From the NCBI GenBank assembly GCA_009192285.1, contig WBVU01000012.1, positions 1,426,001 through 1,490,000 on the forward strand: DNA of 64,000 nt. Direction: 5' to 3'. This stretch comes from Morchella semilibera (lineage: Eukaryota > Ascomycota > Pezizomycetes > Pezizales > Morchellaceae). The notes beneath the pieces are model-generated. The model did not search any database, was not told the origin of the DNA, and was given only the letters and a program-made list of their open reading frames with translations. Below are positions 1-64,000 of this stretch, piece after piece. Both the position numbers and the translations under genes were made by a program. How positions within the stretch are numbered: position 1 is the stretch's first letter; every line of letters starts with the position of its first letter.

Positions 1-2587
1 GCAGTCGAGACGTTGGTGCAATCCTATTCACAGCCTTACTGAGAGCCCTAGGGATCGAGTCACGAATGGTATTTTCTCTGCAGCCATTAGGATTTGGGTT
101 CACTGAACGCGAAAACTATACAGGGACCGGCTCGGTCGAGGAAGGAATAAAGGCACCACAGAAGCTTGGCCCTGGGCCTAAGGGTAAAAGTAGAGAGGCT
201 CGACCAAGTGATGAAGAGGACAGTGAGAATGACAGTGAGATAGATGGTGGTTTCATTAGAGAAAAGTCAAGTTTATCCTATAGTATGCTCTCTCAAACAC
301 CCATAAACTCCCAATAGTAACAGTGATATCTCACAGAGCCTAAACAGCCCACGTTCGACAAAGACCTCCCATATCCAATATTCTGGACCGAAGCCTGGTC
401 GCCCACGACAAAGAAATGGATAACTGTAGAGCCAATAGTCCTCACAGTCCTTGGCTCTACCTCAGACCTTCTCGCAAAGTTCGAGCCGAAAGGTAAAGGA
501 GCCATAAGCTCAAAGCAAGTAATTGCCTATGTGATTGCCTACTCTTCAAACGGTACAGCTAAAGATGTCACCGTGCGATATCTTGCGAAAAACATGTTCC
601 CGGGGAAGACCAAAGGGTTCAGGATACCTACCACAAACATCCCCGTGTATAACTATGAAGGGAAGGTTGTGGATGCCCAGAGGCGGGATTGGTTCGGTGG
701 GGTTTTGAGGGGGTATCGGACACCTGTAGAATTGAGGACAGAGGACGAAAAGCACGAGGACGAGGAGCTAGGGAAATTCATCGCGAAAGAGAAAGTAAAG
801 GCGACCAAAAAGCAGCAGAAGGAGAGTATCAGCTACTACAAAAATAACCCTGAGTGAGTACATATGATATTTGGCAATACAGGGATCAATAACTGAAATA
901 CTGTGCTGTAGTTATGTATTGGAGCGCCATATGAGACGGGACGAAGCCGTGAGACCTGGGAAAACCCATGTCAAGATATTTACAGCTGGAAGGGGCGAAA
1001 AATCAAAAGAGGAAAAAGTATACGCAAAGAACGACATTGTCTCCTGCAAGACGGTGGAGAATTGGTGGCGCGAGGGCAGGACTATCATCGCGGGTGAACA
1101 GGCTCTGAAAAGGGTCAAACCTCGTGCTGCTACACTGAATAAGAAGCGGGAAATTGAGGATGCGAAAAGGGATGGGGAGATTGTCATGGAGGGACTTTAT
1201 AGTGAGGGTCAGACAGAGTTGGTTTCCAATCGTCTGTTATTAGAATGGCGATATTCACTGATGAGGATCAGGCTTTATAATCCACCCCCTATTATGGACG
1301 GCAAGATCCCACGCAATTCGTTCGGGAATATAGATATCTACGTCCCCTCCATGATCCCACCAGGAGCAGTTCACCTCCCCCTAAAAGGCACTGGGAGGCT
1401 AGCTCGTAGGCTAGGAATCGACTACGCCGAAGCCGTGACAGGGTTTGAATTCAAAAGTATATTAATCCTCCACCTACTCATTGATACCTCAATCCTGACA
1501 AAATCCAGATCAAAGAGCAGTCCCATCCATTGAAGGCATCATAATCGCCGCCGGGAACGAAGACATCCTCCGTGACGCATGGCACGCCGAGCAGGAAGAG
1601 ATCAGGCGAAAAGCTGACGCCAAGCGCGAAAAGGTCGCATTGGCAATGTGGCGGCGGTTCCTGATGGGGCTTAGGATCGTGAAGCATCTGAAGGACGAGT
1701 ATGGGGATGATACGGAGGGTGCAGTAGATGCCAACCCGTTTACGAAGAGGTCATATCGTGCTGCAGAGGAACAGAATCAAGATGGAGCTGTGGGGGAAAG
1801 TGGCGGGTTTCTCAGGCCTGGAGTTGACCTGGATGACGGCGATAATGGTGGTGGATTTATGGGAAAAAGTGACGATGAGGGTGGTGGGCCCTTGAAGAAT
1901 GATTGCACAGAGGTTGATGGCGATGGTGGAGGCTTCGTTAAAGGCGATGGCTATGGTGGTGGGGACTTCATTGTAAGTGGCAATGAGACCGGTGGAGGAT
2001 TTTTGGAAAGCCTTACCGAGGGAGGCGCAGCGGGGAGTAGTAGTGGCGGGTTCGAAATTATCCTCGATGAGGACAATGACTACCCCCGAACTACCCAGCC
2101 ATTCCCACCTCCGCAAAACGAAGCAATCTCATTCCGCGACCTTACCGCACAGAAGGGGAGGAGAGTCGACTCTGAGCCCTCCTCGGTGGATGAGGGGGGC
2201 GAGGAGGATGAAGATGAGGGTGAATGTTCCAACTTTGAACCGTCCTCAGTAGTCCGATCAGCATACTTTCCAGTCTCCCCAGTAGAGCCACCAGGGCCAC
2301 ATAAAAAGACGAGGATTGAAGTCCAGATACCCGGGAAAGCTAGATCACCATTTATAGCCACAGCGTATGAAGAAACTGTGGAAATAGGTAGCGCAGACAA
2401 TGAGCCGGAGGAGTCAGGGGAGGACGATACTGGAGAGGCCTTAGACACGCCCCCCCCCCACCACCACCACCGCCGCCGCCGCCGCCAAAAAGGACCTCGA
2501 AACGAAAAGCAGCAGCCGAGGCAGGGCGGCGGCAGAGTAAATATTTTGCCTCTGAAAATCCCGAGGAAGGCGAAGACGGGGGGCTAG
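1..2587 (+). CDS. RAD4: Rad4/XPC nucleotide-excision-repair damage recognition protein, 5' end outside window
   Basis: Rad4/XPC binds helix-distorting DNA lesions in the nucleus and starts nucleotide excision repair with Rad23. The reading frame enters the window open in the transglutaminase-like fold (SRDVGAILFTALLRALGIES) and runs through LPYPIFWTEAW and KDVTVRYLAK. It continues into the beta-hairpin domains: YVLERHMRRDEAVRPG (BHD1), ENWWREGRTIIAGEQALK, TELYNPPPIMDGKIPRNSFG (BHD2/3) and PSMIPPGAVHLP...AEAVTGFEF (BHD3). Frame and splice signals suggest introns near 283-336, 854-911, 1218-1271 and 1457-1508; each restores conserved sequence across the junction. The 1218 donor is GTTGGT, which is unusual. 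The C-terminal tail is low-complexity and acidic, with repeated GGGF-type motifs and a His/Arg run, and ends at TAG 2585-2587. Exact first and second intron ends are my inference. Family assignment is secure. Confidence 0.95.
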
Positions 2588-4624
2588 TGGTGGGGAAGTG
2601 TAGTAGGCCTAGGGGGAGGGCTAGGGCTAGGGGTGTGGGGAGGTAATGATTGTCCTGCGGGTTTTGTGGGTATGGGAGAATGTAACTTTATATAGATAAG
2701 TAGAGGATTGCCTGTGTGCTCCTACACAGGGAACGTATATCTATATTATAAAAATTCTTATTTTAATAATTTTATTCATCTAGGAGAGGTTTGAGACGGC
2801 ATGGTAATAGGTATGCCAAGAGGACGGCCAAACGTCATGTCAAAAATGCCAAAATAACTAAATACCAACTTAACTGCTGTGCTCTTCGCTATGGCCCTTA
2901 AGCCCGGGAGGTTTCTGACGGTGATTTTTATTATAATGTTCTTATGGGAGTGAGAGCACTCGTGGGTAGCAAAGCGGAAGTACTGAGAATGCAAACCCTA
3001 ACCCACCGCCGCTCTCCAGGAGGGCTGTACACAACTACATGAAGTACTTCCTGGAGGTTTATGGAGTAGCTGATACTATATGTATCCACGGTACAAATAC
3101 ATGGGCAGAGAGTGTAGTTGCACCCATCGTCCCTCCCTAGTGTCTTGTAAATGGCGGGAATGTTGGCAGGATACCCCAAAGAGGAGAAAGCAGCATATGT
3201 GGCGGTCGAGATCTGTTAATTCTCGTCCACCACCACAACATAGGAGCAGCGCGGATGCTGGGCTTATGGGAGCGAGGGCCCCACCCCCCTCCCGGTATCC
3301 TAAATTGACTGTTTGGGGGATTGGTCCTCCGAGATCTAAATGTATCACCCTAGCTAGAAGCCAGTCTTCTACCTTCCTTCGGAGCTCAAGCTATCAAGCA
3401 CAATCAATAAAGAGGTGTGAATCTAAATATCTCCATTAAACACCCTTGTCTATCATTATTCTGGTGTGGATAGAGCTCAGAATAACCATCCAGCAGACCA
3501 GCCCCTAGCCCGGATCCCCTAGAGGTAGCTTTTTTCTTTTTCTTTTCCTTTTCCTTTTTTTTTTTTTTTGTGGGGGGGGGGGGGTTGAGGTTGGGGTTGA
3601 AGATTGCTACGGATGTTATAGGTGAGCTATGTAGCTTGTTGTGAAGTGCTGGGCATAGAGTTGTACGTACGTAGAGTATGGGGTACTAGCTACTAGGGAT
3701 ATGGTGCTCTAGATACATGCAGGCACACACATGCAGCAGGGCAAGTACTGTGGTCCCGCCTAACAGCAAGTAAAAATAAGGCCTGGTAGAATTATTGCAA
3801 GTGTGGGTCTTGCGTGACCGACAGTTAAAGTTACCTTGTTATAAAAGAGGAAAGAAGGTTACCACCACCATGCGTTGAGAGGCTGTGGGCTAGTGGTTGT
3901 GAGGGATGGAAATGGGGTGGTCGTGGAGGAGAGGTTCCCCAGCCGCGCATGTCCATTCCTGCCCCTGGTGGACTAACTTTTTTATTTCCTCTCTTTAAGG
4001 GCCAATATAATATCGGGTCACCCAAGACTCATCCCCCCCCCCCCCCACAACTGCCAAGGCCCATCTTCGTTTGTCCACTGCCAAGCGCCCTCAATACCCA
4101 CATCATAATCATTGACCTCACTCACTTACTCACTCACTCACTCACCCCACAAGACACAAGACACAAAACTACTCCCTACAAACCACAGATCCCGATACGA
4201 GGCACTATATTTTTCCCCAACACCGCCACCTAAATTCTACAAGCAAGATACGGGAAACGAAACGAGACCATCCGCAGGAAGACAGGCAGTCAAAAGAAAA
4301 AGGAAAAGGAAACATAGGTAACATAGGTAACATAGATAACAAGAAATGAAACAACCAGGCAGACAGAATAAAGGGGAAGAGAAAAGAGGAAGAGAAAAAT
4401 AGATTCAAGCTCTACACTCAAAAACACAAATCTCAGCCCTAAATACGAACAGAAAAGAAACCTAGGAATAAATATAGCCCACCACGGCCTACAAAACAAA
4501 AAAAGGGAAGAAAGAAAGAAAGAGCTGTCTGCACCTAATCTCCCTCGCTTCCCAACCAGTCCATTTTTGTGCGTGTGAGCCTCCAAATGCCATTCCACCT
4601 ATACCAAACTATTCCCCAGTAAAT
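2588..4624. other. Convergent intergenic region between RAD4 and the ArfGAP gene
   Basis: Both flanking genes end here, so the stretch should hold two 3' UTRs. It contains a T-rich run followed by a G run near 3535-3583, a C run near 4030-4044 and purine-rich DNA around 4260-4540. Overlapping open frames at 2776-3439 on both strands show no motif I recognise. Confidence 0.6.
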
Positions 4625-6318
4625 CTATCGCATATACTGCCTAACCACATCCTGCAGCCTACTCGCACCCTGTCCAATCACCGCTGCAGCGTTCTCTAAG
4701 TCCTCACTAGCAGTACCAGCAAATCTTCTAGCAAACTCCCTAGCAGTGACTTCCAGGTTGCTGAAATCATCGCCTCCGGCATTGCCTACGCGCTCGTCCT
4801 CATCACGGCCAAAGTACTGGCTGCTACTGATACTGCTGGCGCCCTCGAAGCCCTGGAGACGGGTCTTGGCTTCTGACTGGGCGGCAGGATCATACGATCC
4901 CTTTCCAAAGAACTCATCAGAGGAGATACCCTTTTGAGTGCCAAACTTAGTGCGGGCGTATTTCTCATCGTCATCTACAACCCAATTAGCACAACTCTAT
5001 ACCCAAATCCCGGAAATTGCCATACCATCAACAGCAGCCTTAACAGGCCCAACAGATCCAAATCCACCAGTGTTCTTCGCCGCCGGCTTCGTCACGGCAG
5101 CAGCAGCACCAGCAGTCTGTCCAAATCCAAGACGCCCCATCTGTAACCCCAGTCTCTCGGTATCACTGCTCTGCCTCTGATGGGAGGAAGCACTAGAAGC
5201 AGGGGCCGGGCTGAGGGGCTTGGCTTTGGTGTCCTTCACCTCCTCATCATCAGGATTGTATCCCAACTTTGCGATCCTTTCTGCCTCCTCCTTTGCCTTC
5301 TTCTCGGCCTCCTCAAAGTCAAGGACATCACCACCGGTGACCTTCTTCGCACCAAGCTTCTGCGGTTTCTTCGCTCCCAAGACACCAGTACGGCGAGCCC
5401 CAGACGCAGACGCACCACCGGCCTTTGTGCGGAGCGCGGAAGAGGTGGTCGTGCGAGAAACAGGTGGTGTAGTCTCAGGTGTCGTGGCACCGGAGGTCAA
5501 CGGCGACTTTGTCCTCGCGATATCGGCACCGCCGGCAGCGGCACTAGCAACCAACGGCGATGAAGTGCGCCCAATGACCGGCGGTGTCGCCGTGCGAGGA
5601 GGCGGAGGCGTCGGCCTCTTAATCGAAGGCTTATCCCACGACGAGAAAAAGTCATCTTCTGTCTCAGCGGGGGTAGCTGGTTCATCACCGCCCTCGACCA
5701 CAACCTCGCCCGGATATCTGCATCGCGCCTAATTAGCTCTAATCCCTGACAGGGGGGTCCAATTTCAGGGGAAGCTATACAATTTCGCATCCTCTGCGCT
5801 GCGCTTCTTGAGCTCTTCCTTATATTTTGCTGCGGTACTGGAGCCGTACTTGACTTTTGGGTCCTTTGATGCAAGAGCTGCCGAGCCCCCGTGCGACTGG
5901 AAGTACTTTGTTGCAGACTCATTCCCGCCGACCTTCATAGTCCTGAGCTGCTCCCACTGCCATTCTACATGCAATGTCAGTCCACATCCATCTTGAACCA
6001 AAGAAAAAAGGGAATGGTCAGAACTACATACGGTCTAGCACAGTGGAGCGGACAAATGAGATATGGACACCGAGGTTACGATGGTGGGCGCTACAGTCGA
6101 GACACAGGTAGATGCCGAACGGGACCGAAGCCCATGTCGGGTTCTTACCGCCACAGTCAAAGCAGATCTAGACGTTCACATCCATCACATCAGTAGCTGC
6201 TAGCTCAGACAAACAGACAGATAATCTCTGTGTAACTACACACCTTATTGGAGCGGTGGACCTTGAGCTTCTCGAAGATCTTCTGGCCCTGGGTTTTGGA
6301 TGCGAGGGGGGTGCTCAT
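4625..6318 (-). CDS. GLO3: Glo3-type ADP-ribosylation factor GTPase-activating protein (ArfGAP2/3 family)
   Basis: ArfGAP2/3 (Glo3) proteins stimulate GTP hydrolysis by Arf1 on COPI vesicles in Golgi-to-ER transport. Predicted exons on the minus strand are 6318-6244, 6167-6032, 5964-5781, 5717-5026 and 4974-4625, giving 478 residues, with all phases matching. The N-terminus carries the C4 zinc finger: CFDC, 16 residues, then CLDC. The Arg-finger stretch [17 protein letters not shown] follows, then [17 protein letters not shown]. After a Pro/Ala/Ser-rich linker, an alpha-helical charged segment ([20 protein letters not shown]) is followed by the C-terminal Glo3 motif with repeated aromatic-Phe-Gly elements ([23 protein letters not shown]). 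It ends [10 protein letters not shown]. Length agrees with fungal Glo3 proteins (about 450-500 aa). Transcription diverges from TIM21 across a 790-base spacer. Confidence 0.93.
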
Positions 6319-7108
6319 TGTTGGTTTGATGTCTCTCTTTTTTTTTTTTTTTTTAAGGTTTTGTATATCTTTCCAAAAGGAGTGGTGATTGATTGATTGA
6401 TTGATGGGAAGAGAGAGGGGGGGGATTGTGGACGAACAAAGTAGAGTACGGTGGGGGGGGGAGAGAGAGTTGTCTTGTCTGGCTGGTCTATCTACATTGT
6501 AGACTAAGCTACATGTAATTGGCTGGTTGGCCTTCGGTGAAAGTGGCCTCAAAAGGGAAAAAAGTTATGTGTGCTGACAAAGCTGCGGAACGCTCACTCA
6601 CCCAACAGGCGAGGAGAGGGAAGAGAGCGCGCGTGTAAAATGGTTGGAGAGAAATAGCCGCGAGTACTGCAGGATTGCGCACTAGGACTCTGTGTAGTAA
6701 TAACACTCAAGTACTTCTTAATTGCACATCTACATGAATACATAAGTACATATATGTTACCTACAATTGAATACCTCCAGCTATGTGCTAAGAGATCGAG
6801 TCGCTCTGCATACTACATCTACACGTACCTAGTACTTAACCCATATCTAGATCTATAGAACCCATGTAGATGGAATCTTTGTCCCTTGGTAGATCTTAGT
6901 GAAAAAGACAAGACGCGTTTATCCTTGACAGTTAGGGTGTTTATCATTCCCCACAAGGCCCACTACATGATTCAATACAACCCACCACCCCCACCAGTGC
7001 CACTCCACCACAGTTTAATGTAACTGCCTGTCTACGGTCCTATAGACTAAGCACTCATACACAAACACCCCTCTTCGCCTGGCCGCCAAAACTTAAGTGA
7101 CAAGCAGG
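6319..7108. promoter_or_regulatory. Bidirectional promoter region between GLO3 and TIM21
   Basis: The two genes are transcribed away from this 790-base spacer, so it should contain both promoters and 5' UTRs. Visible features are a T run at 6340-6354, four GATT repeats near 6388-6404, G-rich tracts at 6418-6465 and a pyrimidine/CA-rich stretch just upstream of the TIM21 start. No individual factor site is clear. Confidence 0.55.
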
Positions 7109-8248
7109 ATGTCTGCCCGTCTCCCCCACCCCCGGACCCTCCGCACCCTCCGCCCTCTCCGCCTCCTCCCACACCAACCATACCTACACCAATCTCACCC
7201 CCGAAGCCTCCACAGCACACGCCCACTCCACGCCGACCCCCAACGCCAACAAATCACCATCACCCCCGCCACGCCGCAAAAGAAATGGTCCGATCTGAGT
7301 GCCGCCCAGAAAGTCAGCCGTACCGCCAGCACTGGTGCAAACCTCATCACCATCATCGCCGGCATGGCCATCACCGTACTTTTCTCCCCCCCTCCTTCCC
7401 CAGGCATTGGAGAGAGAGAGAGGGTGTGCGTGTGTGTGTGTGTGACTAACTAACAGAGTGGTAAAAGGGTGCAGTCTTCACCCTACTCTACTTAGAAGTC
7501 TTCGCGCCTGACAGCACCACAAACTGGTTCAACACGATTCATGCACGAGTGCGCGCGGATAGTCGGTGCACGGCGCTGCTAGGTGAGAGTATTAAGGCGT
7601 ATGGTGAGCCAACGGCGAATAGGTGGAGTCGTAATAGGCGAATTGCGTCGGTGATACCCTGTCCTGCTATACGATGTGATACGATTATACGGTTGTAGGA
7701 AGGGGGGGGGGGGGGGCTAGTGGGGTAGTGGGGTTAGTGGAGGTGATGAGAGAGTGCTAATTGGGTAAGGAGCACAGATCAAAGACATGGAAGGATAAAT
7801 ATGGCATCGAGCACCTGGCACTACATTTCAATGTGCGTTACTCTATCTACCCTACTATTTTACCTGTTTCCAACCTATCTTCACCCCAGTCTTCCATTCT
7901 CTACCCAGCCCTCCGTTCTAGAAAAGAGTAGCCCACTGATAACCACTCAGGTAGAAGGGCATATTGACCGTGGCGTTGTCCACGCCCACCTCGTTCGGCG
8001 ACCCTCCGAGCATGAGTACGAGTACCTTCACCTCTACGTCGATATCACTGGTTTGTTCCACCTCCCCTTGGTCACCCGGCTAACTATTATATTACGAAAC
8101 GAAACGTCGCTTTCAGAGACGCTGACGGCGCTGCCCGGGGCTGGGATATTTAGGCAAGCCACCAATCTACCTCGAGAAGCATGACAATAAGCCGGAGCAC
8201 GAGGGCGGGCCCAAGAAGCGGCTATTCGGCGTCCAGTGGGGCTGGTAG
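7109..8248 (+). CDS. TIM21: Mitochondrial inner-membrane import subunit Tim21
   Basis: Tim21 is a single-span subunit of the TIM23 presequence translocase that contacts Tom22 and the respiratory chain. Predicted exons are 7109-7375, 7468-7650, 7785-7832, 7951-8050 and 8154-8248, giving 230 residues. The N-terminus is an Arg/Leu/Pro/His-rich, acid-free presequence. It is followed by KKWSDLSAAQKVSRTASTGA and a membrane span (LITIIAGMAITGAVFTLLYL). The intermembrane-space domain reads EVFAPDSTTNWFNTIHARVR, RCTALLGESIKAYGEPTANR, KYGIEHLALHFN, VEGHIDRGVVHAHLVRRP and PIYLEKHDNK, and ends KKRLFGVQWGW. The in-frame ATG at 7109 opens the presequence. An upstream GTG in the same frame is unlikely to be used. 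Intron 2 contains a 14-base G run near 7700. Homology is clear; some acceptor choices rest on frame alone. Confidence 0.92.
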
Positions 8249-9722
8249 CTAGCTAGCCGAGAGTACAGTGGCGGATGGGCGAGAGGTGCATGTGTGTGGG
8301 TGTGGAAATGGTAGGTCTATAGTGTAGTGGACTTGGCAATCACTCGGGCAGTCAGGTAGTCAGGCAGAAAGTGAGAGAGGGGAGAAATCTAGAGGAAGGG
8401 GAGAACGGGAGAACGGGAGAGACAGTCTACAGACTTTTCTCTGATTGGCATTGTCAGCATGGGAAGGGAAGCGATGGTTGTACAAAACCCGTGCTCAATC
8501 GAGTTTACAGAGACGAGGCATCATCATAGTTCGCTCACCACCCACCTACATACATACATATCTACCCAGGCAGACAAACCATTCATTACCGGCCCTCCGT
8601 CCTCGTTCCTCCTAGCCAGCCAGCCAGCCAGCCAGCCAGCCAATCAGCAACATAACTACATAATACTTCAATCATGAAGGGTTACATGCGTGCCCTGGCT
8701 GGTGGTATGTATTCAACAGGATTATACATAGTTAAGCGACCAATATATTGTAGAACATACTACATGTAGTTCACTCTCCACCTATCGGCCAGCCGGCGAG
8801 CGAGCATAATACATACATGTACATATCACGAACGGCATGTGTACCTTTTTTGAACCCTCAGCGCCCGCTGCCCATGCGCGCACCTAAGTAGGTACTCTTT
8901 CAGCGAGCGTCGTTCGTTGTCTGGATGGCCCACTGTACCGTACTGTACCGTACCTGGCCTGTAATCATCATTTGTTCGGTAACAGTCCAAGACCCTTCGT
9001 TAAGGCTGTCCAATCATGTCTCTTCCCACCCCTTTCACCCCCTGCACCGTTGCACAGCGGCAAAAGCGAAAGCGAAAAGAAAAAAAAGAAAAGAAAAAAA
9101 AGTGACCACAGCTGTGTTAGTTAAACGGAAATCTTCCGGGCAGTTAGGAAGATCTGCGTCCATGGAACCCAATACCTTGAAACCCCACTCCGATCCTATC
9201 TCTGGTCCTGTCTCCACCGTAACAGTCGAGTGTAACTACAATGTACCGAGTACATATCTACCACATGTGCTCACTCACTCACTCAGGTCATTAATTAGTC
9301 CTTTCTCCGTCGCTCTCGCGAATAAACACCGAATCGGATCAAAGAGGCGCTCTGGCGCCGTGGAAGAAAGAAGGATTGAACAAGTGTCAATGCGATGATG
9401 TGACACTACCATGTTGCTCCCTTTTTATTCCCTTGGTGTTTGATTTGATATAAATACGCGAATGATGCCCCGGCCCCCCCTCCATGGGCTCTATTTTCGC
9501 TTCTTGAGGAGCGTCACAACGAATCTGCTATTTCTGCTATTGTGTTTGGTATCGGACTTATCCGGCAACTGCATGGCCGTATGGCGGTATATAACTGTCC
9601 ATTTCTCCTTCCAGCTTTCGTTTTAAATTTCAAAGTCAATAGAGCCAGGAAGCTCAAGAAAAAAGGATTATATATCAATACCCAAGAACCCAGCTATGAT
9701 CCAATCGTACTCATTGCCTCCC
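8249..9722. other. Intergenic region between TIM21 and the F-box gene
   Basis: About 1.5 kb without a supportable gene. It holds a CAGC tetranucleotide run near 8618-8641, two TACATGTA palindromes (8761, 8814), a tandem ACTGTACCGT pair near 8934-8955 and an A/G-rich stretch near 9060-9105. The distal part should include the F-box promoter. Confidence 0.5.
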
Positions 9723-10845
9723 ATGAGCACTTCCAAACAGACAGAGATGGCCTTATCCGGCGCTAGCAATTTCACCAAACTACCCACAGAGATCACGCTG
9801 AATATATTCAGTTATCTCAATCACTCTGAGCTCTTGAATAGTGCTCTTGTCTGCCGCGAGGTTAGTATACCAATATTCCTACCGAATTATCATTTCCCGT
9901 AACCCAACATCTTTAACACTTTAAACTAATGCTAACCCCCCCTTCTAGTGGTACCATACCACCACAGTACCTTCCCTCCACTATTCCCTCAACCTCACTC
10001 CCCTACGGCAATCCTCACTTATCAACTATGCCCCGCCCACCACCCTTTCAAGGCACCTAAGCACTACCAGACACCTCACATTCAGCTCTCCGCCCCATAT
10101 CTCTACCAATAGCATCATATCACTTCTTACTTATGTAGCCCCATCTACCAACTTGCGCACGCTCACGCTCAGCTCCATTCCCAATGCCCGCAGTGCCTCA
10201 CCAGCCCTTGCCCATTTCTTCGCCACCTCCCAAAGTACACAACTAACCCACGTGGATCTCTCAAACACATCCATCACCACCCCTGTGATCAGTGCATTGC
10301 TCCAATCACACCGTGGAACCTTACGGAGCCTGATCCTGGACTTCACCGAGATAGGGGATGGGTCCCTGAAGGCGATTGCAACAGGGGCGTCCCTGGAGAA
10401 TGTTAGTATTGCAGGATGCTTTGGGCTGTCAAGGGGGGCATTGAAAAGATTCTTGGTGCGGGGGATCCCGGAACGGGTGAAATCAATAGGTCTGCGGTGG
10501 TTGCTAGATGTGAGAATGGCGTGGGTGTGGGAGATGTTGGCGCGTGCGGGTGTGCAGGAGGAGAAAAGTGGCGTGCTAGCAGAGGTGGACGTTGGTGGGT
10601 GTGAGAGGTTGACACTGGCTAATATAGAACGTATCCAGAAAAGTTGGCCGGAGGTAAAGGTGCGGCATACGGCGGTCAAGGTGGAAGATGCGGTGTGGGG
10701 ATATCGAAAGTACATGGCGTTTCTAGCAACTATCCAAGACGAAGGAGTGCCTTTACATAAAGGCGAGAAGGGGGAAGCGGATGCCATGTTACAGGCGGGT
10801 GTATATCCGGGACGAAATGCCGGGGAAGCTTATAAATGGTGCTAG
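9723..10845 (+). CDS. F-box protein with leucine-rich-repeat-like C-terminal region
   Basis: This is a likely substrate receptor of an SCF ubiquitin ligase. Exons 9723-9860 and 9949-10845 encode 344 residues. The F-box lies near residues 15-46 (FTKLPTEITLNIFSYLNHSE, then LLNSALVCRE), continuing after the intron as WYHTTTVPSLHYSLNL. The rest resembles LRR segments of the AMN1/FBXL type: LRTLTLSSIPNA, LTHVDLSNTSITTPVISALL, LRSLILDFTEIGDGSLKAIA, LENVSIAGCFGLSRGALKRF and LAEVDVGGCERLTLANIERI. It ends in a Lys/Gly-rich tail (NAGEAYKWC). The intron has a GTTAGT donor and a CTAAC branch site near 9932. An in-frame ATG at 9696 would add nine residues, so the start is uncertain. The substrate cannot be told from sequence. 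Confidence 0.85.
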
Positions 10846-13800
10846 TCGGGCCCGGGATCAATGGTCTTTTCATTTCGTTTTTTTTTTTAGAGGCCCTGGT
10901 TAATTAGGAGTTTGGTGTTCTGGAGTCTCTCTTTGGTTTCTTTGGTTTCTATTTATTTATTCACTTCCTTATCAGACTTACTGTTACTCCCATTGAAAAA
11001 TTGATTCTTTTGTATTTAGCTTTTGGTGGACGCACTCCTGGGGTATGATTATTACCCTGGGGGTACGACTAACTCCTCATAAATTTGAAAACCAAGTTCA
11101 ACAAAACAATGCTCTTGGTAGATCCTGACAATTAAAAAAACGTTCTCCATATTCTTACAAAGAGTACCATCTGTTCTTAGGAATTTCGTTTAATTCATTA
11201 CTGAGTTTGAGTGATATCATGATATTAGTCATACCCCCCATCTACAGGATTGTCAATTCCTATATAGCTCATGAATCATAACGCATTTCTCTTTCCTAGA
11301 CACCTAAACTTACCCAATTAATTTCTACCGATCACCTATAATAAATCGTATTATAATTACTATTGCATCATTGTGCATGAAATTAACGCCTCGACCCGTG
11401 CATCCAAAGACCTTGAAGTGCAAATAGTTGTATGTAGCTGGAGTGTTCCTCGTCACTCCCACCAATCAGCACTACCAGAAACAAACATTATCGCAATCTG
11501 GGTGTCTTAGGCATCGAGACGATCGGACTCTGTTTAGTTGGTCAGATTTGGATTCAGCGTTCCAAGCAAGGGTTGTTATTGGGGGAGGGAGGCGAGTCCC
11601 CATGTAGAGCGAGGGGAAGGGGGAAAGATGCGATATAATTGCATGCATTGTGGTGTGACATGAGAGATAGGTAGAACTACATACATACATGTATTGTGGG
11701 ATTCGGATGCCGGTACAATGACCCTAATGCCTTTGTAGCGAGACTGGTGTTTAGTTACTTATCCAAAAGACTGTTTTGTTTAGCCCAATCTACAAATTTG
11801 ATTTCTTAATGAGATCATTCGTATAATTATCCGTAAATACAATATGTATTCGTCTATTCGTCTATCCAAACAGAGCTACTATTGCCTATACAAAAAGGCG
11901 GAGTTGGCGCTTTTTTTTTGTTATATGGTATGCAATATCAGTTGTGTCCGGACCAAATGTCACAAAATCAGGACATGTACTCGCAACCTCATTGCGTTTC
12001 TGAACACAACCGCTATTACATGCCATATAAAAATGTAGTCTTGGCGGTTTCTTTGTGTGTATGCAATATTAGTCGGGTTCAAAAACGCGAGTAGTACCCA
12101 TGATAGACGGTTATTCGCATATTCGCATTAATATATTATATACCTTTAGGCCAAGAGAGTAGAAATACCCTTAGAGGTGCCATGACCACATGTGTCGCCT
12201 CCGATCCGACGTCTAGCTTGTGGATCATGGATGAACTTTCCCGAATCCCGCATCACGGCAACTAACCTTCAATGGTACCACCGTAAGCCAGCTAATAAAG
12301 GGCCCCTGCCAGATCTTCATTGCATGGGAATGACACCTACGGCTGCTTAGAGGTTTTGTGGCCGCGGTATATATGTGGCCCCCAAATTGAAACGCGGCGT
12401 GCGTGCGTACGGATACACCGCGCACTCTAGTTGCTAGGGTAAATTGGAGCTTCCAAAGGGCTTCAGGGGGCTTAGTGAGATCTCAATTTCTGCTGGGTGC
12501 GAACAATCCAGATTAGATCCAATCTAAACAATACTGAGAGCAACAGCTGGAGGCACAAACCAAAACCCTTGCATATCTCCACTTATAAAGCAACAGACAA
12601 CTCGAAGCAAAAAATAAGACGATGTTGCAAGAGTTCCCGTATAGAATGCCATGAGAGCCAACGCCGAAACCGACCAATGTTCGTTTAGTTACTTATCAAT
12701 AACGTATAATAGCTAGTGATTAGCTTTCAGGTACATTGTATGCCAATCTCTCCATAAGTGGTACATAGTACATGTACTAACAAAGGTGTGCGCATTCATT
12801 TATCCTCGCAGTCCTACTATCAATGAAATATTTCGGGCTTATCTAAGATACATACCGACTATTTATACCACAGAATCTCGGGAATAATCTGGAATACCAT
12901 TTTATATTGGTCAAGAAGACCAAAAGTTACGCTCTGGGTCTCTCGGATTGTGGCTCCGTGATCATTTAGCCAATTTTAAGCCCAATATATATTCCAGCCC
13001 AGTTAGATTCGTTATTCCTGAGATTTTGCGGTAGTGCTGGGATCCGTGTCGCCTGGGTGCTATGTGTATGCACATCTAAACCGTGCAGAAAATGACTACA
13101 TGTAGTGGTCGATAGCATTGGACTTGTCTGGGCTGATTTTCTTTATAATACTTATACAAGTGCCTTTGTAGAAAATGCCGTGTCACACAAGATCACTCGT
13201 TACTCTTAAACCATCAGCTGCGTAACGTTAGCACAATTCCTAACTAAAGCTGTTATGTTATCGGAAAAAGATATTGCTAGATCCAAAACTACAACTCCTT
13301 TAACAGAATCCCTCCATATAGATCATGTCCTGCGGTGTCCGGGCATACAGGCTCCCGTTAAGCCCCAGCTGGGTTGCTATAGCTATGGTATAGATGTAAG
13401 GAAGCTCTTTCGATAAGGCCTGACCATCGATTATTATTTGTGACCATCAATTCTATACGTATATACTTTACATACATGTATAGCGGTAATGGAACACATA
13501 GCTATATAGATACCTACATGTACTTTGGTAAAACGCCACAAACATTTGGTGTTTATGCCCTCAAGGCTTCCCCACTTATTACGTATACCTGTCGCTGTAG
13601 AAGTACAGTCTCTCACAGTCACTTGACGAATACTGCCAGTTGACGAACAAGGGACTCTGGGCCAATAGAAGCTAGAGTTGACTGGAGATCTCGCGGCTTG
13701 GCTATTCCCTGCCATACTTGGAATCCCTGTTCGTCAAGTGGCAGTATTCGTCAAGCGACTGTGAAAGACTGTATAGTACAATACATTGCCACTATCCAAT

Positions 13801-15626
13801 TCTCCGAACTGCATGTGTGGGGGGTCCAGGCTTCGGATATTCTACGCATCTGGTGGCCCGTGACTGTTCATACATATAGGTACCTACATTTAGTAACTGA
13901 GAGTTTTGAGTCATTCTGAATAATAGGCCTTTTTATGATATGTACTCATGCTCACCCTCTATGAGTAGATCCGCCATACCCCCGAACTACTTGATATTCA
14001 GTGTATGTGTTACAATCCTGACTAAGCCGGTAGGGATTGCTGCTCTGCAAATTTTTCCACAATGATCATTGACATCAATCTGTCAGTCGAGGGCCGGCCG
14101 CGGCCCAGGGTGAAATTGAGGGCCTCTAGTATCAAACGCATCTAATTCTATGACTTTGCGGCTGAAGAGCCGGAGAAATATCTTAAGAAGCTAGAGACGG
14201 AATGAGAAGAACGGAAATCTTCATACGTAGGTTACGTGGAATTCTACATACATGTAAGTACATGTAGGAATGCGCCTAGAAACGGTTTCTGCTGTGCATC
14301 CAGCAGTTTTCCCTATCCACATTAGTTAGGTTAAGCGGCACCCAACTGTGCGGTAGCGAGCCTAGTTCCCGGTGACCACAACGGCTAGTTAGATATCCCC
14401 CAAGCTTCTAACTTTAAGAAACGCCAAAAACATGGACTTGTGACCAGAGTATAAACTACATGTAAGTGCTCCATTGTTTGCTTCATCATACATATAAAAA
14501 TTGGTCTTTGTAGGAGTGTAGTAATCAAAGGTAGAATTGAAACCGACTGAAACAATCTATGGGTACCCAAGGGCAAGCATAAATCCACTCAGGTCGATCC
14601 TCACAAACTGGCCCGCGAATTGCAAGCCATCCCACGAATATCGAAAAGCGAAAAAAGCACGGACTCAGATCGAGCTCGATTCTGAAGAAATCGAGACTAA
14701 GACGCCTCGAGTCGTACATTCAATTTTCACCATCCATGTATGGATAAACTGCTTCATAAGCCAGGTTCCCCGGGCTTGCCCTCTACAAATAGTACGCAAA
14801 ACCGGGTATAAATGTTTTAAAACGTGGGGTGAAGCTGGTACGTGGGGTGAGGTACCTATTCTTGGCAGAAACTCCAGGGTGGGTGATCTTGTGTGCTGGA
14901 TAGGCATTTGACAATAGTAGTATATCTACAGCTATGCGATGTGTCTTGATTAGGTTGCGCGTTTCATCAATATATATTCGGCAGCTAGAGGATCGACACA
15001 TTCCCTCTCACCTGTGATCTTCAATCTCCCTTTTTCCGATCCATAAGACTTTCAACGGTTGCTGAAGTCAAACTCCAGAGACTTCAGTGTGTGTGATTGT
15101 GGTTACACACGTAGGATCCCATCGGCGAACAACTCAACAGGATTCTCACTTTGTCCGCCAAGAGAAAAACCAAGGCAAGAGATAATTCAACGACAGGCCT
15201 GTCGCGACAGACATTTCCCTTTTTGAGAATTAAGAGAACGGGCCCAGCGATCGTTGGCTAGGCCCCCGCCATTACAGACCGCGGGTTTGACTAGCCTCTC
15301 TCTACCTCTCCGCTGTCTTATGCGAGGTTGGAACTCGAAGATACTCCAGCTCTAAGAAATCATACATATTCGCAGTATTATCCATCATAACCGCACATTC
15401 ACTAAAAGTCATACAATACCTATTCCTTATTGATCTCGAAATTGCTGTTCAGTCCCATTAATCCCCGTCGTTTCTTCAACCACATCGTCATCACCCGGCC
15501 CCCAACCATTCTCACAAGACAGTAGCACGAGTAAACTCTCAACTTCCAGACACGGGCCAGCCTTTTCGGGCCAGAAGCCGAAACTATATTTCCACAGTGA
15601 CTCGCTAAACCCTCCTCATTGTCGAA
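10846..15626. other. AT-rich intergenic region with a MITE and no supportable gene
   Basis: 4.8 kb of mostly AT-rich DNA with only short, mutually overlapping open frames. It contains one clear inverted-repeat element (13606-13771), about eight TACATGTA palindromes (for example 11683, 12770, 13102, 14250) and a small imperfect tandem repeat of ACGTGGGGTGA near 14822-14850. The last several hundred bases are probably the promoter of the downstream WD40 gene. Confidence 0.5.
13606..13771. mobile_element. MITE, Tc1/mariner-like, flanked by TA
   Basis: A 166-base element with terminal inverted repeats of about 48 bases that match with few differences. The left end begins CAGTCTCTCACAGTC and the right end closes GACTGTGAAAGACTG. 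TA lies directly outside both ends (13604-13605, 13772-13773), which fits the TA target duplication of Tc1/mariner-class elements. The interior has no coding capacity, so it would depend on a transposase elsewhere. The superfamily call rests on the TA flanks and the CAGT terminus only. Confidence 0.8.
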
Positions 15627-17996
15627 ATGACAGTTGAAGACCCCCCGTACGACCTCTCCCAATTCGCCCCCTCTTCCTTTACCGTTCTATGGCGCGGGTG
15701 TGGATGCGACTCGGCAACAGCTGAGGCTGACAAGTGAACGTGTGCGATACAGGCAACACCACCAACTTCTACTCCCATCACCTCTGACCTTTTTTCATGC
15801 AAAGATTCCTTTCAAGTTGGTTCCCGACATGTTTTTCCTTCTCTTCTAACGGCTATGTTGCTAAACAAAGTACTTAATGTGAAAGGCACTGGCAGCTTCG
15901 CTCATTACTATGTTCCCCAGCACCCAACCTCCTGTATTATCCTACAGAGGAAAACATCTTTGCTTTAAATCCAGTAACCAAGAAAAGAGAAATTATAGCT
16001 ACGCTACCTTTTGGCCCTCGGTGCATAGGTGCACGCTATGGGTGGGTTTGTGCTGGCGGCGTGGACAATGGCCAATTCGCTAGCATTCGAGTGGGGGAGC
16101 TGGGGAAACTTCGAAGCAGGCGGCAAGGGGGCGACGAAGCTGTGAGCCTCGGAATGGAGCTAGGGCCTGAAAATGCAGGGGAGGGGTCCGGAAGCTCAAG
16201 GCGAGCACGTCCAGAGGTCAAAATTACAGATCTTGGTGGAACCATTGTAAACTCAGTCACCCTGCACAGACCACCATCGTCAAATAGCGACGACGATGTA
16301 GTGGCTGTACTCACGTATATAAACCCCACTATAAATAATCACAATAGTTTCTGCCCGTGCTAACAAGGAGGGTCAGTAATAACGACAAAACTGTCCGGAT
16401 ATTTCATCTCGCACAAAACCGGGTTCTCACTACTCTCTTTCTCGATATAGCCACTAATCATGCATCAATTTCGCCCGATGGCCAACATCTTGTTGTTATA
16501 GGCGATTGTCCCATAGTCTACTTTTATCGTCCTGCATCTTCTTCGGGTTCGTCATGCTCTAGTACACCTGGTATGGGGATCGGAGAAGCAGGTTGCGAAT
16601 GGGTCCTCTACTCACATCCTCCATTGACTGCTGGGTCTGATGCATTAATCTCAACCAGCTTCTCACCATCATCTCTGTTATGCGCAGTGGCGTCTCAAGA
16701 TGGCTCAATAACAATATTCGATACCCGTTACCTCTCGTGTACAAATAACCCTGGCTGCCCTTCGCCAATTGTCAAGAGAATACCATCTTCTCGTCCTAAA
16801 ACAGGCCCTGGTGCTGTTCGGAGTGTTCAATTCTCTCCAGCGCCTTGGGACCTCCTTGTTTGGGCGGAGCATTCTGGTAGGGTTTGCGTGGCAGATGCCC
16901 GAAGTAATTTCACGAAACGGCAGGTCGTGGAAATCCTCGTAGAAAAAGACGATTTAATTGAAGCAGAGGTTGAGTCAGTTGGTGAAGATGGTGATGATAC
17001 CCAGAGTTCCAGGCGTAGACGTGAAGGCTCTACAGGTAGAGGATATACAAGAGAGGAAGAGGAGGGGGAGGAGGGGGAGGAAGGGGAGGAGGAAGATGCT
17101 ACCCCAGCCAATGTGGACAATGATGTGCATGCGTTTTTTTCACATCGATTTGACGAAGTACAAGAACTAGTATCTCGAGTACGGGGTGCCAATACACATG
17201 AGTTGTGGGATACCCCTAGGTGGAATGGCACATCAAATTATTCGCCTTCAAACAGGCCTTCCGCAGTAGCTACTACAACTGCTAATTACCCACCATATGC
17301 ACCTGTTCGAGTACCGACATCCACACAACTTCCCCCGGCGTCCGCCCCACCCCCACCTACACAGCCCACCCATACAAGTACACCTGTGCTTCGTGATTAT
17401 CGTGAACGTCAAATTGAACGTGAGCGTGCTAGACAACGAATTCATGACCCCCCACGTCGTCGCAATTCCACTCATCCGTCTTACACTGACCAGTCAACAT
17501 CCACTTCCCCGGCTTCAGCACAACTATCAATACCAATCACTACCTCTTCTATTCCCCCAACAGTCGATTCTAGTCCGTTTTTACAAAGGTTCCCCTGGAA
17601 TACGGGTAGTGAGCCTATCCATACGGCAAACGCACGTCCATTGGAAACAATGTTCACGGATCATCAGAGAAATAGAGACCTTAATGCATTGATAGCAGAT
17701 GAGCGGAGACGAGGCTATATCAATAGAAGACGCGCGGCAAATGTGGGTTCGGTGGTTGTGGAAGAGGACGGCGCTTTGCGGTTGAGTTACCAGGAGCCAG
17801 AAGTTAACCCGGGTGTGGATATTACGGGATGCACGCTAAGTCGTGATGGGAGCAAGTTGTGAGTAATCCGGAATCCAACTACAAGTCAATAAATACTAAT
17901 TATTTTGGCAGATATGTGGCTACCAACGATGGAATCGTTGAGTACCACGTCGATTTGGCTGGGAGGAAAGTCTTCCCAAGTTTTACTCCTAGGTGA
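15627..17996 (+). CDS. WD40-repeat protein with DUF2415 domain
   Basis: A conserved fungal WD40 protein; members carry a DUF2415 segment and I know no established biochemical role. Predicted exons are 15627-15697, 15753-15815, 15886-16314, 16377-17858 and 17912-17996, giving 709 residues with consistent phases. Recognisable stretches are KIPFKHWQLRSLLCS, NLLYYPTEENIFALNP, GWVCAGGVDNGQFASI, TNNDKTVRIFHLAQN and SISPDGQHLVVIGD. DUF2415 follows with PWDLLVWAEHSGRVCVADAR. A strongly acidic Glu/Gly run lies near residues 405-425. A Pro/Ser/Thr-rich linker with the charged segment RERQIERERARQRIH follows, then a conserved tail (RDLNALIADERRRGYINR, VDITGCTLSRDGSKLYVATN, GIVEYHVDLAGRKVFPSF). Intron 3 has a CTAAC branch site. 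The first two small exons are the least certain; the rest is secure. Confidence 0.85.
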
Positions 17997-20900
17997 AATT
18001 TGAAAATTCTACTAGTAATTGTTTATTATCATGAATATTTCCATTCAGTTTTGGATCAACATTTCTTAACTTCTCATAGTTGGTTTTGGTATTATTCTCT
18101 TTTTTCCTTCTCTTTTTTCCGAAGGGCGTGCTCAGTAAGTGGCAATTAACAACGTTCTTCCGTACTCGTCCTGTGCAGGTGTTTTATGTTTGGATCTTTG
18201 TCGCTTCTTTCTTCATCGTTGTTGGTGAACCCATGGGCGAGGGCGGGACTTTACTTTTGTTTACAGTTCAAACGATACCATATCGTCTCAATTCTGTTAT
18301 CCGGGTTTTCCTTATGATAGATAGTTGAAGGCCAGTCAAAAGCGAATTCCCGGCTTAATCCAAAGGTGGTAATTGTATACTGCTAAGCCTCGAAGGACGT
18401 ATACGCAAGTCTGAATCTACGTGTATAATAAGGGTCCACAAAACCACTTGTAGTCTTAATGTGTGACCTTAGATATAATTGTGCAGGAGTAAATTACTCA
18501 GACGCGGCGGGCTTCAAGGTAATGAACCCGTAATTACACAATGGACAAAAGGGCTACCTAAGTTTGTTAGAGAATTAATAGCCAATGTTAAGATTTTGCA
18601 GATAACCCGGCGTGGTTACGAGTGATTTCTGGTGTCCCATTGACACAGGAATAGATGGTTTCCACAAATAAGAAGTAGCTACTTATCTATTATTTTTCTA
18701 ATACAAGGTTATTTATCTCTATTTCGCAATATTATAGAGGTCCATATTTTATCCATGAATATAATTTATAGACAGGTACGTTCATGATCACAACTTATCA
18801 CTCGATTACATTCACTTTATTCAACCCCCACCTTCTATTTGATACATACTATCTATAATGGTGCGCTCAAGTTCATTTTGTCAACAGTTTTCTGTTGCTT
18901 AGTTTACATATACAGTCCCGAAAAGTGGAATATAATCATGTAGGTACTGTATTAATGCGGGGTCGCGGAAGGTTTCCGGAATCGGGACCTTAATTAGTAG
19001 CAATACCGATATTTTGCCAATACACCTGCTTTCTAGAATTCTGGCATTTTAGTATAATATTATAAGCACTCTATATTCTATACAGTCCTATTATACTGTT
19101 TGCCCATTCCCGCCACAACCCAATTCCTACATATACGTTATTAATCTTAAACATAAATGATACCGGAGGGGATAGGGCTCAGAACATATATACCCTGAGG
19201 ATGTATGTCTATGAGGGCTTAGTGTAAAATCGAGGGGTTAGGGTTATCAAAGGCTTGTTGCACGATGGATAACCCCCACACCCAAAAAGATTGTACACTG
19301 GAGGTCTATCTAGCAAATCAGAAACAGACCTGAACATCAACACCTGCAGCACCTTCCCCTTTCCCCTTCAGAGCCCAACCATGCCCTCACGGTTTTCCGC
19401 GCCTAGAATCTAAGCTCGTGACCACGATGGATGGCTCCGAGATTTGATTACATGTAATCAACGAGCGCGGTATGATAATCAAGGGTCCTTTCCCCTCGCC
19501 CCCAAAATTTCTAAAGTGCATACTGCTTCGTCCTTGCTGACAACTAGCAGCTTCCTTATCTCATCACTATGGTCCCATATCTGCCAACTGGAGGCAGTTA
19601 TACATGGGCGAGGATGCCCACAAACCGGCCATATGCCAACGTCTACGCTGGAATTTGCAGTGATGAAGGATTTTCATGCAAAGTGTAGCCTGAATAGACG
19701 CATGGAAGATATTGGAGCCTTCTTTCCGTATCACAGCATGGGCTAGGAATCTTCTTATCATCAGGGATCTGGGCCGACAGGAAGGTGCGTACTGGGAGCT
19801 TCGATCCCGGAGATTTTCAACATCAAAATAAATGCGGTTTTGGTATTTTTTAATGCAGTATGAGGTGTATTGTAGCCTAATCCTCAATTGCGACGTGTTT
19901 TCTAATCTATTGCTTTAATTTCTAGAGGATTCACGATATAGTAAATCGTATACTACACATACATGTAGTTTCCATGTGCCAATGGAAGAAAGAGTGACTC
20001 GATCGATAGAAACCACGAGAGAAACTTACTCCTATTCCCCAAGCAGGTGGCTCGACTTGACGAGGGAGCCTGATGGACGGATATAATACCACCAAGCATG
20101 ATCGAGAAACCACATGAAGGGCCAGGACCTAAAGCAGATAGGAACGGATGGGCACATTCTCATTACAATGGTGGCTGTAGTGGCATGATCATTCCTGAGC
20201 TATCGGGAAAAAAATAGTCGAATGGCTATCAACATGCAAATACGAGAGGCCACTATTCTTAAAGCTAGGTTCTCGAATATACATCTTACATAACATAAAC
20301 GCAGGCAATATTAAGGCCTTTTCAACAGTAGAAAGTGCACACAAAACCCTAAATGAATACTTCACCGGAAGGTACTTACCGAAGCCTCTGCTTGCATTTA
20401 GCTGCATCAATATGGAATCGCTAACGTTGTTCTCTGACGTAGTTAATCAGGTGAAAGCCTTCTGATGTGTGAAACCATATAGGTTCCATGCAGTTCTAGG
20501 ATCAGCCGGAAGGTCCCTGAATTTTCAAATAAATAAAAAAAGCAATCTCCCCCCCTATGGTATGTAGGGGCGGGTTTTTGGTACTGGTTCGCACTGGGTA
20601 ACCATGGCTCAGTATTCGGAAATACAGATAACAACTGAGTGGAATTGTCGACCATTCATCCTCCGTATACGTAAGAGATTATATGATGCTATGCTGGCTG
20701 TGGAACAATTCTGTTCATGCAGGGTTTCTGGCTGACCACGTGAGTTCAGGCTCTCTCCTAGATCACATTTCAAACATGTAAACATTTCACTTCGCGATAT
20801 TTTATTGGTGCGATACAAAGGTATAGAGATGGATGGGTTTGCTGTTCTCGCACAATCAATGAGCGTGCCGGCATTTGGTGGTACCAGATAGGTGATAAAG

Positions 20901-23900
20901 GTAGGAAAGAAGACCCATCAGTACAAAACCTGCATATCTCACGATATTTACCCTTAGATTCGAGTTTTTCACACAATGATGTGATGAAATCTCGTGAGTT
21001 AATATCCAATTACACTGTCACAACCGCAGCTAGCATTATCGTTAAACCCATATATATGCTCAGCAGCTCAGCCAGTTCGGCCGGGGCCGGAGGCTAGGGG
21101 GCATGGGAAATCCTGCTTAATTTTACGTTAGGAAAACCTACAGGTAATCAAAGTGCTTGGTGCATTACCGGCAGGAGATAGATAAAAAAAAAGTATATCA
21201 AAACACGGCAGCTGACCCGCTTGGGTCAATTCTATGGGGACAACATCTACATATCGCTACCGGCAGCCAGGAACGGTTGAGGAACAACATGTGCCCATAC
21301 TCGATCCTCTCAGCGAGATCTACTTCCATGCCAATCAGTCAGTCGAATTGAATCGTTTCTAGCCACAAAAATACCATCCACCCATTCATCGTGCCAGTAC
21401 ATACATATGCTAGCCAGCTAGTAGCATTTCGTTCTAGCTAACGGGAACAAAAACACAATTTGACAGTTGCGCTGCGTAACCATATGCCGTGTCATATCTT
21501 TTTTCACTAGAAGAAATAGACCAGATATAGATGTAGTTATAGAAATTAAGGTGCAAGCTTAGCTCATATTATTTTGAGTGAAAATGGGTAGACGTCCGTA
21601 GAATAAGAGAAGGAAAAAAAAAAAAAGAAAAAAAAAAAGTCCCGAGCCTGAGGAAGGTTAATGGCATAATAAAAATCGGATGAACTGTTCATTTGATCAG
21701 CCTTACCGCAAAAGAGATTGAGCCACCTTAGCTCCCTATAATGAGCAATCATGTGATGTCGGTCGGCGTATACAATAGTAACATTCGCTATCTACGCACG
21801 CTATAGGCTAGGCTCCGCTCGAATTATATCTACCGCCAGCCAATGTTATACTCTTTGGTGCGTATGCATGTGCATAATAATTAGAAGTTCCAGCTAGAGC
21901 CGCAGTCAACGACTATCGTGTAAAAATTATGTTATCAGCCAACGGGCCTTTGCCTGGATGAGTACGATTGATAACAAGGCTCCAAATTAATCATTCACTC
22001 ATTCTATGCCCTTGCCTCTGTGTGCAGCTGCTGCACTTAATGTTTCAGAAAACATATATCGCCGTCGTCATCATCGTCATCATTGTACATGTTGCGGGAA
22101 GAACCTAGATAGAAGAATACTTCCGAACGGATATCGTGACCATATCGTATGGGGTTTTTAACAAAGGAAAAATTATTTTAATAATATTTATTTTAGATCG
22201 AATGGAAGGCTAGCTCAGCACGCGCGTGGACCAATCGATGAATCTCCACCATCGGAAATGGGTCGTAATGGGGGTTTATTGGCAATACCTACCACGAGAC
22301 AGATTTCAGTACATATATAAAACCCCGTTATCGGTGCGTGTGTGCTTGAGTGGGAGGGGGCCCAAGGGCCTGAAGTCTCATAGGATCTTTTGGTCGTAAC
22401 TAGGGGTAAGCTACATTATGGCCTGTGAGTAAATAATTTTGCCAGGGAAGAAAATCTGAAACATTGCGGCAGATAAACAGGGAGGAAAAGAAAAGGTAGA
22501 GCTGATGCCATCAGGAAACAAGATTGAGCAAGAAAGCAGACAGGCAGAAAGTTATTGGAGGCTTCAACCAGATGGCTGAAGCAGGATCTATAGAGTCAGC
22601 TGGTCAAAAAACCAAAGGATAGTTAGATAAGTAGTTGGCTGAAAAAAACGCTCGCTGACTATCTAACCACCCTTCAATGTGCATCTGTAATGAGGGGGTA
22701 CATACCATCCAGGAATTCGAAATAAGGTGAGAAAAGCTCCGAGACCCAGTACCAATAGGGGGGGATGCAAGTGAAGTTACGCCCAGTTCAGAAAAAGAAA
22801 AAGAGGAGTTTTCTTCCGACTGGACTCGTTCTTGGCAAATGCTCCTGAATCGTTCGAACCTCCCGTATGTACGTATATGTACGACGGGAAGAAGGTTAGC
22901 TGGCCACAAGATGGAAAGAAATAAAAAAGGATAGGTGAGATCTACTATATTTAATCCAACTGCAGATAGATTACTCTTGTTATTCCAATCGGCAGAGGAA
23001 AATATATTCTCGTGAAACTTCTGTAGGCGCGGCGTATGGCCATCATCGAGTGATCGGCCATGTTGAAAGGTCTTCCAACATAACTTTTCAAGGCTTCGCG
23101 GTCCAGAAACCTTGATGAATGTACCCACTAAACGGTAGGTAGATAGAAAAATAAGATCAGGCATAACTGAATTTGACTGAGGCAGTTACTTTTGGCTTTG
23201 CTCGTTGCATACTTAAGCATGTATAGATACATGTACGTATACCGTGCCCAAACTTGGGAAGCCCTGGCGAATCAGTCGAGTAAAGATAAATAGTAAAAAG
23301 CTAATTGTAATAATAACGGGTCCGAAGGTCGTAAGTCGCTGCACTAAGGCCCAGATGGAAAGTAAAGGCTAGTTATGATTCATATTAGTTAGATTCAATT
23401 GGATTGGTATTATAACCATACCTAGGCCCTCGTATCTCCTCCCCTTAGGATTATCACGTCTTCATACGAGACCCGAGAGGACATTTCTTGGGAAATTCAG
23501 CCTGTGGTACCTCCCTAGCCTTCCCAACAACATCTCTTTTCTCGGAAGCCATCCCTACACACAGACGCAAGCACACACACACCTCTTTCCCCAGGTTTTC
23601 CTAATTAAACACTAAATATTGCTGGTTTCCTTCCCCTTATAACCGGCGCCGGCCGTATAAAATTATTTGTCTACTTAATCCAGCGTATAAATATGATACA
23701 ATTCTTAATGTAGCTGAATATACATTGAACCCGAGCCGACACTCATGCATGAAGTAAAGCGGAGTGCCAAATGTTGCTGCAATCAAATTATGGGCCTTTG
23801 GATGGTGTGTCATCGCCCGAATGGAGGTTAACCCCATGGTTTTAGTTATGCAGATAAGAAGTTGAAGAGCAAGTTCTAACACACACACTCCCTCTCCCTA

Positions 23901-23980
23901 CCAGACCCATTTGAGTACCGGCGTCGAGGGGGGCGCTAAAGACCGGTAAAGGGGAGGGGGGTTGTTTTAAGAGCCGTGGG

Positions 23981-24013
<33 letters not shown>

Positions 24014-26482
24014 AGTCAGGTAATCTTATTGCTCAGTATTTGTCAATCAGAGAGAAAGAAGGGTGTCTGAAGTATCGGAACTACCCGTAGGTTCTTGATA
24101 TTATGAGTTTTCCCTAAAATCAACGGTTTTAATGGGCTCGGTGGAAAAAATAGTGGGTGCAGTTTATACCTTTCCATATATTCAAATCGTTTCTATCAAT
24201 ATATATGTTCTGCATGCGTACGAACTGCGTGAAGTTTCCGTAGAGTTAAGCTTCAAAACAAAAGCCATTTATATGAGTATTCAGAGCAGCAGATTACTCG
24301 ACATCTCGTGCATGGTAAGCCCATGGCCCAGTAGGTACAGTGGAGCTGCACATGGAAATAATCTGGGGATCGATACCCCGCGTGTCTGCAGAAATAACCC
24401 CAAGTTAGGGCCTATCCCTATTACGCAGGAGAATGATACAATCGATAGTTAGATAATTCAATAGAAAACTTACTCCTAGCTCCGAGATGTTACAGTAATA
24501 TAAACACCTCCTTCACTCATGCTCACTATATTCCGCTCCGAGGTTTATTCTTATGTTTAATTTGCAGTTATTTATTTGGATAATCAATAAACGTTTGCTG
24601 CTGTGGGAAACTTGATCGACCGATTCTATATGTAATTGCGTGAGCTATGCACAAGTCAAGCGTACTAGATTCCCCTTTCATTGGCTTCACCGGCTGCTAC
24701 CTTTCGATATTGACTAGTCCACTGGTTGGCTAGCAATGTGTTCTTAGCTTTGCCTGAATTAATGGATCATGGAATAGTATAGAAGAATGAAACTATAATC
24801 ATGAATGAAATTAGATGAGGCATAAACCACGAGATATTGATCGACGAGAAAGAGCTTTCAAGGCGCGGCAAAAGCTCTGATCGATTCTCCTATTCTATTC
24901 GGTACAGTACCTGCCTAGACCTAGAGGTGGGTTAGCGCTAGCATTGCCTGCCGGTACGGTTCGGTGGTGATGTAAGATTTAATTAGTGGGACTGATTGAT
25001 CTTCTGAGAAAGCACCTGCTTGCTTTCGAGGCTGAAAGCAGTGGACCTAGTTATGCAAGCAAGCTGCCGCTGCGCAAAATGCCATGTTCGTTCACCCATA
25101 GTGACCCACATCCCTGGAAGTCAAACGAAAAGGAGGAGGAAAAAGAAATGATGGCAAAAATAGTTTCCTCGCCGCGCCCCAACCCCGAAGCACCCAGTCC
25201 AAAGAAAAAGTAAAAATAAACCACTAGGTGGATACATAGGCATGAAGCAAGAAGTTGATACGATACCTGATCCAACTTCCCCAGATAGATAGATCGAGTC
25301 AGATGACTGACAGGTTGGTTACCGGCCGGGATCTTTGGATTGGAAGAAACAGTCTATAGACAGAGACCAACTCCTGAACCGTGCGGAAAGGGAAGGGGCA
25401 ATTAAGGTACAGCTTGTGTATCCTTTCCCATCCCTCAAGACGTCCCAGGAAGACCCCTCGAGTTCCCCCGGCCTCACTGAGTATTGATTTGAGCTTTTTG
25501 TTTGGCCAATCACCAGCGGGGATACCGAATGATAATTTATCAGAGATTTGTTTTGCTATTAGGACCCGGGATCAAACCAGCTGGCTTGCTGGGCCAGAGT
25601 GCTGCGGCGAACCAGAACTAGAGAGATCAACCATGATGACTGGTAGGCTAAATGGCTAGGTAGCCAGGTGGTGTGGGTGATGAGGTCGAAAGATCTTGGT
25701 TGCTTACACTACTTACTCTGCTCTATGCACACCGTTTAGGTCGCCGAACTGGCAAGAAAATCCTAGACAAGGGTACGGTCACGACGGAACAATAAGGTTT
25801 GATTTTTGGATTGTTTGGCCTGACCTAACGCAAAGATATATCTAGTCGAAGCTTCTTTGAGGCAGCGCCTCTCTTCTATTTCTAGACCAGGGATGGGGCG
25901 GCGCAGCGCAATATATATGTATGTACATGTACCTACTCTAAGCGTGCATGTGGAGAATAATGTCTACAGAACTCGTGGGGAAGCTTTGGGGAAGGGGTCC
26001 TCACATACAGGTATTCTACATGTAGATTACTCTGCTCTAGTGAAGGAAGCGTAAGGAAGACGTTGATCTCTTGCAGTCAGATGTATTGTTCTGCATCCGT
26101 CGTCTTACTATACCAGTACCTAAATAGTAGAGCTTATGTGTGAACCTGAATAAACTTCCTGCGTTTGCTTTACTCCGGAAGGAATCATGTCATGGATTAT
26201 AGACCCCTTGCTTTGAATAAATACAACCAACCCACGCTGCTCCACAAGCGCCATGTGGTGTGTAAGGTCCTTGAGGAAATCAGATCTCGCGTGGTTGGAT
26301 GTGGTGCCACCGAAGGAAATTTATTGTTTCAAAATATTCGAGAATGCTGTTGATGTTGTACCTGTGCGGAGATAATGAGAGAAACACTGCAAGGCCGGTT
26401 AAAAACATGGTATTTGAGCAGAGATCCCGTGTATGTATCGACTGCAACGATGTGCTACATACAATCTGTATGATGTACCTAC

Positions 26483-26527
26483 ACATGTACCCTAGAGTTT
26501 GTGTGTGGAGGTACTCTAGGTACATGT
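26483..26527. repeat. Perfect-to-near-perfect hairpin
   Basis: Two arms of about 15 bases (ACATGTACCCTAGAGT and ACTCTAGGTACATGT) are inverted copies with one extra base in the left arm. They are separated by about 14 bases. Role unknown; the arm ends overlap the ACATGT motif that is over-represented in this window. Confidence 0.6.
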
Positions 26528-29500
26528 TATGCGAGAAAAGGTAAAATGGGTGGAGTATGGTGCGCGCACCATACGTAGGTGGAGAATGTCTGTATGTAGG
26601 AACGCTGTAGGTACATGATGTTGTTTTCCCCCTCCCTGTCTCAGCCATCATGGGCAACATCCATCCCTCTTTTTTTTTTTTTTTTTTTCCTTGGAATAAA
26701 GAGTGGAAATCCTTGCATTTACCATGTTTCCCTGCACTGGCTGGTGGAGTTTTAGATACCTAAACCTAAGTTTGCTTCTGCTCAGTACCCACTTCCCCAC
26801 GGGCCGCACCGACGGCTCCACGTGGAAATGATGTGAACTCGCTGGTTGTTGTTCCACCGCTCCCGCATTATTCGTCATTCCGGCAGTTGCCCCCGAAATG
26901 CTTCTTCATGAAGTAGGGTTAAACATCGCACAGAGATCTTTGAGCGTCGATTTTGTGCCACTATGGCGTGTCTTTGGTGGTGAGAGATGCTAGAAAGCCC
27001 AGGCTTGGAGCAGGTACGAACGTTGGGATATCTCAAACTAGCGCCATCTACAGGACAGGAGCGCAACCGATGGATGTAGGTACAGAAAATGCCTACGCGG
27101 GGTAGCAATGAGACATAAAGTATTCCCCCTACACACACACCACACACACACACATCCACCCCTTCAACCTACATAGACTCTTCCCATGACTGGACCAATA
27201 TCGACAGGCATCCCCAAACAACAGTATTCACGTTGGACACTGCTAGCTTCGCCATCTAGTCCAGCCTTGATAACATAAATTTGCTGGAATCCTTGCGCTC
27301 GTCAATTATTTGACCTGGTTGATTTTCTTCCCTATTGATCCGCTCGCGGTAGACCAATTTGTAATTTAATACCCAGTCGACTTTTTTTTTTTTTTTTTTC
27401 TTTTTTTCTTTTTTCTTTTTTATTAAATGAGTGACTCAACCGCGATGCTCCCACGCGTTCGACATACCCCTCGCCGCGATGCACTGTGGGGGCCAATCCA
27501 AGCTCATCTGGCAGGGTGTGAACTTGATTTTGGACGTGGGGTTATTACTCTAGAGCACAATCCTAGTCACGGACCCTAGCTATTCTCTTAGCCACGTTCT
27601 GCTCTGTACCTACATACATACTCCTCACAGTCCCCACATTATGTACCTCCGGTCCAGCCTCTGGTCCAGAGGGTCAAGGAGCTCTCGGTATAGCTATATA
27701 GATGGATAGATTGCATGACCATCGATAACTCTCGTCAAGCGAGCATCTGAATCTCAGGGATGAGGGTATTCGCTTCTCGATGGCGGAACATGGCGGCATG
27801 GCCATAAACTAAATATGGCCCTTTACACAGCTACAGTTGGTTTGACGGCCCGGCTAGTGTGTGTGTGGGTAAGAAGCAAGATGATATGCACTGAGCGGAA
27901 CTACTAGCCCCCCCCCCCCCCCTTTCCAGGCAGCTTTCACTTCACCGTCTCCGCATTTCTAGTAGTGAAACAAGTCGAAACCAAGTGTATACATCCTATG
28001 ATTCCTGAGTTTCTCCCGTCGGGGCTGAGGACGAATATCTTGGGTGGACATTAATACCCACGTCAAAGTGGTTACTACAGCCTCATTCCTACCTACTATC
28101 TGGTTTCATCAACAATATAATTCCCAGAAAAGATTGCAAAGTTTATGTAGCCAAGCCGCGGATAAATATCTTCTGCTGCGGAGGCTGCAGATTAACCAAC
28201 TGACATGGCATGCGGGCTACCTCTAGGTACATCGGCATCGCCGACACATCTTTTTCTACGCTCCCCACCCCTTTTGGACCAAACAAAGCTACGGATTCTG
28301 CCCAGGGTTAAGCAATCCGAGGAAGACTTTCAACAAGGATGCTTAACTTGGAGAGCAGTTTTATTGGCTGATTTCTCGCCCACCCCAGTCGTGCGAAAGC
28401 AAAAGTTACAAAATGGGCCAAAAGAGAAGAAGGAAAGAAAATATTTGGTTTCTCACCCTCAAAGTGGCTCGTATCTTCTCCATCTGCCGCAGGGGCAGGA
28501 ATCCTGCCTTCCTCACATCACATCTCTCCTTTTCGTTTCCCCCTCTCAACCAGCCTCATTTGAGTTAGTTTGTGAGAGCTTGTTCTTTTTATAACTCCCG
28601 GGCAGAACACTTGCGGGGATCTGACGCTATCTTTTGTTTAGTAGCTCAGCTTGGGTCAGTAGAGAAGTGATGCTGGTCACCACTTACATATCTCTTACTT
28701 CCTTCACCTTCTTTCCATCGCATAAGAAAAATGCAGGAACATGAAGCGGGACCCCGGCTCTAGTCCCCATCCTCTTAACTCTAAGCGCACAGACTTGCAT
28801 GTCTGTCGTCCATTTGGGGTAGGGAAATGAAATGGGCAAGGCAGGCGCAGGGCATGCAGGAAGGCAGATTTGGGAAAAAAGATGAATCCGATATAGAGGT
28901 CGTCTCATGAAAGACATGAAAGTAAGTAAGCAGATAGTCTGGGGAGTCGGGACATCTTAGACAGGGGGGAGGGGTTCCGTGAACGAGGGGGATAGGAACC
29001 TGGGGGAGAGGGGGGAGGTGAGCTCGGCCATCGAAAAGGCCGTTGGGGGATGATCTCTTGAGATTTTAACACCCAATAAATTTAAGTGTTTCTCCCTTGG
29101 AGTTTATCACGAACCGGACTCTGCTGTTACAAAGCGTTCAAAGTGACTCTGAGACCGTTTTATTTCCCTGTTTTAGAAAATTTTCTGCTGGACCTGACCC
29201 ACTAGTGTCCTAAAGGTATCAGGCATCATTTTTGCAAAGCTTCTCCACTGCTACGATCGTTTGGCTTTTTATTATTTTATTTTTTTGCGACACTTTCGTC
29301 ATCCCGCGTTGCGTTGCGTTTCGCTGGGTTGGGTTGAACCATTCTGAGATAGAGATATATTCACATCCAAGTCTCTGACTTGGGTTTGATTTTTTCCCTC
29401 CTCTCCCTTCGATTCGTTTCTTTACGATTTTTGCCCGAATTACAACATTCACACTTGTTCAAGGGTTTGGTAAGAGAAAGAGCGAGGGAAAGTTGAATCC

Positions 29501-29944
29501 TAGGAAAGAAAAACCAGAGAGCAGGAAAAAGCAACTATACGGGTATTCCAGCAGGAGACGATCGCCTCTTCCCGCCATTTCAATTTCCCTCAAAAAAGAG
29601 CCGACTCAAAGAGTCCTTCCTTCCTGTCATTTCGCTTGATTGTATCTGGTCAAAGCACTATTGGCCCCCTACTACTGGCTTTCCTATTTCATCGTACGCT
29701 TAATTCTACTATTGGCGGTAGGGAAGGAAAATAAGAGAGTAGCCGTCTTCCTCCTTACCACACCAGCTACAGCGGGCTTGCATAGTTGTCGGGAAAGCCA
29801 TCCCCCTAACCCAGGAACGCGTTGGGTTTTTTTTTTCTCGTGTTGAGGCGAGAAACATTGCTCCTCCCGGCCCGACAGATACCGACCTTCAAACTCAGCC
29901 GCCCTAAAATACCTCGATCACCCCCACTATTTGATTCCCGTCAT

Positions 29945-30215
29945 TGCTTTTAATATTGCTGCTGCCGCTGCTGCTGCTGCTGCTGCTTGCTGTTCTACTA
30001 TCTATTACAACTCTACTACTATACTGCTTATTACTACTACTACCACCACAACCACTACTACTACTTAAGCCTCTGTTACTACTGGCTTATCTCCTGCTAC
30101 TAGTACCAACCACTACCCTATCACTACAATACTACGACCACTACCACCACCACCACTACTACCACTACCACTATCACTACCACCACTACTACTACCATTA
30201 TCACTTTTTCACTCG
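29945..30215. repeat. Trinucleotide microsatellite block (CTG, ACT, CAC units)
   Basis: A stretch built from successive CTG/CTA, ACT and CAC/TAC trinucleotide runs, many imperfect. It lies in the presumed promoter or leader of the vib-1-like gene. The open frames through it (Leu- or His/Tyr-rich) are repeat artefacts. Confidence 0.75.
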
Positions 30216-30322
30216 TTCGGACAACCATTTTATTTTTTCCAAGCCATCAACAGTGCAGAGCACACAGTACCATTAAGCAACTTTCCACCTTGTACCCCGG
30301 CGGGCTATCGACTGCTAATACA

Positions 30323-30788
30323 GTAAGTACACTCATATCCTTCTCCATTCATCATTTGGCCAATCCGCACTCGGTTTAGCTATTTCGCCCCGGGAGGGGT
30401 GGGGGGGGGGGAGGGGTGGGGGGGGGGGGGGAATATATTTTTGACATTTTCTTTTGGGGATGTTGGGTTATTGGGAAGGGGTGAGGTTGTTGGAAGGGGG
30501 GGGACCTTGTTGCGTTTCGCGATCTCGGGAACGAACGAGTGATTGAATGAGAATAGTAGATAGATAGTACAGGTTCTCGGCTGACAAGTTATGCCTGCTT
30601 TCCAGGGTTCCGCGCTCTTGGTTACGGGCAACAGAAAAGAGACGAACATACGCACGAACGAACGCATCCAGCAGTTCAACTTCCCCAACTCACGCAGCCA
30701 GCCAACCAACCTTCACCTTAAACCTATTTAATCCTTTCCACTGGCTGTCTTGTGGTCATTGCGCCCTGGCGCTGAAGCTGCATTGCAG
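30323..30788 (+). other. Possible 5' UTR intron of the vib-1-like gene
   Basis: A GTAAGT donor at 30323 and a TTGCAG acceptor ending at 30788 would place the start codon at the first base of the next exon. The interval contains two G runs (about 30400-30431) able to form a G-quadruplex. This is inferred from splice signals only. Confidence 0.4.
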
Positions 30789-33700
30789 ATGAGTAGCAGT
30801 GAGTATTATCCCTCCCCTCAATCCTCCATGCCGTTCCCAGTCTAAGTACTGTAACAACCATACATCTTCCCATTTCATTACTCTACTCTCTCTCTCTCTC
30901 TCTTTCTTCTTGTTTCATCTTGCCATTTCATTACTCTACTCTCTCTTTCCCCCCCTTTCTATCACCTCTACCAAAAAAACTAGCCCGGTCTCGCGTTTCA
31001 ATTAGGCCTTGCCTTCCCCGTTAGGCTGCTTGCCTGTTACCCCCCCCCCCCCCGCGCTATCTCCGATGCAGGCCTGGCGGAAGAGTGATGCCTAGACAAC
31101 TGCACGTGGATATGGTGGGGCGGGAGTAATCGATTGTCTCTCTCTGTGTGTCTTGTTAATGCACATCACACTCATTCTAACTGCACCCTGCACATCCATG
31201 CCTTCGTTTTTTTTTTGTCTGCGCTCTATTAGAGATCGTATTCATCATTCGTTCCTCCATCCCATATCCACACATTACATACATACATGTACTGCATAAC
31301 ACCCACCACCACCACCACCACTACCACCACCCGCTCTGCCTACCTTCCTACCTACTCTATCTAGAGTATAGACCCCGGTTGTGTTGTATTGTTTTATTTA
31401 TTTATTATATCATTCGTGCACTATTGCATTATTTTTTTCTTTCCTGTATTGTTATCATTGTCCCGTCGGTTGCACTAAGTCACAGTGTACCTACATCAGC
31501 ATACCATACCATACCATTCTACTTCTATTTGTCTCTCTATCGCGCTCAAGATACACGCATATATAAAAAAAAAAAGAAGAAAAAAAGAAACGAGAGGCAC
31601 AGATATTCTGCTATACTAAGAGGGCATACCCAAAGCTAACTGTAATACTCTGTTTTTTTTCTTTCTTCAAATCCAGGATTTGGTCCCGTTCAAATGTCAC
31701 CAAAACCGGAGCCCCTCAACACTTCTAGTTCGGCGGTGGAACGCGACCATCATCCTTCGATTCAGTCGCTTCCCATACCCGCTGCCACTACTAATCGGTA
31801 CGGTACATCACTCCCGGCACTGCAGGATCCAAGGTGGGTGCCATTCGTGAATGGAGCAGTGAATGGGTGAGTGAATGGTTTGAATCAGTTCACTCACTCG
31901 ATCACTCCATCATACTCTATCACTTACCCACAACCTTTTTTCGAACAACCTTTTTTTTTTTTTTTTTTGCTTCACTACCTCCACGCTGTCCCCCATGATC
32001 TCACCCTCCTATTCTGTTTCTGCTGTCTACCCATCGCTCAATCAAGCGTTGTTGGTGTCTATCACGCGACTCGATTTCCCCCCTAATTTTTGAGGACTGT
32101 TTATCCTTTCACCTTCAGGAAAGCTGATGAGCATTTATTTCGTCTCTGCAGATACTCAACGACGAGCAGTTCAGGATACGATTCATCTAGTCCAACATCA
32201 GCTGCCTCCTCCATAGCCTACTCACCCTTTACTACAACCAACGTCTTCTCCCCAACCTCATACCCTACCTCAGCGTCGTCTTCGAGTTTCCCAATATACT
32301 CAATGACTTCAGAGTCTAGGCCACGGATACCATCAATGTATGCCTACCCATCTACTATTTCTTTAAAATTCTCCGTGTTGTTATTATTGGGATAGCTTAT
32401 ACATACCAATGTCTTGCAGTCAAAGCCCTACCTCTGGAATGAACCCTCATCATAGATCTTCCTCGGGGAGTACGAAGTCTGTTTCACCGTCACTCGGCTC
32501 CTCTGTGCGGGCGGACTACGCTACCTCAACCCCCCACCTCGGCAGGCACCTCCCCACGAGGGGTTCCCAGTCAGATATCTTGTCGCCTCACTCTCCGCTG
32601 ACGCCGGTGTCTCGGACACTCGATTCTCCGACAATCACCGTATCGCCAACCGCCGGAGGGCTCCAGTCGCCGATGTCTAACCAACATGATCCCACCTCGA
32701 ACGGGCTCGGCGCAAACAATACTTCTGGTCCTCCGCTTGGGGAAACCCAATATTTGCACCAGCTCAATTCTGCAGATGGTCACGTTGTTCGCCCAGAAAT
32801 TCATGCTAGGGTAGACAAGGGCTTTTTCCTGTCCGAGCGCGATTGGACATGCTACCGCAGGAATTACTTTTCTGTGGTATGTTCCTATAGCTTAAGCCCT
32901 GCTACGCATTCACTACCACTATATCTGCGCAGAAACCCAAACTCCACACCTGACCATGTTCTTGCGTTTGCGATGTGTATTTCGGCCGTGGTGGACGCCC
33001 CCGGCGGAAAGGTTGTAGATCTCGTCCAGCATACTCCCAAACGTGATAAAGGGCCACAGCATAAACCAAACAGGATAAAGTTGAGCCCTCAACCTGCTGG
33101 AGGTATGAGCTTTGCTTCATCTAGCTCAAGCCCTGCCGTGCAGCAGCCGCATTCGCCCCAGCCAGGGAACTTGGAACATGAGTACAGCTTCCCCCAGGCA
33201 CAGCAGCAGCAGCAACACATTGCCGTATTTGATCGCATCCAGTTCAAATCTGCAACCGCAAACAACGGAAAACGACGGGCAGCGCAACAGTACTATCACT
33301 TGATTGTCGAACTCTATGCTGATATCGGCAGCTCGGCGGCTTCGGGGCCATCCGGTCACGCATCTAACTCTGGGCCTGATGGTGGATGGGTCAAAATTGC
33401 ACATAGAATTTCGGCTCCCATGGTCGTGCGTGGGAGAAGTCCTGGGCACTACGCAGATGAGCGAAGGACCAGTGCCTCAAGCCCCGGTGCTGGCGGCGGC
33501 GCTGGTAATGGAAATGGCACCCATCCCTCCCCCACATCAGGCGGATCTGGCTTTATGGGACCTGACGGGGTAACTTCTACTCAGGGGCCTGGAGGCTCAA
33601 GCTCGTCCATGGGAATGTCGGGGATGCAATTGCACACCCCCGGGATCTCCAGCATGCACTCGAGCCCTACCACAGCTTCTGTGCACAACCCATCCATCTC

Positions 33701-34133
33701 GAGCGCCTCATCGTCGCATATGGAACCTCCGATCGACCCTATCCTGGATACCGAGTCTTCCTCACAGCTCGACCAAGGCTTTGTGGGCTACCAGTACTAT
33801 GCAGCAACGCTCTACGAGTCACAGGGACAACCACCCGCACAGAGTGGGTACGACTCGCATTCATACAGCGGAGACCGTAAGAGCGAGCACCCGCTGGAGA
33901 CAAACTGCCACCAGTACGATTCTGATGTGTCATCCTACATTCCCTCGAGTATGCCAGCGGGTGACTCCATGCGAAAGACAACCATCAAGGATGAGTTCAG
34001 CACAATTGGGCAACAGTTCTTCGGGGGGGGCAGAGACCAGCAGCAGCAACGATATAACCTCTTCCCAAAATGCGGGAGGTTTGACTCTGCAGAGAGCTCT
34101 CGCGGCTACTATCCCGACCTCTCAGCTCTGTGA
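30789..34133 (+). CDS. Ndt80/PhoG-domain transcription factor, vib-1/XprG-like
   Basis: The vib-1/XprG family regulates extracellular hydrolases, carbon response and heterokaryon-incompatibility cell death in filamentous ascomycetes. Predicted exons are 30789-30798, 31677-31833, 32152-32337 and 32420-34133, giving 688 residues. The first coding exon is only ten bases (Met-Ser-Ser plus one base) and is followed by an 878-base intron. Its phase fits FGPVQMSPKPEPL, but the internal Met of that stretch (ATG near 31694) could be the start instead. The Ndt80 DNA-binding domain spans roughly residues 243-460: RPEIHARVDKGFFLSERDWT, CYRRNYFSVVCSYSL, DLVQHTPKRDKGPQ, KRRAAQQYYHLIVELYADI and WVKIAHRISAPMVVRGRSPG. 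Flanks are Ser/Pro/Gly-rich with a short poly-Gln. The end (PKCGRFDSAESSRGYYPDLS) matches the conserved C-terminus of this subfamily. Confidence 0.92.
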
Positions 34134-37100
34134 CGGATCAGTCTCTCGGTGAATGGATGAAGCCAAGTGGGCTTTTAATTATCTCTACTTTCCTTTACTC
34201 TCTTCCTTTCTTTTGAATTCTATGGGCTTGTAACATCACTTTCTAGGGGCTTATAGCTGGTATTTCTGGTATTTCTTCTTTTCTTTCCGAATTTTTCCTT
34301 TTGATTTCTCGGCTGTGCGAGGATTTCTATTTCCCCCTCCAAATTCGTTTCTATATTTCTTGATGTACTTTGTTTTCAGGCCCGAGAGAAATGTCCCGAG
34401 AACTGTTCGTTGTTTTATTTTTACATGTCTAATCCTCGTCCGCTAGACACATGGGGAAAACCATGTGTAACAATTAATGATGAACAGGGAAAGCCTCCAG
34501 GCGCACGCGCGACGAACGGCCGGCAGTGCATGAGCGCGGGGAAAGGGACGATCATCATCGCCTGTACGAGTTTTGTACTTGTTGAGGCGGCATGGCGGGG
34601 CTGGGCGCTGTTTCTTTTCTTTCCCTAAAAAAACGAGAAAAGGGGACAAGGCCGGAGAGAGGGGGGGGCGGTAAAAAAGCAAAATGAAATACCCATGCAA
34701 TCTCTAGTTGGTTTTGGCACATCAGGGGGGGGACCTTTTACTTATTTTTCCTTTTTTTTTTTTATATTTTTTTTTTGTTCAAGGAGTAAGCAGTGTCGTC
34801 TGAGAAGGGCACAGGCACAGGATTTTTTTTCTCTTTTCAAACTGGGGTAGCGGGTCTGGTTCTTTTTTCTTCTTTTTTTTCCATAACACTAAGCAGAGGA
34901 AACTCTTCTTAACTTAGGGATTTTTGCTTTTTTTCCCCTTTACCCTCTCTTTTTTTTTTCTTTTTTTTCTTAGGGAATTGATGCTTGGGCGTTTGCATTT
35001 TCGATCTTCGAGCGGTGGGATGGTATGGATGGGGGGGACAATGGGATGGCGAACGAGAGCGATACCAAATGGTTTTGTTTCTTTTATTTCATTTTAGTAA
35101 TGTCTCTTTTTTTTCTACCCAACTTACTACTACTACATGACCATCTACTACGGCTGTTTTTATTTGTTGTTATTTTCCTTGCTATAGTTCGATGATGGTA
35201 ATCAACATGGGATCTTCTTCTACTTCCCCCTTTCAAAATTTCTGTTTTGTCTTGGATGTTTGGTAGTCGATTTAGCAACTGGTACGGCGCTACGGGAGGA
35301 TATAACAAAAATTCCAGATTTCTTCAAATTAATCTACTTTCTGTGTGTTTTTTTTTTTTCGAAATGTGAATATGTATGTACTAGTACTAATCACAATCAC
35401 GATCATCTCAATCGTGTGCATAAGCAAGATTTCCATCACGAAAGCTTGTCGCTCTCGCTCTACTTACTCTACATGTGATGTGCTCGAGCTAGCGGGCGAT
35501 TGTGAACCGTCTCTAGAAATATGGACGGGGGGGGTTTCAGGTGGTTGCAGAAAAGGCTCCGATCACTGGCCCTACATATCCCACTCCTCCTCCTCCCCTA
35601 GCCTCGGGAGGGCCTAACTTAAAACCCTGCGCGCTGTGCGTAATTAACAGCGACTCGGATGTCGGAATTATTTTTGCGGTTGAATTCCCTTGTAATTGTT
35701 TATGTAGGTACATACTATGTAGGTACCTTGTCTTATTTAGAGGTAGGTCCTCATGCTCACTAGCTAGTAAGCCACTGGCTCCCCAAGTACCCTTTTGAAA
35801 AGTAGTAGATATAGAGATGAAGGTAGTTCTATGTTACAACTACCGATGAATCGCCTAGAGGTTCACTAACAATAAAACAACCAACAGCATCATTATCAAC
35901 AAGATGGGCGAACTCCGATAGCGGAGAAGAGTAGAAATAAGCTGAAATCGGAAGGCGGCGGAAATCAAAACAAAACAAAACAGAGCTATTCAGCAAGAGA
36001 ATAATCAAAAAATACATAAAAAAGAAATTCGCGCAGTTTTAGATATGATATCGAGTGAGTGAGATGGAGAACCCCCCCTCCCCCCCCATATGCACGATGC
36101 CCTAAACGGTCCTAGGCCCTTAAAAGTACTCCCCAGGTACCGTACTCTAACAACCAAGGAACCGCCCAGGCGGATGTCAAAGGTCCTGTTTCTCCAACTG
36201 GTCAGAAACCCCCGTCACTGTTGCCTTTATTGGCCAGCTTTGACTAGGAATATATCCACGATTTCACCCTTCTCCCCAAGGTACATAAAACAAGGATGAA
36301 GATAAAAATGAAGATAAAAAGAAAAAAGTGAAAAAAGAGTCAGTCTAAGTACATAAGACATCAACAAATCGAAAGAATGGAAACCCTATGTTTTTACCTC
36401 GCCGATCTCAAAATACCCATTGGAACTCTGCGAATATACGCAGGTGTAAGTACATGTATGTACTCCATCTACTCTAGGCTTGTATGTGCATATAACATAT
36501 AGCCATCTTCAGCAGTGATCCATGGGCGGGACACACCGAGCTCCCGAAACACATCGCTGATCCTTGCGACGTCCGTCTCGGCCACCATGCGTTTCGGCGA
36601 GCGAAGGGTGAGGCGGGGATGAGGTTTCCAGAGGCATGCGCGACAAAACTAAGAAGTAACTAGAAAAACAGACCGCGTGCTTTTTTTTTTTTTTTTTTTG
36701 CCCTGGCATTCGCCAGTATGCCCTTGGACCCGTACCAGCGTACCGGGTAAAGTGAGCTAGGTATAGCAAATATGATGCGAATGCGCAGATGTCACGAGCC
36801 TCAAAAAACAATTCGAGCTCGAAGAAAACCGTATGTATGCCCAGAGGCGGAATCGTAACACCTCATATTCCTAGGATTTTTCACTGCCCACCCCCTTTTT
36901 CCCCGCACCAGCAGCCCCATAGGTGGGTCCGGAGCGCAGATTATGTATGTGCTTGCGGGTGCGGGTAAGTTATCAACAAGAAGGGCCCCCCATGCCCTGA
37001 CGGGGTTATGATTCCAGCTGCAGCCCTAGGTGGACTCTTTTGGCAGTCTTTGTACAGAAAAGTGAATGTACTCTGCCAGTTTTGGTTCCCGCTCTACATA

Positions 37101-40098
37101 TTAGTTGTATTTGACTCTTCTTACAGATTATCCTCCAGACAAAACAGTCCTTTCGGGCCCATCCTGGACGAGAAGGGGGCGATGCTCGGGGCGACCGACA
37201 GGGGAGCAGCCCAGATAGCGAGGATTTTATGCAGTGCATGTAGGATATGGACTGAAAACAAAATCATGGGATCAAGTAGGTAAAATAAGGCCGTCGATGG
37301 GAGATCGAAGAGAATTGGGGGGGGGGGGGGAACCAAATCCATCCACGATATTGGCCCCTCCGTTTCCCCGAACCGATAGGAACTCCTCCAAAAATACAAT
37401 ACATGCAGTGCATGTATTAGTATTTTTCTTGTATGTGAGTATGTCGTTAGTGACAATGTCGCCTTGCTCTCCCCTCATATCATTACGCCTTCAGATGCAC
37501 GGCGGGTTAGTACACAAAGGTACCGCACGTCAAGTATGTAGCTATGCACCACCGTAGAGTAGGTAATCCACTTATTTGTACGATAAATCATCTCGTGAAA
37601 TGCCGTGAGCACACCACGTTTTGCGTTGTATCCGTAGATAGTTGTGATGCTATTGCAGTCTGGAATCCCTTGCAAAGTGCCTATCCGCGCATCTTGTATC
37701 ATCAAGGCCTTAAGGAGCCATAAACAAATACCGAACCGGTACTTCTTACGAAATCCTCTCTCTTCAAAGGAACTAACCCTATGCATGCTTGTATTCGATC
37801 GTTACGATGGAGGAGATATTCAAGCATGCAATGCGTTAGGATCTGTTTGTCTGGATCGGGGGTAATCAAGCGAATGGTTTTCCTCTGTGTAACAAGAAGA
37901 ATATCCTTTATTTTCTTAGCGAGTTCGGCCATGATACTAATGAACCTGGTAAATTTAGATAAGGTTAGTTCGCCTGGTGGCGTCTGTCATGAGTGTGTGC
38001 TATTTGATGTACATTACATATGAAGGACCGAGGTATGCACCGACCTGATAGGTGAACCGCACCGTATGTAACATATTTTGCCTAGGCTGGAAAATGGGTT
38101 TTAATCTAATTTATCCGCCTTGCGCAATTGATCGTCAAATGCAAAGGGCATAGCTACATGTAGGTACATAGAGCAGAGATACATACCTATGTCTCTGCTA
38201 ATACGAAAAGGAGTGTCGCGTAAGGGTTCAGACAGTGCGAACTTCTGTGCGAACTCGTGTGCGAAAAATTCACTGGTCAAATGACGCACAACTGCTTTAT
38301 CCACAATTATTAACAACCGCGTTGACCATCCTTAGCTACCTGCTGAATGTATGTACGGGATGGGATGCCTGTACAGTTCTCTCTTTTTGTATTCCGGAAA
38401 TTCTGGTAGCTCGGACCGTCACTGAATATATCCTCTCTAACGGACCCCAGTAGATTCAGCCTTTGTTTCCGTTAGAATGCCGATATATCAGCATTTTTAC
38501 GTCGCGAGCTTCCGCCGGAATCGTAATCCATATTAGTTGTATCTTTTTTAGCTAGCTACGAAAGTATGCCCCTGGATAGACGCCTGATAATGAATCTATT
38601 AGCGCAGTAAGACTTATGGGCGGGATTACCCTTACCTCTTGGAAGCCCCTCAACCCGATTGTGGCAGTTGTAGTAAGTTGGTCAGATCTGCAGACTTGAC
38701 TGACTGCACCCAAAAGGCGTCAATGCTTCTGTCGTTTCGTATCCAAACTACAAAGCTTTCAATAGCTAAGTTGTCAGATTTTGACAACGTTCATCCCAAG
38801 ATGCTTTTTGATAGTGGTACAAAGGTCCCTTTAAGCTCACCGTTGCTAGTGGATGATCGCCATAACAGTGGGGCTACAGGGACGCCAAGATGGTGTCACG
38901 TGGTACAAGCGCTAGAGCTTTCAATTACAACGTCCAGGTAAAAACATAGAGGGGATTACCATAGTCGTATGTAGGTCTATATTTGCTATAGGCTGATGGG
39001 ATATGAAATATAGATAGAAGTTGTCAGCGGTGAGTTAAGATATATATTAATACTGCATATATGTAGTTTATTATGGCATTTGCCCTTTTCTTGAAGCCAT
39101 ATATACTTACCTTGTTTCTCTCTAAACAAAACACACAATATATTCCTTACATACCGGAAAGAACTCCTACGCAAAACGGCTAATATAACAGCATCAAAAG
39201 GATTCCGGGAAGAGCAGAATCTCGAGAAACTTGAGTCATAAAGAATCACTCCAGTGTCCAGCAGGACTTTCAACAACCTATATCACTGCCTATATTATAC
39301 GCAATTATAGGAGCAGAAGCTTAAGAGATGATGCTCACAATAGGCAAAGACTCGGAGATCTATATTCTGACTACATGTACGTATGATAGACATTTGGAGT
39401 TCCCTATCAGTCATACTCACTCACTCGGGCAGCTGCATTGGGGGCCCAGCGGCAGGCCGCGTGGTTTGGGATACAAGTAATGCAATGATATAAAACAGCA
39501 TCAACTCACTTTAGACGTATATATTGGACCAGGATGACATTCATTCCATATAGCCCTAGTGCCTACGTTGGGCTCAGGAGTGCCCAAACCCGAATCATTT
39601 GCTAAGGATTGTTATATATAATCCAATGATAAATAGTACATGTATTGAAACAAGTTGAACTGGAATATATTATGGTGCGTATGCAAGCATCACCAGTAGT
39701 TAATAGAGTGCTGACCTAAAGGTTGTACAATGTCATGGTGCCAAAGGTCTCTGCCCATTCGTCATACTCTCACAACAAGACAACAACAGGGTCTCACATT
39801 AAGTCCTTCATGGCAGTATACGTATCTAAAAACACCCACATAAGACAGAGATAAGTATGTTTATATCTACGCCGAAAAAAAACTCTAGCTATTGATAAAT
39901 GAAGTAAGTGTGTAGTTCCTGGGAGGTTGGGCTATGGATGGATCCATGGATTCTAATTCGCTTGCTTAGTCATATCTTATCTTTTCGCACATCAATTTCT
40001 GGCATCCACCATACGACTACCATCTGCCTGTCTCTAACTGGAGCTCCTTAACCAATAAGGTGCTTACAATCGCTCAGGACCTCTCGATTGTTTACGCA
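34134..40098. other. Intergenic region: 3' UTR of the vib-1-like gene, then AT-rich DNA
   Basis: The first 1.5 kb is T-rich with many runs of 8-12 T and is probably 3' UTR and terminator sequence. Beyond about 35700 no frame is supportable. Noted are a C run near 36070, a T run near 36680, a G run near 37317, a tandem GTGCGAACT-like repeat near 38236-38265, and TACATGTA at 36452, 38157, 39375 and 39640. Confidence 0.5.
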
Positions 40099-41472
40099 AT
40101 GTTTAAATATCAGTTCAATAGCATCAAACCCATAGCTCGATTGATACCGCTGCCATTGCGCAAGCCAGCACCCTCAACACTTGCGCGCGGGGTACTAGTT
40201 TTTCCACCAAACATCAGCAAGACAGTCCCTATTAGGCTTTCCCCAAGCAAGGTATTAAATTGTTATTTCTCATCTACAGCTCCGGGAAGAGCCCGTGCAC
40301 GCTTTCGCTCTAATCCGCAAAACCAACCACCACCGCCCCCTTCACCGCCCCCTTCACCGCCCCCGCCAGAGCCAGAACCAGCGGAGTACTACGTCCCACC
40401 AGATCTCCCGCCAGGGGGGCCAAAAGAACCTGGTAGTGGCCTGGTAAAGATCTTTCTGGCGATCACGGTGCCAGTTTTACTTCTATCAATGTCAGATGAT
40501 ATTGTCCGATTTTCCGTGCCGCGGGAGGAGGTCTGCGAGGCGTTTGGATTGGACCCTACAAAGAGACCACATCAAAAATACTTTGATGAGTACATCCGAA
40601 GATACAAACCAGATATGGTCTTCTGGCTGGATCTAGCGACTAAAATGAGGCAGAACTTTAGCTTTTGCGCACGTAATGCCAATGGCGAGGGTGAATCATT
40701 CCGATGGTGGACACCACTGACTTCAGAATTCGGCCATGTGGGATTTTTACATCTGTTCATGTGTTTTACCGCCCTTAAGGTGTTTGCCCCAACACTGGCG
40801 CAGCTTTACGGGAATCGTGTGACTGCAACGATATTTGTGGCTGGGGGAATCATGGCACAGGGATTTGTAGCTCTCTACGAGAAGACTGTGAACCCATTTG
40901 CATCAATGTCGGAAGAAAAGATATTGAGCAAGGCCAAGTCTGGGCTCACCAAGGATGACGAAAGCCGGTTACGACGGGCAGTAGTATTTGCAAAGGGTAG
41001 TAGCACATCGCTGATGGCAATGGGTATGTAAAAAAAAGTGTAAAACTAGAGACGATATTGGCACGAAACGTTAATTCTCATGCATGATTTCTCCTCACTT
41101 TCCTCAGGCACCGTATGCGCAATTGTGTACCCTTCCCTGGAAGTAAGTCTGATGTTTATCCCCGTCGGCATCCCGATCAGAATGGCCATGGGGTGCTTCG
41201 CGCTGTTCGACCTCGGTGGAATGTACTATGATTATGGGATCCCGATTGGACATTCAGGTCATATAGGTAAAATATTTCTCCAGCCCTTACTTCCAGATCG
41301 ACAACAATTGGGCCAACTGACGTAATGGCGGGGGCGGTGGTAATAAACTACAGGCGGCGTTGTTGCTGGGACTATTCTGTATGCGCTGTGGATCAGGAAA
41401 CTGCCGAATGTCTTTCAGCGCCGCCTTGCCCAGGCGTTGCATGAGAGGGGAATGAAGATAGGGCAATTCTGA
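40099..41472 (+). CDS. Rhomboid-family intramembrane protein, probably mitochondrial
   Basis: Rhomboids are membrane serine proteases with a Ser-His dyad. Exons 40099-41023, 41108-41266 and 41354-41472 encode 400 residues. The first about 70 residues are basic and hydroxylated with few acids (MFKYQFNSIKPIARLIPLPL), consistent with a mitochondrial presequence. A Pro-rich linker (PPPPPSPPPSPPPPEPEP) and a membrane span (LVKIFLAITVPVLLLSM) follow. The core shows EFGHVGFLHLFMCFTALKVF, then GSSTSLMAMG with the presumed nucleophile near Ser302. MFIPVGIPIRMAMGCFALFD follows, then GHSGHIGGVVAGTILY with the presumed catalytic His360. The Asn that normally follows the first-span His pair (HLxxN) is Cys here, and GxSG has become GSST, so activity is uncertain. 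The 40099 ATG is the first in frame. Closest to the mitochondrial branch of the family by layout, but I cannot assign PCP1 orthology. Confidence 0.85.
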
Positions 41473-43661
41473 TTGAGGACGCGTCATGAAGTGGGAGAGG
41501 TGGGGGGAGGGTTTATGGTGGTGAGAGCTATGTATGGGTCCTGTGAGATCGCGGAACATGAGTCTCGTAAGAAGGTACCCGGTGTTAACATTTGTTTGTC
41601 ATCCAAGTATAACCTGTGAAGTACGTGAAGACAATCATACTAGCTCGCGCCCCGCCCCGCGATAGGACAGGGATATTCGTATCAATGTAGAAATATCCAG
41701 CGCAAAATAGCCCCCCTCCCCCCCCTCCCCAATCAATTCACAAGCCTTCATCAGCCTCCCTCCATGCCTTGCATCTACATACATTTAGCAGCCTTTTCGA
41801 GAAACTTCCCTCACACATCACAAAAACGGAAAAGAAAAGAAAAACATTATATTATGCACTGCATAAAAGGGTACTCTAGAGCACTCTGCACCTGGGCTCC
41901 GCGCGGCACCCATAATATATCAGTGTAGATCCAGCCGCTCTTACCCTCTCTCCACAAAGAACCCGGAGAAACCCTGGCTTGCATATCATTTTATATTCCA
42001 GGTACATTTGATCCTTGTAGATCATGTCGATGACGATCCAGTAAGATATTACACGCAAAAAAAAAAAAAAAAAAAAAAAAGAGCTCTACATTACAAGGCC
42101 AAGAGTTCACTTTAAACCATATCAATGCAAGACAGAAAAATGAACCCCCCCGTTTATAGCTGGCACATACAGTAAGTACAAGGTAGAGTAAACAATCTGA
42201 CCGGAGGTTAGGTTAGGTTGGGTTAGTTTATGCCGTTGGAAAATTAGAGAGACATATCTAGGCAAGGTAAGGCTTATGCAACGCATGACAATAACTAATA
42301 CGGGGTGCATAATATAATTCAACCCACCCTCCGTTCCGTCTCGCTATGAGTGATACTCCATGATGGGTAGATCACATACACAACGTTCTTTGTAAAAACA
42401 GCATCTAGTCGCCAAGTCTCCACAAGGCGTTCTCTAGTTAAGGAGACATTTAAGAGCTAGTTTGCTGGTGAGTCATGGGCACCTCCCCCCCCCCCCCCTA
42501 ACCGCCCTATCACAGCGGAACCAACGGAAAAAATTAACGCCGAATGGGCAGTGCAGGAAGGGGCGCAACGGATTCTGATCGCGGGAGCTGGGCGGGCCAG
42601 ATCTGTGGTGATGTTTGGCTGGAGATCCCGACAGGCTGGTAAAGAGATGTTTACTGGACGGTAGAGCAGAGACACCGTGCAGCATGTCATGTCATGTACA
42701 TAGTACCTACATGTTAATTGTTTACTCTACATACATGCCTAGTAGCATTTACGTACGAGGACTGGATCGAAAAAGAGGATCGAGGGGCGAGATGGGAGGT
42801 CTCATACCCATCATCTGAGCTCGCTAGACGATGTCTCTTACTGGTTCGTTAGTTAGAGTGGTGGTGGTGCTCGTGGAGAGAGATAGGGTAAGTACATGTA
42901 CTTCTGGCCATTAGGATGTGGGCAGTGGGTAAACTCTTCTTAGATGTGCCCCAATTGTTGGCTGTTCACATGTTTATTTTTTTTTTTTGTGGGTTGGATA
43001 TGGGGACCAGCCTTTTTATTTTTTATATATTTCTTCCATTGCTGCATCGAGAATAAGCAAAGAAATAAGCAAGACCCATAATCAGAACGAATAGGAACGC
43101 AAACCAAGAGTGGAAACATGGGTCTACTAAGTTGTTGACAAAGTTGATTCACGTGATGTGGCAAGAGAAATAATGGAAGAAAAAAACGATTCGCGGAAAG
43201 GTACAGGTAGATACATGCACCAATCTAGGTAATAGTGCAACTGCAATAATAAGTAAACAAAAAACAAAACAAAAAACAATAACAATATAAACCCTGCAGC
43301 ACAGTGCAGTAGCAAACTGGTCCGCCTGGCTAGTAGAGTAGAGTAGATACGGCGAAAATGATGGAATAACTACCAAGATACGACTATCTCTAGTATCTAA
43401 CTGATATGTGGGAATATGTTAGCTGTGAATCACACCAAGTTTTATACAGAAAACTCTCTACCAAGTCATGTGCGCCTTAGGGCCTAGAAGTTTGTGCGTG
43501 ATAAATCATCGAATCACCTTGAAGGGATGTGCTTCTAAAATATAAACCACCATTAGCATTTGACCGCAAAGATATGTCTAATACTATGTTCAAGTAAAAT
43601 AAGGAACTCCAGCTAAAAATACGAGTAGATAAGGTAAGGAACAAGGTAAAGCGGGACGGAA
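41473..43661. other. Convergent intergenic region between rhomboid and GH47 genes
   Basis: 2.2 kb containing the two 3' ends. It has an A run of 22 near 42057, a short GGTTA repeat near 42206-42225, a C run near 42486-42498 and TACATGTA near 42894. No supportable gene. Confidence 0.5.
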
Positions 43662-46280
43662 TTAACCATGTGCGAAAGCCCCATGACGACACCAGAAGGG
43701 ATGTGCCGAAGAAGCAAATGATAACACAAAAATGCTTAAGGCCAACAAAAGCAAAAAAAAGAAAAGAAAAACGCCATATCGGAAGAAATGCATACCTGTG
43801 CTGAAGACCCACTCATCTAAGCTTCCTATGTCCTCACTAGTAAAGGTCAAGTAAAGGTATCTGATGTTCCGTCAATAGGGTTAGTCTTTTTCTGCGGCTG
43901 AAGTATACTGGAACGGAAAACAATGAGGGGTAGTACTTCAATGTCTCGGCTGCGAACATGAACAACCCCAGCATCAGGGGGACAGATAGTCAGCATAAAC
44001 GGTCATGTGCATATGAAGCCAACGGCGGAATGTAGCAGAGCGGATCGTCATGCATAATGGTTCTCGGCAGTCAAGAGTTCATAGCTTGTGTTGTCCATCA
44101 AGGCCATAACTGAAGTTCCAAGGGTGAAGATAACTCACCTCCCCAGAAGCTCTCCGCCTTATCAATGATATTGTCTGGTCCCGAGGGTTTAGTGACATCT
44201 TTGACTTCCGCATACCCAAAATCTACTTCCGCAGCCTTGGTAAATGCGCTTTGAACGAAGGGGTTAGCATGATCAAAGATGTGCACGATTACAAAGGAAG
44301 CTTCCATGCATCATGGAAACAGCAAAAGATGGGCTCTTTAGTGAAAGACCTACTTGAACGCATCCCATGCCCATTCTTGATACATCTTCTTGCCTGTGAT
44401 ACGATAGGCGTAGAAATATGACTCTACCGTTTCTGGACGAAGTACCCATTTGGCATCCGTGACCCAGTATCCCAAATTCCTCAGTTGCTCATACTGAGTT
44501 TCATATTGCGGTTCATAAGTCGCATTAGGAGCAGTGTCTGCAGGTATCCATGAGAAGTACTCCGGGCCAATCCGAGTGGTAGTGCCGATATACGTTTCGT
44601 GGCACGCATCGATAACATCAAGACCAAATTGAACTATATCTTCTCTTCCCAGATATTTACCCCCTAGTAAGAAATTTCCACCTGCAAAACATGCAAGATG
44701 GCCCATTTCGTTCAAGAACCACCCATTTTTCCATTGGGAAAGAAATAATTTGCTTGTTTTACCCTTTGCTGGGGCCGACCACGATGCGAGGTGCTTCATG
44801 GTTGACTCAACAGCCTGTATCCATCGATCTCTGTACTTTGCTGTATTTGGATCATGCGGAGCTAGTATGTGGGCTTTGATAAGGTACTTTTGAGAATTAA
44901 TAAATGGTAAAGCTTTATCAGTTGAGAACTAACCTCATAATAGCTGTTACAATCAGACATTAGCTGCTTAAACCTTCCAAAACCGTCAATTTGAAGTGAT
45001 CACGTACGAATCATGTCCTGCTCCCCAGCTTCTGTGGCGGTCCACAGGGGCACCGGTGACGATATCAATAGGCGCGCTTTGAGCCATGCATTAGAAAATT
45101 CCACCTTCCAAGTCTTAAGATCAACTTACTCTATCAAGCCCGGCCATTCTTCAATATACCTAACCGAAATGTGTTAAAAAAAAAGAAATTAGAATTGATT
45201 AGGTCCTCAATCACCTATTCCACACCAAAGGCCTACATTTATAGCATTAATAAACTTAAATCGACCATGACTTCAAGAGAGAGATGAACGTACATCCAAG
45301 CTCGAGTAGCATTCAACTCATACTCTACCTTTCCGGTCAACTTGCTAAGAACTTTATTCTCTAGCCAATTGCTTCCAGCTCGGGCAGGTCCAATAGTTGC
45401 ATGAGCAAACCCAGGAATTGGTCTCTGATGTAAATGTTCTCTACATCCTTCATTCGTAGTGAAGTTGATTCTTGGCCATACCATACCTGTGGGAGAATCA
45501 AATCCGGGGGCAAGCTTAGTTGCCAATGATACGGCTTGTGATAGTACATCATGCCGGTCGTACTGGGAGACGAGACCCTTTGGAAGAACGCCGGCATCTA
45601 TCAGGTCGACGGTGGATACAAGCGCACCCAGGTAACTAATAATTATTAGTGGGTCGGGAGTTTGGAGCATTAACTTGGCATAACACTACCGGATTGTTGT
45701 CTCAAATGGGTCGACTAAGCCTAAGGCATTATTGAAATCAATTCCATTAATAGTAAAGTTCAATTCCTGTTTGAGTCAGTCTCGGAACTTCAAATTTTTG
45801 TCTGACTGATGGGGAATCACAAGCTTGAATTCTTCCTCCAAGCCCATTAATGCTGTCGTGGTTAATGTGTCTACAATTGTAGCGGCCCATCCATTCCTAG
45901 ATATATAACTTATTAGCACGGCTTACATCAGAAAAAAAAATTTGAAATAAGTGTCACCTCGTTGTACGACCACTACCTGACAGCGGTTTGACCTCATCTC
46001 GACCCCAAGCCCCCACTTTATATTTCCAAAAGGTCCTTTGCATCGCCCTTCTTACTTTTTCTGTTTTTTCCTTATCCTCTGCAACGACCCCATTCTCCTT
46101 GAATGGGTATTGGACCGTGTTCCGTGGCCATTTATGTTTGCTATTTCCGAACCAAGAGAAACTGGATGAAGTGCTGAAGCCTGTGCTTCCAAACGTAACG
46201 TAAAGAACGTACACAATTGCGACAGAAACTAGAGCGATAATCCGGGCCTTGTAGGACGTAGGTCCTCGTATTCTGATCAT
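43662..46280 (-). CDS. Class I alpha-1,2-mannosidase (glycoside hydrolase family 47)
   Basis: GH47 enzymes trim alpha-1,2-mannose from N-glycans in the ER/Golgi. The predicted minus-strand exons are 46280-45958, 45896-45821, 45766-45690, 45635-45294, 45232-45215, 45159-45130, 45076-45008, 44943-44934, 44886-44354, 44248-44139, 43949-43937 and 43860 onward. Every junction keeps frame and joins family motifs. An N-terminal signal anchor (ARIIALVSVAIVYVLYVTFG) is followed by TFWKYKVGAWGRDEVKPLSG, GWAATIVDTLTTTALMGLEE, PFETTIRYLGALVSTVDL, IEEWPGLI, APIDIVTGAPVDRHRSWGAG, HDSYYEYLIKAHILAP, MGHLACFAGGNFLLGGKYLG, RPETVESYFYAYRITGKK, ESFWGAETLKYLYL and SLDEWVFST. Reading on from 43796 without splicing stays open to 43662 through AHP (599 aa). 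The normal ending Thr-Glu-Ala-His-Pro suggests an intron here, but its acceptor is not canonical. The last exon is therefore unresolved. Confidence 0.88.
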
Positions 46281-49200
46281 TCTGGTCTCCTCCACGATTG
46301 TTCTTCGAACGAGTTGTTGTATTACCCCTTGGTGAGTTGTTTTGATAGATCAATAAAGAAAAAGACGAAGGGAATAGAGAGACGTCCGCTGCTACCGACT
46401 GAGCGTACGTCACTTAAGGGCCCCTAACGCTCAATCCTTGTCTGAGCAACCAGCGCCAGCCTCATTAATCTCAATAATCATCGGGCCGAAGCACACACGT
46501 AACCCCTCGCCTGTTGTAGTGCCGGGACCTAGAGTGGGAGGGTATGCATCTGGAAGAGCGGAGAAGAAGGGTCAGCGATCGCGACGTCTGTCCGTCCGTA
46601 TGACAACAAATTGTCCATCATGGAGAATTCCAAGGGGATGGATCATCCAATAATAACATCCAGCATGCAGATCGCTAAATCCCACGAATGGGTATGTCTC
46701 ACACGCAGACTTCAAGCAATCCGCCAGTTTCAAAAATAACTGTCACACGGGCCAGTGTCGTGTCACATCGTTCCGCAGAGCCTCATGTCGCGACGTTTAT
46801 TGCGAGGAACCCGTTTCATTTTATTAATAATCACTAGAGTTTCGAACGACGAAGATGCACGCAGAGGTTCACATTGCCCGAATCTTAACACTGGCCAGCT
46901 ATCACCTATAGATTCCATACCAATACTCTTTCGTTTGTAGCTGCCAACATATAGTTAACGAACCATGGATTAACGGGGAACGTACGTACAGTAGTGGTTA
47001 TTAAGTTATCGAATGGCCTAGCCACAATTGTGCCCGCAAACGCATTTTTTTCCCGGTCACTTATTACCCATCGCTGCAAGTACTACTACATACATACATA
47101 CGGTTACCCGTCTCATAAACTAAAACATGTCATTTTGATGCTTGACCTCTAGCTATCCACATAAGCAATTTCACAATTTCAACGGGCTACAATTAACAAG
47201 GCCCACTCGAAAAACTATATGATATACATGATGAAGGCCTCTGCCATTCACCACTTCTCACATCACTGGTACCTTGTCTCAAACTAGACATTGAATTTGC
47301 ATAATGGACTTGGCATACCGAATGTCAAAATCATATATAAAATAATATCTCAGTTACACTGTAACAATAATTAAACTACGATCATGCAATAGACATAGAT
47401 ATATCCTATGGACTGAAGAATCAACGTAGGTGGTTTTGCTGCCCCCAGGCCTCGTGGTTGACTTTTGAATGCTATCACAGCTAGTCAATACGACATGAAA
47501 AAGGGTCATATGAAATTACCGCAATTGCAGCATAATGAAAGGAGGATCATTTTTAGGGACTATAGCATCAGTTACGTATTCTGATCGCATCAAAACACTG
47601 AAAATCGCATAGAAGACTCACCCTGTTAGTGGTATTGTTTAATATATACCTATGTAGTATTTCCCTATAGCTAAATACTACCAGCAGAGATGCTACACGG
47701 CTTTAGAGGCTTAGGGGTCATGTATGTAGGACTCATAAGGTCTTTGACTATATATATGCAGAGCTGTCGCTCCCAACCTTGCTATAACGACCTGCACCCT
47801 TTGGTTGGCAGACTTTTTTTTCTTACCATAGTTGGGCCGGTAAATATCTTTCCTTCGCCGTTTTAGAATTTCCGGCTTTAGTTAATACGTTAACTATTGC
47901 GCTCCACACATTTGAGGGTGATTGATTAAAGAGAGGTATTAGGACTCAACCTTGAGGTTTACTTCTATATAGCACTAACTACGAGTAATATAAATTCTCC
48001 TTGTATATATCACTTTCACTATCTAAACAAGATCATTTCAAAGGCAAAGAATCACAATATGCGCAATTGTTTGTCTATTTTTGTTTGCTAGGGAGATATA
48101 TACGAATTGGATCATGGATGATCACTCGATATCAGGCTTGAGACCAGAGGTTTTTTTTTGTTTAATTCATTAATTGTATGCAGCCTTACAGCTATGACAA
48201 TTCGAGACCAAAGATCGATCGGGGTAGTCATCGTCTATGGGGGTCAGAATCAGGCTCGAGCTCCTAATCCCGGGCTAAATAGTCCATAAGTCGCCGGAAG
48301 GAAGGGGGGCAGAGGGAGATAGGTATGGGATTCATGGAGCCGCCTACCTCTGTCTGGTGCTCAACTAATGAGGCGTGATGAGCCCCTGCTTTATTTTGTT
48401 CACAACTGATTGGCCAATTTAAAGAATTTCCGCTTCATGAGCATTAAGTTTGCTCCGCTAGAGTCTTCAGGTACTAAACGGAGCATATTTCCTCCGGATT
48501 TATCCCATAGGGAAGAGATAGGGTATCCAGAATAGCGGGGTGATGGGTCCTAGGGGAGGATAACTTTGGTACGTTTGGATGAGCTTCGATAAACAATGCA
48601 CAGAGGATATTGCATGTTAACTACCGCGAAAGCTAGTAGGTAATTTTGGCATTATATATATATATGTCAAGGGATAGATGTCTCACGTTATTAAACAATG
48701 TCTCAGTCTATCATTGATATTGGCCGCTATATATAGTATCAATCTTAAAGTCAATGGATATACTTAATTGAAAATTTGAGTCGCTCTTAACTATTTCAAA
48801 CCTATTAGATAACCAGACCTAGATCAATTAATCAAATTTATAAAACGAAAACTCTAGTAATTCTAGTAAAAGAATCCGCTATAAATTTTCACGCTATTAT
48901 TAATGTGTTTATCGAAGTAACCATTCTGCTCTTGGAAAGGCATCAAAAGATATTAAGAGCTCATATTCTTGAAATTTTTATTTTACATTGTTTCCATCCG
49001 ACTTACTACCCAGGTTACCAGGCTTATGCATTATATATAATATAGTATTATTTTTGCTAATAGTCAATGAATTTAAGTAGTGTGCTATATATATATGTAT
49101 ATGGGATCCGGTTTCTGACTCAGACATGTTGTTTTTCGTACCTTAGGTCACCTCTTCAGTTGATAAGCCATACGGTATTTCACGAACATACTTGTATATA

Positions 49201-50321
49201 TACTACATGTATGTAGTTATCACATAGAAAAGGACAACATAGCTCATGATAAAAGCCAAGTTCTATTGACCGGCTTGTATATAAGACATGGCAACGGGGA
49301 CTAGGCAGCCGTTAGTCTCAAATATCGGTGTTAGTTACATGGGGGCTCTCCTCATTGGCCAAATTGAGAAATCAAAAAGTTTGTAACGCTATCTGTTAAA
49401 CTCGGGTACTTAACTAGTATGTAAATTATATATTAACCGCCGTCTTTCTATCGATCACAGTTTAATCAAGCATTAGAACTTTCAAATATACATTACTCTC
49501 TGTCCAATATGCTGGATATTAGACCCTGCTATGCGCCTATGGGGCGGCAAATGTGTCAAAAGTAATTTCACCAACGGTAGTAAATTATTTTACCAGTGCA
49601 CTGGTGGTGAAAATAATACCATGATTTATCCCTAAATGTCACTTTTTATGGTAAAAGCACGGACATTTCGGCCGCAAGGGGCCAATATATGAGCCTTATT
49701 GTCCACAGGTGGGGAGTTTCACCACTGGTGGCAGGCACTTCACCACCGGTGGGAAACCTTCATTAGTAATAATGATAGCGCAGCATAAAGACTGAAATTC
49801 AGCGCCTATACCACCGGTAGTAAAATAATTCACCACCGTTAGTAAAATTACTTTTAACATATTAACCGCACCATAATGCGCTATAAGATCATATATTACT
49901 TTATTTATTATGTTTATGTTTGTCAATTTTTATACGTTATAGTTGAGGGAGAACATTCAACGGTAATCACTAGTATATAACGGATAGAATAATTTGACAA
50001 AGCCTAAATTATTCTTTATTAGGGCATACCAATAATAGGCGGTTCCCACCAGTTTTATTTGATGATGCAGAGTATATAAATAAAGGTAAGAGTTTGTACT
50101 GCTCTACACGAGTGATATTCTATGAATAATGATTCAAAATACGCATGTAAAACTCTCTTAGGAACGACACGCCAAGCCACCGCTCACGTCCCACACACGT
50201 CATCCAGAGCTGCCTGCAGCACATCTTAGGTGCAAATAATACAGAGCTACCATCTAGTACCCGTAACGCCTCTGATTCACCACTCCAACGGCGGAACTAT
50301 TTATATATTTATATACATAAA
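46281..50321. other. Divergent AT-rich region between GH47 and MUS81
   Basis: 4 kb with no supportable gene. It should contain both promoters at its ends. The middle is very AT-rich, with TATATA stretches near 48655 and 49089, a TACATGTA at 49203 and an inverted-repeat element at about 49551-49860. Confidence 0.5.
49551..49860. mobile_element. Inverted-repeat element with internal ACCACCGGTGGT-type modules
   Basis: The ends are inverted copies of about 45 bases: AAAGTAATTTCACCAACGGT on the left pairs with the complement of ACCGTTAGTAAAATTACTTT on the right. The interior repeats short, self-complementary modules such as CACCACTGGTGG, CACCACCGGTGG and CCAGTGCACTGG at least five times. No target duplication is clear. 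It has no coding capacity. The open frame that overlaps its right part on the minus strand is a by-product. Confidence 0.65.
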
Positions 50322-52660
50322 ATGGCGGATCTAGACGAAGAAGAGGCAAGCTGTGCGAATCCCGAGCTTCTATCCTTTCTGAAGGAATGGTTGAGAGGTG
50401 CCCAGGGGACCAAAGCTGCTTCAACGTGCGTATCCATCCTGTCTTCCAATTGAAGTGCTAAACCGCCAACAATATACATGTATCTAGATACAACCAGGCC
50501 TACCTATCGATGAAAGCGTGCCCAGTAACCTTTCACCATCCCATGCAGGCAATCGACTTGAAAGGAATCGGCACAAGACTGGTCGAAAGACTCACACAAC
50601 GCATGGAGCAGTGGTGTATGGAGAACAATCAACCAATGCCTGAAGTGCCTAATAGAAGCGGTACGAATACTATAGAGTCCTTAATATAAGCACTGCCCGC
50701 TAAAGTACGAGAAATAGCACGTAAACGGCGTGTCGTAAACGCTAATATCGATAATATCAATGTTGCCGATATTGCTGATCCACAGCCACCAGCTCCTAAC
50801 CCCAAAAGACCGCGCAGGTCCCAGAAAGAATATGTGCCTACTTATCGATCTGGTGCCTATGGGATACTTATTGCGCTCTTGGAAGCTGGTGATGATATGC
50901 TGACCAAGCAGCAAGTTATAGAATTGGCCCAGCCTCATGCTGATGCCTCGTATATCGCGCCCCCACATGTAACAAACTTCTTCACGGCTTGGTCATCAAT
51001 GAAGACCTTGATCGAGAAGGATCTGGTTTATACAAGAGGAACTCCGGCAAGGTTCTGGCTGACAGAGACGGGCGAGGAGGTAGCCCGCGCAATTCAGGCT
51101 GGGAGAGAGCCGATTACCTATGTTCCGGGGGGCGGAGGTGGAAACGGTGAGGGATCAGGGTCCGGTCCTCGCTCTCCTCCAAGGGCCCCTGCTGAGGTTG
51201 CTTCTGCGGCCAATCCACTCCCAGAGAACCAGCCCCCCCGAAAGCTGGGTGGTGGCGGTGGTTTGCATGCTGGCAGAGACGGATATGTGCAGGGCAGTCG
51301 ACGCATTGCTGCTGAAGTTGAGGGGGATAAGCAAATATTTAGAAGACACCCACGGCCAGGGAAAAGTGCAATTGGGAATAGAGATGCGCCTCATGTGCCT
51401 TCCCCTGAGCGACCAGCAGGATACGTCGTCGTAGAACCGCGGCCAACCCTCAAACAACTTGAAGCGGAAAAACGATCCCCAGAGCTTATGGATCTGGAGG
51501 ATATCACGAACTTCCCACTACCACCACGTCCTCCGGCCCTTGGAGTAATCGATAGGAACCCCAATGTTCAATCCTCCACATATGTGTCGCAGGGCAGCTC
51601 CTTGTTCACTCTCCGGGACGTTTGTGAGGCTTCCGTCCTGCACCAACAACCCAAACCCGCACCACAAATCTTCGCTCCCTTTACCCCCGAAGTACTAATA
51701 GCAGGGACCTTCACCGTGCACCTCCTCATCGACAATCGTGAGAAACGTGCCTACAACGACCGCGAGTATATCTCCAACAATCTCTCAAATGCCGGCGCCA
51801 ATCCCATAGTCCGAAACCTCAAAGTTGGTGATGCAATGTGGGTCGCACGCGAGAATGCTGCCCCCCATAGAGAGGTGGTTCTGGACTATATTGTTGAGCG
51901 GAAGCGCCTTGATGATCTCATCTTCTCCGTTCGGGACGGGCGATACCAAGACCAAAAGTTCCGCCTTAAGAAGAGTGGCGTGAAGAATGTCACTTATATC
52001 ATCGAGGATCTTACGGTGGGCGCTCTGGATGGACATACGCTGGAGATGCTTGAGACGGCAATTAGCTCGACGCAGGTGGTAGATGGGTTCTTCGTCAAGA
52101 GGACCAGTAAGCTAGATGACACAATCCTGTATCTCGTACGCATGACGAAAATGCTGCAGAAACTCTATCAAGTAACTAACCCCACGGAATACTTCATTAT
52201 ATATCATCCACTGATACATCTCATGTAGACCCAAGATCTCTACCTCATCCCCGACCCTCTCGTCGAGTACAAGACCTACACCGAACTTCTCAACCACCTT
52301 TCCAGGACCTTCCCCACAAAGAGGTTTTACATTACTTATGACGTGTTCTCCATGCTGGCCGCTAAATCGGGCTCCTTGACGCTGCGAGACCTATTCCTGA
52401 AGTTTCTGATGGTTGTGCGTGGCATCACTATCGAGAAGGCATGTGAGATACAGAGATGCTTTCCGACGCCGGAAGCGTTGGTGGAGGCATATGGAATGTG
52501 TGCGAATGATGAGGAGAAGATGGATCTGTTACGGAAGACATGTGCAGAGGCGGTGGGTAGGAGGAAGGTTGGAAGAGCTCTTTCAGAGAAGATGGCAGAG
52601 GTCTGGGCGGATGTTGGTGATGGGTATGTCCATCATGGTCCTGAAGAGGAGTATGCGTAG
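50322..52660 (+). CDS. MUS81: Mus81 structure-specific endonuclease catalytic subunit
   Basis: Mus81 with Eme1/Mms4 cuts 3' flaps, replication forks and Holliday-junction intermediates in the nucleus. Predicted exons are 50322-50425, 50488-50660, about 50718-52171 and 52229-52660, for about 720 residues. The N-terminal helix-hairpin-helix reads NPELLSFLKEWLRGAQGTKA...AIDLKGIGTRLVERL. A winged-helix part follows (YVPTYRSGAYGILIALLEAG, TNFFTAWSSMKTLIEKDLVY), then a Pro/Gly linker. The XPF-type nuclease core has VHLLIDNREKRAYNDREYI, LKVGDAMWVAR and the metal-binding motif DYIVERKRLDDL, followed by VRDGRYQDQKFRLKKSG. The C-terminal HhH is LRDLFLKFLMVVRGITIEKA. Intron 2-3 is odd: the donor at 50661 is clear, but the nearest AG would give only 30 nt, so acceptors at 50705 (45 nt) or 50717 (57 nt) are preferred. 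Identity is secure. Confidence 0.94.
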
Positions 52661-52811
52661 GGTAGAGAAGCCTCTTTGTTCTCCGTTCTTTGCGCCCCGC
52701 GCATTGTAGCAATGCTAGCAACGCCTGGCGCATTCTCTCACTGCACAGTAGCGATTAGGCAGTTGATGTGGCAAATGGTACCTCGCGCGGGTCTTTATTC
52801 ATTTCTATGTA

Positions 52812-52983
52812 CAGTACAATCTCGCTATAAGGATATGAAAATGTGACAATTTTGCATCCAGAAATATCTTTATAGGCCATTTATCCTTATAAGAAGTGCT
52901 CACTTCACCCAAAGTAATCCCTATTGGGACACATGATATATCACTATAGGCCGAATGTCCTTATAGCGAGCGAGATTGTACTG
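52812..52983. mobile_element. MITE, Tc1/mariner or pogo-like, flanked by TA
   Basis: A 172-base element. The left end CAGTACAATCTCGCTATAAG is repeated in inverse at the right end (CTTATAGCGAGCGAGATTG, then TACTG), the right arm having one extra GCGA unit. TA flanks both sides (52810-52811, 52984-52985). The interior also contains CTATAGG and CTTATAAG repeats of the arm sequence. No coding capacity. Confidence 0.82.
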
Positions 52984-53580
52984 TATGTATGTATGCCTCC
53001 GCCGCCCCCGCCTCCGCGACTGCGTGAGCGACTACCCTACCCGTTAAGACCTGACCCCCTAGGCGCAAGGGTTTCCGCCTGGAGAATTTAGCTTGCTGAT
53101 GGAGGGAGTCTCCGTTGCCCGTATCCACTTGGTTACCGAGTGATGGCCTGTGACTAGAAATTCATGCTAGTCATTTAAAGGGTAGCTGCTGAAATTTCAG
53201 CTTATTGTGACTGCGTTTAGACATGTAGTAGCTTAGCCACTACGCTGCGTGGTGAGTATTATGTACTCGGAGGCGGGGAAGATAGCAGATGGATTTGTTA
53301 GTTCATGGAGTATCACTCGGCGGATCCGCTTGAAGAAAAATGTATATATGAGAAGGTAGGCTTATGTATTCCCTTGTATGTGTTAGTCGTCTTTATTGCT
53401 GAAAAAGCGGATAGACATGGTATATGAATATATTGATTGTGCTTGTTTATCCTGGGTAAAAAAAGAGAGTATAAGCAGGGCCTTCAACACGTTACCTGAT
53501 CATCTAAACGTGTCTCTACCAAGCCCTGAGAGCGGCCAAAATTTATAAGTCCGTTCTTGGCACGTCTTCCGCCCTCCAGC

Positions 53581-53587
53581 TATATAA
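53581..53587 (+). promoter_or_regulatory. TATA box of the U2 snRNA gene
   Basis: TATATAA lies about 33-39 bases upstream of the inferred U2 5' end, a normal spacing for an RNA polymerase II start. It is followed by a pyrimidine-rich stretch leading into the RNA. Confidence 0.6.
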
Positions 53588-53619
53588 ACCCGCCTTTCCC
53601 ACACCCTTCTTCTCTCCCC

Positions 53620-53934
53620 AGCTCTCTTTGCCTTTGTAAGTCCCCCATCCTACCTTTCACCAATCTTGATCTACCACTAATTTTGAACAGTGGCTTAGAT
53701 CAAGTGTAGTATCTGTTCTTTTCAGGTATGTCTTCTCCCTTTCCCTCTTGTTTTTATTTTTTTTTATTTTTTTGAAACAGTTTGCTAACTTGATAATAAT
53801 AAGTTTAATCACTGAAACGGTCTCCGGACCAATTTATGATTAACCTTATTTTTGGCTCCAGGGGCATTGGCTCTGTGCTTGCACATCCTCTGCCCCACTG
53901 TATCACCAGCATTACACTGCTGCTGGTTGATGCG
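53620..53934 (+). ncRNA. U2 spliceosomal snRNA interrupted by two spliceosomal introns
   Basis: U2 pairs with the intron branch site during splicing. Three pieces join into a normal U2: exon 1 about 53620-53635 (CTCTCTTTGCCTTT), exon 2 53691-53725 (TGGCTTAGATCAAG...TTCTTTTCAG) and exon 3 53804 to about 53934. The joined start CTTTGCCTTTTGGCTTAGAT and the branch-pairing GTAGTA (53706-53711) match fungal U2. Stem IIa forms only after splicing: TTTCAG, then loop TTTAATCA, then CTGAAA. GGTC-TCCG-GACC gives stem IIb. The Sm site ATTTTTGG is at 53848-53855, stem-loop III has a GTGCTTGCAC tip, and stem-loop IV is CCAGCATTACACTGCTGCTGG. Intron 1 (53636-53690, 55 nt) has GTAAGT, ACTAAT and CAG. Intron 2 (53726-53803, 78 nt) has GTATGT, GCTAAC and AAG. 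Mature length is about 180 nt. The 5' and 3' ends are approximate. Confidence 0.9.
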
Positions 53935-53966
53935 AAGGCTCTGTGGGGTTGGCTCTGTTTCCCTTC

Positions 53967-54067
53967 TTGGTCCCCTGGCTGATAGCGAGGGGCTATTGAA
54001 AAGAAACTTTTTTGTGGGTTTTTTTTGGCTTGTTTTTCTTGGTTGGTCCCCTGGCTGATAGCGAGGG
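53967..54067. repeat. Direct duplication of a 25-base unit, period 76
   Basis: The 25 bases at 53967-53991 (starting TTGGTCCCCTGGCTGATAGC) recur without change at 54043-54067. T-rich DNA fills the gap and follows the second copy, where a shortened ATAGCGGGGG appears near 54114. This lies immediately 3' of U2, so it could belong to its 3'-end formation region, but there is no direct evidence of function. Confidence 0.7.
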
Positions 54068-55097
54068 ACTAATAAATGAAATCTTTTTTGCTGGATTCTT
54101 TTTTGGTCTTTTCATAGCGGGGGTTAGCAAAAAAAAAAAAAAAGAGTTGAAGGACATTGTGGGCATTTTTTTTTATAATCTGTTTATAGGTGAATACCAT
54201 CTCCAGGTTAGCATCTGCAATCTGACATAAGAACCTACTAAGCGTTGATTATAAGGTATTAACACAGCGAGCCGTGCCGAGAGTTTTTGTCCAAGTTTTC
54301 ATGTATGTAACATTTTTATTTAATACAAAAGAATGCGCCTAGATATAGATATCTCAAAGACATCAGTTGCTACAGAATTAGAATTTACTAAGACCACTTT
54401 ATAAGTACATGTAATTACATGTATCTGTACCCTCCTCTGATTAGGATTTTCAAGATGATTTATGATGTGCTCCTTCGCCTTGGCTCATCATTGGACCCGA
54501 CCCTCTATGTACCGGTTCCTAGGTGTTTTGTGATTTCTATCATGGTTATGCCGCTGAGGGGTTATCAGCGCTATCAGCCATCAGTATAGACGGCTGTAGT
54601 ACCGTAGCTTATCATAGTAACTACATGTATGGCGTGGCTACGTTTGTAATGAGGTCATGTATAACAGGGTAGTATCCTATAAGTAGATTATTGCTGGTGC
54701 AGTCTATATGTACCGAGTGTTGAGGGTGAATACGAAGAATCTGATAAGTGGATCTTGCTGTGAAACAGGTGTGTTTATCTTATGAGATTCTCTGTATTTA
54801 TGGTTAACCCCCGGTACTTATATCCCTTAAACCTTTATGATATTCCTTGACTTAGGCTACTGACATGACCTTTGGATTCTAGGGTTAAAACTCGGCAATA
54901 GGCGCCTCAAAAAAAACTGCAATATGTGAAGTCGAGATGCGGTTTCGAGTAGAAATTTGTATTAGTATGGCGTGAATTCCATCCCGCCTCTTAGATACAA
55001 TCTATCGAGGGGGTTGTTGCTCCGGGGGACGCATATCAAGAATTGTGCTGACTCATGAGCATTGGTCTAGGGCTCTATACATACGGCTAATCAATTA

Positions 55098-55259
55098 TGT
55101 CCTGGGCGGATGAGGTAGAGGACGAAATCTGTATGCATAAACCTGCGAACTTTGTAAGTATTCTAAAGACTAGAGTTGCTCACCTGGGCGTCCTTACAGC
55201 AAGTTTTGGGCACTTATGCATGAGAGAGATTTCGTCCTCTGTCTCAGCTACCCGGAACA
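55098..55259. mobile_element. Foldback MITE-like element flanked by TA
   Basis: About 162 bases in which nearly the whole length folds back on itself. The left arm TGTCCTGGGCGGATGAGG, continuing through GAGGACGAAATCT, pairs with the right arm AGATTTCGTCCTC...CTACCCGGAACA with several mismatches. TA lies outside each end (55096-55097, 55260-55261). No coding capacity. Classification beyond a TA-inserting inverted-repeat element is not possible. Confidence 0.6.
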
Positions 55260-57995
55260 TACTTGTAATCGTGAGTTGTCTCTAACTGGTTGACATACGT
55301 ACATGTATGTACATACTTACATACATGTAGTATGTGATAAAAGCCAGGTAGACTTATCCTGAGCTTGGCCTGTATTTAAAGCATACATGTAAGTTTCTGG
55401 TCTAGTTGCGTACACGTACTTCACGTACTAATCCGTGGCACCGCAGTCATTCTCTTTCATTGACAAAACTCGTAACTTCAACTCTCGCCTTTATCAGCTC
55501 GGTGGGATCTGAGATCACACTTGACTCGATGGGGCGCTTGCTACTGGTCTGGATGTGTTCAGAGGACAACTGGTAGGTATATTATAACTATCGATGAAGG
55601 GTATGATTGATTGGTTGGCTGATGATTAGAATAAGAAATAAAACGGTATGTTAGTGGTCATATCCTCCTCGATTCGATCATGTACTCCTTGTCCCGATCG
55701 TATACCCCTACCTACCAATACCAGTTTAGGGGTACGCGTAGATATACTATATAGATATTCTAAACCTTAAGTCTAACAGGCATGCTGCCCGTTAGCATTT
55801 TGCGCTTCATACATGTACCCAGGGTATGGACTGGAGACGCTCCTAGATCGATGTATTGGTGCGGACAACCTTGGCCTAGAGCTCACTTACAACCCGATGT
55901 ATACTAGCATTAGATGAAGTGGGGCCCTTGCCAGTGTCTCATACAGGATCTCTAGGACTTGGCCCTTCTGCATTCCCGAGCATCCAGTTGCCAATACAGT
56001 GCCTACCGATATATATTTGTCCCGAGATATAATGGTTAGCTATGTATGGAATCTCGTTATCTCTAGCTCCATCTGTCGCCTGCAGGGGGTATCATATACA
56101 CACCTCCGAATATATGTGTTAAACCATTGGATGCCTAAATACTCTAAGGAGTAGGATGCCGGGAAAGTAAAAATGAGATAAAACGCTCAATCATGTGAAG
56201 GTGCACGAAAACGACCTTAGGCCACCATATTCTTACCTCGCAGTCTCACCTTCAGAATATCTTGGTACCTACATCTTTCCGAAGAATGGGATGGGGGCAA
56301 GAAAATGTGTCCGTTATACATTATCGTGGTGGTTTAATAGTAAGTGAAGGCCACACACGAAAGAGAATGTGGGGTAGTCAGGAGCGGTGAAGAATTCATT
56401 CGACAGGTTTTACCTTACTAATAATTGTTTCAGACTCGCAGATTGACCTAATTTAAGCTTTCTGGCGTCTTTCCGTTTATAAGGCGCCCTTGGATTGGGT
56501 TCTAGGTAGGCCGTTATCCCACAACCCTGGTTTTCGGCAGGCGGTGCGCTCGGTTCGTATAGAGTAGACACGTTGGGTAACTTTTTTATTTGGGGGATTT
56601 ACATCTTTCAAGTCATCATCCTTGTCACAAGGTGCAATTCTGCCCTGGGTTGCTTTGGGCTAGAAATTGTACAATAGGTTCGCGAATTCGTCCTATCAAA
56701 ACCCAAATTTAGTAGCCATAATTGCGGGGGTTTTTGGAATAAGAGGGTGCTGGCCAATCAATGAATCATTAAAAACTGCGAAAATGGCACAAGATTATCT
56801 ATTATCAGAGAAAGATTGATGCAAGCAAGACATCATCTGATGTACTCGCGCCAGGAAAAAAAGAAATAGAAATAAAACCAACGAGTACCAGGATTATTTG
56901 TATGTAGTACCATACAAGTCAACTTTGCCTTAACAATCCGTGCTTCCTGGTTCTATATCCTATACGCGAGTAAACCACCTTGACGGCTCCCCGTTTCCTT
57001 CCTACGCACATATTTCTGTCATTTTTTTCTCACGAGGTGCACACTTCCCCAATACATTCTTCGCCTAGAAGTTAACCCAATTGCAGAAACTCGCCCTTTC
57101 CCGAGGCACTACCACGCGCCTTAATTTATTAGTGGATTCTCTCTGGTTGAAGCAATCGAGGAACCTTTTGGGGCAAGTACAGCCTCGTATGCATTAGAGG
57201 ATGTGTGTATCACAATGGGGGGGGGGGGCCCTTGGAGTAACTAAATATTGGTCACAAGTAATGAAAAGCTCTTTTGGAAAGTACAACCATACCGCGACGT
57301 TGAGGGATAGCAGGTTTCAAATATCATGCTGCGACTATCATTACCCTTTACTCTAGCTACATGTAGATTGGTTAGTAAGTAAGCTTAGCCAAATTGGGGC
57401 AGGCAGATGCGTGAATTCCTACTACCTTCTCCCCGACCCCGCTCTCTTCAACATACATGCGTCGACACTAATTATCTGGGGGTCGGCCTCGTTACAGTCT
57501 ATAGCTACTATAAGTACATGTAGGTAAGGGAACTAGTTGAACCCTGTCACTTGTTTATCTGTAGTGATATTTAATTCCCTAGCTTGGCCTTGGCAGCATG
57601 TATATTGAAAGCCTAAAAGGCCCTCCGGTTAGTAATTCTGAGGTGGGAGTGTCGCATCGTTTAATAGTGCAAAGCCTCATCACGTACCTACAGGCAAGGC
57701 AAATACATGCATCAAGTATAATCAGGGTTAAGCTTATATTGTAGACCCTATCTTCTAGTCTGGTCTAGTCTAGAATTATGTTAATCCTTATCAGTAGATT
57801 AGTAAGCGTATAGTATGGAGCTAGCTAGTAGATGAGATCCTGGATTGTAAGTATTGTATTTATATATATATACGTATGTCTAGAGTCTGGAGTAGGATAA
57901 TTGGATAGTAAGATCTTACAAGAACAGACCGTGGGGGGAACTATAGTCACGTCCCTCTATAGATCTAACTTGGCCATAGATCCCCAATACTACTA

Positions 57996-58192
57996 TCTGG
58001 TAACTCGTCAGGCCGAATTGCAACGAGGCACCTAAACCATTTCTGGTAATCGTGATATAAACAGCGCAATGAGTTGAAACAATGTTACAGCCTGTCACGC
58101 ATGCCAAAGACTACCACCTGAATATTCTGGGCGTTAAATTCATAAAGGGTTTAGGTGTCTCAGGTTCAAATTCGGCCTGACGAGTTATCAGA
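57996..58192. mobile_element. MITE-like inverted-repeat element flanked by TA
   Basis: A 197-base element with inverted termini of about 47 bases. The left arm starts TCTGGTAACTCGTCAGGCCG and the right arm ends CGGCCTGACGAGTTATCAGA. TA flanks both ends (57994-57995, 58193-58194). The arms differ by a few substitutions and one small indel, so the insertion is not very recent. The interior has no coding capacity. Confidence 0.78.
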
Positions 58193-58807
58193 TAATATTC
58201 AAAATAGAATCAAGTAACAATACGGGGAGGGGGGGGGGTCTAAAGACTATCCTACATACTCAATCCTACAGCAGCAAACAAGTCATCACAACCACCAGAA
58301 CGGCACAACACACCCTAACCCTACAACACAGAGGGAGGAGATCTAGAGAGGGTATATCCCGCCCCCACTATAGCCCGACCGGCGTACACGGGTGGCGCGA
58401 AAGTGCACATATCAGTGACGTTGAGGGGTCAATGATTACTCTGCCGGTATTCCAGTAACAACCAGGAGGTCAAGCTTTTGGGCACACCGTAATATATGGG
58501 GCCGCCCACACACAACCAAAACTAAAAAAGGGTAGTGCATAATTAAGAGTATTGACCGGTACCTGATGATCTTTACCAGCCACCTTTATATATAGCATTT
58601 CTCTACATGCTATACTATGCTATTGTGATTGCGAGTGCAGTGTAGGAAGGAAGGAACGGGAGAATATAGGTCTACATAGCTACATAGCTACATGTAGAAA
58701 CGGGAAAAGGGGGGGGGGGGTGATTGCATAAATAAATATATATATAGGGGGGGGGGGAAGATATTGTACATACACCCGCTCCTAAAAAGGGACGTACAAA
58801 AAAAAAC

Positions 58808-59970
58808 CTACAACTCCTTCTCCTCTACTGGAACCGAAGGCTGCTTCAAGATCTTGACGGCGTCCTTAGAGTAGACATACGACAGCCCGCTCCAGATCGT
58901 CGTCGTCGCCACGGTGTACCTACCGTCCACGGGCTCCCCGTCAGCATCCCCCTCCATCTTCCTAGGAGAAAAGGGTAGAACTTACTGCAGAGCCTGCAAC
59001 GCCGTCTCCAAATCCGCGCCCCCGCCCACGAGGGGGTGTGCCATACACGCGCCCACAAGACCCAGCTGCAGCGCCGTATTCAGCTTACTGATTGTGGTCG
59101 GATGGACCTCTGCGCTTGGGAGGGAGAAGTCCCAGTAGCGCGCCATGGTCTTTGGCGGCGGGAGCGAGATCCAGCGGAAGTAGATTGCGGAGATTGCGAG
59201 GCCGATGTCACGGCCGAGGATTATAGCTGCAAGCCAGACTGTATGGTGTTTGGGTTAGCTAGTTAGTGGGAGAGAGAGGGAGAGAGGAAGAGAAAGGGCT
59301 GGAGGGTGGGAATACCAGGAAGAAGGCCCTGCATAGCTAGCGTGACCGTCAGAATTGTCATCAGCGTCTTGTCCGCCATCGGGTCGATAACGCTGCCGAC
59401 AACGGTCTGCAGCTTCCACCGCCGCGCGATCCACCCATCAATCAGGTCTGTGAAGCCGGCGGCGGCAAAGAGACCCAGCGCCGCGGCGGGCTGGTCGTGC
59501 AGAACCAGGTACCCGATTACCGGCGAGGCGAGGAGGCGCGAGAAGGTGAGGATGTTGGGTAGGTTGTAGATATTCTCATGTGGGGTGAGAGCGGCGGGGA
59601 GGATCTTTGACAGTTTCTTCTTCTTCTGCGGCGGCGGTGGTGGTGATGGTGGGGTGAGGGTGGTTGTGGTGGTGTGAAAAGAGGTAGAGGTGCGGAGAGC
59701 ACCTTTTCTGGGGGGTGGGTGTCAGTGGTGCGCCTGTGCGCGGTTTGACTTGATGGCAGGCAGTGGAGTGAATGGTGGGGGGGGGGGGAGTAGGACCTAC
59801 ATCCTAGAGCTGAGGAGGGGGAGCGAAGGTCTGTTACCGCTGCTGCCAATTCCAATTGAGTACTGTCTCAAGCTCAGCGCACCACCCTGCCTTGTGAGTA
59901 CTCGTGGGCTTGTGATTGTGCTGCTGCTACGCACAAGTGCCCGGGGAGGAATCCTCATCGTCAACAGCAT
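58808..59970 (-). CDS. CRD1: Cardiolipin synthase (CDP-alcohol phosphatidyltransferase), mitochondrial
   Basis: The enzyme condenses CDP-diacylglycerol with phosphatidylglycerol to make cardiolipin in the mitochondrial inner membrane. Predicted exons on the minus strand are 59970-59801, 59707-59316, 59238-58986 and 58919-58808, giving 308 residues with consistent phases. The N-terminus is an Arg/Ser-rich presequence (MLLTMRIPPRALVRSSSTIT) leading through a Thr/Pro-rich linker to ENIYNLPNILTFSRLLASPV. The catalytic CDP-alcohol motif DG-x2-AR-x8-G-x3-D-x3-D is complete near residues 140-170: DLIDGWIARRWKLQTV then VGSVIDPMADK. Later parts are VWLAAIILGRDIGLAISAIY, FRWISLPPPKTMARYWDFSL, SKLNTALQLGLVGACMAHPL and TTTIWSGLSYVYSKDAVKIL, close to fungal and animal cardiolipin synthases. 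Intron 1 contains a long C run on the coding strand. The final acceptor was chosen because it joins ALQ to YTVATTTIWSG. Confidence 0.93.
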
Positions 59971-61737
59971 CTCGACGATAGTAGTGATGGTACTCAGGTA
60001 GTGTGGGGGTGAGGGGGAGAGAGAGATGGGGTGGGGGGTGGAGAAGAGATGAAGAGCGGAGTGCAGAAGAGTTGTGGATTAATTGGTTGTTTGAGCCAGA
60101 TCAGCTATTACTTTACTTACTTAGTCAACAAGCAAAACAACAGAACAGGGAAGAAGAAGATGTGGGGTGAGGCTCTTGTGCATGATCAATAAATGAATAA
60201 AATAATGAATGTCTGTAGTATGATGTATTATTATTGTATGCATAAGCAAGAATGTAGATCAATGATCATCGATCATCATGCAACGACCGAACGACCGCCC
60301 ATGACTCTCCTCCTGTCTAAGACCAAGAGGTGAGATTTCTCCCCAACAGACATGATTGATCAGGTCACGATCACTGGCAAGTGTTTTTCCTCTTTCCCTT
60401 CTTTTTATTGCTTCTTCTTCATTCAACTTTCTACTGGTACTCGCACTGACTATATACCAGGCCAGACTAGCAGGCCAGACTATCAGCACAGCACTGCCAA
60501 TTATATGTAATCTTTGAGTACTACTGCTACAATACAGGCATACATCCTATATTCCAGGTTCTCTCTCAGTACTTCCGTACCTCAGTGCGCACAGCATTGG
60601 TGCAGCATTGGTGCAGCTCTGTGCTATGTTGTGCGCAATCATGCAATCGCTGCAGCAATCTTGGCCGCCGCCGCCGCCGTCGCCGCTCCCTCCCCCCCCC
60701 TCCCCCCACCCCGCGCCGTCGCCGAGCTAGATGTATGTATGTATGTGTGTTTGTATGTTTGTATGCCCCATGAAGTACGAAGCTGCTGTCCAATGAATGA
60801 TCCGTCGCCGTCGCCGTCCTCGTCGTCGCCAGTCGGTTTTTCATAATACAATAAGAGGCGTGTTTTTTCTTCTTCTTATCGCCCACACAACACCCCACAC
60901 ACACACACATACGCATACACATACCCCTCGCTCCTGCCTTATTAAGGATTTGTGGGAGGAGGAGAAGGGGCGGGGGGGTATGTGTGAGTTCTTGGCTCTG
61001 TCTGTCACGATGATATATACACATATATATACATACTTATATATATACATACATATGACTTAATTTAGCACATATACTGGAAGGGGGGAAAAAGTTAGCA
61101 GTTATGGTATGTTTTATTCCTCTGGGAACCAATAATCTCCCTCCCCCCCCCCTTTCCCCAGAGCCATAACAGTGCCTACACGTATACCTCCTACTAACAA
61201 GAATACCAAACCTAAAGGTCTCAATCAAAAAAAAAATAGGAATGAAAAAAGAAAGGAAAGAAAAAAAATAGAAACAAGATAAAACGTCACAGAAAACCAC
61301 CCATCGTTTCAAAGTAATTAAAATCATGATACAAACGAAGATATCAAAAGGAGAATCGAGGTTTTTTCTTTAGGGAAGCAAAAGAATCGAAGATAGCCAC
61401 ATTTAAAGAAGAAAAGGAAGAGGGAAAAAAAGGATATACGGCAGTTAATTCATGAGAACCCCCCCAAATCCATTCACAGTGGCAACAGAACAGAGATTTG
61501 GACAAAAAAAGAACAACTCTCTCCGCCCCCAACAAACACGAAAATCTTAAATTTCAACATGGAAAGGAGGATAATGCTCACAAGGGTCGAAATTTTCAAC
61601 AGGGGAGGTAGCGTAGGGGAAAGGAAAGGGTGACATGGCAATTATATAATACAGATAGATTGACGCCGATGATGCCCAACTAAGAAGGGAATAGACAGAA
61701 AAGAAAAAAAATATGGGGAGTTTTAGGCTTTCAGGAC
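59971..61737. other. Region between cardiolipin synthase and the WOPR gene
   Basis: The promoter of the cardiolipin synthase gene and the 3' UTR of the WOPR gene must lie here. It holds CCG/GCC repeats near 60660-60720, a GTAT repeat near 60733-60765, a CA run near 60893-60910 and TATATA repeats near 61014-61050. An A/G-rich stretch spans 61220-61540. No supportable gene. Confidence 0.5.
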
Positions 61738-63270
61738 CTAGGCTTCCCACTCATATGCCTCAGGATGGTAGTTATCGATGATCCCCCCTGAGTTCCACTG
61801 CTCTGGAAGGCGAGGTTCCGGCGCTGCGACTGGGGTAACATGTTGCCGAAAGTTGTTCACTGGGACACCTCCGTCTTCATCCCTCTTCTTGGCAAATTGG
61901 TAGTTCTTTAATTCGGTGTTATTCGAAAAATGCTGGACGCTTGGTTCCATATTGGCAGGCCTCCGGTACTGATACGGGGGCTCGCCTGAGAAGGGAACAC
62001 TCCCATTTGGCATAGATCGCGGCTCGTGGGCGGGAAGCATCGACCGTGACTGTTCCTGTGGGGGTTGATAGGCAGGATGGTATATTGGCTCTGGTTGGGG
62101 GTACAATGAGAAAATGTTGCTATCCTGTGGGATGGCAGGTTCCTGCAGCGGTTGGAATGTTGCCGTCTCAGAGAGTTGTTGTTGGAAAGGCATCGTGCAT
62201 AACTGCATATGCGGATGGGTCGGCATTTGTTGCTGAAGATGCTGATGCTGCAATGGGGGAAATGATTGTTGCTGCAGAAATTGCTGGTGATGATGCTGGT
62301 GGTGGTGCTGTTGCTGCTGCTGCTGATGTAACAGTTGCTGATGCTCGTACGGTATGTCAACAATCTCGGTTCTGTATCCACTGTGGGAATTTCGTAGTGG
62401 CAGTGGTAGCTGACGCTCTGGTGGAGGCTCCAGCGGATGCTGTATATCACCAATATCACTTGAACCGCTATCGTATACACTGACTTCCATGTCCTGCATT
62501 CCGTCCTTATCGTCATCGTACAGTGGCTGCCCGTCCTTATCGTACCTTCCAGAAACATCAATGTGATGTTTATATCTGGGGTTCATGTCGGCCACGGCTC
62601 TCACATCAAGATCCCTGAGGTATGGGAAGGCTTCCTCAGGTCGCCTCAGTGTCTTATTTAAGACATCCGATATCTTGAAATAGGCCACGATGTGATACTT
62701 ATTCTGATCGATGGTGACCGCCAAAGTCTTCTTGCATAAGCCATCCTCCTTGAAGAGGTAGGAGTCATGAAGTGACCCCACCACAGCCTTCCTCTCCTCA
62801 GGGCGGAGAGCCTGGAGCAGTGGATCCAGCGTTGGCAAATCCTGGCCCATTTCCTGCGGAGACGCAGAGCCGTCAAGATGGCCATCGCCCTGATCATGAC
62901 CATGAGAAGACGGTCGACCTGACGGATATGGTTGCATTCGTGGATTTCTAGCATTCGGCCTGATAACCCTTCTTCCACCAGGTTTGAACTTGTCAAACAC
63001 CTCACGATAGACCAGAAGGTTTGTCATGGCCCTACTAGGGCTCCACCGAATGCTGTCCGTCCATCTCTTTATCCGGGATTCGTTCTCCTCGTAGACAAAC
63101 ACATTTCCAGACTTGATCAGGTCTGCGCGTTCGTTGTCCAGCGGGCGGCGCAGTACGCACTGGAAAATGCGCTTTTCACATGCTTTGACGATCTTGAGAG
63201 CGTCCGCCGTTGATTCAATGGTGATTCCTGAGACGGTAGGACACACAGGCTGATTTACGTGTGAGGACAT
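61738..63270 (-). CDS. WOPR-domain (Gti1/Pac2 family) transcriptional regulator
   Basis: WOPR proteins (Wor1, Ryp1, Mit1, Gti1, Pac2) are fungal DNA-binding regulators of morphology, nutrient response and virulence or toxin programmes. One uninterrupted frame of 510 residues runs from ATG 63268-63270 to TAG 61738-61740. WOPR part a is near residues 14-100: GITIESTADALKIVKACEKR, VLRRPLDNERADLIKSGNVF, VYEENESRIKRWTDSIRWSP and SRAMTNLLVYREVFDKFKPG. Part b is near residues 168-215: SLHDSYLFKEDGLCKKTLAV then YHIVAYFKISDVLNKTL. The linker and C-terminus are disordered, with a Gln/His tract at about residues 305-345 and Pro-rich stretches. The invariant GIKRWTDG of most members is SRIKRWTDS here and ILGNFL is AMTNLL, so it sits away from typical Wor1 and Pac2. 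Subfamily is undecided. Confidence 0.9.
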   Translation of the reverse strand: MSSHVNQPVCPTVSGITIESTADALKIVKACEKRIFQCVLRRPLDNERADLIKSGNVFVYEENESRIKRWTDSIRWSPSRAMTNLLVYREVFDKFKPGGRRVIRPNARNPRMQPYPSGRPSSHGHDQGDGHLDGSASPQEMGQDLPTLDPLLQALRPEERKAVVGSLHDSYLFKEDGLCKKTLAVTIDQNKYHIVAYFKISDVLNKTLRRPEEAFPYLRDLDVRAVADMNPRYKHHIDVSGRYDKDGQPLYDDDKDGMQDMEVSVYDSGSSDIGDIQHPLEPPPERQLPLPLRNSHSGYRTEIVDIPYEHQQLLHQQQQQQHHHQHHHQQFLQQQSFPPLQHQHLQQQMPTHPHMQLCTMPFQQQLSETATFQPLQEPAIPQDSNIFSLYPQPEPIYHPAYQPPQEQSRSMLPAHEPRSMPNGSVPFSGEPPYQYRRPANMEPSVQHFSNNTELKNYQFAKKRDEDGGVPVNNFRQHVTPVAAPEPRLPEQWNSGGIIDNYHPEAYEWEA

Positions 63271-64000
63271 TTTTGATGACGAGACGAGGGGTGGGTGGGT
63301 GGGGTGAGTAAATAAAGTCCGACTGAGGAGAAGGGGAGAAAAGGTTGTGAGGGATAGAGGTTGGTGTCAGGTGAGAGAGTGTGAGAGAGGTTGTAGCAGA
63401 AGAAGGAAGAGGAGGAGTAATAGCAGGGGAGCTAAGATATCCTTATTTTTTTGACAGTAAGACAGGTGTGGGGTGTGAACACGGCCAAAGACGGCTCAAA
63501 ATTGATTCACCCCGATGAACCAGCAGAGGTGAAAATCGGAGGAACTGGGGGGGCAGACAGACAGACAGACAGCTGGCTAAGCTAGGTGTGGTGAGACTAA
63601 ACAAGCAGATCGGAATTGCAACACCTCAACTCAACCCGAAGAAATCTCAAGATAGGTGAGGGTGAAATTTATGGAAAACGAGAGAAAGAGAAAGGGAGTG
63701 AGTGAGGAGGATAGGGGCGAGGTGATAGAAAGATGAGAAAGTGGGAGACTTAGAGGGAGTGAGGGAGTATGAGGGAGAGGGTGATGTGGGTGAGGGTGAG
63801 GGTAAGGCTGGAAAGAGGAAGATTGCAAGCCGTAATAAGAGGGCAACAAGGCAGCTAGACGAACTTGTTGATTGGGCAAGTAAATGGCGGACTCTACGCT
63901 GGAAACAAGAAGAGTACTGTGAGAGAAATCCGCTTCCACTCTGTCCGTCTCCCGCCCTTTTCCGCTTCCACTCGTCCTATTCAATTCCTGCGTTCTATCA
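63271..64000. promoter_or_regulatory. Upstream region of the WOPR gene
   Basis: Presumed promoter and 5' leader, strongly purine-skewed on the plus strand (GA-rich, so CT-rich in the sense of the gene) around 63270-63430 and 63650-63800. It contains a short GACA repeat near 63556-63571. The long open frame here (63631-63984, minus) is a product of the pyrimidine bias. Confidence 0.5.

Follow-up and report, generated by a model that had tools for sequence, protein, structure and literature searches.

U2 snRNA genes interrupted by U2-type spliceosomal introns in Morchella semilibera

Introduction

U2 snRNA is a component of the spliceosome that helps remove introns from messages. An apparent U2 gene split by two introns of the very type that the spliceosome removes, found in a 64-kb stretch of Morchella semilibera DNA (hereinafter the window), raises the question of whether the production of U2 in this fungus could itself depend on U2, or whether the locus is an oddity or a dead copy.

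According to the excerpted text of a 2017 survey, frequent interruption is known among small structured RNAs only for U3 and U6, with U3 introns occurring in the vast majority of Pezizomycotina (PMC5832005). The excerpts on U6 state that the fission yeast intron lies near the catalytic nucleotides, and is hence thought to have arisen by reverse splicing, and that U6 introns are also present in other fungi (PMC10484740; Canzler 2016 as cited in PMC5832005). Here we describe the window gene, the U2 family to which it belongs and the alternatives to the reading that its products are matured by splicing.

A U2 gene split by two introns

The window contains a U2 snRNA gene on the plus strand (53620–53936), with its exons separated by intervals of 55 and 78 nt (Table 1). 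No Rfam family other than U2 (RF00004) exceeds its gathering score anywhere in the window; the U2 model matches the unspliced DNA at 53673–53941 with 85.9 bits against a gathering score of 46. The alignment stops short of exon 1 because the 55-nt interval comes after it, and at loop IIa it places 85 letters against 7 in the model; the boundary of exon 3, i.e., the mature 3′ end, is approximate, with the Rfam match extending 5 nt further. Removal of 53636–53690 and 53726–53803 yields a canonical U2, as the original prediction had it: 44 of the 45 upper-case Rfam consensus positions (model positions 5–62) are kept and one deviates. The conserved 5′ domain, including the U6-pairing segment and the GUAGUA branch-binding site, is present after this removal. 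We take exon 2 to provide both of these, the latter as GTAGTA at 53706–53711.

We compared the introns with the criteria for major (U2-type) introns given in the excerpted text of PMC5832005, namely a GTRWGT donor, an RCTRAY branch site 6–36 nt before the acceptor and a YAG acceptor. Both donors (GTAAGT and GTATGT) and both branch sites (ACTAAT and GCTAAC, 10 and 15 nt before their acceptors) fit these, as does the CAG acceptor of intron 1. The AAG acceptor of intron 2 does not; it is the first AG past the branch site and is common to the other two-intron gene, L007. Under a rule comprising GTRNGT, CTRAY and the first AG 6–40 nt past the branch A, which was formulated after the introns had been seen and hence yields figures of rarity rather than a blind test, one of 127,890 55-mers and one of 127,844 78-mers on the two strands of the window qualify. 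These start at 53636 and 53726, i.e., they are introns 1 and 2, so that the mRNA-type signals originally described for both intervals are confined to them at these lengths; chance occurrence of the signals was rejected on this count. The claim that the joins in stem-loop I and stem IIa are exact to the base is borne out by natural empty sites in paralogs: L004 has them for both introns and L001–L003 show the exact join for intron 2.

Table 1. Features of the window (positions counted from its first letter)
Feature	Position	Strand	Remarks
GH47 mannosidase	44353–45685	−	
MUS81-like nuclease	50690–52657	+	
Upstream element CGGCCAAA	53533–53540	+	87 nt before exon 1
Second upstream element TGGCAC	53558–53563	+	[TG]GGC[AG]C at −59 to −62 in 5 of 7 U2 loci
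TATA box TATATA	53581–53586	+	39 nt before exon 1
U2 exon 1	53620–53635	+	5′ half of stem-loop I; joined directly to exon 2 in intronless L004
Intron 1 (55 nt)	53636–53690	+	GTAAGT...ACTAAT (53676–53681)...CAG; same position in L001, L002, L003, L007
Intron 1 segment CTTGATCTA (9 nt)	53665–53673	+	complementary to exon 2, 53696–53704
U2 exon 2	53691–53725	+	3′ half of stem-loop I, 5′ strand of stem IIa
Intron 2 (78 nt)	53726–53803	+	GTATGT...GCTAAC (53784–53789)...AAG; same position in L007; degenerate in L006
U2 exon 3	53804–53936	+	3′ strand of IIa, IIb, Sm-site region, stems III and IV
Downstream hairpin	53972–53992	+	conserved G.G mismatch; candidate 3′-processing signal
Second copy of downstream hairpin	54049–54067	+	
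CDP-alcohol phosphatidyltransferase	59266–59721	−	
Gti1/Pac2 family regulator	61741–63366	−	

A dispersed family of interrupted U2 genes

A search of the assembly (56,756,124 bases, 23 contigs) with the U2 model recovered seven U2 loci on six contigs. The split gene that was predicted is thus real, but it does not stand alone: five genes share intron 1, two of them intron 2, and one further locus is degenerate. Intron 1 lies at the same base in all five canonical genes, occurring by itself in L001 (86 nt), L002 (64 nt) and L003 (71 nt) and together with intron 2 in the window gene (L005; 55 and 78 nt) and L007 (49 and 83 nt). L004 has neither intron. In the degenerate L006, exon 1 is unrecognizable, a remnant of the intron 1 acceptor persists, the 66-nt intron 2 fails the signal rule and most of stem-loop III is gone; it deviates at 14 of the 45 conserved positions, 9 of these stemming from the unrecognizable exon 1, while the canonical genes deviate at 1–2 each. 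A conserved U2 core pattern with up to two mismatches gave 10 matches, comprising the same seven loci and three places without a U2 model match (L024–L026), which were rejected as U2 genes as they show no U2 at E 0.1. The exact core pattern had no matches in the viral_contigs and genome_contigs sets.

The splice signals are conserved across the family. All five copies of intron 1 have GTAAGTC, a CTAA[CT] branch site and a YAG that is the first AG, 10–11 nt past the branch A; both canonical copies of intron 2 have GTATGT or GTAAGT, GCTAAC and an AAG, in L005 and L007 respectively 15 and 14 nt past the branch A. Overall, the full signal set is present in seven of the eight delimited introns, the exception being that of the decayed L006. 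In all 12 pairs sharing an intron, the exons resemble each other more closely than the introns do: L005 and L007 have identities of 0.90 in exons, 0.73 in intron 1 and 0.67 in intron 2, and L001–L003 of 0.91–0.95 in exons and 0.61–0.71 in intron 1.

A mismatch-free match to exon 1 plus donor (CTCTCTTTGCCNNTGTAAGT) is present at exactly five places genome-wide, all of them U2 genes; the remaining 50 matches have 2–3 mismatches each, and a reversed control gave 63 matches. These five places, together with the seven loci, led us to reject a lone odd gene copy. The joined canonical stem-loop I (CTCTTTGCCTTTTGGCTTAGATC) has no occurrence at up to three mismatches in the whole assembly, and L004 evades this pattern through a one-base deletion. 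The assembly thus contains no canonical uninterrupted U2, only one variant intronless locus, and therefore every assembled canonical U2 gene would need splicing. The original prediction had named an intact intronless U2 elsewhere that carries all expression, together with a lack of reads across the two junctions, as the sign of a pseudogene or dead copy; with the variant L004 as the only intronless locus in the assembly, that reading is unlikely but keeps a small residual probability.

About 22 kb separates L005 from L007; both are on contig C11, in opposite orientation and with homology only around the genes. More generally, blastn (1e-5) on 10-kb stretches around each gene plus 19 kb of the window found inter-locus matches solely around the U2 genes, none longer than 391 bp, and segmental or allelic duplication was rejected as the source of the seven loci. 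No match was obtained for the C21 stretch that corresponds in coordinates to L002 (blastn, 1e-5). As a separate observation, the contig pairs C9/C10 and C21/C22 carry matches at near-equal coordinates (U5 and U3 on C9/C10, pattern matches on both pairs), which suggests that these pairs are partly duplicated or haplotypic.

Promoter-like elements and a downstream hairpin

The family shares flanking elements on both sides. TATATA (five loci) or TATTTAA (one) is found at −38/−39 of exon 1 in six of the seven U2 loci. Exact CGGCCAAA is present in four loci, all canonical, with GGTCAAA in L002 and none in L004 and L006; GGCCAAA is also found upstream of three of the five U1 loci. Downstream, all seven loci (L001–L007) have a hairpin with a covarying stem, in which 9 of 15 pairs are changed on both sides. 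The hairpin motif has a background in the 64-kb window of five on the plus strand, two of these being the U2 copies, and four on the minus strand. A similar motif lies 3′ of four of the five U1 loci and of the one U4 locus (L009–L012, L016); both U5 loci have a scan match that is farther away and has a longer loop. A scan of the 3′ flanks of the four U3 loci and the one U6 locus found no such motif.

RNA structure and intron–exon complementarity

With both introns removed, the RNA of the window gene is predicted to fold better than its shuffles (z −3.8; 1 of 200 shuffles as good), with stems I, IIb, III and IV present and IIa absent in the minimum-energy fold; the six tested pairs of stem-loop I have probabilities of 0.86–1.0. 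The unspliced RNA, folded over 53620–53927 and thus 9 nt short of the exon 3 end, reaches z −4.2 but lacks the six-pair stem-loop I. In its predicted fold, the intron 1 acceptor region is paired, which could slow splicing.

In alignment A1, which comprises six of the seven copies and omits L006, a 41-pair U2 structure with stems I, IIa, IIb, III and IV (50 predicted pairs minus 9, in columns 28–36 with 97–105, that correspond to no known U2 helix) is paired in 95.1% of 243 cells, and stem IV is 100% paired despite differing letters. Changes on both sides occur at nine pairs, as compared to a shuffle mean of 3.5, with none of 500 shuffles as high. Sliding the partners lowers pairing to 33–48%, a control biased toward the structure, which was derived from an RNAalifold prediction on the same alignment. 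By two other measures there is no signal in these copies: the RNAalifold covariation term is 0.14 kcal/mol, i.e., no gain, and further pair types are no better than in shuffles, 187 of 500 being as high.

The two double-intron genes also share a complementarity between intron 1 and exon 2. A complement as long as the 9-nt one of L005 arose in 9 of 2000 shuffled introns, and one as long as the 8-nt complement of L007 in 26 of 2000; in L001–L003 the longest is 4–5 nt. In both L005 and L007 it falls around TAGATCAAG of exon 2, and as long as the RNA is unspliced it might keep the U6-pairing segment masked. Because the two copies are related, this amounts to one observation.

The intronless locus and competing explanations

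L004 is the main weak point of any claim that U2 is fully self-dependent. It has an uninterrupted full-length U2 match of 109.3 bits and retains the TATA box at −39, the 3′ hairpin and a paired stem IV, all as expected if it supplied most of the working U2, with the interrupted genes minor or silent. It deviates, however, at 3 of the 45 conserved positions (U15 deleted, U17C, C28A), more than any canonical gene, and is without the CGGCCAAA element. C28 presumably belongs to the AUC that forms helix Ia with the GAU of U6, and the one U6 gene found retains the matching GAU. Moreover, the functional segments are kept in five diverged interrupted genes, which silence would not preserve. We therefore regard a dominant L004 as unlikely. 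Judging from its sequence, L004 may still make usable U2 and supply some of that in the cell; it could represent a weak variant, be kept as a safeguard or be in the course of decay. Its origin may be ancestral or lie in precise intron loss, a plain processed retrocopy being unlikely because the TATA box is retained.

The assembly may lack further U2 copies, and a canonical intronless gene outside it would render the interrupted genes non-essential. The ribosomal DNA does appear to be poorly assembled: there is no 5.8S match above cut-off in the assembly, the only one reaching 39.5 bits for a family that also matched 9 of 14 prokaryote controls. Yet with seven U2 loci on six contigs, none of them both canonical and uninterrupted, such a copy would need to be the one U2 left out of the assembly, which makes this explanation quite improbable. 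Decayed copies such as L006 do occur, and the interrupted loci might by extension be defunct copies or unspliced insertions; against this, five copies retain exons, stems and splice signals although their flanks are unrelated and their introns have diverged, and the exact upstream element is kept in four of the five interrupted genes, so that we give this reading very little weight. Finally, a short U2 starting in exon 2 and lacking stem-loop I, with intron 1 as mere upstream sequence, would agree with the start of the Rfam match within intron 1 (53673) but was rejected as scarcely credible, given that the five canonical genes and L004 agree in all of the first 13 nt of exon 1, that L004 joins exon 1 directly to exon 2, and that the TATA box keeps a constant distance to exon 1 whereas its distance to exon 2 changes with the length of the intron (49–86 nt).

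We accordingly favor, at a probability of roughly 84%, the explanation that the window gene is an active member of a dispersed U2 family in which each canonical copy has one or two U2-type spliceosomal introns. Counted against it are the AAG acceptor of intron 2, the existence of L004, the possible incompleteness of the assembly, the lack of stem IIa in the predicted fold of the window gene's spliced RNA, the weak covariation measures and the paired acceptor region of intron 1. We infer transcription (by polymerase II), splicing, 3′ processing and spliceosomal use of the product from sequence. In this scheme, transcription would initiate at exon 1 from the TATA promoter and the upstream element common to U1 genes; pre-existing U2 snRNPs would excise intron 1 from the loop of stem-loop I and intron 2 from the stem/loop edge of IIa; and the 3′ end would form near the conserved downstream hairpin. 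New U2 would then depend on old U2 in an autocatalytic loop passed from cell to cell. The earlier proposal that this U2 needs U2 to mature gains support from the two mRNA-type introns in a U2 gene. A stronger version, in which no intron-independent U2 is made and the intron 1 hairpin of the double-intron genes masks 53696–53704 until splicing, thereby blocking pairing of pre-U2 with U6, is tentative, and we consider it rather less probable than its negation.

Order and origin of the introns

The exon tree is unrooted and has seven rows, with L006 partial and long-branched. One branch (81/89) sets apart L005, L006 and L007, which have intron 2, and another (88/90) sets apart L001–L003, which have only intron 1; no branch attains the 95/80 threshold. 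Intron content is explicable on this tree by two changes; thus intron 1 is probably older than intron 2, or has spread more widely. Both insertion sites would fit entry by reverse splicing. A search for close copies of the window intron 2 found only itself and also missed its 67%-alike relative in L007, so for intron 2 an introner-like source is excluded only as far as close copies go.

Relation to other interrupted small RNAs

One precedent comes from Rhodotorula hasegawae, which we take to be a basidiomycete yeast. Its U2 gene has been reported to contain an mRNA-type intron (Takahashi et al. 1993, as cited in the excerpted text of PMC2586383), so a U2 intron as such is not new. The Morchella genes likewise have a spliceosomal intron inside a U2 gene; as far as the excerpt describes the yeast gene, they differ in having two introns, in several genes, with a series of zero, one and two introns in one genome. 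The original statement that no precedent was known for U2 in filamentous ascomycetes agrees with the literature matches listed, none of which reports an intron in an ascomycete U2. The fungal U6 introns, in the passages cited above, are likewise mRNA-type introns in a core snRNA; they concern a different snRNA, and the one U6 gene here is intronless. The fungal U3 introns resemble ours in being short, with GTRWGT...RCTRAY...YAG, near the 5′ end, and in having paralogs with and without introns (excerpts of PMC5832005), whereas U3 is not part of the spliceosome and three U3 loci here have no intron. Relative to these precedents, the apparent novelty lies in U2-type introns at two sites of U2 genes, one of which is occupied in every canonical member of the family.

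If confirmed, this would mean that a core spliceosome RNA relies on splicing for its entire canonical supply, and that one genome holds U2 paralogs with zero, one and two introns at identical bases. Splicing-dependent U2 would exert positive feedback on its own supply; were it wholly self-dependent, the spliceosome would be a heritable autocatalytic state with no restart once U2 is lost. Entry of the introns by reverse splicing, buffering of the U2 feedback and a role of the intronless variant as a safeguard become testable questions.

Other RNAs and neighboring genes

Among the RNAs examined, the introns are specific to U2. U6 (one locus), U4 (one), U5 (two) and U1 (five) gave end-to-end model matches with no intron-sized insert, the two U5 loci being perhaps on duplicated contigs. 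Four U3 loci match the Fungi_U3 model above cut-off; three of these (L058, L059 and L061) have no intron near the 5′ end, and the fourth, L060 on C10, equals L059 in score. The lack of a 5′ intron in U3 runs contrary to most Pezizomycotina as described in the excerpts of PMC5832005. The five U1 loci (L009–L013) are diverged, two of them scoring above the Rfam cut-off and L013 lowest with 47.7 bits. On C19, L062 (C19:2699587–2699758) is a truncated stretch resembling 5.8S rRNA that falls below the Rfam cut-off.

The neighboring protein-coding genes are listed in Table 1. For the GH47 fragment, the best-matching PDB chains are 2ri8 (143 bits), 1kkt (143 bits) and 1hcu (118 bits), all three presumably Pezizomycotina enzymes, which weakly favors a filamentous ascomycete as the host; the next match is at 71 bits.
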